A DNA stretch of 64,000 bases from Pseudomonadota bacterium (GTDB lineage: Bacteria; Pseudomonadota; Gammaproteobacteria; Burkholderiales; Gallionellaceae), in NCBI GenBank assembly GCA_021782995.1, contig JAJXUI010000005.1, positions 1 through 64,000 on the forward strand. The letters run 5' to 3'. Positions 1 through 64,000 of the stretch are shown piece after piece (position 1 is the first letter of the stretch; each line of letters begins with the position of its first letter). The notes under the pieces are model-generated. The model was not told where the DNA came from. It saw nothing but the letters and a program-made list of their open reading frames with translations, and made no database searches. The position numbers were made by a program, and so were the translations under genes.

Positions 1-1
1 T

Positions 2-937
2 GAGTCGCCAAAACAGTTGATGGAGCTGACCGCTGCGATTCATGCACTGCGCACACCGCCATTGCTGATTGCGGTGGACCACGAGGGCGGTCGGGTGCAG
101 CGTTTCCGTGAAGGTTTCACACGGATTCCGGCGATGCGCGAGCTGGGCAAGATATGGGATGCGCATCCCAAGCGGGCAAGAAATCTGGCTGAGCATGCCG
201 GATTTGTGCTGGCGTCGGAACTGCGCGCTTGCGGAATTGATTTCAGTTTTACGCCGGTGCTGGATGTGGATTACGGATCAAGCTCGGTGATCGGCGACCG
301 AGCTTTTCATGGCGAGCCACAGGCAATTGCCGAACTGGCCCACAGTTTATTAATGGGCATGAAGCAGGCCGGGATGCATACCGTGGGCAAGCATTTCCCC
401 GGTCATGGATACGTGCAGGCCGATTCGCATGTGGATATTCCGGTGGATGAGCGCAGTTATACGGATATCGAATTGTGCGATCTGATCCCTTTCCGGCAGA
501 TGGTGCATTTCGGACTGACTGCCGTAATGCCGGCACATGTGATTTATCCGAAAGTGGATGACAAGCCCGCGGGTTTTTCAAAGCGGTGGCTGAAAGACAT
601 CTTGCGCGGCGAGCTGGGCTTCGATGGGGTGATCTTCAGTGATGACCTCAGTATGGAAGGGGCAACAGTGGCGGGGGGGATCGTGCAACGGGCTGAGGCG
701 GCTTTGCATGCGGGATGCGACATGGTGCTGGTGTGCAATCGCCCGGACCTGGCCGATGCACTGCTGTCAGGCCTGAAATTCGAGATGCCGGCAACCAGTA
801 AGGCGCGGCTGGCCCATATGCGAGGCCGGCCACATCCGTCCTCCCTGGTTCAGCTGCATGAACATGCTGATTACATGCACGCCTTGCACAGTGTGGCGCA
901 GATCGGCCAGGGCACGGCAGACTTGCCCTTGGCCTGA
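2..937 (+). CDS. nagZ: beta-N-acetylhexosaminidase NagZ (5' partial)
   Basis: Glycoside hydrolase family 3 enzyme of peptidoglycan recycling. In the cytoplasm it removes GlcNAc from GlcNAc-anhydroMurNAc-peptides. The frame is open to the first base of the window, so the true start lies upstream; about 311 residues are visible against roughly 340 for the family, so only the N-terminus is missing. Family signatures are clear: [10 protein letters not shown] near the start, the catalytic-loop motif KHFPGHG followed by DSH (general acid/base His-Asp), and the nucleophile motif [11 protein letters not shown] about two thirds in. The TTG at 17 and ATG at 20 are internal codons, not starts. The 128-base spacer to zipA shows no other gene. 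The identification is secure; only the start is unknown. Confidence 0.95.
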
Positions 938-1065
938 GTTGAGTGCCGGCATGATGACCAGGGCTTTGACGTTAAAGGAAGCAGGTTGGCTTTGTGCCTT
1001 TGCCATTCTGTGTCCGGCTTGAGATAATGGACGGGTATTTTCCTTGATCCCCCTACGGTTCCCAT

Positions 1066-2127
1066 ATGAGTGACTTGCAGATCAGCTTGCTAGGCATCGG
1101 CGTTGCCGTGATCGTGGCGGTCTATTTATACAATCTGTGGCTGGAACGCCAGTACAAGCGCCATTATGGAGACGCGTTCAGGCGGCGCGAGGACGCGCTG
1201 TATCACGGCACGCAATCTGCTCATTTTGAAACGCTGACTGAAGTGGTGGAGACCGCCAAGCCCGCACCTGCAGAAAAGGTGCGTGGCAATGTCGCCAATG
1301 AGGCATGTGAGCTGCTGGATGAGGCAACCGATTTCATTGTGGAAATTTATCCTATTGGACTGGTGGGAGCGGATGCCTTGCAGCCCTTGTGGCAGCGCCG
1401 CTTTGATTTCGGCAAGAATGTGAATGCTTGCGGGCTGCTGGCCGAGAGTGGCTCATGGGAGAAAGTCATCGCCGAAAGCCATGTGACATACAGTGCATTC
1501 CGTATGGGATTGCAGCTGTCCAACCGTTCAGGTGCGGTGAATCTGGCGCGGTTGAGCGATTTCAGTGATCTTGCGCGCGAGATAGGTGCGCAGCTGCAGG
1601 CTGATTTCACCATCCCGGATGCAGAAGAGGCTGCCGCCCGCGCGATCGAGCTGGATGCGTTTTGTGCAGAGCTGGACCAGATGATCGGGCTTAACCTGTT
1701 GCCGAATGGCGAGATCACGCTGGGTGCGAATGAGGTGGCCGAGGTCATGCAGGCTGCAGGAATGAAGCTGCAGGCGGATGGGGCTTTCCATTTGCCGGAT
1801 GCGCAAGGCCATACCATTTTCAGTGTATGCAATGTGGAAAACAACCCGTTCCAGCACCATACTTTCAATCATATGCGTGTGAAAGGCCTGACCCTGTTGC
1901 TGGATGTGCCGCGCGTGGAACATCCGGTACGCCGCTTTGATGAAATGGTGACCTTTGCCAATATGCTGGGCAAGGAGCTGGGTGCGACTGTAGTCGACGA
2001 CCACAAGGCTATTTTGAAGGAATCCGGTCTTGCACAAATCCGTGAGCAGATCGAGTTGATCGAAACGCGCATGCAGGCCGCGAATATCGAGCCGGGGTCT
2101 GCGCAGGCACGACGCCTGTTCTCATGA
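1066..2127 (+). CDS. zipA: cell division protein ZipA (FtsZ-binding membrane anchor)
   Basis: 353 residues. One N-terminal membrane segment (about residues 6-25) is followed by a basic stretch (ERQYKRHYG), a linker, and a C-terminal domain (about 210-345) of the ZipA FtsZ-binding type. This is the family's topology: inner-membrane anchor with the bulk in the cytoplasm, tethering the FtsZ ring. The linker is less Pro/Gln-rich than in the enterobacterial protein. The position immediately before ligA is a conserved proteobacterial gene pair and supports the call, since ZipA sequences diverge widely. The start is the ATG at 1066, where the membrane segment begins within a few residues; no strong Shine-Dalgarno sequence is visible. 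Confidence 0.85.
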   Translation: MSDLQISLLGIGVAVIVAVYLYNLWLERQYKRHYGDAFRRREDALYHGTQSAHFETLTEVVETAKPAPAEKVRGNVANEACELLDEATDFIVEIYPIGLVGADALQPLWQRRFDFGKNVNACGLLAESGSWEKVIAESHVTYSAFRMGLQLSNRSGAVNLARLSDFSDLAREIGAQLQADFTIPDAEEAAARAIELDAFCAELDQMIGLNLLPNGEITLGANEVAEVMQAAGMKLQADGAFHLPDAQGHTIFSVCNVENNPFQHHTFNHMRVKGLTLLLDVPRVEHPVRRFDEMVTFANMLGKELGATVVDDHKAILKESGLAQIREQIELIETRMQAANIEPGSAQARRLFS

Positions 2128-2130
2128 TGA

Positions 2131-4212
<2,082 letters not shown>

Positions 4213-4395
4213 ATTTGATTTCAAACCCGGTTGGGGTGACATGGTGCCACCTTGGTTCAGTTGTTTTTTCATGCGCTAACTGCTGAAATATATAGTTGTT
4301 ACATTGCGCAGGATGGCTCATCCTGAATTGATGGTCAGCATGAACAATTCATATTTTATTCAGCAATATAAATAAATACAGGGAGTAAAGCAGGA

Positions 4396-5259
4396 ATGAA
4401 AAAGATCACGAAGGCAGTATTTCCAGTCGCCGGTCTCGGCAGCAGATTCTTGCCAGCGACCAAGGCCACCGCGAAGGAAATGCTGCCGGTGGTGGACAAG
4501 CCCCTGATCCAGTATGCGGTGGAAGAGGCGGTGGCTGCCGGCATCACCGATATGGTGTTTATCACCGGTCGCCACAAACGTGCGATTGAGGACCACTTTG
4601 ATAAAGCCTATGAGCTCGAAGCCACGCTTGAAGCAGCAAACAAGACAGAGTTGCTGCGCATCGTGCAGGAAGTGGTGCCCAAGCATGTGAACTGCATCTA
4701 TATCCGCCAGGCAGAGCCGCTGGGACTGGGGCATGCGGTACTTTGCGCACAGCCGATCGTGCAGGATGAACCGTTTGCGGTAATTCTTGCGGATGACCTG
4801 ATGGAGGGCAATATCCCCATCATGATGCAGATGGTGGAAGTTTTTAATCAGCATCATTGCTCCGTGCTTGCGGTGCAGGAAGTGCCGCGCGAGCATACCA
4901 AGTCTTACGGTATTGTCAGTGCCAGCAATATGGCGCCGAATATTGAAAAAATTCATGGGATTGTGGAAAAACCCAAGCCTGAAGACGCGCCTTCCAACCT
5001 GGCTGTGGTGGGGCGTTATATTTTGACCCCGCGCATTTTCCATCATTTGCAGCAGATCAATCCCGGTGCCGGCGGGGAAATCCAGCTGACCGACGGCATT
5101 GCCGCATTGATGCAGTATGAAAGTTTGCTGGCTTACCGGTATGATGGTGTCCGTTACGATTGCGGCTCAAAGCTGGGTTACCTCAAGGCGCAGGTCATGT
5201 ACGGCCTGAAGCACAAGGAGCTCAGCGCCGATTTTGCGGAATTCCTCAAATCCCTTTAA
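4396..5259 (+). CDS. galU: UTP-glucose-1-phosphate uridylyltransferase GalU
   Basis: Makes UDP-glucose from UTP and glucose-1-phosphate for envelope polysaccharides and sugar interconversion. 287 residues, normal length. The N-terminal nucleotide-binding signature is [16 protein letters not shown] followed by [10 protein letters not shown]; further motifs are ILADDL and the [19 protein letters not shown] block. The ATG at 4396 follows a purine-rich stretch (gggagtaaagcagga) that can serve as ribosome binding site. The stop codon overlaps the start of hpt (TAATG at 5257-5261), so the two are translationally coupled. The 183-base spacer behind ligA is AT-rich and probably holds the promoter. 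Confidence 0.97.
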
Positions 5260-5807
5260 TGCTGAAACAGACCGAAGCCAGACAGATCCTTCACAATTCC
5301 GAAGTCCTGTTTACCGCAGACCAGGTACAGGCTGCGCTACGCAAACTGGCTTCATCGATCTGTGCCGAATTATCCGACCAGCACCCGCTGGTGCTGTCCG
5401 TGATGGGTGGTGCAGTGGTGTTTACCGGCCAATTGCTGCCGCTGCTGGATTTTCCCCTTGATTTCGATTATGTCCATGTTTCCCGCTATGGCAACAACAA
5501 GCAGGGCGGCGAGATGCGCTGGAAAGTGGCACCGCATGAAAACGTGCGCGGCCGCGTGGTGCTGGTGGTGGATGACATTCTCGATGAAGGCGAAACGCTC
5601 AATGCCATCCGCAATCGCGTGATGGAACTGGGGGCGGTAAAATTCTGCAGTGCAATTTTTGCAGACAAGAAAAACGGCTTGAACAAGCCGATCAGGGCAG
5701 ATTTTGTCGGGCTGGAAGTGCCCGACCGTTTTGTGTTTGGCTATGGAATGGATGTGCACGGCGCGTGGCGCAACCTGCCCGCGATTTATGCGATGAAGGA
5801 AGAGTGA
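5259..5807 (+). CDS. hpt: hypoxanthine-guanine phosphoribosyltransferase
   Basis: Purine salvage enzyme converting hypoxanthine or guanine plus PRPP to IMP or GMP. The 182-residue product starts at the ATG that overlaps the galU stop; an upstream in-frame extension to 5160 lies inside galU and is rejected. The PRPP-binding loop is clear (VVLVVDDILDEGET, about residues 100-113). The length and a C-terminal region rich in aromatic residues fit the type I phosphoribosyltransferase fold. The gene ends in TGATG, overlapping the next gene, a methylthio-nucleoside phosphorylase. That pairing makes biochemical sense: the neighbour releases hypoxanthine, which this enzyme reclaims. Confidence 0.9.
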   Translation: MLKQTEARQILHNSEVLFTADQVQAALRKLASSICAELSDQHPLVLSVMGGAVVFTGQLLPLLDFPLDFDYVHVSRYGNNKQGGEMRWKVAPHENVRGRVVLVVDDILDEGETLNAIRNRVMELGAVKFCSAIFADKKNGLNKPIRADFVGLEVPDRFVFGYGMDVHGAWRNLPAIYAMKEE

Positions 5808-6553
5808 TGCTTGCAATTATTGGCGGTACCGGGTTAACCCAACTCAGCAATCTGGAAATTACACACCGGCAGGTGATGCGCACACCGTATGGCGAGCCAT
5901 CGGGTGCGCTCACCTTTGGCCTGATCAACCAGCACGAGGTGATTTTCATCGCGCGACATGGCTATGGCCACACTTTGCCGCCACACCTGGTGAATTACCG
6001 TGCGAACATGTGGGCGTTGAAAGAACAGGGAGCGAAGCGAATAGTATCGATCGCATCGGTGGGTGGCATACGTGACGATCTGGTGCCGGGTACGCTGGTG
6101 GTACCGAGCCAGATCGTGGATTACACCCATGGTCGCGCCAGTACTTATTTTGATGCGCGTGACCAGGCAGTGACGCATATCGATTTCACCCACCCCTATT
6201 CGGCAGCGCTGCGCAGCAGCTTGCTCAAGGCAGGCCGGCTTGCCGGTGAAAACCTGGTGGATGGTGGCGTGTACGCGGCCACGCAAGGGCCCCGCCTGGA
6301 GACCGCAGCGGAAATCAACCGTTATGAGGGTGATGGCGCAGACATGGTCGGCATGACCGGCATGCCGGAAGCCGCGCTGGCGCGGGAGCTGGGGCTCAGC
6401 TATGCCGCTATCGCGGTGGTGGTGAATCATGCGGCCGGTCGCGGTGAAAGCAGTGACGGCATCAACCTGGAAAAGATCAGCGCAGTTGCACAGCCGGCGC
6501 TGGCGCGGGTCAGGAACATTATCGAACGACTGGTGGAAAACGATGGCGAGTAG
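5807..6553 (+). CDS. S-methyl-5'-thioinosine phosphorylase (MTAP/PNP family)
   Basis: 248-residue member of the trimeric purine nucleoside phosphorylase / methylthioadenosine phosphorylase family. It cleaves a 5'-methylthio nucleoside with phosphate to the free base and methylthioribose-1-phosphate. Visible motifs are GGTGL at the N-terminus, phosphate-site residues in ARHGYGHTLPPH, and the GMTGMPEAALARELGL block. The base-recognition region reads NHAAG rather than the Asp-containing motif typical of adenine-specific MTAPs, which suggests preference for the 6-oxopurine substrate methylthioinosine, as described for Pseudomonas; that is inference. The start ATG overlaps the hpt stop, and the 3' end overlaps def by 11 bases. 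Confidence 0.82.
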   Translation: MLAIIGGTGLTQLSNLEITHRQVMRTPYGEPSGALTFGLINQHEVIFIARHGYGHTLPPHLVNYRANMWALKEQGAKRIVSIASVGGIRDDLVPGTLVVPSQIVDYTHGRASTYFDARDQAVTHIDFTHPYSAALRSSLLKAGRLAGENLVDGGVYAATQGPRLETAAEINRYEGDGADMVGMTGMPEAALARELGLSYAAIAVVVNHAAGRGESSDGINLEKISAVAQPALARVRNIIERLVENDGE

Positions 6554-7076
6554 GGAAGTATTGCGCATGGGCGATTCACGCTTGCTGCGTATTGCCGAAG
6601 AGGTCACGGAATTCAATACGCCTGAATTGCATGCCTTGCTTCAGGACATGCGCGATACCATGCATGCGATGAATGGTGTGGGACTGGCGGCACCGCAGAT
6701 AGGCGTAAACCTGCGCGTGGTCATCTTTGAAGTCAGTGCAAACCCTCGCTATCCCGAAGCCGAAGCCGTGCCGCAAACCGTGCTGATCAATCCCAAGCTC
6801 ACCTTCCTCAAGGGCAGGAAGGAAGAAGACTGGGAAGGCTGCCTGAGCGTGCCCGGCATGCGTGGCATGGTGCCTCGCTATGTCAACCTGCGCTATACCG
6901 GCTTCAATGAACTGGGTGAAAAGATCGACCGTACCGTCAGCAATTTCCACGCGCGCGTGGTGCAACATGAGTGCGATCACCTTGACGGCATCCTCTATCC
7001 GATGCGCATCACCAATATGCGCAAATTCGGATACACCGACATCTTGTTTCCCGGACAGGATGTCGGTGACGACTGA
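6543..7076 (+). CDS. def: peptide deformylase
   Basis: Removes the N-formyl group from nascent proteins. 177 residues with all three signature motifs in order: GVGLAAPQIG, EGCLSVPG (metal-binding Cys) and QHECDHLDG (HExxH-like metal site with catalytic Glu). The start is the ATG at 6543, inside the end of the preceding gene; a longer frame opening at 6429 is shadow coding. The stop overlaps the next start (TGATG at 7074-7078). In many genomes def sits with fmt; here it is embedded in the purine-salvage chain instead, and no fmt is visible in the window. Family assignment is firm. Confidence 0.95.
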   Translation: MASREVLRMGDSRLLRIAEEVTEFNTPELHALLQDMRDTMHAMNGVGLAAPQIGVNLRVVIFEVSANPRYPEAEAVPQTVLINPKLTFLKGRKEEDWEGCLSVPGMRGMVPRYVNLRYTGFNELGEKIDRTVSNFHARVVQHECDHLDGILYPMRITNMRKFGYTDILFPGQDVGDD

Positions 7077-8110
7077 TGTCTCTGCCTGACCTTTTCAGAA
7101 GTAGCGTCATCCGAAATCTGGTCATTTCCATCCTGGCCTTGCAGCTGGTCATGCTGGTGGGTACGTTGGGCTATCATGCGCTGGGAGATGGCCGGTATAC
7201 ATGGGTCGATTGCTATTACATGACTTTCATCACGATCTCCACGATCGGCTTTAACGAAGTGGTGGATGTCAGTCATTACGAGTATGGCAAACTCTTTACG
7301 GTTTTTATCGGGATTGCCGGTATCGGCATGATGGGGTATGTGCTTTCCACTTTCACGGCATTTGTGCTGGAAAGTGATCTGAATATGGAATGGCGGGGGG
7401 CGAGAATGCGCAGCAGGATAGCAAGGATGCAAGGGCATTTCATCGTGTGCGGGGTAGGCAGGGTGGGCAGCAATGTAGTCAACGAACTGGTGGCAACGCA
7501 CCGCACATGCGTGATGATAGATGAAAACATCCAGCACATCGAAAGCTGCCTGGAAAAGCACCCGGAACTGGGATGGTTGCATGGTGATGCAACCGACAAT
7601 GATGTCCTGATCGCTGCAGGAGTCAAAGCTGCAAAAGGACTGTTTGCCGTGGCGCAGGATGACAGCCAGAACCTGGTGATCAGTCTCAGCGCGAAGCAGC
7701 TTAATCCGAACCTGCGTGTGGTGGCACGCTGTCATGAAGTGAAGAATGTGGAAAAGACGTTGCGTGCCGGAGCGGATGAAATCGTGTCGCCGGATTATTC
7801 AGGTGCACAGCGCCTGGTATCGGCCATGGTGCGTCCGCAGGTACTCGGGTTCCTGGATGAAATGCACAAATCCTCTGAAGGTTTGCGCATGGAGGAAATG
7901 ACGGTGCCGGATAATTTGTTTGGCAAAACGTTGAGTAACATCAATCGCAAATCGAATGAATTTACCGTGCTGGCAGTTGGCCACAACGGCAAGAACTGGA
8001 CTTTCAATCCACAATCCGGATATGTGCTGAATCCGGGTGACATCCTGATGGTGCTGACGACGCCGCAAGGCCGAGCCAGTCTGGAACAAGGCCTGCAATC
8101 CACCGCTTGA
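7076..8110 (+). CDS. two-TM potassium channel with RCK (TrkA-N/TrkA-C) domains
   Basis: 344 residues. A first membrane helix (about 11-35), a pore loop and a second helix (about 80-105) make an inner-membrane ion channel subunit of the KcsA/MthK type. It is followed by a cytoplasmic NAD-binding RCK domain with a Rossmann signature (FIVCGVGRVGSNVV) and a C-terminal TrkA-C domain. The selectivity filter reads TISTIGFNE, where classical potassium channels have TVGYGD; the pore-helix pattern is kept but the filter's terminal Gly-Asp is Asn-Glu. Ion selectivity therefore cannot be assumed from family membership. The gene starts in the def stop codon (TGATG), so it is the last member of the coupled run starting at galU. 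Confidence 0.88.
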   Translation: MSLPDLFRSSVIRNLVISILALQLVMLVGTLGYHALGDGRYTWVDCYYMTFITISTIGFNEVVDVSHYEYGKLFTVFIGIAGIGMMGYVLSTFTAFVLESDLNMEWRGARMRSRIARMQGHFIVCGVGRVGSNVVNELVATHRTCVMIDENIQHIESCLEKHPELGWLHGDATDNDVLIAAGVKAAKGLFAVAQDDSQNLVISLSAKQLNPNLRVVARCHEVKNVEKTLRAGADEIVSPDYSGAQRLVSAMVRPQVLGFLDEMHKSSEGLRMEEMTVPDNLFGKTLSNINRKSNEFTVLAVGHNGKNWTFNPQSGYVLNPGDILMVLTTPQGRASLEQGLQSTA

Positions 8111-8199
8111 TAATTGTTTTACTATGGTCCGGACAGCAGTAATGCGTGCTGCATGATTCTGCATGACCTGCTGATGACGGAAATGATTCCGGATTTAAC

Positions 8200-8517
8200 T
8201 CAGTGTCCGTAAGAGGGATGAACCTTCAGACATGCTTCCACTGTATTGGCATCGACTGCTGGCAATGGAATCCTGGATGCACTGCCCTTTTTCTGCATGA
8301 TGGGTTGCACACAGTCATGCCATAAACCTTCGCCATCCTTCCCTCCCTGCTTGAATCCTGAAGATTTGCACGCTGCAACTATCGAGTTGCAGGGGTCGTT
8401 TGCATCTGCAGCGGCTGATACATTCTGAGCCATCAATGTAAGTGAGAATGCCGACAGGAGCAGCAAGAAAGCATTTGTGAAAATATTTTGCCGATTTGAT
8501 TTCAAGCTGGACTCCAT
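8200..8517 (-). CDS. small exported protein with four cysteines
   Basis: 105 residues, not assigned to a named family. It has a basic N-terminus, a hydrophobic stretch and an Ala-x-Ala-type end (VSAAA), so Sec export to the periplasm is likely. The mature part has four cysteines (DPC, AAC, DC, EAC), enough for two disulfides, and no membrane helix. It is divergent from, and separated by 89 bases from, the channel gene's end. The coding case rests on a plausible signal peptide and regular Cys spacing; the 5' flank has no obvious ribosome binding site. Function unknown. Confidence 0.6.
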   Translation of the reverse strand: MESSLKSNRQNIFTNAFLLLLSAFSLTLMAQNVSAAADANDPCNSIVAACKSSGFKQGGKDGEGLWHDCVQPIMQKKGSASRIPLPAVDANTVEACLKVHPSYGH

Positions 8518-9005
8518 TTTGTCATGAGGGGGTATGGTTTGAATGCTGCAGATAGTACATATGGAATGTGGTGAAATTATTTTGATTCTGATACAAATCG
8601 CATGTCGAAAATGGAATGGTCTGGATTTGCAGGAAAATATTATAATATATTGAATTTATTACAATATTTTAAATTTTGGTGGCGCGCTTTGCATATGGCG
8701 TCTGGTTGGCAAGTTCAGCGAGGACGTAAAGGAGTCTGTTGCCGGTCTTCCTTCCATCAACCAAGGCAATGGCTTCAGCATGTTGCCTTCAGGGGAAGTC
8801 AGTGTCTCTGACCTTGCCGGCAATCATCCGGCACGTGGGGCTTGCTGCAAAACTGGTATTAACAATAGGCTGGGCAGTTCCTGAGTTTGCATTGCCGGAA
8901 ATTTCATCATTAGCTGAATAATCAGGCGCATAATATGGCTGTTTCTCAGGCGGTACGTATCTTGATTTAATATGTGTAGTCGAACTGTTATGATCGGAGA
9001 AATGT
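8518..9005. other. 488-base intergenic region, AT-rich, no recognised gene
   Basis: No gene can be supported. Around 8635-8680 the sequence is extremely AT-rich with a palindromic core (aatattataatatatt), the type of DNA found at promoters or bound by nucleoid proteins. Downstream, several short open frames run together on the plus strand between about 8656 and 8921. One of them (ending near 8883) lacks any Met start in its first half but reads like protein, so this could be gene remnant. The promoters of the exported protein (minus) and the methyltransferase (plus) should lie here. Confidence 0.5.
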
Positions 9006-9830
9006 ATGACGAGCGAGATTGCTGACCATTGGGGAAAAGGCGATGTTTACAGCCTGATCATTTCTGCCTTGAACAGGATGTCAAAGTCCCTGAACGACTT
9101 GACGCTCGAAGATTTGGCTCCGGTGGACCATTTTCATGCACGGGGGCTACCCGCAACGGTTGAGCTTGCAGATCGACTTCCGATCAAGCCTGGTCATCAT
9201 ATTCTGGACATCGGATGCGGCTTGGGTGGCCCCGCCCGCTATATGGCAAACCGATTCCGCTGCAAGGTAAGCGGCCTCGATATAACCGTGCCCTTCGTTG
9301 ATGCGGCAAACAAGCTGACAGCGCTGCTTCAAATGGAGCAGGACGTGAAAATCGAACAGGGTGACGGACAGCGCCTGCCGTATCCTGACGCATGTTTTGA
9401 TGGTGCCTACACTCAGCATGTCACGATGAACGTGGCCGATCGTCAGCGATTTTTTATGGAAGCCTTCAGAGTGCTCAAACCCGGCGCCTTCTTTGCCCTT
9501 AGCGAGCATGGTTTGGGCCCGAAGGGAGAGCCGCACCATCCCGTCCCATGGTCTGCAGACGGCAGCGGCGCTTACCTCCTTGCCCCATCCGAGACTCGAA
9601 GGTTATTGCAGCGGGTAGGATTCGAAGACATAGCCATAGAGGACACCGGAACCAAGTATGCAGCCGGTTACAGAAATGCGATCGAAAAAGCCGAAAAAGG
9701 CGCTTTACCACCGCTCGGCGTACATATACTGATGGGAGACAGCGCCTTGCAGAAGACGCGCAATACATTGCGTAACATTGAGGAAGGGCGCACTCATCCT
9801 ATCCAGCTGATCTGTCGCAAACCCGGATGA
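9006..9830 (+). CDS. class I SAM-dependent methyltransferase (UbiE / sarcosine methyltransferase-like)
   Basis: 274 residues. The AdoMet-binding motif I is LDIGCGLGGPARYMA (about residue 62), followed by an acidic loop (SGLDIT), a motif around GDGQRLPYPDACFD and the post-motif RVLKPGAFFALSEH. The overall shape, with a short N-terminal helical lead (HWGKGDVYSLI), resembles glycine-sarcosine or dimethylglycine N-methyltransferases and UbiE-like enzymes. The substrate cannot be read from sequence. It stands alone on the plus strand between intergenic stretches; a Shine-Dalgarno-like ggagaa lies just before the ATG at 9006. Confidence 0.8.
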   Translation: MTSEIADHWGKGDVYSLIISALNRMSKSLNDLTLEDLAPVDHFHARGLPATVELADRLPIKPGHHILDIGCGLGGPARYMANRFRCKVSGLDITVPFVDAANKLTALLQMEQDVKIEQGDGQRLPYPDACFDGAYTQHVTMNVADRQRFFMEAFRVLKPGAFFALSEHGLGPKGEPHHPVPWSADGSGAYLLAPSETRRLLQRVGFEDIAIEDTGTKYAAGYRNAIEKAEKGALPPLGVHILMGDSALQKTRNTLRNIEEGRTHPIQLICRKPG

Positions 9831-10034
9831 TCGGAATTGCGGGTGGAGAATTATCCCGCAGCAGCGCAGGCAGATGGGCATCGCCATGTGCAATTTTGAG
9901 AGGCTGCCATTTGCAGAAGGATTGACGATATGTCAGGACGCGAACGCTGCACGCGTGGTTTCTGCGAATGGAAAATTGACAGAAGATAACTGCCTGACAG
10001 GGATGCTTGAAAGGTAAAGAGAACATACCAGACA

Positions 10035-10062
10035 ACAAAAAAGCCCGCAGCAGCGGGCTTTC
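10035..10062 (-). terminator. intrinsic terminator of acnA
   Basis: Perfect 8-bp stem (aagcccgc at 10041-10048 with gcgggctt at 10053-10060) around a four-base loop. Read on the minus strand it is followed by a T-rich run, 28 bases beyond the acnA stop. A weaker T run on the plus strand (tctgtttt) could also stop transcripts from the methyltransferase side. Confidence 0.85.
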
Positions 10063-10089
10063 TGTTTTGCAATATGCTGAAGAGCCAGC

Positions 10090-12783
10090 CTAAGCCTTGC
10101 TCACCAGCTCTTTCAGCACGAAGGGCAGGATGCCGCCATTTCTGTAGTAGTCCACTTCGATAGGTGTATCGATACGAAGGAGGAGTGCAACTTTCTGCGA
10201 GCTGCCATCCTTGCGCGTGATGTTCAGTGTCACATCTTGTTGTGGTTTGATTTCACCATTCAGGCCGCTGATGTCGAATGTCTCATCACCAGTCAGGTTA
10301 AGCGCAGCCATGGTATCGTTGCCCTTGAACTGCAACGGCAGCACACCCATGCCCACCAGGTTGCTGCGGTGGATGCGTTCATACGATTTTGCGATGACCG
10401 CTTTCACGCCCAGCAGCTGCGTGCCCTTGGCAGCCCAGTCGCGAGAGGAGCCGGTGCCGTATTCTTCACCGGCAAAGATCACGGTGGGGGTGCCGGCAGC
10501 AATGTGTTTCATCGCGGCATCATAGATGGCCATCTGCTCGCCGTTATACAAAGTGTACCCGCCTTCGATACGGGAGCCATCTGCATTCGGTGGCAACATC
10601 AGGTTCTTGATGCGCACATTGGCAAAAGTGCCGCGCATCATCACTTCATGGTTGCCACGGCGCGCGCCATAGCTGTTGAAGTCTTTCACTTCAACCTTGT
10701 GTGCCTGCAGGTATTTGCCTGCGGGAGTGGTGGGTTTGAAGCTGCCCGCCGGGCTGATGTGGTCGGTGGTGACGGAATCGCCCAGCAATGCCAGTGCCTT
10801 CGCGCCCTTGATGTCGCCGATTTTTGGTGCGGCGGCATCAAAAAACGGTGGCTTCGCGATATAGGTCGAGTCGTCCCACTGGTACTGGTTGCCGGTGGGG
10901 GCGGGTACGGCGTTCCACAGCGGCAGGTCCTTGGTAAGGTTGCCATACAGTTTCTGATAGACAACAGGATCGGCGGCGAACTTCATCATCGTTGCCACCT
11001 CATGACTGTTGGGCCAGACGTCTTTCAGGTATACAGGCTGGCCATCCTTGCCGGTGCCGAGAGGCTCGGTTGTCAGGTCGATATTGGATTTGCCGGCGAT
11101 GGCATAGGCCACAACCAGTGGCGGCGAAGCGAGGAAGTTGGCCTTGATGTTCGGGTGGATGCGCGCTTCGAAATTGCGGTTGCCGGAGAGCACTGCAGCA
11201 CAGATCAGGTTGTTGTCGGTGATGGTCTTGTCGATGTCCTCGCGCAGCGGGCCGGCATTGCCGATGCAGGTGGTGCAGCCATAAGCGGCAACTGTAAAGC
11301 CGAGTTGTGCCAGTGGCTCGATCAGGCCGGCATTGGTGAGGTATTCGGTCACCACGCGCGATCCGGGGGCGAGTGAAGTCTTGATATGTGGTGCCACTTT
11401 CAGGCCTTTTGCCACGGCCTTCTTGGCCAGCAGGCCGGCGGCCAGGAGTACGCCGGGGTTGGAGGTGTTGGTGCAGCTGGTGATGGCTGCGATCAGTACG
11501 TCGCCATTGCCGATTTTCAGGTCATCCTTGCCGGTGGCATAGCGCGTGTTCAGCTTGTCAGCGGGCTGGTTGAAGCCATTTTCTGCCACTGGTTTGGAAA
11601 ACAGGGTGTTGAAGGTATCCTTCATCTTCGACAGCGCGATGCGATCCTGCGGGCGCTTGGGGCCGGATAGCGATGGCTCGATGCTGGACAGATCCAGCTC
11701 GACCACGCTGCTGTAATCGATGTCGCCTGCCTTGGGAATGCCATAGAGATTCTGCGCCTTGAAGTAAGCTTCGAAAGCCTCCACTTCTTCGGCAGTGCGG
11801 CCGGTGTTTTTCATGAACTGCACGGTGACGTCATCTACCGGGAAGAAACCCATGGTTGCACCGTATTCCGGCGCCATGTTGGCAATCGTTGCGCGGTCTG
11901 GCAATGAGAGGCTGGCGGTGCCTGCACCGAAGAATTCGACAAACTTGCCCACCACTTTCTGTTTGCGCAGCAACTCAGTTACGGTGAGCACCAGGTCAGT
12001 TGCGGTGACACCTTCCTTCAGTTGCCCTTTCAGGTTTACCCCTACCACATCCGGGGTGAGGAAATACACCGGCTGGCCCAGCATGCCGGCTTCCGCCTCG
12101 ATGCCGCCCACGCCCCAGCCGACTACACCGATACCGTTGATCATTGTCGTGTGGCTGTCTGTTCCGACCAGCGTATCGGGATAGTAGACCTCATCCTTGT
12201 GCTGCACGCCGCGTGCCAGGTATTCCAGATTGACCTGGTGCACAATGCCGATGCCGGGAGGGACAACTTTGAATGTATCAAATGCCTGCATGCCCCATTT
12301 CATGAAGCGGTAGCGTTCCTTGTTGCGCTCGAATTCCAGCTCCATGTTGAGCTTCAGCGCATCCGGCCGGTTGTAGTGGTCGATCTGCACTGAGTGATCC
12401 ACCACCAGGTCCACCGGCACCAGCGGCTCGATGATTTTCGGGTTCTTGCCGGATTGCGCTGCAGCATCGCGCATTGCGGCGAGGTCTGCCAGCAGCGGCA
12501 CGCCTGTAAAGTCTTGCAGCACAATACGTGCAACGACAAATGGAATTTCTTCCGTACGTGCTGCATTCGGTTTCCAGTTCGCCAGCTCCTTCACATGTTG
12601 TTCGCTGACTTTCTTTCCGTCGCAATTCCTCAGTACGGATTCCAGCACAATACGGATGGAAACCGGCAGGCGTGAGATGTTGCCGACCCCGGCGGTTTCA
12701 AGTGCGGGAAGGGAATACAGGGTGCCCGACTTGCCGCTGGCAAGCTTGAACGTTTGACGGGAGTTGAAAAGGTTGTGCGACAT
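10090..12783 (-). CDS. acnA: aconitate hydratase AcnA
   Basis: 897 residues, full length for the AcnA/IRP type. Isomerises citrate to isocitrate in the TCA cycle with a 4Fe-4S cluster; enzymes of this type can moonlight as RNA-binding proteins when the cluster is lost. The cluster cysteines appear in CTNTSNPGV and in [13 protein letters not shown]. Other family motifs are [21 protein letters not shown], and SRDWAAKG and [13 protein letters not shown] in the C-terminal swivel domain. The gene is monocistronic: a ggag ribosome site precedes the ATG, a TATAAT-like -10 box reads at 12839-12834 on the minus strand, and a strong terminator follows the stop. No other TCA gene adjoins it. Confidence 0.97.
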
Positions 12784-12912
12784 GTGAATGCTCCGAGATG
12801 ATTGTTGTTTTAGTGCGGAATGATGAAAATATAATTATACCGCGACTGGGCAGGCGACACGGAGTCGGGAAATGCCAATTCCCCTGCAGTTGCAGGGAGA
12901 GGAGAGGGGACG

Positions 12913-13200
12913 TCAGTCCAGGTTGATATGCGAAGCCTCAACCCATTGATTTGCCGGGGATGAGCCGTAAAGCTGGCTGTGCAGCATGGACAAGCGCAGG
13001 ATTTCGGAGGCGACTGCTGTCGGGAAACCCTGGCGCGGATGCTCTCGTTTGTCCAGCATGAACTTGTTCAGGTAGGAGTCAAATTCAGGAGAATCCCACA
13101 TGATCATGATTTTCTCCAGCACCAGCGGAAATTGTTTTTCCAGCTGGTGCGGGTAAAAGTCTTCCTGGCTATTCAGCTGTTTCAGGATTTTTTCATTCAT
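12913..13200 (-). CDS. orphan copy of the N-terminal domain of the neighbouring ankyrin protein
   Basis: 95 residues. I do not recognise a named family, but it aligns along its length with the first about 80 residues of the gene just upstream (13255-14169). Shared positions include YPH-L-KQ-P, LEKI/LHKI, WDS, LD-R, RQGFP-AVA and EILRLS. This copy stops where the other protein runs on into ankyrin repeats. It is predicted cytoplasmic and mostly helical, with no signal peptide. Both genes read on the minus strand 54 bases apart, so they are probably co-transcribed and arose by tandem duplication, with gain or loss of the repeats. Function unknown. Confidence 0.75.
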   Translation of the reverse strand: MNEKILKQLNSQEDFYPHQLEKQFPLVLEKIMIMWDSPEFDSYLNKFMLDKREHPRQGFPTAVASEILRLSMLHSQLYGSSPANQWVEASHINLD

Positions 13201-13254
13201 TATTCGTACCTCCCCTTGTTTACTGCTTCAGCAAATTGCCGCGTGGTTGGCGTA

Positions 13255-14169
13255 TCAGCGGCGTACAGGCATGCCCGCCGGCCCTTGTTCGGGCAGTGAG
13301 GACAGCAATTCTGAAATGGCCTGGTGCTTGCCCGTGGCTGAAAGGCTCAGTGCTGTGCTGCCATTGTGGCGCGGCCGAGTCCAGTCCGCTCCCCGAGAAA
13401 TCAGCAGTTTCACCATGTCGAGATGACCATTTGCTGCGGCCTTTTGCAGTGGCGTCCAGTGGTCATTGCTGATGCCGTTCACGTCTGCGCCGGAGTCGAT
13501 CAGGACTTGCGCGGCCAGAATGTGGCCTTGTGATGCTGCTTGCAGCAATGCCGTCCAGCCCAACTTGCTCTTTGCAGCGATGTCAGCCTTGTGCGACACC
13601 AGCAGCTTGACGAGCAGATGGTGGCCGTGAAACGCAGCCCAGTGCAGTGCGCCGTAGCCGTTCTTGTCCTTGGCGTTGGGATTGGCTTGATGGTTTAGCA
13701 AGATGGCGGCAACCTGCTCATGACCACAGGCTGCTGCATGCATCAATGGAGTCCAGCTCTGTTCGTCTTCTGTTTCGGTTGGGGCGCGGGTACGCAGGTA
13801 GATATTGATGGCATTTGCATTGCCGGCTTTGGCAGCCGTAACAAAGTCATGCGGGGCATATTTGTAGCCCAGATTGCCGAGCTCCATTTTGTCCTTGTCC
13901 GCGACCTTGTGCCATGAGTGCGGTTTTTTGCTTTCGCGGTATCTTTCATTGATGCGGCTGAGACGCAGGATTTCATCGGCTACGGCAACCGGGAAACCCT
14001 GGCGCTGGTCGTTACGCGTATCGAGTATCAGGCCACTGAAGTAATCGTCAATGAGCTCCGAATCCCAGAGCGCAATGATCTTGTGCAGGATTTGCGGATA
14101 TTGTTTGGCCAGGTTATGCGGGTAGTGCACGCTGTTGATATTGAAAAATGCCTGATTCTTGTCATCCAT
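13255..14169 (-). CDS. ankyrin-repeat protein with unrecognised N-terminal domain
   Basis: 304 residues. Residues 1-80 form the domain shared with the next gene. From about residue 105 there are five to six ankyrin repeats, with recognisable TPLMHAAACGH, GALHWAAFHGH, TALLQAASQGH, TPLQKAAANGH and TALSLSATGKH hairpins and the GAD-N loops. The tail is short and Pro/Gly/Arg-rich. Ankyrin arrays bind proteins, so a role as adaptor or inhibitor, perhaps of a partner recognised through the N-terminal domain, is plausible but inferred. There is no signal peptide. The start ATG at 14169 follows a purine-rich stretch (gggaggaaa) about 25 bases upstream; the upstream spacer is AT-rich. Confidence 0.88.
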   Translation of the reverse strand: MDDKNQAFFNINSVHYPHNLAKQYPQILHKIIALWDSELIDDYFSGLILDTRNDQRQGFPVAVADEILRLSRINERYRESKKPHSWHKVADKDKMELGNLGYKYAPHDFVTAAKAGNANAINIYLRTRAPTETEDEQSWTPLMHAAACGHEQVAAILLNHQANPNAKDKNGYGALHWAAFHGHHLLVKLLVSHKADIAAKSKLGWTALLQAASQGHILAAQVLIDSGADVNGISNDHWTPLQKAAANGHLDMVKLLISRGADWTRPRHNGSTALSLSATGKHQAISELLSSLPEQGPAGMPVRR

Positions 14170-14328
14170 GATTTGTCATTGCCCCCAAACATTTTCCTCC
14201 CGGAATGATTATTTCTTATTTATATCTTTTTATCATTGTCAAAAATTATAAAACAATTCATAACGGAATCAACTGGATGTTGGTCCATATTCCTGTACTA
14301 AAGTCCAGTTAGTGGCGATGGCCTGTAT

Positions 14329-16290
14329 TTACTGGGGAATCAGGAAGTCGATGGCTTCCTGCAACACCCGCGTGCGGCGGAAGGGAGGCAGGCTTTGCCA
14401 GACGCGCTTGCCGTAGGGTTTGCTGATCATCCTGGGATCGCAGATCATCAGCACACCCTTGTCATTTTCGTCGCGGATCAGCCGTCCGGCTCCCTGCTTC
14501 AGGTTGATTACTGCGCGTGGCAGCTGGTATTCCATGAAGGCATTGCGCCCCTGTTTGTTGATCTGCGCGATGCGCGCGGCCAATACCGGGTCATCTGGCG
14601 GTGCAAAAGGCAGTTTGTCGATGACGACCAGGGAAAGCGCTTCACCTCGCACATCCACGCCTTCCCAGAATGACTGGCTGCCCAGCAATACCGCATTGCC
14701 GTGCTCGCGGAAGCGCGACAGCAGGTCATTGCGGGAGCCTTCGCCCTGCATCATGATCGGGTATTTCAGGTTGCGGCGATCAAATTCCGCAAGCAGGATT
14801 TCCTGTGCTTTCTGCATGGCCTTGAGGCTGGTGAACAGCAGGAAGGCGCGGCCCTTGCTCGCAATGATCAGCGGCAGTGCGGCAGCCATCACGGCTTCGG
14901 TGTATCCGGGGCTGTTCGGGTCCGGCATGCTTTCTGGTGCATACAGCAACGCCTGTTCGGGATAATTGAAAGGACTGTCCCAGCATGCTGTTTTAGCTTC
15001 AAGCAGGCCCATTTCCTTCTGGTAATGGGAAAAGTCCTGTTTCACTGCCAGGGTTGCAGAGGTGAAGATCCAGGCGCGTGGCGTACCACTGATCTGCTTT
15101 GCAAAGATCTCGGCGATGGAAAGCGGGGTGGTGTTGAGTTGTACAGAGTGCGTAAAGATTTCCACCCAGCGCACCATGTCCAGCTGGTTTTCATCCTGCC
15201 ATTGCCTGATCTTGCCGTGCAGTTCCATGCATCGGTTCCAGCAATTCTCCAGGCCTTCGCTGCGGCCGGCCTGAAGCTCCAGCAGCTCATTCAGTTTGCC
15301 CATGTGCTGATCCAGTGTTTCGAGCGCCTTGCCCCAGCCGGGCAGGGTCACCACTTCGTTGGCATTGAGGCGGCCTTCGTTTTTGCGGAACACGAGGCGC
15401 AGGTCGCGCGCGGCTTTTTCCACTGCACTGCAGGCATCCGGCAGCGGGGTGAAATCCTTGGCGCCGGCAAGTGCCTCGATGGTGGTGTCGCGGGTCAGTT
15501 CCAGCAGCTGCGAAGTGGAGAGATTTTCACCGAAAAACAGGCTGGCGGTTTCCGGCAACTGGTGGGCTTCGTCGAAGATGACCGTGTTGCAGGCGGGCAG
15601 CAGCTCAGCCACACCCTCGTCACGCAGCATCACATCGGCGAAGAACAGGTGGTGGTTTACAACTACCACATCCGCTTCCATGGCCTGTTTACGTGCCTTC
15701 AACACAAAACATTCCTTGTGCATGGGACACTCCTGGCCCAGGCAGTTTTCGCGGGTGGAGGTGACGAACGACCAGATCATTGCAGATTCCGGGACATCGG
15801 CCAGCCCGCTTTTGTCGCCGCTTTGCGTGATCTTTGAGTATTGCACGATACGCTGCAGGTGTCGGACATCTTCGCGGGTTGGCAGGCGGCCCCCCGACTG
15901 TGCCAGTTCCAGATGGTAATGGCAGATATAGTTGGCCCGGCCTTTCAGCAATGCGATATTGACCGGAGCTTTCAAGGCATCGCGCACAGTGGGCAGGTCA
16001 CGCTGGTACAGCTGGTCCTGCAGGTTCTTGGTGCCGGTAGAAATCACGACCTTGCCGCCGGCGACCAGCGCCGGCACCAGGTAGGCAAAGGTTTTGCCTG
16101 TGCCGGTACCAGCTTCGGCAATCAGTTGTGTATTGTTGCGTATTGCCTCGGTGATGGCTTCCGCCATGGCCACTTGCTGCGGACGTGAGCGGAATTCCGG
16201 TATATGCGCGGCCAGCGGACCGGACGGGGAAAACAGCGAGCTTATTTCAGGTTGGTGCATTGAGGGGCGGGGTTGGTGCAGGAAGGGCAT
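14329..16290 (-). CDS. ATP-dependent DNA helicase, DinG/YoaA family (XPD-like, iron-sulfur)
   Basis: Superfamily 2 5'-3' helicase, 653 residues, closer in length to YoaA than to the longer DinG. Walker A is AEAGTGTGKTFAY (about residue 60), Walker B is VIFDEAHQLPE, and helicase motif VI is near the C-terminus (QGAGRLIRDENDKG). Cysteines in NYICHYHLE and in ENCLGQECPMHKECF are the four expected ligands of the XPD-type 4Fe-4S cluster. Enzymes of this family act in DNA repair and unwind forked or R-loop substrates. The start is uncertain between 16290 and an in-frame ATG at 16260 (MHQPEISS); neither has a good ribosome site. Confidence 0.9.
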   Translation of the reverse strand: MPFLHQPRPSMHQPEISSLFSPSGPLAAHIPEFRSRPQQVAMAEAITEAIRNNTQLIAEAGTGTGKTFAYLVPALVAGGKVVISTGTKNLQDQLYQRDLPTVRDALKAPVNIALLKGRANYICHYHLELAQSGGRLPTREDVRHLQRIVQYSKITQSGDKSGLADVPESAMIWSFVTSTRENCLGQECPMHKECFVLKARKQAMEADVVVVNHHLFFADVMLRDEGVAELLPACNTVIFDEAHQLPETASLFFGENLSTSQLLELTRDTTIEALAGAKDFTPLPDACSAVEKAARDLRLVFRKNEGRLNANEVVTLPGWGKALETLDQHMGKLNELLELQAGRSEGLENCWNRCMELHGKIRQWQDENQLDMVRWVEIFTHSVQLNTTPLSIAEIFAKQISGTPRAWIFTSATLAVKQDFSHYQKEMGLLEAKTACWDSPFNYPEQALLYAPESMPDPNSPGYTEAVMAAALPLIIASKGRAFLLFTSLKAMQKAQEILLAEFDRRNLKYPIMMQGEGSRNDLLSRFREHGNAVLLGSQSFWEGVDVRGEALSLVVIDKLPFAPPDDPVLAARIAQINKQGRNAFMEYQLPRAVINLKQGAGRLIRDENDKGVLMICDPRMISKPYGKRVWQSLPPFRRTRVLQEAIDFLIPQ

Positions 16291-16535
16291 TGCAACAGCA
16301 ACAACATTCCCGGCGGTTCATGGGTAACTTGAGACATCCGGTATTATAAATAAACTGCATGGCATTGACCGTTGAATCCGGTTGGTATCGGATACTGGCG
16401 CGGTGAATGGGGGCGGGCAATCTTAAATTATTTACGGTATCTATATGAATATATTAAGTTATATTTTAATGTATTCAGTCGGGAAGCACGCGGGGCGCTG
16501 TCAGGCGGGCTGTTACAATGACGCCCCTAAGCTGA

Positions 16536-17804
16536 ATGACAGAGAAAGCAGGCATGCCTATCAAGACCGTGGCAGTATCCAGTGATCCGGCCGGACAAAT
16601 TGCCCGGCCGCGATGGTTCCAGCGTTTGCCAAGGGATATCTGGATACTGGGGCTGGTTTCGATGTTCATGGATATCTCTTCCGAGCTGGTGCATAGCCTG
16701 ATGCCGGTGTTTCTGGCAACGGTGCTTGGAGCATCCATGGTGACGATAGGCCTGATCGAAGGGATCGCCGAAGCGACTGCGGCAGTCACCAAGGTGTTTT
16801 CTGGTACGCTCAGCGATTATTTCCGGCGCCGCAAGTGGCTGGTGCTGATGGGCTACGGTTTGAGTGCGTTCACCAAGCCGCTCTTCCCGTTGGCGACATC
16901 GGTTGGATGGATATTTGCTGCGCGCTTTACCGACCGCATCGGCAAGGGCATGCGTGGTGCGCCGCGTGACGCACTGATCGCCGATATTGTGCCGCAGTCG
17001 CTGCGCGGTACTGCATATGGTTTCCGCCAGGCTTTCGATTCTGCCGGTGCGCTGCTCGGGCCGGTGCTGGCGCTCCTGTTCATGTATATTCTGGCGGGCA
17101 ACATCAAGGCGGTATTATGGATCGCAGTGGTGCCTGCGATGATTGCCGTTGTGCTGGTTGTACTGGTGCGTGAACCCGAACCCATTGAAGGGAACGAGGG
17201 GGGTGTGCGGTTGCGCTGGCAGGATGCTGCCGGACTGGGGGGGCGATTCTGGATGGTGGTGAGCCTGGCGGCGGTGTTCACGCTGGCGCGGTTCAGTGAG
17301 GCTTTCCTGATCCTGCGTGCGCAAAATGTCGGCCTGGCGATTGCCTATGTGCCGCTCATCCTGATCGTGATGAATCTGGTCTATGCGGGGCTGGCCTATC
17401 CGGCAGGTGTTGCTGCAGATCGCTGGCCGGCGCGCGGGTTGCTTGTTTCCGGCATGCTTGCGCTGGTTGCGGCAGACTTGCTGCTGGCGTTTGCCACCAC
17501 GCCGGTGATGGCATTTGCCGGTGCGGCCATGTGGGGACTTCATATGGCAATGACACAGGGCTTGCTGTCCAAGCTGGTCGCGGATGCTGCACCGCAAGCC
17601 TTGCGCGGAACGGCATTCGGCATTTACAACCTGGCAACCGGCGTCGCCTTGTTGCTGGCCAGTGTGCTGGCAGGGCTCGGCTGGAGCCATCTGGGTGCTG
17701 CGTACCCGTTTTTTGCAGGTGCTGTGTTTGCACTATTTGCAGTATTCGGTTTGTTGTTCATCCGGACAGGAACCGGAAAATCAACTTCAACAAGAGGAAC
17801 ATGA
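16536..17804 (+). CDS. major facilitator superfamily transporter
   Basis: 422 residues with about 12 predicted membrane helices and a family-typical loop motif DRIGKGMRGAPRDALIAD between helices. That motif marks a widespread group of uncharacterised MFS permeases; the substrate is not predictable. It is an inner-membrane secondary transporter. An alternative start at 16554 (MPIKTV) would remove six residues and has a comparable purine-rich lead. The gene ends one base before the SRPBCC gene starts, so the two form an operon. No regulator adjoins it. Confidence 0.85.
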   Translation: MTEKAGMPIKTVAVSSDPAGQIARPRWFQRLPRDIWILGLVSMFMDISSELVHSLMPVFLATVLGASMVTIGLIEGIAEATAAVTKVFSGTLSDYFRRRKWLVLMGYGLSAFTKPLFPLATSVGWIFAARFTDRIGKGMRGAPRDALIADIVPQSLRGTAYGFRQAFDSAGALLGPVLALLFMYILAGNIKAVLWIAVVPAMIAVVLVVLVREPEPIEGNEGGVRLRWQDAAGLGGRFWMVVSLAAVFTLARFSEAFLILRAQNVGLAIAYVPLILIVMNLVYAGLAYPAGVAADRWPARGLLVSGMLALVAADLLLAFATTPVMAFAGAAMWGLHMAMTQGLLSKLVADAAPQALRGTAFGIYNLATGVALLLASVLAGLGWSHLGAAYPFFAGAVFALFAVFGLLFIRTGTGKSTSTRGT

Positions 17805-18287
17805 ATGAACAGTCAGGTTGCAGAGACTTCCATCGCTGATCGCGAGCTGATGATTACAAGATTGATCAATGCCGCACCGGAAAAGGTCTATCGGGCATGG
17901 ACTGAACCTGCATTGCTGAAGCAGTGGTTTGCGCCTGCCCCCTGGCAGGTGGTCAGTGCGGAAACGGATGTAAGGCCTGGCGGGATCAGCATGATCGCGA
18001 TGCGCGGGCCGGATGGCAATGAGTTGCCCAACCGTGGTGTTTACCTGGAGGTGGTGCCGAATGAAAAGCTGGTGTTCACCGACGCCTATACTGAAGCGTG
18101 GGTGCCTTCTGAAAAACCATTCATGACCGTGATCCTGACTTTCGAGAATGAGGGCGGCAGAACCCGCTATACCGCGCGTGTTCGACATTTCACCGTCGCT
18201 GTGCGGGAGGCGCATGAGCGGATGGGTTTTTACCAGGGTTGGGGGCAATGTACAACACAGCTGGAAAAGCTGGTGGCAACTTTGTGA
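17805..18287 (+). CDS. SRPBCC / AHSA1-type START-like domain protein
   Basis: 160 residues forming a single AHSA1-like domain: the N-terminal signature R-INAAPEKVYRAWTEPALLKQWFAP, then PGG and the YLEVVPNEKLVFT strand, ending in the long C-terminal helix (GWGQCTTQLEKL). This fold makes a hydrophobic cavity and is used by small-molecule-binding or stress-related proteins; no catalytic function can be assigned. A good ribosome site (aagaggaac) precedes the ATG, directly after the MFS stop. Co-transcribed with the transporter, so it may bind or sense the same compound (inference). Confidence 0.85.
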   Translation: MNSQVAETSIADRELMITRLINAAPEKVYRAWTEPALLKQWFAPAPWQVVSAETDVRPGGISMIAMRGPDGNELPNRGVYLEVVPNEKLVFTDAYTEAWVPSEKPFMTVILTFENEGGRTRYTARVRHFTVAVREAHERMGFYQGWGQCTTQLEKLVATL

Positions 18288-18302
18288 AGGATGAGGAACG
18301 GT

Positions 18303-18908
18303 ATGATTCGAAAATTGATTCGTTACTGCATGTTGATGGGCTTGTTGCTTGCGCCATTGTTTGCCCATGCTGCTGAAAAATCAGCAGAGGAGCTGTGCAG
18401 GGAACGCAACGCAGCGAAGTGCGAGGTGGGCAGTTTGCAGTTCAACCTGACGGAGCAGGAATGTCCGAAAGGCACAAAAGTGCTTCGCAAGCTGGGGCAT
18501 GAAAACTGCAACAAGCTTGAGCAAGTTACCAGGATGCAATCACAGTCGCAGGTACAGGCAACAAGCGCTGTCGTTGGAACTGCAATTAAAGATTCAGATG
18601 TTGTTGCCGATAAAAATGAAGGTGAAGTATTTTACTGGGGAAATCCCTATTTCATCCTCGCGCTGATAGGCCTGTTGCAAGGCATGATCAGCCGTGCGGG
18701 AACGGGTTCGCTGATCGTGGTGATGCTGGTCATGCCGCTACTGGGAACCTGGAGCATAGTCTCGGATGTCCATATGGAGGGAGGCCCGCTTGCAAATGCC
18801 GGATATATCGGCATGGAATTGCTTGGAACCTGTCTGTTCAGCATGTTCGGATGGCTGGCAGGAGCCGGTGTGCGTCGGTTGGCCTACCGCTTATTGCTTG
18901 GTATTTAG
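18303..18908 (+). CDS. membrane protein with N-terminal signal and Cys-rich extracytoplasmic segment
   Basis: 201 residues from the ATG at 18303, chosen because a gaggaa ribosome site lies about ten bases upstream; 18291 is the alternative. Unrecognised family. A cleavable-looking signal (ends FAHAA) is followed by a soluble segment with four cysteines (LC, KC, EC, NC), then three membrane helices between about 115 and 195. The Cys pattern fits disulfides in the periplasm. It follows the SRPBCC gene by 15 bases and probably belongs to the same transcript. Function unknown. Confidence 0.7.
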   Translation: MIRKLIRYCMLMGLLLAPLFAHAAEKSAEELCRERNAAKCEVGSLQFNLTEQECPKGTKVLRKLGHENCNKLEQVTRMQSQSQVQATSAVVGTAIKDSDVVADKNEGEVFYWGNPYFILALIGLLQGMISRAGTGSLIVVMLVMPLLGTWSIVSDVHMEGGPLANAGYIGMELLGTCLFSMFGWLAGAGVRRLAYRLLLGI

Positions 18909-18940
18909 GCCTGGGGTTAACAGGATTTGGCCAAGATGAC

Positions 18941-18973
18941 ATTCTTTACGAATTCTTTACGCATTCTTTGGTG
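18941..18973 (+). repeat. three tandem 11-base repeats (attctttacgM)
   Basis: attctttacga, attctttacgc and a third degraded copy attctttggtg lie in direct tandem about 105-135 bases before the Cache-protein start. The 11-base period is close to a DNA helical turn, which would place identical faces in phase for a bound protein. It may equally be simple slippage. Confidence 0.5.
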
Positions 18974-19076
18974 CGTGGCAATATGCAGAACCGGTGTGGC
19001 GCATGACATTGTCATCCATCCCGGTAAATCATAAGCAGTAACAACATGAAGATCAAACTCGCACAGGGAGGCAGTC

Positions 19077-19532
19077 ATGAAGTTAACAGGCATGATCACA
19101 GGTATCGCGGCAGCGTGCATTTCCTTTTCCGTTATTGCAGCTGAGTATGGAACTGCAAAGGAAGCGGAAGCCATGGTCAACAAGGCAGTCAAGCATATCA
19201 AGAAGGAAGGTGCAGCTAACGCATATGCAGACTTTACCGGCAAGAAGAAAGGTTGGGTAGATCGCGACTTGTATGTCGTCGTGTATGACCTGAATGGCAA
19301 GGTGCTCGCGCACGGACAGAATGAAAAGCAGGTTGGCAAGGAACTGATCGCGTTGCAGGATGCGGATGGCAAGGAGTTTGTGAAGGAGCGTGTCGAGCTG
19401 GCGAAGTCCAAGGGAAAGTTCTGGCATGATTACAAATTTACGGATCCGGTAAGCAAGAAAATACTTCCCAAGTCGATGTACTGTGAAAAGCTGGATGATA
19501 CGGCGGTGTGCGCAGGTATTTACAAGCGCTGA
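19077..19532 (+). CDS. secreted single Cache-domain protein
   Basis: 151 residues: Sec signal peptide (ends VIAAEYG), then one small Cache (sCache_2-like) ligand-binding domain with the typical strand order (GWVDRDLYVVVYDLNGKVLAHG, VGK, DADGKEFVKE, GKFWHDYKFTDP). There is no membrane anchor after the signal, so the domain is free in the periplasm. Such domains usually sit inside chemoreceptors and kinases and bind small organic acids or amino acids. The very next gene, 60 bases on, is a chemoreceptor whose own periplasmic part is a plain helical bundle, suggesting that this protein may serve it as a soluble sensor (inference). Confidence 0.85.
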   Translation: MKLTGMITGIAAACISFSVIAAEYGTAKEAEAMVNKAVKHIKKEGAANAYADFTGKKKGWVDRDLYVVVYDLNGKVLAHGQNEKQVGKELIALQDADGKEFVKERVELAKSKGKFWHDYKFTDPVSKKILPKSMYCEKLDDTAVCAGIYKR

Positions 19533-19592
19533 CGTGCACGGGGGCGTAAGCCCCTGTAACGTTGCAGTGTTTGTCCAGAAAGGTGGATAGCC

Positions 19593-21209
19593 ATGAATAT
19601 CCGTAAAAAATTTCTTCTTACGCCTGCGGTCCTGCTTGGCATGATGCTGTTGCTGGGCATTGTCGGATTGACAGGCATGAGCATGACCAAGGGTTCGCTG
19701 AGCGATATCTATAACGTGAACTACCAGAGCTTCAGGCACAGCAGTGATGCGCTGAAAAATCTGGGAGCAGCGCATGCCGATGTGTATCGCTTGTTTACAT
19801 GGTTGAGCAACTATGATGAATCGCAAATCAAGGCGGAGTCATCAAGGATAAGCAGCAGGATAGATGCGGCGATAGCAAGCATCAAATCCCTGCGGGAAAC
19901 TGCCGAGCTGCCGGCAGAAGATCAGAAGGAAATTGACGATCTGGATGAACGCATGGTCAAGTACCGCAAGCTGGTTTCCGGTGCGATAGATATGGCGCAG
20001 GTTGATTCCAATTTGGGGATAACCGGTATGCAGACTGCAGACCGGACTTTTACCGAATTGCGCCAGAAGGCCGAAACCTTGAATGATCATCTTGAACAGA
20101 AGGCCAGGGCAGGATACGAGCGCAGTGTTACGGTTTTCCGGGTGTCGGTAAGTATTTTCATCCTGCTTGGTATTGCTGCTTTTGCACTGGGTAATTTCCT
20201 CAGCTTTTATATGAGCAGGTTGATCCTCAGTCCGTTGCAGCAGGCAATTGCTGTGGCAAAACGCATTGCTTCCGGTAATCTGAATGGCGAGATACAGGCT
20301 GCACATCAGGATGAAACGGGCGAATTGTTGCGTTCTCTGGCTGACATGCAGGAAAAGCTGCGGGGCATGATCAGTGGGTTGAATGGCAGTGCCTGCGAGC
20401 TTTCCAGGATGTCAGAAGAGCTGGCGGGTTCATCCGGGCGCATTGTGAAGGGAACCTCGGAGCAGCATGATTCTGCTTCTTCCATGGCTGCGAGCATTGA
20501 ACAGATGAGTGTAAGCATCAATGTGGTCAGTGAGAATGCAACGGATGCAGATGATGCAGTAGGTGAGTCTTCTGCGCTTACCCGCAAGGGGAAGAAAACA
20601 CTGCTGGAAATGGATGCTGCCATGCAGAAAATTTCTTCTGCAGTGAATGAGTCTGCCCAGATCATCGAAAACCTGGGGCGCGAATCTGCAAGGATTTCCG
20701 AAATCGTAAATGTGATCAAGGATATTGCTGACCAGACCAACCTGCTGGCGCTGAATGCAGCGATTGAGGCAGCGCGGGCGGGAGAGCAGGGGCGTGGTTT
20801 TGCCGTGGTGGCTGACGAGGTGCGCAAGCTGGCAGAACGTACTGCGAATTCCACCCAGGAGATCACGGAAATGATTCAGTCGATACAGGGTAAAACTGAA
20901 GGGGCAGTTAACAGCATGAAGGAAGGTGTGGAAGTGGTTGGACGGGGAACGTCCATGACTGCTGAAGCGGCTGCAGTCATGGGTGATGTTGAGCTTAAGT
21001 CCAGCCAGGTATCCAGCAAGGTAAGTGAAATTAGTGCAGCCCTGAAGGAGCAAGGGATGGCGAGCCATGAAATTGCCACGCATGTTGAGAAAATTGCCCA
21101 GATGGCCGAGCAGAATACCAATGCCTCGCGCAATGTGGCTGAATCTGCAGATCGCATGAAGTCGCTGGTGGCAAATCTGGAAGGAATGGTCAGCCAGTTT
21201 ACGGTCTAG
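19593..21209 (+). CDS. methyl-accepting chemotaxis protein
   Basis: 538 residues. Membrane helix 1 (about 8-30), a periplasmic helical region to about 185 (four-helix-bundle type), membrane helix 2 (about 187-208), HAMP (about 210-262), then the long cytoplasmic coiled coil. The CheA/CheW-binding hairpin is intact ([20 protein letters not shown], then [12 protein letters not shown]). Candidate methylation helices flank it. The C-terminus (MVSQFTV) lacks a CheR-docking pentapeptide. No che genes are visible in the window, so it would feed a pathway encoded elsewhere. A good aggtgg ribosome site precedes the ATG. Confidence 0.95.
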
Positions 21210-21221
21210 GCTGGGTCAGTC

Positions 21222-21245
21222 CCGATGCTGAAACATCGGTCTTTC
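21222..21245 (+). terminator. possible weak terminator after the chemoreceptor gene
   Basis: Six-base perfect stem ccgatg/catcgg (21222-21227 with 21234-21239) with a six-base loop and a short T-containing tail (tctttc). Position 12 bases past the stop is right, but stem and T tract are weak. Confidence 0.4.
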
Positions 21246-21314
21246 AAGGAGTAGTTGTAAGTCTGGTTTGCCGGAATACCCGGCATCAGATTCGAGTTAC
21301 AAACAGGCAGTCGC

Positions 21315-21818
21315 ATGATGTCTCGTATAAACAGTTTTCCTCCGGTGGTGACTCCGCACTCGCGTATCCTGATACTCGGTAGCATGCCGGGAGTTGTCTC
21401 CCTTGCTGCGCAAGAGTATTACGCCCATCCGCGTAATCATTTCTGGCCGTTGATGGCTGAGTTGCTCGGCTTTGACAGGTCATTACCCTATGGTGAGCGT
21501 ATCGGCAGGCTTGAAACGGCTGGCGTCGCCTTGTGGGATGTGTTGCAGTCCTGTGAGCGCAAGGGCAGTCTGGACAGTAATATCGAGCAGGCCAGCCTAG
21601 CGACCAATGACTTCAATGCATTCTTTGATTTGCATCCAGCGATGAACAGGGTGTATTTCAATGGTACGGCTGCGGAACAGATTTTTCGCAAACGGGTTTT
21701 GCCCGGCCTGCGGACGCGGCAACTGGAACTGATACGCCTGCCTTCTACCAGTCCAGCGAATGCCGGCGTCAGCTATGCACAAAAACTGGCTATGTGGTCT
21801 AGTCTGAAAAATAAATAA
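21315..21818 (+). CDS. hypoxanthine (deoxyinosine)-DNA glycosylase, UDG family 6
   Basis: 167 residues (ATG at 21315 or the adjacent one at 21318). Base-excision repair enzyme of the uracil-DNA glycosylase superfamily. The motif set GSMPGVVS, YYAHPRNHFW and the C-terminal LPSTSPAN is that of the family 6 hypoxanthine-DNA glycosylases, which remove deaminated adenine, rather than of Mug. The central ALWDVLQSCERKGSLDSNI block is also conserved in the group. It ends 20 bases before the convergent hybrid kinase gene. Assignment to family 6 is by motif recall, not search. Confidence 0.85.
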   Translation: MMSRINSFPPVVTPHSRILILGSMPGVVSLAAQEYYAHPRNHFWPLMAELLGFDRSLPYGERIGRLETAGVALWDVLQSCERKGSLDSNIEQASLATNDFNAFFDLHPAMNRVYFNGTAAEQIFRKRVLPGLRTRQLELIRLPSTSPANAGVSYAQKLAMWSSLKNK

Positions 21819-21838
21819 CAGGCTGATTTAATTAATGT

Positions 21839-24667
21839 TTATGCAAAATCAAGCCATTTCAGGATCAGCGCATACAGCTCGTCCGGTTCAACCGGCTTGG
21901 GTGCAAAATCCATCATGCCTGCATCAAGGCAGGCAGTACGGTCTTCATCAAATACATTGGCAGTCATTGCCAGGATGGGCGTTGTGCTGCGGCCAGGCAT
22001 GCCGCGGATGAGCCGGGTGGCTTCCAGGCCGTCCATTTCCGGCATCTGCACATCCATCAGAATCAGGTGATAGTCAAAGTTGCGCGCCATTTCAATTGCC
22101 TTGCGGCCATTGTCGGCGAGGTCGACTGCGAGGCCGACTTGCTGCAGGATGTCCTGAGCGACTTCGAGATTGATGTCACTGTCGTCCACCAGGAGGATGT
22201 GCACCCCTTTGCTGCGTTTTGCAAGTTCTTCCCTGGCGTTGAACGGCGGAGTGTTCCGGGCAGAAACATCTAGACCTGTATTGCCAAGTTGCAGCCGGGC
22301 GGTGAACCAGAATGTGCTGCCTTTGCCCGGGACAGTTTCAACATCGGCATCCCCCTCCATCAGCATCGCCAGCCTTCTGGTAATTGCCAGCCCAAGGCCG
22401 GTGCCGCCATATCTGCGTGATGTGGAGGAGTCGGACTGTGCAAACGGCATGAAGAGGCCTGCCAGCTTGCCCGGTGCAATGCCGATGCCGGTATCCTGCA
22501 CCTCAAAGCGGACGAGTACGGTGTTGTTGTTCTTTTCTATCAGCCTCGAGCGGATGACGATGGAGCCATGCTCGGTAAACTTGACCGCATTGCTTGCATA
22601 ATTCAGCAATGCCTGGCGCAAGCGGGTAGGGTCTCCCCGCAAGCGAGCAGGCACCCCGTCATTGATCACTTCTAGTCTCAGCTGCTTTGCTGCGGCCTGC
22701 TCGGAAATCAGGAAGTGCACATGCTCAAGGACGGAATCCAGCGTGAACTCGACATTTTCCAGCATGACTTTGCTGGCTTCGATTTTGGAGATGTCGAGTA
22801 TGTCATTGATGACTGCGAGCAGGTGCGATGCGGCACTGTTGATCTTTTCCAGTTTTTCAGACTGCTCCGGTGCGGGTGAGGCGTGCTGCAGCAAATGTGT
22901 CAGTCCTACGATGGCATTCATCGGGGTGCGAATCTCATGGCTCATGTTGGCGAGAAACGCACTTTTCGCCTCATTCGCCGTTTCAGCCTGCTTCCTGGCT
23001 TCGGCCAGCTGGGCAGTACGGTTTTCCACCAGTCTTTCCAGGTGCTCGCGGTGCCTGGAGAGCTCTTCAGCCATGCGGGTTTTTTCTGTGATGTCTTCAC
23101 TGACTGAAACAAAATGGGAGATGCTGCCATCAGGCTGATGGATCGGGGTGATATTGCAGAAATCGATATATTCATCACCATTTTTCCGGCGGTTCCTGAA
23201 TTCGCCTTTCCAGGAGGCGCCCCTGGATAATGCCGACCTGACAGCTTCATAGGTGGCAGGCGGTGTCTTGCCGGAGCGCAGCATGGAGGGCTTCCTGCCG
23301 GTAACTTCTTCGCGGCTGTAGCCGGTAATGCGGGTAAAGGCCTCGTTGACATATTCGATGACATGCTCGGCATTGGCAATGATGATCGCTTCCGAGCTCT
23401 GCTCAACCGCGAGCGAAAGTTTGCGCAGCTGCTCTTCCGTATTTTTGCGCTGCGTGATGTCGGTATACAGCGCAATATATTGCTGTGGTCTGCCGGCATG
23501 GTCCATAAACGGTACGATGGTGCTCAACCACCACAGCAACTCCCCACTCCGGCTCCGGTTGCAGATCTCGCCATGCCAGGTTTCACCGTGGCCCAGGTTA
23601 AGGTACATCCCTGCAAAAAATTCAGGGGCATGCTTGCCGGACTGAATCAGGCTGAAACTGTTTCCAACGAGCTCGTTGTACTCGTAGCCGGTAATCTTGC
23701 AGAATGCCTCATTGACATAAGTCAGGATGCCCGCGGAGCTGGTAATTGCGACGATGCTGTGCTGGTCCAGCGCAAACTTCTGGTGCTTCAGCTCGGCCAG
23801 TGCGCGGGTTGCACGTGACTCGCTTTCCCTCAAGCTCTGCTCGGCCTTGTCCCGGTTGATGATGGCATTGCGGAAATCCAGCAGTGCGCTGGCCATGTGG
23901 CGGAACTCTCCAGACTCCTTCATTGCCATCCGCTCGATATCAGGCAGGGCTGGCGGGGTGCCCTGTGTGCCTGATAGCGATTGCAGGCCATGTGCTATCG
24001 ACATGAAGCGCTTGTTGATGATGCGTGCCGTGAATAGCGCAATCAATAGCAGTCCCAGCATCACCAGCGAGCTGATGAGGATGATTTTTTCATAGAGCGC
24101 ATCGAACAGGATCGCATTTTCAGCATTGTTTTTCTGGATACGTTCAGAGAGCAGGGTGGAGATACGGTAGGCATGTTCCGAAAAGTCTAGAAACTGTCCT
24201 TGTGCCTGGTCGAGATACTGTTGCGTGGCTGCAGGGTCTACGATGGAAATGTCTGTCGATATGATCACGAAATTCCGGTACCTGTCGAAGTGATCCAGCA
24301 GGAAATGGGCATCGGTCTGGTTTGCGCTCTGGACGACGCTGTTTTCAGACAGGCCTTTCACGTTTATACGCAATTGTGACAGCCGGTTCGTGACACGTGA
24401 GTGGATGCGGTAGAGCTGTGCGTCGCTGATGCGGCCGGCAATGACATCGCCCAGCGCATTGGTCAGCCCGATATGGATTTGTGAAAGCGCCTCGCTGAGG
24501 CTGGTGGCCTCGCCAAGCAGGCGGATATTTTCATCCAGCATCCGGCGGCTTTCATCCTGCCGGACTTTCAGGCTTTGCAGGGAAAGGTAGTCTACGACCA
24601 CACCCGGTGCAACCACCAGCAACGCAGGCAATAACAGCAACAACAGGAGGGGGCTGTTCCTTTTCAA
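21839..24667 (-). CDS. hybrid sensor histidine kinase with two PAS domains and receiver
   Basis: About 942 residues if translation begins at the TTG at 24667, chosen because it lies one base after the preceding gene's stop, with an aggggac ribosome site, and puts a membrane helix ([13 protein letters not shown]) at the N-terminus; the frame itself opens further upstream, inside that gene. Order: TM1, helical periplasmic sensor, TM2 (about 180-200), HAMP-like linker, two PAS/PAC modules, HisKA with the phospho-acceptor His in [13 protein letters not shown], an ATPase domain ([17 protein letters not shown]), and a C-terminal receiver with the phospho-acceptor Asp in [13 protein letters not shown]. 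No output domain or DNA-binding regulator adjoins it. Confidence 0.92.
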
Positions 24668-24668
24668 C

Positions 24669-25322
24669 TCAGTCCCCTGCACCGTAGATGAGGTATTTCC
24701 ACTGGTCCGGTGGTACCGAGGCAATATATTTGAAGCGTTTGTCACCCAGAGGCAGGAGGATGACAACAACGCCTTCCGGCTTGGGCAGGTAATTCATGAT
24801 TTCCATGAGATTCTCGGCATGCGCGACTACAACCCGATTGGTATGCGCTTCTACCGGAGCAGATACCAGTTGCCGGGTGTATTCGATGATGGGGGCTTTT
24901 TCGGCATCCGTCAGGCTGGCGGTGAACATCAGCCGGTTTTCAACAATGTAATCATTGCCGAATGCGGCTTGTGCCGTATCCCTGGCGCGGCATATCGGGC
25001 TGGTGTATACCTCGCCCACGGGAATGTGGGCGCGGCGGAAATACCTGCCGATTTTTGCAGCGTCTCGGCGGCCGGCTTCGCTCAACTGGCGTTGCGTCGT
25101 GCAGTCATTCAGGTCAATGCGGGGAAGCTGGTCGGGATGGGAAATGTCCGTCCTGGCATGCCGCATGAATAATACAAACCCGCCTTCGCGCAGCTGGCGA
25201 ATCACGGCGCGGGTAGCAGGCTTCACGACGAAGTCAGGAATTTTGTCGATTGCGAAAGGATTGTCGACAGCTGCAGCAGGCAGACAGAACAGAACCAGAC
25301 ATGCTGCAAGCAACCCTTTCAT
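24669..25322 (-). CDS. exported histidine-phosphatase-fold protein (SixA/Ais-like)
   Basis: 217 residues with a Sec signal peptide (ends LPAAAVD). The phosphoglycerate-mutase/histidine phosphatase superfamily signature is FMRHARTD, where the His accepts the phosphate; the second catalytic His lies in VVVAHAENL. The RHG-type Gly is Ala here, and the conserved [12 protein letters not shown] block is present. Export resembles the Ais/PmrG group of periplasmic phosphatases rather than cytoplasmic SixA. It is immediately upstream of, and almost overlapping, the hybrid kinase, so both come from one transcript. A substrate on the envelope side is likely, but its identity is unknown. Confidence 0.88.
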
Positions 25323-25380
25323 GTAGCCTCCACCCCGGTGTTTTTTGCAAATTCTATCCGAATTCCGCTATATCAGGGAG

Positions 25381-26223
25381 TTACCAGACAGGCCTGCCAT
25401 GCATGCTCCAGCTCAGGTATACGGTTACAGCGGCGCAAACCAGTGTCAGGATTCCATGCGCGGTGGCCTGCACCCAGACTGCGCTCCTTTCTGCCAGCGG
25501 GATTCTGGACAGGGGCGGAATCAGCGCCAGGGGAGCAGCGATATACCAGGGAAACTTGCCGGAAATAATGCCCAGGGTCACGCTGATGCTGCTGACCAGT
25601 GCCAGTGGCAGTGTGGCCGCACGTCCCATTGCAAGCAGGCTGTTGCTGACACTCATGAGGAACAGTATCGCGAATGCGGCACTGCCAAGTGCAAGATTCA
25701 TTTTGCCCAGTACATGCGCATTGCCCAGGTACAGCGCAAGGCCGCAGCCCAGTCCCAGCGCCATGCCTGCACTGGCCGCGCGGACCGGCATGCCTTCCGT
25801 GGTGTCCATCCAGTAGGTCATCCATGCGGTAAACAGGGCAGCACCTGCTCCCCATTGCAGGGCAGTCGGCAGTCCGTGCTGCAGTAGCCAGGGCAGGGTA
25901 ACCCACACTGCACTGGCCGCTGCAAACATGCTGAGGATTGCACGCCAGATTGTCCAGTTCACCAGGTTGAGCGCAATGCCAGCGGCGCCGCTGGCAATGC
26001 CTATCCAGATAATTTTGCGTGTGCCGGTCAGCGGGGCATGGGCAAAGCCGTTCATCAGGAAAATGGTCAAGGCAAACCCTGCAATGATTGCCAAACCACT
26101 CAGGCGCAGGCGTTGCAGCAACTCCGCTACCAGCAGTGCGACAAGAAACGGGATCAGGATGGCCTGAACGAATGGATGGACAGCTAAGGCATGCAAGACG
26201 GACTCCGGAAACGCATTGGACAA
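25381..26223 (-). CDS. polytopic inner-membrane protein of unknown function
   Basis: 280 residues, about eight to nine predicted membrane helices with few charged residues between them (for example around LIPFLVALLVAELL, LNLVNWTIW and FAILFLMSVSNSLLAM). I do not recognise a family. The N-terminal pattern (VAELLQRLRLSGLAIIAGFALT) hints at transporter or channel-like folds but gives no function. It is divergently transcribed from the AEC transporter 41 bases away, and lies upstream of the phosphatase-kinase pair on the same strand with a 58-base spacer, so it may share their transcript. Confidence 0.75.
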   Translation of the reverse strand: MSNAFPESVLHALAVHPFVQAILIPFLVALLVAELLQRLRLSGLAIIAGFALTIFLMNGFAHAPLTGTRKIIWIGIASGAAGIALNLVNWTIWRAILSMFAAASAVWVTLPWLLQHGLPTALQWGAGAALFTAWMTYWMDTTEGMPVRAASAGMALGLGCGLALYLGNAHVLGKMNLALGSAAFAILFLMSVSNSLLAMGRAATLPLALVSSISVTLGIISGKFPWYIAAPLALIPPLSRIPLAERSAVWVQATAHGILTLVCAAVTVYLSWSMHGRPVW

Positions 26224-26264
26224 TAGTGTATTATCGCCGGAAATTCATTCCAGTTTGAACAATC

Positions 26265-27170
26265 ATGAGCAATATCGTCATGCTGGTCGTGTGCTTTGTC
26301 GCAGGCATCCTGATGCACCGCGCAAAGCTCATGCCGGAAAGTGCGCCTGCCGTACTCAACGCCTTCATCATCCATATTTCGGTTCCTGCACTTGCCCTGC
26401 TGTATATCCATGACCTGAAAATCAGCGGCGATACCGTACTGGTAGTCCTGATGGCCTGGCTGTATTTTGCCATCGCGGCCGGGTTCTTCCTGCTGGTCGG
26501 GAAATACATGAAGTTTTCGCGTAGCACGGTTGGTGCCTTGCTGCTGACCGGTGGCCTGGGAAATACGGCCTTCTTCGGCCTGCCCATGATCGAGGCTTTC
26601 TTTGGTCATGCAGGGATAGCCACCGGCATCCTGATCGACCAGACGGGTTCCTTCATGGTGCTGTCCACGCTGGGCATCGCTGTGGCCAGTTACTATTCCA
26701 GTGGCCGGCCGGATACCGCCGCCATCGTGCGCAATATCCTGCGCTTTCCCCCGTTCATTGCGATGATGATTGCCTTTGTGCTGTTGCCTGTCGATTATCC
26801 GGACTGGCTCAGCGCGGTCCTGAAGCGACTGGGTGACACCCTGGCGCCCCTGGCCTTGCTGTCTGTCGGCATGCAGTTGCGGCTCGGCCATTTATGGGGC
26901 AATTGCTGCACACTGATATTCGGCCTGACTTTCAAATTGTTGCTGGCGCCGCTGGTTTTTTACCTGTTGTATGTGAAGATGCTGGGGGCGCATGGCCTGG
27001 CGATCCAGGTCACGCTATTCGAGGCGGCAATGCCGCCGATGATTACCGGAGCCATCCTGGCCAAGGAGAAAAACCTGGACCCGGATCTGGCGACCTTGAT
27101 GGTGGCAGTGGGCTTGCCGTTATCATTTCTGACATTGACAGGCTGGTGGTGGTTGCTGAAAAGCATTTGA
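26265..27170 (+). CDS. AEC-family (auxin efflux carrier-type) permease
   Basis: 301 residues with about ten membrane helices. The N-terminal half has the family pattern PAVLNAFIIHISVPALALL and the C-terminal half repeats it (ITGAILAKEKNLDPDLA, VAVGLPLSF). Bacterial members transport small organic acids such as malate or malonate, but nothing here indicates the substrate. The ATG at 26265 follows a divergent intergenic region of only 41 bases shared with the minus-strand membrane protein. No enzyme genes are adjacent. Confidence 0.87.
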   Translation: MSNIVMLVVCFVAGILMHRAKLMPESAPAVLNAFIIHISVPALALLYIHDLKISGDTVLVVLMAWLYFAIAAGFFLLVGKYMKFSRSTVGALLLTGGLGNTAFFGLPMIEAFFGHAGIATGILIDQTGSFMVLSTLGIAVASYYSSGRPDTAAIVRNILRFPPFIAMMIAFVLLPVDYPDWLSAVLKRLGDTLAPLALLSVGMQLRLGHLWGNCCTLIFGLTFKLLLAPLVFYLLYVKMLGAHGLAIQVTLFEAAMPPMITGAILAKEKNLDPDLATLMVAVGLPLSFLTLTGWWWLLKSI

Positions 27171-27175
27171 ATGAT

Positions 27176-27205
27176 TTGATCTGGCGCGGCACAGTTTGCT
27201 AGAAT
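27176..27205 (+). promoter_or_regulatory. sigma-70-type promoter of tRNA-Pro
   Basis: TTGATC (27176-27181), an 18-base spacer and TAGAAT (27200-27205), followed by a GC-rich discriminator (cggcgcg). GC-rich discriminators are typical of stringently controlled stable-RNA promoters. The tRNA begins 43 bases downstream. Confidence 0.55.
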
Positions 27206-27248
27206 CGGCGCGTTTTTCGGATTGCCGCTCGGCATTCCGGTCTTTGAG

Positions 27249-27325
<77 letters not shown>

Positions 27326-27603
27326 GGTTCTTTGGCTTGGTGCAATCCTAACTGCATGTAAATACGAAAATTATTATCTTGTGTCATTCAGGCGCCAGTG
27401 CCAGTTCATCCTGTTTTATTCTGCTGCAGTCAACCGCAATTTCAGTAAATGCTTTTACGCGCCTGTAAAGTTGCTGGATTGCACTGCCACAAGCGTGTGA
27501 CAGTGGTATTGCTGTTGCAAATATTCAACACTTTTTTTTAAAATTGGATATAGAATAAGCAAATTGCATGTGCAATTGATAAACCACAAGGGAGAACTTA
27601 AGC

Positions 27604-27888
27604 ATGAACAGAAACGAGCTGGCACAAGCTTTGGCTAAAGACACAGATACAAGCGTTGCGCAAGCAAATCGCACGATCGCATCTCTGATCGATATCATTT
27701 CCGGCACCCTGAAGAAAGGCGATACGCTGACACTGGTTGGCTTCGGCACTTTCTCCGTCAGAAAACGTGCCGCTCGTAAAGGCCGCAACCCGGCAACTGG
27801 CGAAGCCATCAAGATCAAGGCATCCAAAGTGCCATCGTTCAAGGCTGGCGCGACCCTGAAGGGCCTGGTAAACGGCACAAAGAAGTAA
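27604..27888 (+). CDS. hupB: nucleoid protein HU (beta-type)
   Basis: 94 residues, standard HU length. It begins MNRNELAQALA, carries the family signature GFGTFSVRKRAARKGRNPATGE over the DNA-binding arm, and ends in the dimerisation strands and helix (SFKAGATLKGLVNG). It compacts DNA as a dimer. A ggga ribosome site precedes the ATG, and a TATAGAAT-like -10 region lies at 27549-27556 in an AT-rich leader. It stands alone with its own terminator, so not in the usual clpX-lon-hupB order. Confidence 0.93.
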   Translation: MNRNELAQALAKDTDTSVAQANRTIASLIDIISGTLKKGDTLTLVGFGTFSVRKRAARKGRNPATGEAIKIKASKVPSFKAGATLKGLVNGTKK

Positions 27889-27911
27889 GTCGCAAGCAGC
27901 CGGTATACTTC

Positions 27912-27946
27912 AAAAAAGGGAGCGGATTACCGCTCCCTTTTTATTT
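27912..27946. terminator. bidirectional intrinsic terminator between hupB and the HDOD gene
   Basis: Stem aaaaagggagcg (27913-27924) with cgctcccttttt (27931-27942) and a gattac loop. The A run on one side and T run on the other make it functional in both directions, 25 bases after the hupB stop and before the convergent gene. Confidence 0.9.
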
Positions 27947-28023
27947 GCCCATTTGCTTGCAGTGGCCGCGTGTGAATACGGGTCATCCTGAAACCCGCAT
28001 CCTGACGGGTATTCAGGTGTTTC

Positions 28024-29406
28024 TCACTGGCTGCTTTCCTCGGTAGCCGCAAACACCTGTTGTGACCAGTTCATTGCTTCCAGCATCAGCTCAGTGGCCT
28101 TGGCATCATCAATGCCGCATTGTGCAGACAGTGCGGCCATTTCTTCATCCTGGTTTTTCTCGGCAGCAATGGTGAGCTGAAGTGCGGTGCGGATGATGCC
28201 GTGTTCGCCATGCAGTGCGGCGGTTACCACTTCCGCAAGCGATACCTGCTTCAGCACGCTTTCCAGGGTTTGGCCGATCATCACATCCAGCAACGAGAAG
28301 AGGCCGGTAATGAACAGATGGTCTGGCGTATCGGGCACGCAGCCCTGGCCGGCCAGCATTTCCATGAAACGGGCGCGCACCAGCGCCTGCTCCTTCAGCA
28401 CGTTCTCCTGGTAGCCGGGATTCCTGAAATCGAACAGCAGCAGGGACAGCCAGCGGTAGAAACGGTCGCGGCCAAGGATCATCAGTGCCTGGTGGATTTC
28501 GTTGACCTTGTTTTGCAGGCCGATGCCGGGTGAGTTGATATAGCGCAGCAGCTTGAAGGTCAGGATGGGATCCTTGCGCAGGCAATGGGTGATCGCGTCG
28601 AATTCGGCACCATTGCGGATCAGGTTGAGTGCCTCGAAAACCGTGATGCGGTTGATTTCGCTCTTTGCCGGTTGCCAGTTCTCCCGGCTGGTGACAAAGG
28701 GCCCGGTAAAGAAATTGTATCCGGACTGGAAGCACAGGTTGAAATCGTCATAGCTTTGCAATTCGCTGGCGATCAGCATTTGTTTGGTATTGGCTGCATG
28801 CATGTCGAAACTCATGCTTTTCAGCGTGATGCCATCAAATCTGGTGGTGTCCACCTCGATAAAATCTGCCTTTGGGATGAATTCGGCCAGTTCGGGGCGT
28901 GGGCGGTCCAGGCTCCAGCCGTGCTTGATGCCGATTTCCTCCAGGTAGTTCAGGTTGTGGCGGACCTCGGTCATGTCGGCTGCAGCAAGGTTGCCGGGAT
29001 TGATCATGACCACGGTGGTGGGGGTAACCAGCGGCTTCAGCAGCGGATTGCGCAGTGAGGTGGGTGACATGCGGATAAAGGAATGACGTCCACCCAGCAG
29101 CCTGGCAATGCCAATTGGTGCGAGGTTGCGCAGCATCGCTTCGTCATACACGCGCCGGATGAGGGCGCTGCTGTCCAGCATGCGTGCTTGCAGTTCGCGG
29201 CCAAGCGAAAACTCATAGGCGGCCACTTTCTGCTTGCGATCCAGGATGGCTTCGCGGCAAATGAACGAGGCATGCTGTTTGCTGTCTCCTGTCTTGGCGC
29301 CCAGTTGCGTCTTGAGCGGGGCGACATGATTCAGTTTGTCAAAGTCTTCCTGAGAGGAGGTTTTCTCCGGGGTAGCACCCATCAGTCGGCGGAAGGAATC
29401 AAGCAT
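28024..29406 (-). CDS. EAL-like / HDOD domain signalling protein (YuxH type)
   Basis: 460 residues. The N-terminal half resembles an EAL domain (FICREAILDRKQKVAAYEFSLGRE; FIEVDTTRFDG), but most metal- and c-di-GMP-binding residues of active phosphodiesterases are not recognisable, so it is probably non-catalytic. The C-terminal half is an HDOD domain (ITHCLRKDPILTFKLLRYINSP, HQALMILGRDRFYRWLSLLLF). This architecture occurs in YuxH-type proteins, which bind nucleotides or partners rather than hydrolyse. Cytoplasmic, no membrane segment. Convergent with hupB, divergent from psd. Confidence 0.85.
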   Translation of the reverse strand: MLDSFRRLMGATPEKTSSQEDFDKLNHVAPLKTQLGAKTGDSKQHASFICREAILDRKQKVAAYEFSLGRELQARMLDSSALIRRVYDEAMLRNLAPIGIARLLGGRHSFIRMSPTSLRNPLLKPLVTPTTVVMINPGNLAAADMTEVRHNLNYLEEIGIKHGWSLDRPRPELAEFIPKADFIEVDTTRFDGITLKSMSFDMHAANTKQMLIASELQSYDDFNLCFQSGYNFFTGPFVTSRENWQPAKSEINRITVFEALNLIRNGAEFDAITHCLRKDPILTFKLLRYINSPGIGLQNKVNEIHQALMILGRDRFYRWLSLLLFDFRNPGYQENVLKEQALVRARFMEMLAGQGCVPDTPDHLFITGLFSLLDVMIGQTLESVLKQVSLAEVVTAALHGEHGIIRTALQLTIAAEKNQDEEMAALSAQCGIDDAKATELMLEAMNWSQQVFAATEESSQ

Positions 29407-29490
29407 GGGAAGCGATTATCAGGTATCGGAGAGTTATCGGAGCGGCAGGTATAATACCAGTTCATACATTGACTGTGGCGAGGCGGCGAG

Positions 29491-30327
29491 TTGGATCGTT
29501 TAAAGGTGGCATTACAATATCTTCTTCCAAAACAATTGTTAACGGTGCTTGCGGGCAAATTTGCCCGTGCCCGTTGCGGGCGCCTTACGACAGGCGTCAT
29601 CAAATGGTTTGTCGGGCGGTACAAGGTCAACATGGCAGAAGCAGCCAACCCGGATATGGCTGCCTATCCCAGCTTCAATGAATTTTTTACGCGGCCATTG
29701 CGAGCTGGTGTGAGGCCACTGGCAGATGCGGCATATGTTTGTCCTGTGGATGGCGCGATCAGCCAGTTTGGCAGGATTGAGCGGGACCAGATATTCCAGG
29801 CCAAGGGGCACAGTTATTCGACCACGGCTTTGGTGGGGGGGGATGCAGGGCTTGCGGCGCAGTTCGAGGATGGGGAATTCGCCACGCTCTATCTTAGCCC
29901 GCGCGATTATCACCGCATCCATATGCCATGTGATGGGCGGCTGAAGCGCATGATCTATGTGCCTGGCGAACTGTTCTCTGTCAATCCGCTGACAGCCCGC
30001 AACGTGCCGGGCCTGTTTGCGCGCAATGAGCGTGTCGTGTGTGTTTTCGAGGGCGGGCAGGGGGATTTCATCCTGACACTGGTCGGGGCTACCATCGTCG
30101 GCAGCATGGCCACCGTCTGGCATGGCCTGGTCAACCCGCCGCGTACTCGCGACATTCGTGAATGGAAATATGACAACCAGAACATCTCGCTGAAAAAGGG
30201 TGATGAAATGGGCCGCTTCCTGCTGGGTTCGACGGTAGTGATGCTGTTCAGGAAGGACGTGCTGAAGTTCAATGCACAATGGCAGGCAGGTGGTGCGGTC
30301 AGCATGGGCCAAATGATGGGCAGCTAG
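29491..30327 (+). CDS. psd: phosphatidylserine decarboxylase proenzyme
   Basis: Makes phosphatidylethanolamine from phosphatidylserine at the inner membrane. 278 residues, close to the bacterial norm. The self-cleavage motif LGST, which generates the pyruvoyl prosthetic group, is near the C-terminus (GRFLLGSTVVMLF). Family motifs YPSFNEFFTRPLR, CPVDGAISQFG, LSPRDYHRIHMPCDG and WHGLVNPP are all present. The start is the TTG at 29491, preceded by a gaggcggcgag ribosome site; the next in-frame Met would remove conserved sequence. It overlaps the convergent neighbour by four bases at the 3' ends. Confidence 0.95.
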   Translation: MDRLKVALQYLLPKQLLTVLAGKFARARCGRLTTGVIKWFVGRYKVNMAEAANPDMAAYPSFNEFFTRPLRAGVRPLADAAYVCPVDGAISQFGRIERDQIFQAKGHSYSTTALVGGDAGLAAQFEDGEFATLYLSPRDYHRIHMPCDGRLKRMIYVPGELFSVNPLTARNVPGLFARNERVVCVFEGGQGDFILTLVGATIVGSMATVWHGLVNPPRTRDIREWKYDNQNISLKKGDEMGRFLLGSTVVMLFRKDVLKFNAQWQAGGAVSMGQMMGS

Positions 30328-31028
30328 TCACCGCCACCACAGCCACCGCCGCATCCGCCGTCCCCGCTTCCGGCATCGCTGCTATCAGTCGCGTTGTCGC
30401 CGAAACCATCCGTGCCGCCGTCAAAACTGTTGTCTGCCATGTCAGATCCGCAGTAGATCGTACTGTTGCTGTCACTGCGCCTGATGCCATTGCAGTCCAG
30501 CACATAATGGAAACCATGCGGAATTGCCAGTTTTTCATCCAGCGCAAACAGCAGCGGCAAGCGCGTGGCTTTGCGCGGGTTGATGTTGTCCTCCAGGCAG
30601 CTATACCACCAAACCCGGCGCACCCCGGCATTGCTTTTCCGGTTTGGGCCCAGTGCGGCAGCTGGCGTATGGTGCAGGAAGCGGCCAAAAGACTGTTCGC
30701 AAAATGCTTCATAATCCCGGGTGTACAGAATGAATGCATGCCACAGGTCATCTACTGCTTGTGAGGGCATGGCGACATACTGAAAGCCGCTTTTCAGATA
30801 GGCGAGGAAAAACTGGCGCAGGCCCCGCGCCACCAGTTGGCGGTCCTTCAGGGAAAGTTGCGGGTGCAATTCGCCCAGTTTGGCCAGCAGTCCGGGCGGA
30901 AACATGTAGCTGCGGATAAATTCACCCCGTGATGCTTTGCGCCTGCGTAATAGCATGCGTACAACAGTGAAGGTGAAAAGGGCGCCGATGATGACGATCG
31001 GCAAGAGGCTCATGTAGCGTTCAAACAT
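30324..31028 (-). CDS. membrane-anchored protein with GRDP-like motif and Cys/Gly-rich tail
   Basis: 234 residues. One N-terminal membrane helix (about 7-24), a basic stretch, a soluble domain, then a long acidic Asp/Ser/Gly tail ending CGGGCGGGD. The central motif DLWHAFILYTRDYEAFC followed by FGRFLHHTP resembles the WHxH...FGR-HHxP pattern of glycine-rich-domain-containing proteins, including plant GRDPs. I know of no function for the bacterial members. The terminal Cys-Gly repeats could bind metal or be modified (inference). The stop overlaps psd's stop tail-to-tail. The GGTGGC repeats encoding the tail give local GC skew. Confidence 0.75.
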   Translation of the reverse strand: MFERYMSLLPIVIIGALFTFTVVRMLLRRRKASRGEFIRSYMFPPGLLAKLGELHPQLSLKDRQLVARGLRQFFLAYLKSGFQYVAMPSQAVDDLWHAFILYTRDYEAFCEQSFGRFLHHTPAAALGPNRKSNAGVRRVWWYSCLEDNINPRKATRLPLLFALDEKLAIPHGFHYVLDCNGIRRSDSNSTIYCGSDMADNSFDGGTDGFGDNATDSSDAGSGDGGCGGGCGGGD

Positions 31029-31142
31029 AGGCGAGTCATGGTATCCGGCAATGGAAAAGGCAGATTCGACAGGGCATGCCCGAGTCTGCTATCTTCTCCG
31101 TATCCAATAACAGAATAACAATCGACAAGGAAGAGAGAGTAT

Positions 31143-31751
31143 ATGACAGTAAACCTTACCTGGGATGATCGCTATGCGGGCGGTGAATATTATTTTGGAA
31201 CCCGCCCCAATGAATTTCTGGTGAGTCAGAAGCATTTGTTGCAGCGTGGCATGCATTGCCTGGCGGTGGCGGATGGTGAAGGCCGTAACGGGGTATGGCT
31301 GGTGGAACAGGGAATGAAAGTGCTGTCAGTGGACAGTTCTGCCGTGGCCGCCAGCAAGGCAGACACCCTGGCGACGCAAAAGGGTGTGAAACTGGATTTT
31401 GAGATTGCAGACTTGCTGAACTGGAACTGGGGGGAAGCGCGTTTCGATGTGGTTGTCGGTATCTTCATCCAGTTCGCGACGCCTGACCAGCGCAAGGGAT
31501 TATTCGCAGGCATGAAGCAGTGCCTGAAACCGGGTGGTCTGTTGCTGTTGCAGGGGTATACCCCGCGCCAGCTGGAATACAAAACCGGAGGGCCGCCAGT
31601 TGCCGCAAACATGTATACCGAGGCCTTCCTGCGCGAGGCGTTTGCCGACATGGAAATCCTGCACCTGCGCGAGCATGACAGCGAAATCAATGAAGGTAAC
31701 GGGCATAAGGGCATGTCTGCGCTGATCGACATCGTGGCACGGAAAAAATAG
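31143..31751 (+). CDS. class I SAM-dependent methyltransferase (TehB-like)
   Basis: 202 residues. It starts WDDRYAGGEYYFGTRPNEFL, a lead typical of the TehB/thiopurine methyltransferase-like group, followed by AdoMet motif I with an unusual ADGEGRNGVWLVEQG (Ala-Asp where many have Gly-Cys-Gly), VDSSAVAASKA, and a CLKPGGLLLLQGY post-motif. Cytoplasmic, no partner domain. TehB homologues confer tellurite resistance in some bacteria; no tehA or other oxyanion genes are nearby, so the role is open. A good ribosome site (ggaagagaga) precedes the ATG. Confidence 0.83.
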   Translation: MTVNLTWDDRYAGGEYYFGTRPNEFLVSQKHLLQRGMHCLAVADGEGRNGVWLVEQGMKVLSVDSSAVAASKADTLATQKGVKLDFEIADLLNWNWGEARFDVVVGIFIQFATPDQRKGLFAGMKQCLKPGGLLLLQGYTPRQLEYKTGGPPVAANMYTEAFLREAFADMEILHLREHDSEINEGNGHKGMSALIDIVARKK

Positions 31752-31838
31752 CCTGCGTTGCATGCCAGTGTTGGCGGATGTCTTGGGTGTGCTGTCTAAC
31801 TATATGAATTAATTATGTAATTCACCATCGAGGATTGC

Positions 31839-33305
31839 ATGACTTATATTGTCGGCTATGGCATTGGTACCATCTTCGGATTTCTCTGTATCGCGCTGCT
31901 GTTGTACCTGCTCGTAAGCGACATCGTGCAGAAAAAGCATTCGGTGTTGCGCAACTATCCGCTGATAGGACGATTGCGATATCTCCTCGAACGCCAGGGC
32001 GAGTATATCCGCCAGTATTTCATCGCCGGCGAGCGTGACGAAATGCCGTTCAATCGCGCGACACGCAACTGGGTATACCGGACTGCCAAAGGCGTTGGCG
32101 GAGTGGTTGGCTTTGGCTCCACCAACGACTTGCGCGAACCCGGTTCCATCATATTCGTCAATGCGCCATTCCCGGTGCTGGATCGGGAGCGCAAGGAATC
32201 TCCCGTCATCAAGATCGGTGAAGGATATTGTGACCATCCATTTGCCGCGCGCTCCCTCGTCAATATCAGCGGCATGAGCTACGGTGCATTGTCCGCGCCG
32301 GCAGTGCGCGCGCTATCAAAAGGTGCAGCAGTTGCCGGCTGCTGGCTGGATACAGGCGAAGGCGGGTTGTCGCCACACCATCTCGCGGGAGACTGCGACA
32401 TCATCATGCAGGTCGGTACCGCACGTTACGGTATTCGCGAACAGGATGGTTCGTTTTCCAAAGCGCGAGCCGTGGAACTTGCCAGGCGGGTGAGCGCCTT
32501 TGAAATCAAGCTGTCGCAAGGTGCCAAGCCCGGCAAGGGCGGGGTGCTGCCGGGCGGCAAGGTGACCGAGGAGATTGCAAGGATCCGGGGCATTCCGGTC
32601 GGGCAGGACTCGCTAAGTCCGAACCGTCATGATGACATCGCCAATGTCGATCAGCTGCTTGACCGTGTCGCGATGTTGCGCGACCTGACCGGCCGTCCGG
32701 TCGGCGTGAAGACGGCGATAGGCGGCTGGGAGTTCAGTCATGCGCTGTGCGAGGCAGTATTGCGGCGTGGTCTGGAGTATGCGCCGGATTTTCTTGTTAT
32801 CGACGGGGGGGAAGGAGGCAGTGGCGCGGCACCCCAAGTGCTCGCCGACCATATGGGGCTGACCATCATGGAAGCCCTGCCGCGTGTGGTGGATGACCTG
32901 ATGGAGGCGGGCCTGAAACAGCGCATCAAGGTGGTGGCCTCCGGCAAGCTGACTACACCGGCACGCGCAGCCTGGGCACTGTGTACCGGAGCGGATTTCA
33001 TCAACTCTGCGCGTGGCTTCATGTTTTCACTGGGATGCATCCAGGCCATGCGTTGCCACAGCAACACCTGCCCGACCGGGATTGCCACCCACAACAAGCG
33101 TTTGCAGCGCGGACTGGTGGTGGAAGAGAAATACCTGCGTGTCGCCAACTATGCAGCCGGCATGAACCACGAGCTGGAAATGATTGCGCATTCCTGTGGC
33201 CTGCATCATGCGCGCGAACTCAAGCGTGAACATGTTAGGCTGGTACAGTCTGCCGGCCACAGCATGGCGATGAACATACTGTATCCCTATCGGACCGAGC
33301 TTTAG
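31839..33305 (+). CDS. membrane-anchored FMN-binding glutamate synthase-like protein
   Basis: 488 residues. An N-terminal membrane helix (about 5-27) is followed by a glutamate-synthase central/FMN TIM-barrel domain: SGMSYGALSAPAVRALSKGA, GEGGLSPHH, KPGKGGVLPGGKVT, the FMN phosphate site DGGEGGSGAAP, and a 3Fe-4S-type cysteine cluster GCIQAMRCHSNTCPTGIATH. It lacks the amidotransferase domain and GXGXG C-terminal domain of full GltB, so it is not a glutamate synthase on its own. This family (GltB2-like) occurs alone in many bacteria with unknown substrate; the membrane anchor suggests contact with respiratory electron carriers (inference). It is followed at 22 bases by a heme-barrel-like gene. 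Confidence 0.88.
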   Translation: MTYIVGYGIGTIFGFLCIALLLYLLVSDIVQKKHSVLRNYPLIGRLRYLLERQGEYIRQYFIAGERDEMPFNRATRNWVYRTAKGVGGVVGFGSTNDLREPGSIIFVNAPFPVLDRERKESPVIKIGEGYCDHPFAARSLVNISGMSYGALSAPAVRALSKGAAVAGCWLDTGEGGLSPHHLAGDCDIIMQVGTARYGIREQDGSFSKARAVELARRVSAFEIKLSQGAKPGKGGVLPGGKVTEEIARIRGIPVGQDSLSPNRHDDIANVDQLLDRVAMLRDLTGRPVGVKTAIGGWEFSHALCEAVLRRGLEYAPDFLVIDGGEGGSGAAPQVLADHMGLTIMEALPRVVDDLMEAGLKQRIKVVASGKLTTPARAAWALCTGADFINSARGFMFSLGCIQAMRCHSNTCPTGIATHNKRLQRGLVVEEKYLRVANYAAGMNHELEMIAHSCGLHHARELKREHVRLVQSAGHSMAMNILYPYRTEL

Positions 33306-33327
33306 TTTTACATAAGGGAGGTATGCA

Positions 33328-33975
33328 ATGGAGACATATCCGCAAGATATCTATACAGAACCCACTGATGTCGATATCGATACGTTGAATAACCTCGGCC
33401 CGCTGCGGCCCATGGCCGGCGTGTGGCAAGGCCAGCGCGGGCTGGATGTCAAGCCCAAGGCGGAGGGCCCGAAGAAGCAGGCTTATGTCGAGCGCCTGGA
33501 GTTGCAGCCCATAGACCCGCAGACCAATGGCCCGCAGTTGTTATACGGGCTGCGCTACTCCATCCACATTACGAAACCGGAGCAGGTGAAAACCTATCAT
33601 GAACAGGTAGGTTACTGGTTGTGGGAACCTGCAACCAGCATGATTATCCATACCCTCACGATACCGCGTGGCATGGTAGTGATGGCATGCGGTAAAGCTG
33701 CAGCCGATGCAAAAACCTTCGAGCTGGTGGCGACACACGGTCACGAGCATTTCGGTATCCGTTCGGCGCCTTTCCTTGATTATGCATTCAAGACTGTCGA
33801 GTTCCGTATCAAGGTCAAGATCAATGATGATGGTAGCTGGACCTACGAAGAAGATACGATGCTGCAAATCAGGGGGCAGGAAGCGCTGTTTCATCATACC
33901 GACCGGAACACCCTGCTCAGGATAGCCGATCCGTCACCCAATCCGCTGATGCGCGGCTTCATGCCAGTTGATTGA
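33328..33975 (+). CDS. nitrobindin/FABP-like heme-binding beta-barrel protein
   Basis: 215 residues. The core has the nitrobindin/DUF1794-like pattern: an early PMAGVWQGQRG strand, a run of strands (YGLRYSIHI, VGYWLWEPATSMIIHTL) and a late region rich in hydrophobic and His residues (EALFHHTDRNTL). Nitrobindins are ten-stranded barrels that bind ferric heme through a single His and react with nitric oxide. The expected His ligand cannot be fixed by eye, so heme binding is inferred. An aggagg-like site (taagggaggt) precedes the ATG. It is in an operon with the FMN enzyme just upstream. Confidence 0.7.
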   Translation: METYPQDIYTEPTDVDIDTLNNLGPLRPMAGVWQGQRGLDVKPKAEGPKKQAYVERLELQPIDPQTNGPQLLYGLRYSIHITKPEQVKTYHEQVGYWLWEPATSMIIHTLTIPRGMVVMACGKAAADAKTFELVATHGHEHFGIRSAPFLDYAFKTVEFRIKVKINDDGSWTYEEDTMLQIRGQEALFHHTDRNTLLRIADPSPNPLMRGFMPVD

Positions 33976-34159
33976 GTAGATTGCGCAATTATCGGGAGGG
34001 AAAGGCATGCAAAATTGGAAAAGATGTCAAACCAGTCATGTGGCGGGCTTGCAGTCCGTCGATGCTGTGTGGCGAACTGTGCGCCTGTTGAATTTTTCCG
34101 GGTTTCAATGTGGGCTCAGGCTGGTCATGCAGCATTCCAATGAAAGATAACCTCTCGCA

Positions 34160-36493
34160 ATGAAAGAAAAATACGCAGGACTGTACAGACTATTCCAGCC
34201 TGTCCTGTTGCAGAATGGAATAGGGCGCCGCTTCGCCTTGCTGATCCTCATCTTCAGCGGGATCATCACCCTGATCTTTACGGCCTTGCAGGTCGGCCTG
34301 GAATTCCGTCGTGATGTGAATGAAACGGAGCAGATGCTGATACAGGTGAAGGACAGCAACTCCGCCAGTCTGGCAAGCAGTCTGTGGGAAGTCAGTGACA
34401 AGGATGTCAGGCTGCAGCTTGATGGCATCATGCGGGTGCCTGACATGCAGTATCTCGAAGTCAGGTCGGAAACAGGCAGGCTTGTTGCCTCTGCAGGCAT
34501 CAGGCAGGATAACCGCATTCTGCTGCAGGAAATTCCGCTTTATTATGCGCACAGGGGCCGCGATATCTATGTGGGCAAGCTGCTGGCAATGGCCAGCCTG
34601 CGTGGTGCATACCAGCGCGCGATGGACAAGATTCTGGTTATCCTGCTGACGCAGGCAGTCAAGACCTTCCTCGTATCCCTGTTCATCCTGTACCTGTTTC
34701 ATATGCTGATAGGCCGGCATATGGTAAAGGTTTCCAGTTTTCTCGAAGCCTTGGGCAGCAATGCTGCCGGCCCCCGACTGGAGCTTGAGCCGGATATCTG
34801 GTTCGGGGGGGAATCGGATGAGCTGCACCAGCTCGCGGACTCTTTCAACCGCAAGCGTGCGGCGCTGGCTGAGGCATACCGCCAACTGCAGGAAAGCGAG
34901 AAACTGCTCAGTCATTCCCAGTCGGTTGCGAAAATAGGCAGCTGGCGGCTGGACTGCCACACCAGCCAGCTGGTCTGGTCTGACGAAACTTACCGCTTGT
35001 TCGGCCTGTCGCGCAATGAACCTGTAACACTGGAAAGTTTCGAGCAGCGTGTGCACCCGGACGACCGGGCTAAAGTGAATGCAGCATGGCAACTTGCCCT
35101 GACCGGGGCAACGTACCAGATTGAACACCGCATTGTCGTGAATGATCAGGTGCGCTGGGTAGAGGAACGTGCGGAATTCGAATGGGATGCGCAAGGCAGG
35201 CCGCTGGTTGGACTCGGTTCGGTGCAGGACATTACCGAGCTCAAGCTGGCGATGCAGGAGGTGGAAAAGTACCGGGATCACCTTGAAGAGCTCATTTATG
35301 TCAGGACACGAGAACTGGAAACTGCGCGTCAGGCCGCTGAGGCCGCAAACATGGCAAAGAGCGAGTTTCTGGCAAACATATCCCATGAAATCCGTACGCC
35401 CCTGAATGCCATCATCGGCATGGCTTCACTGTTGCGGCGGGAGCCGGTAACGCCTTCGCAACTGGATAAGCTGGACACGATAGAGTCCTCCAGTGAACAT
35501 CTGTTGTCCATCATCAATAATGTTCTGGACCTCTCCAAGATTGAAGCCGGGAAAATCGTGCTGGAAGAGGTGGATGTCAATATCCCGGATTTGCTGCGCA
35601 ATGTGCAGGATATCCTGCATTTGCAGGCCAGGGAGCGCAACCTTGAACTCAAGGTCGAGATCGAGTTTGATTCCGGCCCCTTGCTGGGTGATCCGACCCG
35701 CCTGCAGCAGGCATTGCTCAATTACGCCGGCAATGCAGTCAAATTCACGGAAAAGGGAAGCATATTGTTGCGTGCGGAATTGCAGCAGAACGAAGCAGAG
35801 TTTGTGCTGGTTCGCTTTGAGGTGAAAGATACCGGTATCGGCATCGCACCGGAAATTTTACCCAGGTTATTCATGAATTTTGAGCAGGCCGACAATTCGA
35901 TGACGCGCAAATTTGGCGGCACCGGCCTGGGCCTGGCCATTACCCGCAAGCTTGCCATCTTGATGGGGGGTGATGCCGGTGTCCTGAGTACGCCGGGAAA
36001 GGGCAGCCTGTTCTGGTTTACGGCAAGACTCAGGAAGGGCTTAAGTCGGCAGGCCAAGCCGCAAGCCGCAATGTCCCATACAGCAGCGGAGTCACTTTTG
36101 ATGGAATTTTCCGGCTGCAAGGTTCTGGTGGTGGATGATGAGCGCGTGAATCGTCAGCTGGTGCAGGATATGCTGTCCACCATACAGCCGCAGATTTTCC
36201 TGGCAAAGGATGGGGTGGAAGCGCTTGAGCTGGCGCAGGAAAATGCGTTCGACATCATCCTGATGGATATGCAGATGCCGAGGATGAATGGGCTGGAGGC
36301 GACCCGGCAGATACGCAAACTTGCCAGTGGCAAGGCGGTGCCCATCATCGCGTTGACCGGGAATGCCTTTGCGGAAGATCGCATCAAGTGCATGGAATCC
36401 GGGATGAATGACGTGATCACCAAACCCTTCAAGCCGGATGTGCTGTACCTGACCATGTATAAATGGTTGTCCTCGCGACAGTCAGGCAGTTGA
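34160..36493 (+). CDS. hybrid sensor histidine kinase with PAS domain and receiver
   Basis: 777 residues: TM1 (about 24-46), a periplasmic sensor of some 110 residues (contains [18 protein letters not shown]), TM2 (about 160-185), a HAMP-like linker, one PAS/PAC of the PAS_3 type (IGSWRLD...LFGLS...VHPDDRAKV), HisKA ([12 protein letters not shown]), an ATPase domain ([17 protein letters not shown]) and a C-terminal receiver (LVVDDERVN, Asp in [13 protein letters not shown], Lys in TKPF). Same architecture class as the kinase at 21839 but with a different sensor. It precedes a solute-binding protein by 44 bases, suggesting shared transcription. No cognate output protein is next to it. Confidence 0.93.
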
Positions 36494-36537
36494 GCGCTGA
36501 AATACCTGATACTGGATGAAATGGGGAGATATGGAAA

Positions 36538-37347
36538 ATGTGCAAACCTGATTCCAGAAGTCATGTCTTGTTGAAAATTGTTCTGGCCATGCTGTTGATG
36601 CAGGGCTGTGAGCGGGTCGTTGCCGTGCCCTTGCCGGTGTGCTCGCGTACCTTTACCCTGGCTTACCACCAGCACGGCATGCTGTATGAAAAGGACAGCA
36701 ATACAGGTATAGACAAGGATGTGGCGCAGGAGCTGATGCGCCGGAGTGGATGCAAATTTGAAATCAGCGTGATGCCGCGTTCACGCATATGGGCATGGAT
36801 AGAATCAGGCGAGCTGGATTTCAGCATGTCGGGCATCACCAACGCCGAACGTGACAGGTTTGCCGGTTTTGCATGGTATCTCTGTAACAAATATTACCTG
36901 CTGGTGCGCAAGGACAGCGGTGTAAAGTCCTTGCCTGCATTCGAGGCTGACCCAGCGCTGTCAATTGGTGCCATACGCAGCTTTCGCTACAGCCCTGCCT
37001 TGAACCGTTTCGTGGATCGATTGACTTCCCGGAAAAGGGTGACGGAAGTGCCCGATCATGCGCAGCTGCTCGGCATGATCAGCCTGAACCGCATCCAGGG
37101 CATGATCATCGAGCCATTCAACTACAGTCAGGTGGACCGGCAGGCATTGCAGAAAATGACGCGCATCATCGAAACAGAAGATCCGCCGACATTGCATGGC
37201 CTGATCATGTCTAAAAAATCTCTTCCGGCAGCAGAACGTAAAAAGTGGGCGGCGATCATCGATGGCATGCACAAGGATGGCACGATCTACCGCATACTCA
37301 GGAAGTATTTCGACAGGAAGATGGCTCAGTCCATGGTCGATTTCTGA
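36538..37347 (+). CDS. periplasmic solute-binding protein, family 3 type
   Basis: 269 residues with a signal sequence ending LLMQGC, a poor lipobox that might give a lipoprotein. The mature part follows the SBP_bac_3 pattern: FTLAYHQHGMLYEKD, GIDKDVAQELMRRSGC, SRIWAWIESGELDFSMSGITNAERD, and a second lobe with IGAIRSFRYSP. Such proteins bind polar amino acids or related compounds. No ABC permease or ATPase adjoins it; the gene follows a hybrid kinase, so it may act as a sensory ligand receptor instead (inference). A ggggag site precedes the ATG. Confidence 0.82.
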   Translation: MCKPDSRSHVLLKIVLAMLLMQGCERVVAVPLPVCSRTFTLAYHQHGMLYEKDSNTGIDKDVAQELMRRSGCKFEISVMPRSRIWAWIESGELDFSMSGITNAERDRFAGFAWYLCNKYYLLVRKDSGVKSLPAFEADPALSIGAIRSFRYSPALNRFVDRLTSRKRVTEVPDHAQLLGMISLNRIQGMIIEPFNYSQVDRQALQKMTRIIETEDPPTLHGLIMSKKSLPAAERKKWAAIIDGMHKDGTIYRILRKYFDRKMAQSMVDF

Positions 37348-37458
37348 GATTCACTTGCGGCATTGTCGCGGTTCTGTGATGGCAAAGTTTCTACCTTGAA
37401 GCGCCATCAGCAAGACCGGTATCCATGCAAGCCGGGATATCACTGACCCAACCCGGCA

Positions 37459-37653
37459 TTACTTGTTCAGCGTCTCGCGTTCCTTTTTGTATGTGCCATA
37501 ACTTGGCGACGGGCTCATTGCGCGTTCTTCCGGGGTTTTGAGTCCGTCATTTCGCATGCGTATGCCTTCATACAGTCTTTGATGCCAGACATCGGAGCAC
37601 GCTGAGAGCATGAATATCAATGTCAGAAGTAAAAGACGAAAGACCGTTTTCAT
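37459..37653 (-). CDS. small lipoprotein
   Basis: 64 residues. Signal peptide with a clear lipobox (FMLSAC) predicting acylation at Cys19; the remaining 45 residues are hydrophilic, charged and contain a PEERAMSPSPSYGTYKKE tail. No family recognised. Last gene of a minus-strand run after trxC (21 bases). Support comes from the good lipobox and the position; with only 64 codons some doubt remains. Confidence 0.65.
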   Translation of the reverse strand: MKTVFRLLLLTLIFMLSACSDVWHQRLYEGIRMRNDGLKTPEERAMSPSPSYGTYKKERETLNK

Positions 37654-37674
37654 GCGCCTCCGCAGTGCCGGAAA

Positions 37675-38109
37675 TTACTGGCTGGATCGTGCCCAGCTCA
37701 CTATGCCATTCACATCCATGGCGCCAGCCTGGCGCGCGATTTCGCGGCCATTCCTGAAAAGCGCCAGAGTCGGGATGCTGCGGATATTATAGCGCGCGGC
37801 AATCTGCTGGGCTTCCTCGGTGTTCAGTTTCGCCAGGCGCATCTGCGGCTCAAGCTTTGCGGCGGCCTGCACAAAATTGGGCGCCATCATGCGGCAGGGG
37901 CCGCACCAGGGAGCCCAGAAATCCACCAGCACGGGCACATCGCTGCGCGTGACATGCTTGTCGAAATTGCCGGCATTGAGCTCTACCGGATGAGCATTGA
38001 ACAGAGGCTGCTTGCATTTGCCGCAGCTGGGCTGGTCGGCCAGTTTTTCGCTGGGGATGCGGTTGACCGCATCGCAATGCGGGCAAACCAGGTGCAGGGA
38101 TTCAGTCAT
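37675..38109 (-). CDS. trxC: thioredoxin TrxC (thioredoxin 2)
   Basis: 144 residues. The N-terminal zinc ribbon has two CxxC pairs (CPHC, CGKC), the hallmark of thioredoxin 2, followed by the thioredoxin fold with active site WCGPC (FWAPWCGPCRMM) and the cis-Pro motif SIPTLALF. Cytoplasmic disulfide reductase important in oxidative stress; zinc release on oxidation can tune it. Transcribed on the minus strand between nadC and a small lipoprotein gene. No OxyR site was identified. Confidence 0.95.
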   Translation of the reverse strand: MTESLHLVCPHCDAVNRIPSEKLADQPSCGKCKQPLFNAHPVELNAGNFDKHVTRSDVPVLVDFWAPWCGPCRMMAPNFVQAAAKLEPQMRLAKLNTEEAQQIAARYNIRSIPTLALFRNGREIARQAGAMDVNGIVSWARSSQ

Positions 38110-38209
38110 GACAGGTCCTTTCAGGTAATCGGCTACTATATGGGGATGCCTGTCGTTTTTTCAAGATGACTGGTTGGTTACAGCGAATCGAGGAAGGCCT
38201 GGCAAATGC

Positions 38210-39103
38210 TCAGAGCTTGAATCGCATTGACAGATCAATCGACTGAATATCCTTGGTCAGCGTGCCGATGGAAATGCGGTCCACGCCGGTTTCGGCGATT
38301 GCACGCACCGTCTGCAGATTCACGCCGCCAGACGCCTCCAGTTCGGCGCGGCCGGCTGTCAGTGTGACGGCATCACGCATCATGTCGAGGCTGAAATTAT
38401 CGAGCAGGATGAGTTTCGCGCCAGCCTCCAGTGACTGATTCAGTTCATCCAGCGTCTCCACCTCAATCTGGATGCTGATCGAAGCCGGCGCGCTGTGCTG
38501 GGCCTGCTCAAGCACCTGGCGGATGCCACCTGCGGCGAGAATGTGGTTCTCCTTGATCAGCACGCCATCAAAAAGCGCCATGCGCTGGTTTTCGCCGCCA
38601 CCGACATGCACGGCGTATTTCTGCGCAATGCGCAGGCCAGGCAGGGTTTTGCGCGTGTCATAAATTTTTGCGTGCGTACCCTTGATCAGCTCGACATACT
38701 GTCTTGTTGCGGTCGCGGTGGCAGAGAGTGTCTGCAGGAAGTTCAAAGCACTGCGTTCGGCGGTAAGCATCGCACGCGCCTTGCCGGAAATGTCGCACAG
38801 GGTCTGGCCGGCCTTGATCGTGTCACCTTCCTTTGCTTGCCAGGTGAGGGTGCAGTCGGGATCCAGCATATTGAAACACGCATCAAACCATGGCGTTCCA
38901 CACAACACGGCATCCTGTCGCGTGATCACGCTGGCATGGCCCATTTTGTCCTTTTCGATCAGGAGGGCGGTGTAGTCCAGCGCCTGGTATTCGGCTGCTT
39001 TTTCACCATGGCGGCGCCGGCTCAGGTCGCGCATGTCTTCCAGCAATGAAGCAGATACATTGGCCTGGATATGTGGGGAGAGGAATTTTTCCGTGTATGA
39101 CAT
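38210..39103 (-). CDS. nadC: nicotinate-nucleotide pyrophosphorylase NadC
   Basis: Quinolinate phosphoribosyltransferase of de novo NAD synthesis, 297 residues. Characteristic blocks: LNFLQTLSATATATR, YDTRKTLPGLR, VHVGGGENQRMALFDGVLIKENHI (substrate site) and the C-terminal LEASGGVNLQTVRAIAETGVDRISIG. It follows the small gene at 39108 with a four-base gap, so the hydrolase, the small gene and nadC form one operon. nadA and nadB are not in the window. Confidence 0.96.
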   Translation of the reverse strand: MSYTEKFLSPHIQANVSASLLEDMRDLSRRRHGEKAAEYQALDYTALLIEKDKMGHASVITRQDAVLCGTPWFDACFNMLDPDCTLTWQAKEGDTIKAGQTLCDISGKARAMLTAERSALNFLQTLSATATATRQYVELIKGTHAKIYDTRKTLPGLRIAQKYAVHVGGGENQRMALFDGVLIKENHILAAGGIRQVLEQAQHSAPASISIQIEVETLDELNQSLEAGAKLILLDNFSLDMMRDAVTLTAGRAELEASGGVNLQTVRAIAETGVDRISIGTLTKDIQSIDLSMRFKL

Positions 39104-39107
39104 GAAC

Positions 39108-39353
39108 TTACTCCAGCCAGCGTATCAGGTAATACAGGTTGAATCCTTCGGATGAACGGGATGGTCCCATCACCACTGCAGCGGCCATTTTCTCGTCAGG
39201 ATTGGCGCCGGCGCGGGCTTCCGCTTCGCTGCCTACCACCGTCACCACGTTTTCTGGAAAGCGGTCGCGTCTTTTCGATGGCGCATATATCAATGCATAG
39301 CATTCGCTGACGATGCCGGCAATGGGATCGATCAGGTGAGGTTTCATCGACAT
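39108..39353 (-). CDS. small conserved-looking protein between DLH and nadC
   Basis: 81 residues from the ATG at 39353, which overlaps the hydrolase stop (TAATG); longer frames upstream lie inside that gene. The sequence is soluble, with LIDPIAGIVSECYALIYAPSKRR, then RFPENVVTVV and a C-terminal SSEGFNLYYLIRWLE. I have the impression of similar short proteins in other betaproteobacteria, but no function is known to me. Translational coupling to the hydrolase and the four-base gap to nadC make it a genuine operon member. Confidence 0.75.
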   Translation of the reverse strand: MSMKPHLIDPIAGIVSECYALIYAPSKRRDRFPENVVTVVGSEAEARAGANPDEKMAAAVVMGPSRSSEGFNLYYLIRWLE

Positions 39354-40192
39354 TACAGTTTCTCCTTGAACCAGAGTTGCAGACGGTTCCAGCCATCCAC
39401 AGCGGCTTCCTTGCGGTAACTGGGTCGATAGTCGGCAAAGAAGGCGTGCGGTGCGTCGGGATAAACCACGATGCTCGAGCCGCTGCTGCCTTTGGCCAGT
39501 TCCGCTTTCATTCTTTCCACGGTGTCGAGGGGGATGCCCTGATCCGCGCCACCGTACAGTCCCAGCACCGGCACTTTCAGGGTGGCAGCGACATCTACCG
39601 GATGCTTCGGCTGGCTCTCCGTGACCGGTGGTGAAATCTTGCCGTACCAGGCCACTGCGCATTTCAGTCCCGGATTGTGCGCGGCATACATCCAGGTGAT
39701 GCGTCCACCCCAGCAGAAGCCGGTGATGGCCATGCGCTTGCTATCGGCCGCAGTATGTTTGCCCACCCATGCGGCAGTGGCATCCAGATCGGACATCACC
39801 TGCGCATCGGAAACCTTGCCGACGATTTTCAGGATTTCCTGCACATCGGCCATTTTTGAAACATCGCCCTGGCGTGCATACAGTTCCGGCGCAATTGCGA
39901 GGTACCCCAGCTTGGCCAACCTGCGGCAAACATCCTTGATATGTTCATGCACGCCGAAAATTTCCTGCACCACCAGCACCACCGGGAAGTTTTTACCCTT
40001 GGTCGGACGTGCCACATAGGCCGGGAAAGCGAAATCGCCATTCGGAATGCTGACCATTTCGTCGGCGATGCCTTCCCGGTCGGTCATTACCAGTGTTTCT
40101 CCGGTAACGGGCTGCACGGAAAGTGCATAACTTGCGGCAATCATCGAGACCAGGAATTCGCGGCGGCTGATATCGGGTGAGTCAATTTGCAT
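39353..40192 (-). CDS. dienelactone hydrolase family protein, Tat-exported
   Basis: 279 residues starting at the ATG at 40192, which has a gaggag ribosome site; an upstream start at 40225 is less likely. The N-terminus SRREFLVSMIAASYALS matches a twin-arginine signal, so export is predicted. The alpha/beta hydrolase core has the Cys nucleophile in GFCWGGR, with Asp in GGADQG and His in APHAFF completing the triad. Dienelactone hydrolases open lactone rings in chlorocatechol breakdown, but most members of this broad family have unknown substrates, and no aromatic-degradation genes are nearby. Confidence 0.88.
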   Translation of the reverse strand: MQIDSPDISRREFLVSMIAASYALSVQPVTGETLVMTDREGIADEMVSIPNGDFAFPAYVARPTKGKNFPVVLVVQEIFGVHEHIKDVCRRLAKLGYLAIAPELYARQGDVSKMADVQEILKIVGKVSDAQVMSDLDATAAWVGKHTAADSKRMAITGFCWGGRITWMYAAHNPGLKCAVAWYGKISPPVTESQPKHPVDVAATLKVPVLGLYGGADQGIPLDTVERMKAELAKGSSGSSIVVYPDAPHAFFADYRPSYRKEAAVDGWNRLQLWFKEKL

Positions 40193-40363
40193 AGCGTCTC
40201 CTCGACAGGCGTGGGTTAAGAGCATTTGAGCCTAACCGCCCGATTGTATAGAAAAACACCATGCCGCTGGGCATGCTTGAGGGTGTCTCAAACTCGCCAT
40301 CTCAATAAATAATAATAAAATCAATTACATAAATAGAAACTTCAAAAACCACCAAGGCAGGCC

Positions 40364-40391
40364 TTGTCAGATTCAATGTAATGCTTATAAT
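40364..40391 (+). promoter_or_regulatory. promoter of marR-emrAB
   Basis: TTGTCA (40364-40369), a 16-base spacer and a perfect TATAAT (40386-40391), 30 bases before the regulator's start codon. The -10 box lies inside a perfect palindrome (next feature). Confidence 0.7.
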
Positions 40392-40411
40392 AAGCAATAC
40401 TTACTAATAAG
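40382..40411 (+). promoter_or_regulatory. candidate MarR operator, palindrome over the -10 box
   Basis: tgcttataataagca (40382-40396) is a perfect 7+1+7 inverted repeat. A second smaller one, cttactaataag (40400-40411, arms ctta/taag), follows at once. MarR-family dimers bind such AT-rich palindromes and repress by covering the promoter. The location over TATAAT and before the regulator gene is what autorepression would need. Confidence 0.65.
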
Positions 40412-40420
40412 AGATTGCTG

Positions 40421-40849
40421 ATGAAGAAGCCGGAAGAAACGCTGGGCTACCTGTTGAATGACGTGGCGCGGCTGATCCGCAGTGAATTTCACAAGCGTAT
40501 CGAATGCAGCACGTTCACCCAGGCGCAGGCACGCGCACTGGTCTATGTGGCGCGCATCGAAGGCATCCGCCAGGTGCAGCTGGCCGAGCTGCTGGAAATC
40601 CAGCCGATCACGCTGGCGCGCATGATCGACCAGCTGGAGCAGGCAGGCCTGGTTGAGCGCAGGCAAAGCCCCAACGATCGCCGAGCCTATGAGTTGTATG
40701 TCACTCCTGCAGCCGCGCCCCATCTGGAAAAAATCCGTGCCATCGGCAATGCCCTGCGCGCCGATGCACTGCAGGGTGTCAGCGAAAATGATGCTGCTGT
40801 CGTATTCGAGGTGTTGCGCAAGATGCGCAGAAATCTCACCGGGCACTGA
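40421..40849 (+). CDS. MarR-family transcriptional regulator
   Basis: 142 residues from the ATG at 40421; a TTG six bases earlier is the alternative. Winged-helix core: QAQARALVYVARIEGIRQVQLAELLEIQPITLARMIDQLEQAGLVERR, then the wing QSPNDRRAYELYVT, a standard MarR recognition-helix and wing signature. First gene of a run with an HlyD/EmrA adaptor and EmrB-type transporter, the same order as the E. coli mprA-emrAB locus. It probably represses the operon and is released by hydrophobic or phenolic ligands (known for the family). Confidence 0.9.
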   Translation: MKKPEETLGYLLNDVARLIRSEFHKRIECSTFTQAQARALVYVARIEGIRQVQLAELLEIQPITLARMIDQLEQAGLVERRQSPNDRRAYELYVTPAAAPHLEKIRAIGNALRADALQGVSENDAAVVFEVLRKMRRNLTGH

Positions 40850-40887
40850 GCCTGCCATCAATCAACAAACATATGACTGGAAAAATC

Positions 40888-41946
40888 ATGAGCCAATCAG
40901 ATACGCATACTGCCACTCAGCCACAGAACAAATCGAAGCGATTCATCCTGCTGGTCGTTGTGCCTGCCGTTGCCCTGCTGGTATTCGGCATCGTTTACCT
41001 GCTGGGGGGACGCTATGTCAGCTCCGACAATGCCTATGTAAAGGCCGACAAGGTGCCGGTGAGCTCCACCGTGTCCGGCACGGTCACCGAAGTCATGGTG
41101 CAGGAAAACCAGGCGGTGAAGGCGGGGCAGTTGCTGTATCGCATCGACCCCTCTCAATTCCAGGTCTCAATTGCAAAGGATGAAGCCAAACTGGCACAGG
41201 CACGTACCGATATCGCCGCAATGAAAGCCAGCTACCGTGAAAAGCAGGCGGAAATATTGCTCGCGCAAACCCGTTATGATTTCGCGCTGAAGGAACAGCA
41301 GCGCCAATCTGATCTGTTATCCAAGGGATACATTTCGCCCTCCCGTTACGATGAAGCGCGGCAAAGCACCGACATCGCCTCACAACAAGTGGCTGCGCTG
41401 AAGGAAGACCAAAGGCGTATCGCCGAATCTCTGGGCGGCAGTGCCGAAATGCCCATCGAGCAGTCTCCTGCGTTCCGCGTGGCGCTGGCCGAGCTGGCGC
41501 AGGCCAAGCTCGACCTGCAGCATACCGAGGTGAAGGCATCGATGGCAGGCATCGTCAGCAAGCCACCCAAGGTCGGCCAGTTTGTTGCGGCGGGCAATCC
41601 GGTGATGGCACTGGTGGTGAACGGCAACCTGTGGATCGAGGCCAACTTCACTGAAACCGACCTCACCCATGTGCACCCCGGCCAGGCGGTGGATATCAGT
41701 GTCGATACCTATCCTTCCGTGAAATGGAAAGGTGAAGTGGAAAGCCTGAGCCCGGCGACAGGCGCCGAGTTTTCGCTGATCCCGGCGCAGAATGCCACCG
41801 GCAACTGGGTGAAAATCGCGCAGCGCGTCGCGGTGAAAATCAGCATTGCGTCCACACCTGACATGCCGCAACTGCGCGCAGGTCTCAGCACGGAAGTGGA
41901 AATCGATACCGGCCACAAGCGGAAACTGCTGGGCATCACGTTGTAA
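40888..41946 (+). CDS. emrA: EmrA-type membrane fusion protein (HlyD family)
   Basis: 352 residues from the ATG at 40888 (ggaaaa precedes it; 40873 would add five). A single N-terminal membrane helix is followed by periplasmic lipoyl/barrel-sandwich halves (SSTVSGTVTEVMVQENQAVKAGQLLYRID and KASMAGIVSKPPKVGQFV), a long helical hairpin between them, and a beta-barrel domain (LWIEANFTETDL). It links the inner-membrane pump to an outer-membrane channel for drug export across both membranes. The TolC-like partner is not in the window. It overlaps in function and operon with the next gene, ten bases on. Confidence 0.9.
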   Translation: MSQSDTHTATQPQNKSKRFILLVVVPAVALLVFGIVYLLGGRYVSSDNAYVKADKVPVSSTVSGTVTEVMVQENQAVKAGQLLYRIDPSQFQVSIAKDEAKLAQARTDIAAMKASYREKQAEILLAQTRYDFALKEQQRQSDLLSKGYISPSRYDEARQSTDIASQQVAALKEDQRRIAESLGGSAEMPIEQSPAFRVALAELAQAKLDLQHTEVKASMAGIVSKPPKVGQFVAAGNPVMALVVNGNLWIEANFTETDLTHVHPGQAVDISVDTYPSVKWKGEVESLSPATGAEFSLIPAQNATGNWVKIAQRVAVKISIASTPDMPQLRAGLSTEVEIDTGHKRKLLGITL

Positions 41947-41955
41947 GCATCCATC

Positions 41956-43488
41956 ATGAACGCAGCTGCAGCCAAATCCCATACCGGCATGATCACCGTT
42001 TCGGTGATGCTGGCCACCATCATGCAGGCGCTGGACACCACCATCGCCAACGTTGCGCTGCCGCACATGCAGGGCACGCTCGGCGCAACGCAGGACCAGA
42101 TCTCATGGGTGCTCACTTCGTATATCGTGGCGGCGGCGATCTTCATGCCGCTCACCGGATTCCTCACTGCGCGGATGGGACGCAAGCGCGTGTTCATGTG
42201 GTCCGTGGTGGGTTTCACCATCACCTCCATGCTGTGCGGCGCGGCACAGTCGCTGGAGCAGATGGTGCTGTTCCGATTCATGCAGGGTGTGTTTGGCGCC
42301 AGCCTGGTGCCGCTGTCGCAGGCAGTGATGCTGGATACCTTCCCGCGCGAGAAGCACGGCTCGGCGATGGCGATGTGGGGTGTGGGCGTGATGGTCGGGC
42401 CGATATTGGGCCCGTCACTCGGTGGCTGGCTCACCGAGTATTACAACTGGCGCTGGGTGTTCTACATCAACCTGCCGTTCGGCATTCTCGCCTGGATGGG
42501 GCTGGCTGCCTTCGTGCATGAAACGCCGATCAACAAGGCCAAGAAATTCGACCTGTTCGGCTTCGCCATGCTCAGCCTGTCGCTCGGCGCGTTGCAGATG
42601 ATGCTGGACCGCGGCGAAACGCTGGACTGGTTTGCCAGCCCGGAAGTGATCACCGAGACCGTGCTGGCCATCGGTGCGATGTATCTCTTCATTGCGCATA
42701 TCTTCACCCATGCGCATCCCTTCATCGAGCCCGGCCTGTTCCGCGACCGCAACTTCAGTGTCGGCCTGCTGTTCATCTTCCTCATCGGCATCATTCTGCT
42801 GGCGACCATGGCCCTGCTGCCGCCCTTCATGCAGGGGCTGATGGGCTATCCCATTCTCGATATCGGTTACCTGCTGGCGCCGCGCGGCGTGGGCACGATG
42901 ATGGCGATGCTGGTGGTCGGCCGGCTTTCCGGCAAGGTGGATGCGCGGGCGCTGATCCTCACCGGCCTGCTGCTCACCAGTTATTCGCTGTATGCAATGA
43001 CGAAATTCACCCTCGATATATCCGGCAGTGCAATCGTGACCACCGGTATCGTGCAGGGCTTTGGCCTTGGCTTCATCTTCGTGCCGCTCTCCACCATCAC
43101 CTTTGCCACGCTGGCCGGGCATTACCGCAATGAAGGCACCGCGCTGTTCAGCCTGATGCGGAATATCGGCAGCAGTATCGGCATCTCCGTGGTGGTCACT
43201 TACCTCGCGCAGCGCACGCAGATCAACCATGCTGCACTGGCCGACTACATCAGTGGCTCAAATATGGCACTGCAAAGCGCGGTGGAAAATGGCGCACTCA
43301 ATATGTCCACGCCGCAGGGCCTGATGGCGATCAATGGCGAAGTGACCAGGCAGGCAGCCACGCTGGCCTACCTGCAGGATTTCCGCCTGATGATGTTCAT
43401 CACGCTGGCGGCGATTCCACTCCTCGTATTCCTGCGCGCGCCCGTAAAAAAGCCGTCCGTGAAAACCATGGCGGCTGCGGCCGAGTAA
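41956..43488 (+). CDS. emrB: EmrB/QacA-type multidrug transporter (MFS DHA2, 14 TM)
   Basis: 510 residues, about 14 membrane helices. Family motifs: LDTTIANVALPHMQGTLGA at the N-terminus (motif D1), FLTARMGRKRVF (motif A), RFMQGVFGASLVPLSQA and GVGVMVGPILGPSLGGWLTEYYNWRWVFYINLPFG (motif C). Proton-driven drug exporter acting with the EmrA adaptor. Coding DNA is noticeably richer in GC at third positions than neighbouring genes by eye, which could mean strong expression or later acquisition. The ATG at 41971 is not needed; the first Met fits. Confidence 0.95.
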   Translation: MNAAAAKSHTGMITVSVMLATIMQALDTTIANVALPHMQGTLGATQDQISWVLTSYIVAAAIFMPLTGFLTARMGRKRVFMWSVVGFTITSMLCGAAQSLEQMVLFRFMQGVFGASLVPLSQAVMLDTFPREKHGSAMAMWGVGVMVGPILGPSLGGWLTEYYNWRWVFYINLPFGILAWMGLAAFVHETPINKAKKFDLFGFAMLSLSLGALQMMLDRGETLDWFASPEVITETVLAIGAMYLFIAHIFTHAHPFIEPGLFRDRNFSVGLLFIFLIGIILLATMALLPPFMQGLMGYPILDIGYLLAPRGVGTMMAMLVVGRLSGKVDARALILTGLLLTSYSLYAMTKFTLDISGSAIVTTGIVQGFGLGFIFVPLSTITFATLAGHYRNEGTALFSLMRNIGSSIGISVVVTYLAQRTQINHAALADYISGSNMALQSAVENGALNMSTPQGLMAINGEVTRQAATLAYLQDFRLMMFITLAAIPLLVFLRAPVKKPSVKTMAAAAE

Positions 43489-43508
43489 AATTGACAGTAG
43501 CGTAACTG

Positions 43509-43528
43509 GGTGTTGCCTTGGTAACACC
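43509..43528 (+). promoter_or_regulatory. inverted repeat before the toxin-antitoxin pair
   Basis: ggtgttgccttggtaacacc: arms ggtgtt/aacacc with inner cc/gg also symmetric. It begins 13 bases after a TTGACA (43491-43496) and ends 18 bases before the antitoxin ATG, a typical place for an autoregulatory operator. There is no T run, so it is not a terminator. Confidence 0.5.
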
Positions 43529-43546
43529 TGACATTGCGGGGTCATC

Positions 43547-43828
43547 ATGGTTGCCACCACCACACTCAAATTACCCGATGAAATGAAGGAGCGCATCGCC
43601 AGTGCGGCCGAGGCGGCAGATAAAACACCGCATGCCTGGATGGTCGATGCGCTTGCTGCGCAAATCGCGCTGGATGAACGCCGCCGAGAATTTGTTGAGT
43701 CAGCATTCATTGCCGAACAGGAAGTGGCCGAATATGGACTCGTTTATGATGCCGACGAAGTGTTCAGCCATTTGCAGGCCAAAATTGCGGGGAAACCTGT
43801 CAAAGCCCCTAAAGCCCGCAAACGCTGA
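43547..43828 (+). CDS. ParD/CopG-like ribbon-helix-helix antitoxin
   Basis: 93 residues. The N-terminus (VATTTLKLPDEMKERIASAAEAADKTPHAWMVDAL) is a ribbon-helix-helix DNA-binding unit; the C-terminal half is acidic then basic and would wrap the toxin. It would neutralise the downstream protein and repress their shared promoter. The stop overlaps the toxin start (TGATG at 43826-43830), standard for such pairs. Confidence 0.85.
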   Translation: MVATTTLKLPDEMKERIASAAEAADKTPHAWMVDALAAQIALDERRREFVESAFIAEQEVAEYGLVYDADEVFSHLQAKIAGKPVKAPKARKR

Positions 43829-44115
43829 TGACGCGCCACGTGTTTGCGCCACGCGCTTTTCAGGATATGGAGCGACTGACAGATTTCCTGCTGGAGTCTG
43901 ATCCGGCAGCGGCAGAAGCAGCTGCAGACATTCTGATCGATGGTTTGAAAATCCTCCAATCGCATCCGCTTGTGGGAAGGCCGGTTGAGCATGGCTATCG
44001 AGAGATGCTTATATCGCGTGGCCGCACTGGTTACATAGCCTTGTATAGATATGATGCTTTCAAGGATATTGCGCTGATTCTGGTAGTGCGCCACCAGCGC
44101 GAAGTGGATTCCTGA
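43828..44115 (+). CDS. ParE/RelE-family toxin
   Basis: 95 residues. Pattern of the ParE/RelE superfamily: FAPRAFQDMERLTDFLLESDPAAAEAA, ILQSHPLVGRPVEHGYREMLI and the C-terminal YIALYRYD...DIALILVVRHQRE. The last motif and the conserved Arg residues favour the ParE branch (gyrase-type poisons) but RelE-like mRNA cleavage cannot be excluded. Intact reading frame, translationally coupled to the antitoxin. It sits between emrB and lepB, where it looks like an insertion. Confidence 0.87.
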   Translation: MTRHVFAPRAFQDMERLTDFLLESDPAAAEAAADILIDGLKILQSHPLVGRPVEHGYREMLISRGRTGYIALYRYDAFKDIALILVVRHQREVDS

Positions 44116-44138
44116 TCTGGCTTAAAGCTGCTTCATGA

Positions 44139-44804
44139 TTAAAGCCTTTGACCGAAACGATCCCATCTTGGCATCCAGTTGCTGAGGATGTCAGCCGAAA
44201 CCAGAATGTGATGCGCATGGCCGATGATCAGTTTGCGCGGCACAAAACCGAAAAATCGCGAATCGGCGCTGTTATCGCGGTTATCGCCCAGCATCAGGTA
44301 TTCACCTTGCGGCACTTTCAGCGGGCCGAAATTGCTGTGCTGCTGCATGCCATCGAGTATCTGCATGCGGTGGCTGTAGTCGGCAAAATTTTCGGTCAGG
44401 CGCAGAGCAGGAATATGTTCGCCGTTGCCCAGCGGTTCTTCCAGATTTTGCGCGTGATCGTATTCGGCTTCGATGCCGTTGATCAGCAGTTTCTCGTTGC
44501 GCATTTCCACCGTGTCGCCCGGCAGTCCAATCAGCCGCTTGATCAGGCGCGTTCCGTTTTTGGGGGAGGAGAATGTCACCACATCGCCGCGTTGCGGCTC
44601 TCCAAGATGGGCCAGCACAATGTCGGTGAGCGGCAGTTTGAGGTCGTAGGCCAGGCGATTCACCAGCACCACGTCGCCCTCCAGCAGGCTGGGACGCATC
44701 GAGCCTGAAGGCACCGGGTTCCAGTCAGCGACTGCCGTGCGAAACAACGCAAAGCAGCAGAGAAAGACCAGGAACCCGCGATTGTCCTTGATAAAGCGCT
44801 TCAT
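44139..44804 (-). CDS. lepB: signal peptidase I
   Basis: 221 residues. Inner-membrane protease that removes signal peptides from exported proteins. One N-terminal membrane helix (about 9-25); the catalytic Ser is in PSGSM (residue 35) and the Lys in RLIKRLIGLPGD (residue 89), with the downstream boxes LMLGDNRDNSADSRFFG. It is shorter than E. coli LepB (one TM instead of two). It stands alone, not in the usual lepA-lepB-rnc order, so the cell may carry another copy; this cannot be told from the window. Confidence 0.93.
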   Translation of the reverse strand: MKRFIKDNRGFLVFLCCFALFRTAVADWNPVPSGSMRPSLLEGDVVLVNRLAYDLKLPLTDIVLAHLGEPQRGDVVTFSSPKNGTRLIKRLIGLPGDTVEMRNEKLLINGIEAEYDHAQNLEEPLGNGEHIPALRLTENFADYSHRMQILDGMQQHSNFGPLKVPQGEYLMLGDNRDNSADSRFFGFVPRKLIIGHAHHILVSADILSNWMPRWDRFGQRL

Positions 44805-45157
44805 ACAGCCTCCGTTTTAATGGGTATGGTATGCATAAAGAGTTTGCATACCGCTTTGTAGAAACCGGAAGGCGCCGGAAGTTCAATTTTCAGCTGTATT
44901 TTCCGGAATATAAATATCATATATAAATCAGTATGTTGAAATATAATTGAAACGAGCTGGATGCTTTACATTCTCAAACTGATCGCAGTAGAATGAAAAC
45001 TCTTCGCATTAATCCGCCGGCGGCATAAATCCATCTGTCGGCACCCAGACAGTACTTGCCGGGAAAGTCACCTGCCTGTCTTCACTTCTGTATCTGTTCT
45101 CCCGGAGACCTCCGCAACCCTGCGGAATTTCAAATCCACCTGAAACAAGGAGGCATC
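44805..45157. other. 353-base intergenic region between lepB and the DUF1269-like gene
   Basis: The divergent spacer is AT-rich near 44895-44960 (atataaatatcatatataaatc) and contains a candidate promoter at 44965-44994 for the rightward gene. An open frame from 45056 is only the in-frame 5' extension of that gene. No other gene or RNA recognised. Confidence 0.6.
44965..44994 (+). promoter_or_regulatory. candidate sigma-70 promoter
   Basis: TTTACA (44965-44970), an 18-base spacer and TAGAAT (44989-44994). It would give a leader of about 155 bases before the DUF1269-like gene. Good match, but the distance leaves doubt. Confidence 0.4.
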
Positions 45158-45664
45158 ATGAAACGCATCTATTTTCTGGTTCCCGATATAGACACCACCA
45201 AAACCATCTTCAAGGAGCTGCTGCTGCAGCGTGTGGAGGAAAAGCACATGCATGTGCTGGCCAAACGTGGCACGCCACTGGATGACCTGCCCGAAGCCAG
45301 TTTCCTGCAGAAAACCGATTTCATTCCAGCGCTCGAACAAGGCATCGTGCTGGGCGGCCTGACCGGCTTTGTTTCCGTGATGGTCGCTCTGGGCATGACC
45401 AGCGGTTTTGCTGACAGTGGCGTCACGATACTGGTCACCACCCTGATGGGGTCGGCATTTGGCGGCTGGTTTTCCAGCATGGCCGGCAGCAGTGTCGGCA
45501 ATCGCCAGGTGAAGCCCTATGCAGCTGCGATTGCGCGTGGCGAGCTGCTGATGATGGTGGATGTCCCGAAAGACAGAATCGCCGATATCGAACGGGCCAT
45601 CATCAGGAACCACCCCGAATCCAAATGCGGTGGCACAGAGCCCATGATCCCTGCCTTTCCTTGA
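45158..45664 (+). CDS. DUF1269-like small membrane protein
   Basis: 168 residues from the ATG at 45158, fixed by a strong aaggagg ribosome site seven bases upstream. Cytoplasmic N-terminal segment, then two hydrophobic Gly-rich helices (GIVLGGLTGFVSVMVALGM; VTILVTTLMGSAFGGWFSSMAG), then a C-terminal regulatory-looking segment (VKPYAAAIARGELLMMVDVPKDRIADIERAI). This resembles DUF1269 proteins, often linked to stress in proteobacteria; function unknown. It is followed by its own terminator. Confidence 0.8.
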   Translation: MKRIYFLVPDIDTTKTIFKELLLQRVEEKHMHVLAKRGTPLDDLPEASFLQKTDFIPALEQGIVLGGLTGFVSVMVALGMTSGFADSGVTILVTTLMGSAFGGWFSSMAGSSVGNRQVKPYAAAIARGELLMMVDVPKDRIADIERAIIRNHPESKCGGTEPMIPAFP

Positions 45665-45749
45665 GCGTCAGCATAGCAACTGCTGTGACTGTCATATCGG
45701 GCTACGCGTGATGTGAACTGCAGGAAGGCACAACGCATCAGGCACGGTA

Positions 45750-45782
45750 AACCGCTGCAATACCCTTTGCAGCGGTTTTTTA
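45750..45782 (+). terminator. intrinsic terminator upstream of clpB
   Basis: Perfect 11-base stem aaccgctgcaa (45750-45760) with ttgcagcggtt (45767-45777), a six-base loop and a T run (tttta). It isolates clpB transcription from the upstream gene. Confidence 0.9.
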
Positions 45783-45815
45783 TTGTTCCAGCTCCATTTC
45801 CTTTTGGAGTGGCCC

Positions 45816-45843
45816 CTTGAAATTCTCAAGAGATGCCCCATTT
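45816..45843 (+). promoter_or_regulatory. sigma-32 (RpoH) heat-shock promoter of clpB
   Basis: CTTGAAA (45816-45822), a 13-base spacer and CCCCATTT (45836-45843) match the sigma-32 consensus at essentially every position with correct spacing. The clpB start is 40 bases downstream. ClpB is a classical member of the heat-shock regulon. Confidence 0.9.
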
Positions 45844-45882
45844 TGAGCCCAGACCAAACGAAAATATTCCTGGGGAAAAACA

Positions 45883-48462
45883 ATGCGCTTCGACAAATTC
45901 ACCACAAAACTGCAGCAAGCCCTCTCCGATGCCCAAAGCCTGGCGGTCGGTGCCGACAACCAGTTCATCGAGCCACAGCATTTGTTGCTCGCGCTGCTGA
46001 ACGACGCCGACAGCGGCGCAGGCTCTTTGCTGTCTCGTGCCGGCGGCAACGTAACCGCACTGAAAACCGCGCTGAATGATGCCGTCAGCCGCCTGCCCAA
46101 GGTGGAAGGCCATGGTGGTGAAGTGCAAGCCAGCCGCGATCTCGGCAACCTGCTCAACCTCACCGACAAGGAAGCGCAGAAGCGTGGCGACCAGTTCATC
46201 GCCAGCGAAATGTTCCTGCTCGCGCTGACAGATGACAAAGGCGAAACCGGCCGCCTGCTGAAAAGCCACGGCGTAAACCGTGCGCACCTGGAGCAGGCCA
46301 TTTCTGCCGTGCGTGGCAGCAACAAGGTGGATAGCGCCGAATCCGAAGGCCAGCGCGAAGCCCTGAAAAAATTTACCATCGACCTTACCGAGCGCGCAAG
46401 ACTAGGCAAGCTGGACCCGGTGATCGGCCGCGACGATGAAATCCGCCGCGCCATCCAGGTGCTGCAACGCCGCTCGAAAAACAACCCCGTGCTGATCGGC
46501 GAACCGGGCGTGGGCAAAACCGCCATTGTGGAAGGACTGGCCCAGCGCATCATCAATGAAGAGGTGCCGGAAACCCTGAAAGGCAAGCGCGTGTTGAGTC
46601 TCGATATGGCCGCGCTGATCGCCGGTGCGAAATACCGCGGCGAATTTGAAGAGCGCCTGAAAGCCGTGCTGAAAGAACTGGCGCAGGACGAAGGCAAGAA
46701 CATTGTGTTCATCGACGAAATCCACACCATGGTGGGTGCTGGCAAAACCGAAGGCTCGATGGATGCCGGCAACATGCTCAAGCCCGCTTTAGCACGTGGC
46801 GAGCTGCACTGCATCGGCGCCACCACGCTGGATGAATACCGCAAGTATGTGGAAAAAGATGCCGCGCTGGAGCGCCGTTTCCAGAAAGTGCTGGTGGGCG
46901 AGCCTTCTGTTGAATCCACCATCGCGATACTTCGCGGCCTGCAGGAAAAATATGAATTGCACCACGGCGTGGAAATCACCGACCCGGCGATTGTCGCCGC
47001 GGCAGAACTATCCGACCGCTACATCACTGACCGCTTCCTGCCGGACAAGGCGATCGACCTGATCGACGAAGCCGCCGCGCGCATCAAGATGGAAATCGAT
47101 TCCAAGCCCGAGGTGATGGACAAGCTCGACCGCCGCCTGATCCAGCTGAAGATCGAGCGCGAAGCGGTGAAAAAGGAAAAGGACGAAGCCTCCAGAAAGC
47201 GCATGCAGCTGCTGGAAGAAGAAATCAAAAAGCTGGAGCGCGAATATGCCGACCTCGAAGAAATCTGGAAGGCAGAGAAAGGCGCTGCCCAGGGTGCCGC
47301 GCATGTGAAAGAAGAGATCGATCATATCAAGGCCGACATCGCCAGGCTGCAGCGCGAAGGCAAGCTGGAAAAAGTGGCCGAGCTGCAATATGGCAAGCTG
47401 CCGCAACTGGAGGCGAAGTTAAAAGAAGCCACGCAGAAAGAAAGCGAAGGCCAGGCCAGCAAGAACAAACTGCTGCGGACACAGGTGGGCGCAGAGGAAA
47501 TTGCCGAAGTGGTAAGCCGTGCCACCGGCATTCCTGTGTCGAAGATGATGCAAGGTGAACGTGAGAAATTATTGCACATGGAGGATAAACTGCATGAGCG
47601 CGTGGTGGGGCAGGACGAAGCCGTGCGCCTCGTTTCCGATGCAATTAGAAGATCACGTTCCGGCCTGGGCGACCCCAACCGTCCCTATGGTTCCTTCCTG
47701 TTCCTCGGCCCCACCGGCGTGGGTAAAACCGAGCTGTGCAAGGCGCTGGCCGGCTTCCTGTTTGATTCGGAAGAGCACCTCATCCGCATCGACATGAGCG
47801 AATACATGGAAAAGCATTCCGTGTCGCGACTGATCGGCGCACCGCCCGGCTATGTGGGCTATGAAGAAGGCGGTGGCTTGACCGAAGCCGTGCGCCGCAA
47901 GCCCTACAGCGTGATTCTGCTCGATGAAGTGGAAAAGGCCCACCCGGATGTGTTCAACGTGCTGCTGCAAGTGCTGGATGATGGCCGCATGACCGATGGC
48001 CAGGGGCGCACCGTGGACTTCAAGAACACCGTGATCGTGATGACTTCCAACCTTGGCAGCCAGATGATTCAGCAGATGCAGGGCGACGACTATCAGGTGG
48101 TGAAACTGGCGGTGATGGGCGAGGTGAAAACCTACTTCCGTCCTGAATTCATCAACCGTATCGATGAAGTTGTGGTGTTCCACGCGCTGGACGAGAAGCA
48201 CATCAAGTCCATTGCGAAGATCCAGCTCGCCTATCTGGAAAAGCGTCTGGCTGCGATGGAGATGAAACTGGATGTTACCGATGCTGCGTTGTCCGAAATC
48301 GCCAATGCCGGTTTCGACCCGATCTATGGCGCACGTCCATTGAAGCGCGCCATCCAGGCCCAGCTGGAAAACCCGCTGGCCAAGCTGATCCTTGAAGGCA
48401 AATATGCGCCCAAGGATACGGTGAAGGTGGATTGTGTATCCGGAGTGATGAGGTTCGAGTAA
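45883..48462 (+). CDS. clpB: ATP-dependent chaperone ClpB
   Basis: Hsp100 disaggregase, 859 residues, full length. Double-Clp N domain ([30 protein letters not shown]), AAA+ domain 1 with Walker A GEPGVGKT (about residue 205) and Walker B FIDEIH, the coiled-coil M domain (about 400-520) needed to work with DnaK, AAA+ domain 2 with Walker A GPTGVGKT and Walker [12 protein letters not shown], and a C-terminal sensor 2 GARPLKRAI. It rescues aggregated proteins as a hexamer. Transcribed from a sigma-32 promoter between two terminators, hence monocistronic. Confidence 0.98.
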
Positions 48463-48477
48463 GGTTGAGTTATTTCT

Positions 48478-48511
48478 GGGAAAGCCCGGCTTGCCGGGCT
48501 TTCCCTTTGTT
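48478..48511 (+). terminator. intrinsic terminator of clpB
   Basis: Long GC-rich stem gggaaagcccggc (48478-48490) with gccgggctttccc (48493-48505), tight loop, then tttgtt. It lies 15 bases after the clpB stop. Confidence 0.92.
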
Positions 48512-48555
48512 GGTTCGTTTGCTTCAATTTTAGTGACAATTGAAAGGAATTTAAT

Positions 48556-49632
48556 ATGGACAAGATTTATACGCCAGCCCAATTGGGTTCGCTAGCCTTG
48601 CAGAACCATCTGGTAATGGCGCCAATGACACGCAATCGTGCAACAGGCAATATTCCGAATGAACTCATGGCGGAGTATTACGCGCAACGTGCTGGAGCCG
48701 GTTTGATTGTCACTGAAGGGGTATCGCCTTCTCCAAATGGTTTGGGTTACCCGCGCATACCAGGCATATTCTCTGCCGAGCAGGTGACAGGTTGGGCCAA
48801 AGTGACAGCTGCAGTGCATGCAAAGGGAGCGAAGATATTCATGCAGTTCATGCACTGCGGGCGGATTGGCCATCCACTCAATGTACCAGCAGGGGCGCGA
48901 GTTCTTGGGCCGTCTGCGGTGGCAGCCGCAGGGGAAATCTATACTGATGCTGAAGGCATGAAACCACATGCTGTGCCACAGGCGATGAGCGAGGCAGATA
49001 TCCGGACTGCGGTGGAGGAGTTTGCCCGGGCAGCAAAAAGCGCAGTTGAGGCGGGTTTTGACGGTGTAGAGCTGCACGCCGCCAATGGGTATTTGCTGGA
49101 ACAGTTTATACGCCCAAATTCCAACCAACGTCAGGACCAATATGGCGGGGCCATTGAAAATCGTGTTCGCTTCCCGCTTGAGGTGGTGGATGCGGTGATC
49201 AAGACGATCGGCAAGGACAAGGTAGGGATACGCTTATCACCCTATGGCGTTTTCAATGACATGCCGATTTATGATGCAATGGAGGCCGACTATACTTATC
49301 TTGCACAGCAACTCAATGCACGCGGCTTGGTGTATGTACATCTGGTGGATCATTCGCCGATGGGTGCGCCCAAGGTGCCGGATTCAATCAAGCAGGTTTT
49401 CCGTACTACCTTCAAGGGTACTCTCATTCTTTCTGGGGGGTATGATGCAGGACGCGCAGAAAAGGATATTGTCGAGAATCGCTGTGATCTGGTCGCAGTG
49501 GGCCGCCCATTTTTGGCCAATCCGGATCTGGTGGCGCGCTGGAAAACCGGTGCGCCACTGAATGCCGCAGATCAGCAGACGTTCTATACCCCCGGCCCTA
49601 AGGGCTATACCGATTATCCATTGATGTCATAA
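48556..49632 (+). CDS. Old Yellow Enzyme family alkene reductase
   Basis: 358 residues, FMN-dependent NAD(P)H:ene reductase of the NemA/OYE type. Motifs: HLVMAPMTRNRA (FMN/active site), FMQFMHCGRIGHP, the His/Asn pair and Tyr in DGVELHAANGYLLEQFIRP, SNQRQDQYGGAIENR, and the C-terminal GRPFLANPDLV. It reduces activated double bonds or nitro compounds and often helps detoxify electrophiles; the physiological substrate is unknown. A gaaagga site precedes the ATG. It begins beyond the clpB terminator and has no visible TetR/NemR-type regulator beside it. Confidence 0.93.
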   Translation: MDKIYTPAQLGSLALQNHLVMAPMTRNRATGNIPNELMAEYYAQRAGAGLIVTEGVSPSPNGLGYPRIPGIFSAEQVTGWAKVTAAVHAKGAKIFMQFMHCGRIGHPLNVPAGARVLGPSAVAAAGEIYTDAEGMKPHAVPQAMSEADIRTAVEEFARAAKSAVEAGFDGVELHAANGYLLEQFIRPNSNQRQDQYGGAIENRVRFPLEVVDAVIKTIGKDKVGIRLSPYGVFNDMPIYDAMEADYTYLAQQLNARGLVYVHLVDHSPMGAPKVPDSIKQVFRTTFKGTLILSGGYDAGRAEKDIVENRCDLVAVGRPFLANPDLVARWKTGAPLNAADQQTFYTPGPKGYTDYPLMS

Positions 49633-49730
49633 ACAGGTGCGGGCCGCGGATTCATTGCGGCATTCAATTCGTCTCTATTCCTGGCCGGCACCTTTTACTG
49701 GTATCTTTGCCCTGCCTGGCGGCAAGAACT

Positions 49731-49751
49731 ATTAGGGACAGACCACGTTTT
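49731..49751 (+). repeat. motif copy A, RAYT/REP-end-like
   Basis: attagggacagaccacgtttt. A second copy in the same orientation at 50646-50666 agrees at 16 of 21 positions. Sequences of this kind (GGGACAG-CC) recur, as I remember it, next to REP-associated tyrosine transposase genes in proteobacteria. No transposase remains here. Confidence 0.4.
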
Positions 49752-49840
49752 AGCCAATATGGTTGTTTTGAAAGCGTGATGAACACTAGTGTAGCGGGGT
49801 AGGCCTGTCAATCGGTCTTACGCATGAATTTATGGAGTTA

Positions 49841-50035
49841 TTACCAACAGCGCGCGGCCTGAGCCTGCGGCGAGGCACGTTCAGTAAGGCTTTGCATTAA
49901 TTGCCCGGCAGTGTCGGCGGTGAGGAAGAGGCTGCAGCCTGCACACACGGAAAGTGCCAGGCAGATATACACGGGTTCTGGTGAGAAGTGTTTGGCCAGT
50001 TCATCGGGCGATGCAAGCACAGCGGCTAACTGCGT
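49841..50035 (-). pseudogene. possible remnant of an unidentified gene
   Basis: An open frame of about 64 codons bounded by stops, with codon choice like real genes of this window (C/G at many third positions) and protein-like composition: Q-L-A-A-V-L-A-S-P-D-E-L-A-K-H, then VYICLALSVCAGCSLFL, then ERASPQAQAARCW. There is no ATG near its beginning; a GTG at 50020 would give 59 residues but has no convincing ribosome site. Family not recognised. Best explained as the 3' end of a gene whose 5' part is lost. Confidence 0.3.
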
Positions 50036-50051
50036 TCATACTCTGTGAGCG

Positions 50052-50081
50052 GAAAAAACAAAACCCGGCAGCGCCGGGTTT
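50052..50081 (-). terminator. intrinsic terminator of the DUF805 gene
   Basis: Perfect nine-base stem aaacccggc (50061-50069) with gccgggttt (50073-50081). On the minus strand the hairpin is followed by a T-rich run (complement of ggaaaaaacaa). It lies 38 bases beyond the stop. Confidence 0.85.
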
Positions 50082-50118
50082 GGGATTGATTCCAGATGGC
50101 CGTGCCATCAGCAATGGT

Positions 50119-50475
50119 TTAGGCCGCGTGTTCCTTGGGGTTGGGGCCGAAGCGGTTTTCACCGGGGGTGCCATCCATCACGGCAAACACCAGCAGCACG
50201 ATGGCGCCGATCAGTGGAACCAGGGAGATCAGCAGCCACCACCCGGTGCGATCGATGTCATGCAGTCTTCTGACGCCCACGGAAAGTGAAGGCACGATCA
50301 TGGCAAGCACAAATATAAGGATCAGAATTTGCGCGATATTGCCAAGTACATATGCCAATGCAATCAGGGCAATGTAGATCAGCAGGTAGAACAGGAAGAA
50401 AAACCAATATTCTTTTCTGCGGGCGCGCCCGGAAAAATCAGCGTATTTGTTTAATGCGGCCAGAAACCAGCTCAT
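50119..50475 (-). CDS. DUF805 family membrane protein
   Basis: 118 residues from the ATG at 50475, which has an agggag ribosome site and begins MSWFLAALNKYADFSGRARRKEYW, the family's usual N-terminus; a frame open to 50502 is rejected. Three to four membrane helices and the conserved SVGVRRLHDIDRTGWW motif between helices, ending in a hydrophilic GENRFGPNP tail. Inner-membrane protein of unknown function, common in bacteria, sometimes mobile or in stress-related contexts. Confidence 0.9.
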   Translation of the reverse strand: MSWFLAALNKYADFSGRARRKEYWFFFLFYLLIYIALIALAYVLGNIAQILILIFVLAMIVPSLSVGVRRLHDIDRTGWWLLISLVPLIGAIVLLVFAVMDGTPGENRFGPNPKEHAA

Positions 50476-50645
50476 ATATGACTCCCTATGGTTAATCCTC
50501 AATTGTTGTTATTGCGTGGCAGGTTGAGGTTGTCGCTGCCATGCAGTCGTGCATCACGTGGTGTTGCAGGCGCTGATGCAAGACGTTCGCTAGCGTACTG
50601 ATAATTAAAGTAAAAGGCAAATTGCGTCGCCACAATTGGCGAACA

Positions 50646-50666
50646 ATTGGGGACAGTCCATAATTT
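50646..50666 (+). repeat. motif copy B, RAYT/REP-end-like
   Basis: attggggacagtccataattt, 16 of 21 positions identical to copy A at 49731-49751. Together they bracket the DUF805 gene. Confidence 0.4.
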
Positions 50667-50783
50667 CACGCTGCTCGCGGAAACAGTGTGATGCGGCAGA
50701 GAGTAATAGAGTCTGGCCTTACTTTTCACATCAAAATACCAGGTAAGCCATGAACCAATGCATGCTGAAGGTGTTTTGCAGGC

Positions 50784-50817
50784 TGACGCAATTTCACCAG
50801 GTTTCAAAATTGCGTCA
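50784..50817. repeat. 11-base perfect inverted repeat
   Basis: tgacgcaattt (50784-50794) and aaattgcgtca (50807-50817) with a 12-base spacer. It lies 12 bases beyond the lipoprotein stop (minus strand) but has no T run, so it is not a standard terminator. A further half-site lies at 50620-50628. Confidence 0.7.
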
Positions 50818-50828
50818 AGGGATGGCTG

Positions 50829-51644
50829 TTACTTCACGCTCTGGAACGAGCTGACATCCCTGCCGGCAAGCGTATCGTCGAGGCGGGCATATAAGGTCTG
50901 CACGCCCTTGGTGGCCATATCCAGTGCGGATGGATGGAATTTTTCAAAGTTTGTCCCGCCAAAATCGGAAGTGTCAAACACGATGATGGCCTTGGCGTCG
51001 CCGGGTTCGGCTTCTTTCATGGTGGAGTCTTTCCATACGGTTTTGCCGTTCTGGTCGTAGGCGACCACGGAAGAGCTTACGGTTGCGCTGTAGCTTTTCT
51101 TGCCCATTGAGATGCCCATGATGGAGACAAATCCCTTGCTTTGCGTGACGTTAAAGGAGAAGGTCAGGGCGATGACGCCGTCCACGCCGAGGTCTTTGGC
51201 GAGCTTGGCATATTTCTGTTCGTCTGAAATGTATTTGTAGCCGCCTGCCTCGTTCATGTCTAAGTTCATGAACATCACTTGCATCTGGTGCGGGTCTTCT
51301 GCCAGGCCTTTATAGGCCTTGCTTGCCAGTACGCTCTTTTCCGGCACGAGGGTGAACAGCTGGTTTTTGCCCAGGGCGCCATAAATGGCGGGCTTCAGCT
51401 TGTCGATGATGGGCTGGGTATTGGTGCCGGGAATTTCATCCATGCTCTTGAACATGTTGACCATGCCCTTTTCGCCTTGCATGGTCTTGACCGAGGCGAT
51501 GGAAACGACTGCATATTTCTTGTGGGGATTGAATGCGGTTTTCTCGACATCGGCAGAGCCAGTGATGGCGATCGTGGAGCAGCCTTGAACCGAGAAGGCA
51601 ATTGCCAGTGCAACAAGCGTTTTGATTATATTTTTTGTGGTCAT
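50829..51644 (-). CDS. lipoprotein of unknown function
   Basis: 271 residues from the ATG at 51644, chosen for its aaggga ribosome site and the signal sequence that follows, with lipobox FSVQGC; a frame open to 51767 is rejected. The mature protein is soluble, with a repeated-looking alpha/beta pattern (YAVVSIASVKTM, YAKLAKDLGVDGVIALTFSF, ATVSSSVVAYDQNGKTVWK). No family recognised with confidence; the layout recalls outer-membrane lipoproteins that scaffold or bind in the periplasm. The nearest gene upstream is divergent. Confidence 0.8.
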   Translation of the reverse strand: MTTKNIIKTLVALAIAFSVQGCSTIAITGSADVEKTAFNPHKKYAVVSIASVKTMQGEKGMVNMFKSMDEIPGTNTQPIIDKLKPAIYGALGKNQLFTLVPEKSVLASKAYKGLAEDPHQMQVMFMNLDMNEAGGYKYISDEQKYAKLAKDLGVDGVIALTFSFNVTQSKGFVSIMGISMGKKSYSATVSSSVVAYDQNGKTVWKDSTMKEAEPGDAKAIIVFDTSDFGGTNFEKFHPSALDMATKGVQTLYARLDDTLAGRDVSSFQSVK

Positions 51645-51979
51645 GTTATTCCCTTGGTTATGTAATAAGTTGCTGCTGTAGCAGTTGCGTGAATATTCCT
51701 GTGTATATTTCAAACATGTGCTGCGGGATGCAAGGGTAGACGTTCCTGCCTGCAGGGTCAATGCCACTCATTCTATTATTACTGCCGTGCATGAGACTGT
51801 GCATGTGGTGTTTGGGGGGATGCCTTGTGCTGGACAAATTTCATTGCAAGCAAGGGCGGGTGATCATAAGTGAGAGTTGATGCAGGCTGTGCCGGGGTGA
51901 TGTGCATTGCAGTTAAGGCAGCCATTGCAGGCCGGGCAATCCTGCCTGCTTGTCAAGTGCCAGGTGCTTCCGGCAATGA
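51645..51979. other. 335-base divergent spacer, nothing recognised
   Basis: No gene, RNA or terminator was found. A six-base inverted repeat (acactg-ga-cagtgt, 51983-51996) at its right edge overlaps the putative start of the kinase and might be an operator. Confidence 0.5.
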
Positions 51980-53797
51980 TTGACACTGGACAGTGTTATC
52001 TCCAATATTCATCAATTCATTTCAACCTTGGCTACTGTATTCATGCAAGCGATTGATGCCGTTACCGCCTCGCCGCTGGAGGACGAAGTCATCCTGGCAG
52101 AGCGTATCAAGACTTACCTTGCCGAATCGAAAGCACAGACCGTTGCCGGCGCTGTGGTATTTTCGATTATTGCTTTTGCGGCGCGGGACTATTCTCCCGG
52201 CTGGACGCTGCTGGTGGCATCGCTGATGCTGGCGATTGCGACAGGCATCCGCATGCAGCAGATATGGCTGTTTTCTCGCAAGCCTGACATCAAGCCGCAC
52301 GCGCAATGGGGCAGGGTGCAAACCTGGTGTGCGGGCCTGGCCGGTATGGCCTGGGCGCTGGCCTTTGTGCCGATGATGGATGCATTGCCGCTAGGCTATC
52401 GCTATTTCGTGATTGCGGTGTGTGCGGTTTCCATTTCCACTTCCGTGGCTGAAGGCTTTTCTTACCTGTGGCCGTCGATTGCGTTTTCCGTTTCGTTGCT
52501 CATCCCGCTGATCAGCTGGTTGCTGTTGAAGGGCGAAAGCACATTTTCGCAACTGGCGCTGCTGCTGATGATCATGTTTCCATTGCTGATCTGGCAGAGC
52601 ACGCAGCGCGGCAAGGCGCTGGTGCAGAGTATCCTGCTGCGGCTGAATATTGAGCAACTGGCGCATGAGCTGGTGTACCAGCGTGACCTGGCGGAAAAGG
52701 CCGACAAGGAGAAGACGCGTTTCCTGGCTGCCGCCAGCCATGATTTGCGCCAGCCTGTTTTCGCTTCGCTGCTGCTGGTGGATGCATTGAAGATGGGCAC
52801 GCTGACGCAGTCGCAGCAGCAGCTGATCGGCAAGCTGGACCAGTCGATACGGGTGTTTTCAAACCAGCTGGAGCGTTTGCTGGATCTTTCCAGGTTTGAT
52901 GCGGGGTTGGTGAAGACACAGGCGGTTGCGGTGAGCCTGACTGCATTGTTCGAATGGCTGGAGCAGATGTTTGCGAACTCGGCTCATGAAAAGGGACTGC
53001 GCTTCATGTTGCACATTCCCGGTGACCGTACGCTGGGCGTGCTGGTTGACCGCGGGTTGATCGAATCCGCGTTGCTGAACATCGTTTCCAACGCGATGAA
53101 ATTTACGCGCCGTGGCGGCATCCTGATTGGCGCAAGGGTGCGTGCCGAGCATGTGCTGATCCAGGTGTGGGATACCGGCATCGGCATTGAGGCCATGCAT
53201 ATCCCGCGGATATTTGACGAGTTCTACCAGGTGGATAATCCACAGCGCAATCGTGAATCCGGGCTGGGGCTGGGTTTGTCCATCGTGAAACGTGCAATGG
53301 GTTTGCTGGGGGGCGAGATTACGTGCCGTTCGCGTCCCGGGCACGGCTCGATGTTTGAACTGAAACTGCCGATTGCCGATTCTGCAGATGCGTTGCCGTC
53401 TGCGAACTATGCATTGTCGCGGGAAACGGTGGCTGCCCATTCCGCCTTTGCCGGCAAGCGGGTGGTGGTGCTGGAGGATGACTTGCTGGTGAATGAGGCG
53501 ATCGTGGTGATGCTGCGCGAGCTGGGTGCCGGGGTGATGCATTACGCCAGTGCGGAACTTGCGCTGGCTGATCCGGATGCGGCGCTGGCGGATTTTTACA
53601 TCGTCGATTATTCGCTGGGTGGGCGTTATACCGGTGCAGAGTATCTCGATCTGTTGCAGGCATCTACAGGACGCAAGCTGCGTGCAGTGGTGCTGACCGG
53701 GGAAACGGCCCCTGCGTTTCTGGACCAGATGGCCGAGCGGCGCTGGCCTATCCTGCACAAGCCGCTCAATCTGGCGAGTTTGGTTGCCTATCTATAG
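51980..53797 (+). CDS. multi-TM hybrid histidine kinase with receiver
   Basis: 605 residues if the TTG at 51980 is the start; no good ribosome site supports it, and the in-frame ATG at 52043 is an alternative. The N-terminal half has five to six membrane helices with short loops and no large periplasmic domain, so it may sense membrane state or a hydrophobic signal. Then HisKA (phospho-His in AASHDLRQPVFAS), an ATPase domain (DTGIGI, GLGLGLSIV) and a C-terminal receiver (VVVLEDDLLVN, phospho-Asp in FYIVDYSLGG, Lys in ILHKPLN). The receiver ends the protein; the output partner is elsewhere. Confidence 0.9.
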   Translation: MTLDSVISNIHQFISTLATVFMQAIDAVTASPLEDEVILAERIKTYLAESKAQTVAGAVVFSIIAFAARDYSPGWTLLVASLMLAIATGIRMQQIWLFSRKPDIKPHAQWGRVQTWCAGLAGMAWALAFVPMMDALPLGYRYFVIAVCAVSISTSVAEGFSYLWPSIAFSVSLLIPLISWLLLKGESTFSQLALLLMIMFPLLIWQSTQRGKALVQSILLRLNIEQLAHELVYQRDLAEKADKEKTRFLAAASHDLRQPVFASLLLVDALKMGTLTQSQQQLIGKLDQSIRVFSNQLERLLDLSRFDAGLVKTQAVAVSLTALFEWLEQMFANSAHEKGLRFMLHIPGDRTLGVLVDRGLIESALLNIVSNAMKFTRRGGILIGARVRAEHVLIQVWDTGIGIEAMHIPRIFDEFYQVDNPQRNRESGLGLGLSIVKRAMGLLGGEITCRSRPGHGSMFELKLPIADSADALPSANYALSRETVAAHSAFAGKRVVVLEDDLLVNEAIVVMLRELGAGVMHYASAELALADPDAALADFYIVDYSLGGRYTGAEYLDLLQASTGRKLRAVVLTGETAPAFLDQMAERRWPILHKPLNLASLVAYL

Positions 53798-53950
53798 TCC
53801 AGTCTGTTGGGGGGCTTGATTATAATGTATTGATTATATTTATATATTATTGAAATTCCATGGCTTGACTGCGTATTCTGCTACGGTGTTTTAATGGGCG
53901 CATGAGGGCAGTGTGGCCGTGTACATTTCTACCCTGTCCATGCCAATTCA

Positions 53951-54418
53951 ATGAAAGTTACCATGGATGCAGCCAGCCTTAAGCAGATGATCAGGACGCA
54001 ATATTTGTCCTGGCGACAGTCGAAGCAGGATCAAAACCAGATTCATCGCATCAACCAGGCATTGTTTGAATTGTTCATGCAGGTTGGCAGGGACTATCCT
54101 GCGCTGAGCGAGCGGGAGCAATTGAACAGGCTGGTGATGCAGCGCAAAGGGTGTGATGAAGCGGCGGCCTATGAGGTGATGCGGATTGCCGAAGAAAGTT
54201 ACGCCGCATGGCCGCATGCGCGCGAACTGAACCTGTGCGATGTCATGCGATATCTGGCTGTCAGGGAATTCCAGGATGCACAGGGAGATGCCAGCTGGGG
54301 TGTGGAAAGCATTGCCGCGAGTGTCAGGGCAGTTGTTCCTCACCAGCTCTGCCCGGTACGCCTGAAGCAGCCTTATCTTGTCGAGCGCAGAAAGGCTGAA
54401 CGAAGTCAGGTTGATTGA
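53951..54418 (+). CDS. hypothetical protein
   Basis: 155 residues, soluble and mostly helical (SLKQMIRTQYLSWRQSKQDQN; ERE-LNRLVMQRKGCDEAAAYEVM; RELNLCDVMRYLAV), with a basic end. No family recognised, no signal peptide or membrane segment. It precedes the two-CNBD gene by about 108 bases on the same strand. An in-frame second Met lies at residue 5. Confidence 0.6.
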   Translation: MKVTMDAASLKQMIRTQYLSWRQSKQDQNQIHRINQALFELFMQVGRDYPALSEREQLNRLVMQRKGCDEAAAYEVMRIAEESYAAWPHARELNLCDVMRYLAVREFQDAQGDASWGVESIAASVRAVVPHQLCPVRLKQPYLVERRKAERSQVD

Positions 54419-54526
54419 TGGCTGCGGCCAGATCAGAAGGGGCTGCTTGCCTGCCTCCTGCCCCTTGCCAATTCCTGTTGCATCGCATAAGGTCTCGCCT
54501 TGATTGAATTTATCTTGGCTTGACTC

Positions 54527-55399
54527 ATGGATGACCTGGACTTTCTCGCTAAATCCCCCAAACCTGCCTTGCTGGAAAAAGTGCCGCTGGACCCGGTTGC
54601 TGCGCAGGATTTCTTTGCCTCCCATGGCAAGGAAGAGGCCATCGAGGCAGGCGAGGTCATTTTTGCCGAGAACAGCAAAAGCAAATCGCTGCTTTTCCAG
54701 CGCAGCAAGATGTACCTGTTACTGGAAGGCACGATAGACCTCAGCGTAAAGGATCAGGTGATAGGCTCGGTCTATGCCGGCGAGATTTTTGGCGAGATGG
54801 CTTCGCTCACGCAGATGCCGCGTACTGCAACGGCAACGGCTGAAACGGATTGCCGGGTTATTGCAATGGACGACAAGCAGTTTCGCAATGCGTTGAAGGA
54901 AAAGCCCGAGTTTGCGCTGACGCTGATGGCGATGATGACGCGCCGTCTGCGTGAAATGCTGAATGAGCTGGACCTCGACGGGATGCACACCGAAGTGCTG
55001 GATGACGGAAAATACCCGATGCTGGGCAAAAACCTGCTGTCCGGGCTGCAGGATGAGCTGGGTGAAAATGCGGTGATGCGTTATCGCGAAGGCCACTATA
55101 TTCTGGAAGCGGGTCAGTCCGGCCTGTTCATGTATATCGTGCTGGAAGGCCAGGTCAGCATCCGCATGCACGAGACCATCGTCGAGGAAATCGGGCCCGG
55201 CGGCATCTTCGGGGAAATGGCATTGGTGGAGCGCGGCGAGCGCATGGCCAGTGCGATTGCCGATAACGATTGTGCGGTGCTGGCGGTGAACCGCAATACC
55301 TTCCTCGACATGGTGCGCAGCAACCCTGATTTCGGCTATGCCATCCTCAGTACCATCGGTGAGCGTCTGCGCATCGTGGCATCGGGCTTTGCCGAATAG
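54527..55399 (+). CDS. protein with two cyclic-nucleotide-binding domains
   Basis: 290 residues. Two tandem cNMP-binding domains: the first (about 25-135) with GEIFGEMASLTQMPRTATATAE, the second (about 175-285) with GGIFGEMALVERGERMASAIA. Each contains the phosphate-binding cassette pattern (GE-A-L), but the Arg that contacts the cyclic phosphate is only plausible in the first (MPRTATA). No DNA-binding helix-turn-helix or enzymatic domain is attached, so it would act by protein-protein contact or as a nucleotide sink; this is inference. Confidence 0.88.
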   Translation: MDDLDFLAKSPKPALLEKVPLDPVAAQDFFASHGKEEAIEAGEVIFAENSKSKSLLFQRSKMYLLLEGTIDLSVKDQVIGSVYAGEIFGEMASLTQMPRTATATAETDCRVIAMDDKQFRNALKEKPEFALTLMAMMTRRLREMLNELDLDGMHTEVLDDGKYPMLGKNLLSGLQDELGENAVMRYREGHYILEAGQSGLFMYIVLEGQVSIRMHETIVEEIGPGGIFGEMALVERGERMASAIADNDCAVLAVNRNTFLDMVRSNPDFGYAILSTIGERLRIVASGFAE

Positions 55400-55428
55400 C
55401 GCACCTGCTGTTACTGCCTAAGAAGCAG

Positions 55429-55668
55429 TTACCAGAGGTCGGCCCCGGAAATCACCAGTCTGGCGCCATGCTGGTTAGCGCAGGTGCAGCTGTCAGCGTT
55501 TAATGTCCCGTGTATCCCGACGCCTGAGAACCCCTTGTATGCATGCATGGCATAGCCTTTTTCGAGGCATTTTTGCTCGCACATTTTCTCGCGATGATTG
55601 GCGGCCCATAGCGATACAGAAAAAATGCCGAGGATGACGGCTATCAGGATGCCCAGTTTGTTTGCCAT
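55429..55668 (-). CDS. small exported four-cysteine protein
   Basis: 79 residues: an N-terminal hydrophobic helix usable as a signal (ILIAVILGIFSVSLWAA) then four cysteines (MC, KC, SC, TC) in a short hydrophilic chain. No family recognised. It follows the 125-residue gene by four bases, so it belongs to the M23 peptidase operon. Confidence 0.65.
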   Translation of the reverse strand: MANKLGILIAVILGIFSVSLWAANHREKMCEQKCLEKGYAMHAYKGFSGVGIHGTLNADSCTCANQHGARLVISGADLW

Positions 55669-55672
55669 CGAT

Positions 55673-56050
55673 TCATCCCTTCAGGTTGGAATATGCGTCA
55701 AACAGCGTCTCACATTCCTGCATCAAAGTCTGCCCAACTTCCGAGTAGTAGCGAGGGTCCAGGGCTTCCTGCAGTTCGTGGCTGATGAACAGCCCGGCTT
55801 CGCGGGAGGTGCTGTCGGTGACCTGCTTCGCCAGCTGTTCGCTCAGGTCGGCCAGGTCCTTGCGTGTCTGTAACGGCAGGGATTTCCGGTTGCGTGCCAG
55901 CCAGTCTGCGGCCAGCGTTGTGCATTGTGCTTGCTTGAGCCAGGTGTCGTGTTCGTAATGGATGCGCAGCCGCTCGGCCAGCAGCGCAAATATCAGTGCA
56001 ATGCAGGAGCCGCGGTCGCTGCTTGGGGTGTCAGGCGGTGCCGAGGTCAT
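55673..56050 (-). CDS. hypothetical soluble protein in the M23 operon
   Basis: 125 residues, cytoplasmic, predicted helical (IALIFALLAERLRIHYEHDTWLKQAQC; RKDLADLSEQLAKQV; LGEVGQ-like end). No family recognised. It starts 14 bases after the peptidase stop and ends four bases before the small Cys gene. Confidence 0.65.
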   Translation of the reverse strand: MTSAPPDTPSSDRGSCIALIFALLAERLRIHYEHDTWLKQAQCTTLAADWLARNRKSLPLQTRKDLADLSEQLAKQVTDSTSREAGLFISHELQEALDPRYYSEVGQTLMQECETLFDAYSNLKG

Positions 56051-56064
56051 GAGGGTTAAACGCG

Positions 56065-56922
56065 TTAATTGATCGCGCCATTTTTGCCGATTTCCTTCTG
56101 GATGAACAATGCGGGGTTCACCATGGCGCCATTCAGGATCACGCTCCAGTGCAGGTGCGGGCCGGTGGCGCGGCCTGTCATGCCTGACAAGCCTATGGCC
56201 TGGCCTTTTTCAACATGGTCACCGGCCTTTACGTCCATCTGGTCCATGTGGCAATACATGGTGATGAGGCCATTGCCGTGGTCGATGAAGATGGTGTTGC
56301 CATTGAAGAAGTAGTCATGCACGTTGAGCACGGTGCCTGCACTTGCGGCGTGGATGGGGGTGCCGCGCGGCACGACGATATCCAGCCCGGCATGGGGTGA
56401 ACGCGGTTTGCCGTTGAAGAAACGCTTGAGGCCGAAGTTGCCGGAGCGCGGGCCTTCAGCCGGCGCAACAAAGCCCAGGTCAGTGTTGTCGTCTTCGCTC
56501 CACTGGTGCTTGAGTTGCTTGATCTGTGCGATTTCGCCGACTGCACGCGTTTCGTTTTCGGGTGAGAGTTCAACCTTGCTGTTGTCTTTGAGGGTGATGT
56601 GCTGTTCGGGGTATTTCTTTTTGCGAACGCGGAAATCCACCATGCGGGTTTTGTTGCCGAGTTTGACATTCAGCTTGTGCCAGCCGGGCGGGGTGCTCAG
56701 CGGCAGGCCGATCACGGCATACCATTGCTTGAGTTCTTTCTGGATGAGCACGGGTTGCTTGTCAAACCAGGCTTGCGGTTTCTGTTTGTGGGTGATGGCG
56801 TTTTCCAGCTGGATGATGGCGATGCCGCCCGGAACACTCTGCGCTTCGGGTAGCGCAGCATGAGCCGAGAAAGGCACACAGGCTAGCCACAGGGTGATCA
56901 GGCATGATTTATTTAAGTGCAT
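56065..56922 (-). CDS. M23 family metallopeptidase (LytM type), exported
   Basis: 285 residues with a signal peptide (ends FSAHA). The C-terminal LytM domain has the zinc motifs HAGLDI (HxxxD) and TGPHLHW (HxH), and the usual loop RGTPIHAASAGTVLNVHDYFFNGNTIFIDHGNGLITMYCHM. This is a peptidoglycan endopeptidase, or a catalytically active regulator of one, in the periplasm. The middle part is an unassigned beta-rich region. First gene of a three-gene minus-strand operon. Confidence 0.93.
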   Translation of the reverse strand: MHLNKSCLITLWLACVPFSAHAALPEAQSVPGGIAIIQLENAITHKQKPQAWFDKQPVLIQKELKQWYAVIGLPLSTPPGWHKLNVKLGNKTRMVDFRVRKKKYPEQHITLKDNSKVELSPENETRAVGEIAQIKQLKHQWSEDDNTDLGFVAPAEGPRSGNFGLKRFFNGKPRSPHAGLDIVVPRGTPIHAASAGTVLNVHDYFFNGNTIFIDHGNGLITMYCHMDQMDVKAGDHVEKGQAIGLSGMTGRATGPHLHWSVILNGAMVNPALFIQKEIGKNGAIN

Positions 56923-56985
56923 GATTATATTATGTTTATATTAATTTCCAGAATGGGGTGCGAGCAGGCTTGTGCGGCCGGTATT

Positions 56986-57810
56986 TTACTGCACGTCCTG
57001 TTTCACGCCAGTGCCCAGCCAGGCGTCTGACGTGAGTGAGACTGGCTTGTTGGACAGGGCTGCCCGCAAAAAGTTGAGGGCCAGCTGTTCTTTTTCCGGC
57101 CATCGCGCGCCCAGGGATTTTTTCAGCATCTGGATGGGTGCGCTGCCTTTCACCATCGTGTCCCAGAAGGACTCGACATCCGTCACCGGGAAGCCCTTGG
57201 TGACCAGGCGGATTTCTACATCGCGGAAACCGGCCTCTGTCATTTCACGCCGGAAAGTGTCGGGGTCTTCGAGCGTGGCAATGCTGCGCTGCGGTTGCGG
57301 CAGGTCTGGCTTGATGGCTTGCAGTGCGCCAAACATGGTCTGCATTGCGGGAGACTGGTCAACAGGTGCCCAGCTCATGATGGCGATACTGCCGCCGGGT
57401 TTGAGCGTGCGGTGGATTTCGGCAAAACCCCTGCCACGATCGGGAAAGAACATCAGGCCGAAGATGGAGAAGGCGGCATCAAATTCATTATCGGCATAGG
57501 GCAGTTGCTGTGCATCGCCGCAATGCAGCGAGATGTGCGAGTGGCCTGCCGCGTCTGCCTTGCGCCGGAAGATTTCCAGCATCGCAGGCGAAAAGTCGAT
57601 GCCGTGCACGCTGCCGGCCTCGGGTGCCACCAGCAGGCCCAGGGTGCCGGGACCGCAAGCGACATCCAGAATTTTTGCGCCGGGCTTGAGCTTGCTGGCG
57701 GCGATGGCCTCGGCAGCATAGTCGAAAAAAATCTGCATCGTGGTTTCGGCATAGCCGTCAGCCACCAGATTCCACGGGTCGCTGACGGCAAGCGGGTTGG
57801 TACTGTGCAT
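56986..57810 (-). CDS. class I SAM-dependent methyltransferase
   Basis: 274 residues from the ATG at 57810 (aggtg precedes it; an upstream frame to 57864 is less likely). AdoMet motif I is [16 protein letters not shown], then [42 protein letters not shown] and the post-motif [13 protein letters not shown], with an N-terminal lead [12 protein letters not shown]. UbiE/arsenite-methyltransferase-like layout; substrate unknown. Divergent from the luciferase-like gene with an 84-base shared spacer. Confidence 0.85.
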
Positions 57811-57894
57811 GGGAACACCTGTGCAAAACTGGATGCAACCAGTATAACGGGTTTGCTTTATCATTCAGCCTTGCTGATTCATAAATGCGACATC

Positions 57895-58884
57895 ATGATT
57901 CCCTTTTCCGTCCTTGATCTTTCCCCCATTCTTGAAGGCGGTGATGCCGCGCAGTCGTTCAGGAATACATTGAGCCTCGCGCAGCATGCCGAACACCTGG
58001 GCTTCAACCGATACTGGCTGGCGGAGCATCACGGCATGCCGGGCATTGCCAGCGCGGCCACTGCGGTGCTGATCGGCCATGTGGCCGGCGGCACTTCATC
58101 CATCCGCGTAGGGGCGGGTGGCATCATGCTGCCCAATCACTCGCCGCTGGTGATCACCGAACAGTTCGGCACGCTGGCCTCGCTGTATCCGCAGCGCATC
58201 GACCTTGGCCTGGGGCGTGCGCCCGGTTCGGACATGCAGACTGCGCGCGCCTTGCGCCGGAATTTGCAAGGCGATGTGGATGCGTTCCCGCAGGATGTGA
58301 TCGAGCTGATGGAATATTTTGCCGGCACGCCGAACAATGGCGTGCATGCGGTGCCGGGCGAAGGACTTGAGGTGCCGGTCTGGATACTCGGTTCGAGTCT
58401 GTATGGCGCGCAGCTGGCCGCCGCGCTGGGTCTGCCCTATGCGTTCGCCTCGCACTTTGCACCTGCCCAGATGATGCAGGCGATTGCGCTGTATCGCGAA
58501 AATTTCCGGCCTTCCGTGCATTTGGCTGCGCCCTATGTGATGCTGGGCTTCAATGTGTTTGCCGCGGATACGGATGAGGAAGCGGCCTTGCTGGCCAGCT
58601 CGATGCAGCAGGCGTTTGTGAACCTGCGCAGTGGCAAGCCGAAGAAGCTGCAACCTCCGCTCGCGGGGTATTACGCGCAACTGGCGCCGCATGAACGGGC
58701 GATGCTGGATATGGTACTGTCGTGCGCGGCGATCGGTTCGCCGGAAACCGTCCGGCAGGCATTGCAGGCATTCATTGCGAAAACGGCTGTCGATGAGCTG
58801 ATGATCACCTCGCAGATTTTTGACCATCAGGCGCGGCTGCGCTCTTTCGAGATTACGGCGCAGGCATGGCGCGAGTTGGCATAA
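57895..58884 (+). CDS. LLM class flavin-dependent oxidoreductase (luciferase-like)
   Basis: 329 residues from the ATG at 57895; the long open frame upstream is antisense to the methyltransferase and not coding. TIM-barrel motifs of the alkanal-monooxygenase-like family: [51 protein letters not shown], and later [20 protein letters not shown]. It uses reduced flavin supplied by a separate reductase; substrate unknown. The next gene, a methyltransferase, starts 53 bases later. Confidence 0.9.
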
Positions 58885-58937
58885 GCTGATTGCGGTAAAA
58901 TGCATGCTTTGCGTAAGCATATATCCAGGAATTGCGA

Positions 58938-59648
58938 ATGAATGAAATGAAACTTGCCGATCCCGCCTGTCAACGCGTGATCAATGAAGGCGAGCTGCTG
59001 CAGCAACTGTTGAAAATGCAAGGCGCCACCATCCTTGAACTGGGTTGCGGCAAGGCCGAGAAAACCCGCAACATCGCACAACAGGCTGCCAGCATCCTCG
59101 CACTGGAAGTGGACCAGATTCAGCTGGAAAAGAACCTGCAGATCACCGACCTGCCGAATGTGGAATTTTCCCATGGCGGTGCGGAGAAGATACCCGCTGC
59201 AGATGCGCAATTTGACATCGTGCTGATGTTCAAGTCGCTGCATCATGTCCCGCTGGCGGAAATGGACAATGCGTTTGCCGAAATCCACCGCGTGCTGAAG
59301 CCGGGCGCTGTGGCTTACCTCTCCGAGCCGGTGTTTGCCGGTGATTTCAACGAAATCATCCGACTGTTCAATGACGAGGAAAAAGTGCGCGCGGCCGCGT
59401 TTGCTGCGGTAAAGCGCGCCGTGGCTTCAGGCAGGTTCGGCCTGAAGTCGGAAACGCATTTCCTGCAGCCGATGAAATTTGACAGCCTGCGGCAGTTTGA
59501 AGAACAGGTGCTGGGGGTGACGCACACCCATTTCAATATGACACCGGCACTGCTGGAAACAGTGCGCAAAGCTTTCAGTGCGCACCTGACACCTGAAGGG
59601 GCGAGCTTTAAGATGCCAATCAGGGTTGATCTGCTACAAAAGATATGA
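58938..59648 (+). CDS. class I SAM-dependent methyltransferase
   Basis: 236 residues from the ATG at 58938, with an aggaat ribosome site; 58932 (TTG) is less likely. Motif I is ILELGCGKAEKTRNIA, then LALEVDQIQLE, GGAEKIPAADAQFDIVLMFKSLHHV and HRVLKPGAVAYLSEP. The post-motif region is unusual in its length and charge (LFNDEEKVRAAAFAAVKRAV). Substrate unknown. Same strand as the luciferase-like gene and YjbQ gene; they may be co-transcribed. Confidence 0.85.
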   Translation: MNEMKLADPACQRVINEGELLQQLLKMQGATILELGCGKAEKTRNIAQQAASILALEVDQIQLEKNLQITDLPNVEFSHGGAEKIPAADAQFDIVLMFKSLHHVPLAEMDNAFAEIHRVLKPGAVAYLSEPVFAGDFNEIIRLFNDEEKVRAAAFAAVKRAVASGRFGLKSETHFLQPMKFDSLRQFEEQVLGVTHTHFNMTPALLETVRKAFSAHLTPEGASFKMPIRVDLLQKI

Positions 59649-59702
59649 TCGTAATAGATTGAATATATTAAATTATATTGATTGCATGGACGGGGTGCAC
59701 TG

Positions 59703-60122
59703 ATGTGGCTGCAAAAGGAAATCCGCCTCAAGGCCAAACCCAGGGGCTTTCATCTGGTGACTTCGGAAGTCGTGCGCGCGCTGCCCGAGCTGGCCAATTA
59801 CAAAATCGGCATGATGAATCTTTTTATCCTGCACACTTCTGCTTCACTCACGATCAACGAAAATGCCGATCCCACCGTGCGCGAGGATTTTGAAAGTTTT
59901 TTCAGTCGTGCCGTGCCGGAAGATGCGCCCTGTTATCGTCACATTGATGAGGGCTCTGACGACATGCCGGCACATCTCAAGGCCAGCATATTGGGTTGCA
60001 GTTTGAATATCCCCATTACAAGTGGCCAGCTGCGGCTGGGCACCTGGCAGGGCATCTACCTGTGCGAGCACCGCAATCATGGCGGTGAGCGCAGGCTGGT
60101 GGTGACGCTGCAGGGTGAATGA
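59703..60122 (+). CDS. YjbQ-family protein (secondary thiamine-phosphate synthase-like)
   Basis: 139 residues, the usual YjbQ length, starting at the ATG at 59703 (MWLQKEI). Signature HTSASLTINENADPTVREDF, then DDMPAHLKASILG and LRLGTWQGIYLCEHR with the conserved His/Arg/Glu residues. YjbQ proteins of E. coli showed weak thiamine-phosphate synthase activity, but the physiological role is unsettled. It is followed at 11 bases by the convergent pldA. Confidence 0.93.
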   Translation: MWLQKEIRLKAKPRGFHLVTSEVVRALPELANYKIGMMNLFILHTSASLTINENADPTVREDFESFFSRAVPEDAPCYRHIDEGSDDMPAHLKASILGCSLNIPITSGQLRLGTWQGIYLCEHRNHGGERRLVVTLQGE

Positions 60123-60133
60123 TTTTCCGTAAC

Positions 60134-61153
60134 TTACCAGTCGCGGAAAGAGATGCCAGCACCGAAGGTGGTCTGCTGAAAGTTATAGTCGATCAGGCTT
60201 TCGCCAAAACCTGAAGTGAGTTGCAAATTCAGCCTGGTGGATTTGCTGACATTGATGGGCGTTGCCCAGTCGATCTGGATAAAGCCGCGATTGGTGTCAA
60301 CATTCAGGTTGTTGCGCAGGGTAATGTCCACTACCTGGCTGCGATCCTGTGGTTCCCAGCGCAGGTTGAGATCGCCGCGTCCGATATATTCCACGATATC
60401 CGGGTTGTCATCCTGCGTGTAATCCTCAGGGATGCGCCACCATGCGCGTGCCATGATGGTCAGTGTTTCGGTTTCCCATCCGCCTTGCATATACATGCGG
60501 TTCCAGCTGCGCGACATGTTCTGGCTGCGGCCGTTGGACTGATGGTTGTACCCGATGTTGAGCAGCTTCATGCCGTACGCATTGCCGGTGTTCAGCATCA
60601 GGATCAGTTCAGGTTCATAGTTGGTTTCGCGAAACGGCGAAGAATCGCCGGCATTGAATGCCTGCCAGTTGGATTGCTGGGTATAGGCGGCCCACAGGCG
60701 CATGCCCTGAAAACCAAGGAAGTGGATCTGCAGCGGATTGAGCAGTTTTGCCTTCTGGCTGAACTGGAATTTGATTTCTTTCAGCTGCAGATCTTCCGGC
60801 GTACCCAAAGCTGCATGGGTGGGTGTATCGGGAAAGTGGTTGGGGCCCATTGTCTGGCGAATGATCACATAAGTGCCCTTGTGCGGCCGCAGCGGCGATT
60901 GCTGATCGCCCAGCAATTCATCATCACGGTTGTCCAGATCCCAGCTGCGCGTGAGGTAGCTTCTGTTCCGTGCTTCTTGCGCAGCGCCGGATTGAGCCTG
61001 CCGGTCGTAGCACTGCAGGCGAGCCTCCGGTTTTTCGATGGCGGCACAATTTGCATCTGCAGCGGCAGCCGTATCGAGGGAAAGGCACAGGAAGCACAGC
61101 AGAAGCAGGGAGCGTGTATGGAGGGTGTAATGGCGTGCTGGCATGGCTGACAT
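60134..61153 (-). CDS. pldA: outer-membrane phospholipase A (OMPLA)
   Basis: 339 residues. Signal peptide (LLLLCFLCLSLDTAAAA), a Cys-containing linker, then a 12-strand barrel. The catalytic His/Ser and adjoining Asn sit in YNHQSNGRSQ, with SRSWNRMY following, as in OMPLA. The enzyme hydrolyses phospholipids when they reach the outer leaflet and is activated by calcium-dependent dimerisation. The long N-terminal extension before the barrel is beyond the minimum seen in E. coli. The start may be Met1 or Met4. Confidence 0.93.
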   Translation of the reverse strand: MSAMPARHYTLHTRSLLLLCFLCLSLDTAAAADANCAAIEKPEARLQCYDRQAQSGAAQEARNRSYLTRSWDLDNRDDELLGDQQSPLRPHKGTYVIIRQTMGPNHFPDTPTHAALGTPEDLQLKEIKFQFSQKAKLLNPLQIHFLGFQGMRLWAAYTQQSNWQAFNAGDSSPFRETNYEPELILMLNTGNAYGMKLLNIGYNHQSNGRSQNMSRSWNRMYMQGGWETETLTIMARAWWRIPEDYTQDDNPDIVEYIGRGDLNLRWEPQDRSQVVDITLRNNLNVDTNRGFIQIDWATPINVSKSTRLNLQLTSGFGESLIDYNFQQTTFGAGISFRDW

Positions 61154-61348
61154 TCGAAACGTACGCTGCCAGCTTACTACAGAAGGTGACTGACATTTCC
61201 AACGCCTGGCAGGCAGGGAGTGCCGTTTGACGGTTCAGGCAGCCTGCATGGTGATGCTATTGGCAGTCAGGACTGGACACGGGGAGGACGGGAGGCAGCT
61301 GGATATTGGCATTGCCGGCCCCGGATCTGGCCATCTCCGGTACCTGAT

Positions 61349-61723
61349 TCAGGCCATCTCCAGCATCAGGTCGGCAATCCTCGAATCTGCGCCAAGATAG
61401 GTCGAGATCGAGATCGGGATGTGGGGATACTGCGCGCGCTTGATGTCGACTTCGGCAGGAATGTCCTGTGTGACATGGCGGCCTGCGGAAAGGAAATAGG
61501 GCAGCACCACTACTTCGCTGGCTCCTGCGCGGATGCAGGTTTCGATGCCGTCGGGTATGGATGGCGTGGCCAGTTCCAGAAAGGCAGGTTCAACTCGCAG
61601 GAAGCGAGTGCCAGATTTTTCAGCAAGGGTTTGCGCCAGTTTCCTGATTTCATCATTGGAGGCTTCGCGGCGGCTGCCATGGGCGACGATCACCAGGGCG
61701 CGCTTGTTTTCCTGCGTATTCAT
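61349..61723 (-). CDS. cbiX: CbiX-type sirohydrochlorin cobalto/ferrochelatase (short form)
   Basis: 124 residues, the single-domain CbiX form that works as a dimer. Metal-binding His in VIVAHGSRR and in the LPYFLSAGRHVTQDIP loop. It inserts cobalt or iron into sirohydrochlorin for cobalamin or siroheme; which metal cannot be told. No other tetrapyrrole gene lies in the window. It has no overlap with its neighbours; the 195-base spacer to pldA holds nothing recognised. Confidence 0.9.
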   Translation of the reverse strand: MNTQENKRALVIVAHGSRREASNDEIRKLAQTLAEKSGTRFLRVEPAFLELATPSIPDGIETCIRAGASEVVVLPYFLSAGRHVTQDIPAEVDIKRAQYPHIPISISTYLGADSRIADLMLEMA

Positions 61724-61797
61724 TTTTGGATTCCTGTCGTGTTTGTCAATGTGGTTTGTATTCGTGTAGTTTTATCCGCATCGTTTCTGATACGGTT

Positions 61798-62229
61798 TTA
61801 TTTGTTTGCGATGCGCTTCAGCCAGCGCATGAAGCCACCGAGCAGCGGCAATTTTTCATACAGCTCTTCCGCTGCGTCCCAGTAATCGCGGTGATATTCA
61901 ATTCTGTGCCTGGGTGAGAACTTCAAATGGGTCGAGCCGCGTATGCGCTGGATGCTGGCGTGCTTGCCCTTGAAATAGAACTGGAAGTCCCACAGCAGGA
62001 AGGCTTCATCCTCCTGCAACAGGCTGCGGGTAATGACAAAGCGTGGCACATCCACCTTGCGGAACATATGGTCAAAGATGGCGATGATGGCGTCATGACC
62101 GCGCACTTCGTTGAAGGGGTCCTTGAAATACGCATCGGGCGTATAGAAATCCCCGAACCTGCCGGTGTTATCCGGCGACAGGTTTTCGCAGAAATGTATG
62201 TAATCCTGCAGCACGGTTTCATTGTTCAT
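61798..62229 (-). CDS. NTF2-like (nuclear transport factor 2 family) protein
   Basis: 143 residues from the ATG at 62229, which overlaps the SDR stop as ATGA; the longer frame to 62634 is antisense shadow. SnoaL/NTF2-like cone-shaped fold pattern: FYTPDAYFKDPFNEVRGHDAIIAIFDHMF, then FLLWDFQFYF and the last strand FSPRHRIEYHRDYWDAAEELYEKLP. Binds or isomerises a hydrophobic molecule in other members; here function is unknown. Last visible gene of the cluster reading from the right edge. Confidence 0.85.
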   Translation of the reverse strand: MNNETVLQDYIHFCENLSPDNTGRFGDFYTPDAYFKDPFNEVRGHDAIIAIFDHMFRKVDVPRFVITRSLLQEDEAFLLWDFQFYFKGKHASIQRIRGSTHLKFSPRHRIEYHRDYWDAAEELYEKLPLLGGFMRWLKRIANK

Positions 62230-62993
62230 AATCCGGTGACCTTGTGTATGAGCCAGAAATAGCAGCGATAGGGCAACAGTCTGGCAAAACGCAGCCAGTT
62301 GGTAAAGCGCCTGGGGAAATGAATGTGAAATTCGCCGCGTTCGATGCCGCGGATGAGTTGCGTCGCCGCCTGCTGTGCGCTGATCAGGGCCGGCATCGCA
62401 AAATCGTTTTTGGCGGTAAGCGGGGTAGCGACAAAGCCGGGATTGATCAGGTACACATTGATGCCGCGCGGGCGCAGGTCGAGATACAGCGATTCGCACA
62501 GGTTGATCAGCGCGGCTTTGCTCGGGCCGTATGCCAGTGCCTGCGGCAGGCCGCGAAACCCGGCGACCGAGGAGACGATGCCGATGCCGCCCCGGCCCTG
62601 CGCCAGCAGGGTGGGCAATACGCTGGCGAGGCAATTCACCGGGCCGTTGAGATTGATGTCGAACAGCTGCTTTGCCTGTTGCAGGTCAAAATTGTCTGCA
62701 CGCATTTTGCTGTAAGTGCCTGCCACCACCAGCACCAGGTCTATGCCGCCCCACTGCTGCAGTACCTGCTGGAAGGCTGCTGTTACTGCAGCGGCATCGC
62801 TGATGTCCAGTGGCAATACCAGCGTATCCGGTTGGGTTTGTGCAAGCACATGCAGCGCTTCTGCATTGCGCGCTGAAAGTGCGAGGCGGGCTCCACGCTG
62901 CTGCAGCAGCCGTACAGTTTCGGCACCGATGCCGCTGGATGCGCCGATGATCCATACGCGCTGAGCTTGCCAGGTATGAATTTTCCGGTTCAT
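62226..62993 (-). CDS. short-chain dehydrogenase/reductase (SDR family)
   Basis: 255 residues. NAD(P)-binding WIIGASSGIGAETVRLL, Asp-containing LPLDISDAAAV, the NAG-equivalent LVVAGTYSKM, and catalytic Ser-Tyr-x-x-x-Lys in SSVAGFRGLPQALAYGPSKAAL. The C-terminal tail RFARLLPYRCYFWLIHKVTGL is hydrophobic and may associate with membrane. Coupled at both ends by four-base ATGA overlaps with the DUF3833 gene and the NTF2-like gene. Confidence 0.92.
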   Translation of the reverse strand: MNRKIHTWQAQRVWIIGASSGIGAETVRLLQQRGARLALSARNAEALHVLAQTQPDTLVLPLDISDAAAVTAAFQQVLQQWGGIDLVLVVAGTYSKMRADNFDLQQAKQLFDINLNGPVNCLASVLPTLLAQGRGGIGIVSSVAGFRGLPQALAYGPSKAALINLCESLYLDLRPRGINVYLINPGFVATPLTAKNDFAMPALISAQQAATQLIRGIERGEFHIHFPRRFTNWLRFARLLPYRCYFWLIHKVTGL

Positions 62994-63523
62994 GGGCGTT
63001 TGCTGAAGGACAGGGTGACCTCCCCCAGCGCGAAGCCGAATTTGCTCATGGCTGCGCGATTCAGCATCACCCTGTCGTCCATCAGGAACATCCAGTCGTC
63101 AAAATTGACATGGTAGGTTTTGCCGTCCACGGGCAGGGCCAGCACATATTTCCAGTTCAGCGCATTGCCCGCGATATGGCCGATGGCTTCACCCACCACA
63201 TCATCTGCCGTGCCGATATAACGGCCGTCGGCTGATTTTTTCAGTGTCCATACGCGTTTCTGCCTGGTACCGTCCGAGTAGCTGAAGTCTTCGTCCAGCG
63301 TGCCGGTGTCGCCCTGCCAGCGGCAGTGCATCACCACGGTGAAGCGCTTGACGACCTTGCCCGACCTGTCCTGGAACATGCCCCAGGCATCGAGGGTGCC
63401 ATTGAAATATTGCTGCAGGTCCAGCGCGGGTTTCTGCTGCGCGTATTGTGCAACGTCGGTGCTGCTGCAGCCGGCGAGCAGGCCTAAGCTGAGGATTGCG
63501 ATCATTTTTGAATACAGGCTCAT
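62990..63523 (-). CDS. DUF3833-family lipoprotein
   Basis: 177 residues from the ATG at 63523, set by an aaggaga site; a frame open to 63556 is rejected. Lipobox LLAGC predicts a lipid anchor. The body has DUF3833-like strands: LQQYFNGTLDAWGMFQDRSG, FSYSDGTRQKRVWTLKK, GRYIGTADDVVGEA, MFLMDDRVMLNRAAMSKFG. It would be a lipocalin-like beta-barrel in the envelope; function unknown. ATGA overlap with the SDR. Confidence 0.9.
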   Translation of the reverse strand: MSLYSKMIAILSLGLLAGCSSTDVAQYAQQKPALDLQQYFNGTLDAWGMFQDRSGKVVKRFTVVMHCRWQGDTGTLDEDFSYSDGTRQKRVWTLKKSADGRYIGTADDVVGEAIGHIAGNALNWKYVLALPVDGKTYHVNFDDWMFLMDDRVMLNRAAMSKFGFALGEVTLSFSKRP

Positions 63524-63533
63524 GCCAGTCTCC

Positions 63534-64000
63534 TTACTGCAGGTTAAGGGGCGCACGCCATAACAGCAGGGCGGCGAAGGTTTTCAGGATGCTCGGCAAT
63601 ATTGCATAGCCGAATGCCAGCGCTTGCAGGCCTTGCGCGTCATTGCTGCCGCTGTGATAGCCCAGCAGTTCAAGCATGGGCAAGGCGATGCCGGCGGCCA
63701 GTGCAAGGTTGAGTTTGGTGGCCCAGTTCCACAGCCCGAAATAGGTGCCTTCATGGATGCCGGCATGCTGTGCATGGCCGATGGTTGCGGCGAGCAGGGC
63801 CGGCGGCAGCGCAAGATCGGCGCCCAGCGCCATACCGGAAACGATGCAGATCAGGGCATATCCCTTCACGTCGCCTGCCTGCAGGAAATAGGCCCACACA
63901 AAGCTGATGATGGCGAGTGCCATGCCCAGCAGCCAGGCATGCTTTTCACTGTAATGCTTGCTGAGTGTTGTCCAGAGCGGCATGGACAGCGCTGCCGCGA
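63534..64000 (-). CDS. MFS (GPH-like) transporter, 3' part only
   Basis: The frame is open to the end of the window, so its start is beyond position 64000. The visible 150-odd residues form about four to five C-terminal membrane helices with an MFS/GPH-like pattern (GMALGADLALPPALLAATIG, HEGTYFGLWNWATKLNLALAAGIALPML). Ends 10 bases before the DUF3833 gene start, so same operon. Confidence 0.8.
   Translation of the reverse strand, partial: AAALSMPLWTTLSKHYSEKHAWLLGMALAIISFVWAYFLQAGDVKGYALICIVSGMALGADLALPPALLAATIGHAQHAGIHEGTYFGLWNWATKLNLALAAGIALPMLELLGYHSGSNDAQGLQALAFGYAILPSILKTFAALLLWRAPLNLQ

Follow-up and report, generated by a model that had tools for sequence, protein, structure and literature searches.

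The gene pair and its surroundings

Why would a bacterium keep, side by side, two genes whose products share the same N-terminal part when only one of the products goes on into ankyrin repeats? The question is raised by two adjacent minus-strand genes in the stretch of DNA analyzed here, which we refer to as the window (64,000 nucleotides, positions 1 to 64,000 of contig JAJXUI010000005.1, assembly GCA_021782995.1) and which comes from a 2.75 Mb genome, 85% complete, of a member of the Gallionellaceae. The ankyrin-bearing gene (13255..14169) is an open reading frame for a protein of 304 aa, with the shared domain at about residues 1-81 (13927..14169, placed by a match to our domain profile A1 and by the helices of a structure model) and six ankyrin repeats at about residues 106-290 (13300..13854). 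The small gene (12913..13200) is an open reading frame for 95 aa, which comprise the shared domain and a short C-terminal tail. Both are flanked on the same strand by genes that we take, from their sequences, to encode a DinG-like helicase (14329..16290), the conserved upstream neighbor, and an AcnA-like aconitase (10090..12783). The order of transcription is dinG-like, ankyrin gene, small gene, acnA-like, with gaps of 159, 54 and 129 bp, and there is no pilus gene beside the pair.

A consensus scan of 12700-14450 found three promoter-like sites (one of them inside the ankyrin gene) against 1.5 (sd 1.3) in shuffled sequence, and no terminator-like site. The minus-strand sites upstream of the ankyrin gene span 14208..14272, the best being 14272-14245 with 10/12 consensus positions.

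A sequence-only reading of the window had proposed that the two proteins have about 80 N-terminal residues in common and that only one of them carries repeats, "five to six" in number. Both proposals hold. By BLASTP 37 of 86 residues are identical (43%, E 2e-22, residues 1-86 of each protein), and the domain of the ankyrin protein matches profile A1 at E 1.7e-28, the same sequence being one row of that profile. The long protein matches Pfam Ank_2 at 1.2e-33 (115.9 bits against a cut-off of 27.3), and its AF2 model (mean pLDDT 90.4) has six helix pairs at residues 106-290, and thus six ankyrin repeats, while the small protein has no Pfam match and no ankyrin repeats. Comparison of the model with ankyrin and DARPin chains by VIA-align gave Z scores of 24-29, although these alignments mostly cover residues 86-295 and are uninformative on the shared domain. 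Ankyrin repeats are also what the long protein has in common with the bacterial ankyrin proteins of NCBIfam (Dot/Icm Ank effectors and MzaA), whose models it matches in the repeats only and far below their cut-offs (101.6 of 800 bits for MzaA, 71.6 of 600 for the best Dot/Icm effector).

Searching the whole genome for further copies, as that reading had suggested, brought to light one more. At E <= 0.001 the small protein matched only itself, its ankyrin neighbor (44% identity, E 1.1e-18) and a third copy on contig C53 (36%, E 2.1e-11), which is ankyrin-bearing too. This third copy (L003 and L234; around 7213-7443 of its contig) lies beside a gene for a GGDEF-type protein, as read from sequence, and has an equivalent on contig C6 of a congener (G001; L050).

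The shared domain

We refer to the shared domain as RQGFP, a label of our own. It is helical, with the signature W...D-x-R-x(2,3)-RQGFP, and an alignment of 56 members shows W and G in every sequence, with L, R, R, Q, F, P, A and L each present in at least 90%; the RQGFP string and the W of WDS, which had been picked out from the two window proteins, are thus features of the wider family. In the model of the ankyrin protein the domain consists of helices 3-8, 18-23, 25-33, 40-48 and 61-81, and the conserved R-x(2,3)-RQGFP sits in the loop between helix 40-48 and the long helix 61-81. Mean pLDDT in ten-residue blocks is 87-92 for residues 21-50, 81-91 for 61-80 and 68 for the loop at 51-60. The small protein modeled by itself (from 56 sequences) reached a mean pLDDT of 67 and a pTM of 0.51, a modest quality from which we claim no fold.

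That the domain could not be given a name from sequence alone was confirmed by the searches that followed. Scanning of the 56 members gave no convincing match in Pfam-A (best E 0.024, two members) or PHROGs (best E 0.021, one member) and none at 0.1 in NCBIfam, and the best match of the domain profile to PDB sequences had an E of 0.095. Fold comparison of the domain, from a model of modest quality, gave at best an E of 1.8 with Foldseek and, with VIA-align, a Z of 4.0 (rmsd 3.0 over 65 residues), neither of which stands out from background. Nor is such a domain named in the titles and abstract openings covered by our literature search, which took in few subscription papers and no bioRxiv preprints. 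The arginine spacing R-x(2,3)-R is reminiscent of c-di-GMP-binding motifs, but it varies and the idea was dropped. We would class RQGFP as a new domain family, as yet without a name, that goes with a known system.

Conservation of the pair

In all five genomes of the genus that we examined (G000-G004, the first being that of the window) an ankyrin copy and a small copy lie side by side after dinG. Their order is ankyrin-small-acnA in G000, G001 and G002 and small-ankyrin, followed by a presumed MEMO-like gene, in G003 and G004. The small gene is an open frame in all five, and it groups with the small copies of its four congeners, although the support of 67/89 is not strong. Its dN/dS (Nei-Gojobori) is 0.183/1.20 = 0.15 for G000/G001, 0.163/0.842 = 0.19 for G003/G004 and 0.389/1.575 = 0.25 for G000/G004, these being the three of ten genome pairs with a usable dS (of the others, six yielded none and one was saturated). 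The ankyrin gene, for which two of ten pairs gave no dS, has values of 0.222/2.42 (G000/G001) and 0.104/0.958 (G003/G004). The small gene is under purifying selection and has been kept in the congeners, and hence is not decaying. The sequence-only reading had made conservation in related genomes the test of whether the small copy is a decaying duplicate, and it is conserved.

With these five included, a domain gene directly adjoins dinG on the same strand in a total of 11 genomes. The adjoining gene is ankyrin-bearing in eight (G000-G002, G030, G024, G012, G008 and G017) and of the small form in three (G003, G004 and a MAG, L088). On the 3' side of the ankyrin gene in Gallionellaceae there is often a trio of genes that we take to be MEMO-like, AMMECR1-like and radical-SAM (L087, L093, L095, L096, L081, L082).

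Distribution and forms of the domain

Of the 399 species of the order that were sampled, 163, or about 41%, have the domain, the window genome included (profile A1, E <= 1e-5), as do 12 of 273 genomes in the rest of the class sample (profile A1, E <= 0.001), one of these 12 (G253) by a weak partial match. Among 60 close relatives, searched with a single protein, 37 had a match, again including the window genome. Among named records, those closest to the small protein are Gallionellales and Nitrosomonadales MAGs, and a scan with patterns close to the window copy, which favors near relatives, found carriers among records of Gallionella, Sulfuricella, Chitinibacter, Dechloromonas, Propionivibrio, Thauera and Rhodoferax. 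Chitinibacter tainanensis has the ankyrin form.

In the loci that we collected there are 179 distinct domain sequences (176 when near and double entries are removed), of which a crude motif count assigns 75 to ankyrin-bearing ORFs and 104 to ORFs without ankyrin repeats, 26 of the latter being under 120 aa in stop-to-stop length. Other forms include long linker proteins with a C-terminal domain, proteins in which the domain is doubled in tandem, and some that have a hydrophobic stretch of membrane type. Stand-alone copies occur in many other genera, and some have no ankyrin twin in the stretch covered (L088; G011, G027 and G033, with 1.5 kb flanks). Ankyrin copies elsewhere adjoin MEMO/AMMECR1/radical-SAM-like genes and, among others, genes that we take to be malate dehydrogenase-like, greB-like, groEL and argJ-like. 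We had considered the neighborhood as an explanation of function and set it aside, since besides dinG the neighbors are varied and no single partner emerges.

Fusions of the domain to pilus-ATPase-like and FimV-like proteins

What, then, does the domain work with? One guide is its fusion partners, which we surveyed in the 78 domain ORFs that have no ankyrin repeats and measure 120 aa or more (Pfam, E <= 0.001; L060 and L073 are one gene entered twice, and L091 and L092 seem to be ankyrin copies that were cut). The recurrent partners were FimV_N (eight), T2SSE (five) and MshEN (five), together with AAA_16 (five), AAA_22 (five) and nSTAND_NTPase5 (three), which are models of the kind that match the same ATPases; SlyX, TPR_14 and ABC_tran were matched once each.

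The FimV/HubP proteins (PF25800 FimV_N, TIGR03505) are thus one known system to which the domain is joined, relatives elsewhere bearing it near the C-terminus, after a FimV-type TPR stretch. Of seven such FimV-like proteins seen singly, six exceed the cut-off of FimV_N and one falls below it, and all three that were tested fall below that of TIGR03505, as distant relatives. A model of the FimV-type TPR stretch, built on eight domain proteins, matches 18 of 179 domain ORFs and 4 of 3427 other ORFs; among the 18 are its eight seeds and a duplicate cut of one seed gene. Three of the four ORFs outside the domain set are, judged by position, fimV-like genes beside domain genes (L034, L135 and L139, the last two being the same loci as L221 and L222). 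The fourth (L205:2014-3501) is in a locus with a stand-alone domain gene. In contrast, the window pair has no FimV_N match, and no match to the domain was obtained for the window genome's own FimV, whose gene sits in a leuB-asd-fimV-truA-like locus; the single FimV_N match of this genome is on contig C62. Because the neighbors of one domain-bearing FimV-like gene (L071) differ from this leuB-asd-fimV-truA set, the domain-bearing proteins may represent a second FimV lineage. We noted the domain near the C-terminus of FimV-like proteins in L071, L073, L074, L076, L077, L159, L168 and L201, and in L168 and L201 it occurs twice.

The second system is that of the PilB/MshE-type ATPases (PF00437 T2SSE with PF05157 MshEN), five of which, elsewhere, bear the domain in their N-terminal part, whereas the window pair has no T2SSE ATPase domain. 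Three of these fusions, when tested, scored 483-500 of the 675.65 bits of the PilB equivalog and 447-456 of the 630.25 of GspE. Two genera of the family to which the window belongs (L033 and L034) have the gene for an ATPase fusion immediately ahead of a fimV-like gene; in L035, L166 and L199 no fimV-like gene was seen beside it.

A third association is one of gene order. In three loci (L042, L186 and L124) pilT, pilU and a gene for a protein with the domain and a C-terminal hydrophobic stretch follow each other on one strand in an operon-like arrangement, with gaps of 21, 20 and 3 bp, respectively, measured to the first start codon. L042 and L186 are of one genus, and the PilT of both exceeds the TIGR01420 cut-off; L124 is from a Rhodocyclaceae MAG.

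Some further proximities were not counted as support. In G029 and G015, which are of one genus, an ankyrin copy faces a convergent fimV-like gene (L104 is apparently the same contig as C8 of G015), and PilU-like or PilB-like genes are convergent near L189 and L213 and divergent, 1.8 kb off, near L122 and L123. The neighbors of stand-alone and ankyrin copies, when read by eye, are mostly non-pilus genes.

Co-occurrence with PilT

Our case for tying the domain to type IV pili (T4P) rests on genomic association, and it extends to whole genomes. PilT, called by TIGR01420 above its curated cut-off, is present in 325 of the 399 sampled species of the order; every one of the 163 domain carriers has it, and the 74 genomes that gave no PilT match all lack the domain (Fisher p 5e-20, with lineages treated as independent and genomes of all sizes pooled). 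The same pattern recurs within families f19, f20 and f202, each of which has members with both PilT and the domain and members with neither, and the genomes without a PilT match include large ones (G402, G422, G441). PilT was also found in 12 of 12 carriers of the rest of the class sample, a count over carriers only. In our sample, then, covering one order and the 12 carriers of the class sample, the domain is confined to PilT-bearing genomes. As 162 of the 325 PilT-bearing genomes have no domain, it is not a core part of the pilus.

How much of this signal is particular to pili? As a control we used FlhA (E <= 1e-100), which is present in 279 of 399 genomes, namely 136 of the 163 with the domain and 143 of the 236 that lack it (Fisher p 5e-7), and which is only loosely associated with the domain: 27 carriers have no FlhA match, as compared with no carrier without PilT. 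Because FlhA is enriched in carriers too, a general effect of motility or genome size may play some part in the PilT signal. Moreover, with PilT as widespread as it is, a test of co-occurrence can have only limited power if one counts lineages instead of genomes.

A proposed role for the pair

We lean towards a reading in which RQGFP is an uncharacterized cytoplasmic adaptor domain of the T4P and FimV/HubP polar-landmark machinery, the ankyrin gene encoding an adaptor and the small gene a docking head. The domain would serve as an adaptor in betaproteobacteria and in some other members of their class. A cytoplasmic position is suggested by the positive-inside rule, since a hydrophobic stretch followed by basic residues precedes the domain in several proteins (L054, L057, L059, L063, L064, L073 and L190), and in the PilT-PilU partners the domain precedes the C-terminal hydrophobic stretch. 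That it serves for docking is suggested by the occurrence of one domain on a motor ATPase, a landmark, an anchored partner and a soluble ankyrin protein. The product of the ankyrin gene would be a two-headed adaptor, its RQGFP domain docking on a T4P or pole component and its six ankyrin repeats holding a client protein, and the product of the small gene would be the docking head by itself. By occupying the same site, or by pairing with its twin, the small protein could tune the number of ankyrin adaptors that are loaded; competition between the twins is, we conjecture, the simplest use of a repeat-free copy. Physical docking on a T4P or pole component is a prediction, as is the idea that the copies which stand alone or carry ankyrin repeats work for the machine to which the fused ones belong.

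If the pair does not serve pili, what else might it do? One answer, which we think possible but not likely, is that RQGFP is a general-purpose interaction module used by several cytoplasmic systems, and that the pair has nothing to do with pili and works, for example, with the DinG-like helicase; the fusions to FimV-like proteins and ATPases would then be a minority use, and the overlap with PilT would reflect motile, larger genomes. The same-strand domain genes beside dinG in 11 genomes, the non-pilus neighbors of most copies read by eye and the enrichment of FlhA in carriers all agree with such a module, but it leaves unexplained why those fusion partners that recur and point to a particular system are T4P- or FimV-type proteins and why genomes without a PilT match never have the domain, though 27 carriers do without FlhA. 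As for DinG, it is no general partner, since the neighbors differ in the loci read outside Gallionellaceae. Improbable, in our judgment, is a regulatory twin with no pilus role, in which the small protein hetero-oligomerizes with the ankyrin protein, or out-competes it, on some other target. In favor of such a twin, the small copy has been kept beside the ankyrin copy in five genomes of the genus, in either order, and the small copies form one group (67/89); against this, stand-alone copies with no adjacent twin exist (L088, G011, G027, G033).

The arrangement of tandem paralogs, one with a repeat arm and one without, had also suggested an immunity-like pair, that is, a toxin with its protector, and PADLOC does give three matches on the pair (PDC-M72A, at 4.9e-32, Ankyrin and MzaA, the NCBIfam model of which is matched at 5.3e-29). 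All three are in the ankyrin region of the long protein, however, with the best stretches of PDC-M72A and MzaA at residues 100-286 and 110-193; the small protein has no PADLOC match, and neither Pfam nor NCBIfam finds a toxin domain in the pair. A phage or mobile origin was likewise rejected, for neither a pattern search for relatives on viral contigs nor tblastn with the small protein, both of which favor close relatives, found a viral-contig or phage record, and the sole plasmid record is a Rhodocyclaceae plasmid gene annotated as an ankyrin repeat protein. With the pair lying in a conserved block between the housekeeping dinG-like and acnA-like genes, the immunity-like suggestion is not borne out, and we regard a defense function as very improbable. 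Even less credible is that the small gene, having no repeats, is an ankyrin copy that has been truncated and is being lost, given its open frame in five genomes of the genus, its dN/dS of 0.15, 0.19 and 0.25 and the stand-alone copies in many other genera.

Returning to the adaptor reading, a bolder form of it can be put forward only tentatively, and we would not expect it to hold in full: that RQGFP is a dedicated T4P/pole docking module of betaproteobacteria, a plug, that all plug-bearing proteins share one socket, and that in the window pair an adaptor comes together with a competitor of its own. The carriers of the plug would be assembly ATPases, FimV-like landmarks, the tail-anchored partner of PilT and PilU, ankyrin adaptors and, as blank plugs, proteins such as that of the small gene, and a cell could set the behavior of its pili by which of these occupy the common socket. 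Its presence in some 41% of the sampled species of the order, together with its fusions to both ATPases and landmarks, makes the domain a candidate link between the position of a pilus and its drive. As domain genes are easily deleted, they offer a route into the recruitment and regulation of pilus machines outside Pseudomonas and Vibrio.

The doubling of domain copies takes other forms as well. Two ORFs (L120:5707-6246 and L127:5659-6186) consist of two tandem domain copies and little else, the first copy having a degenerate RQGFP loop. In L044, L167, L194 and L200 domain proteins without ankyrin repeats are likewise encoded in tandem, and doubled copies are therefore not special to the window.
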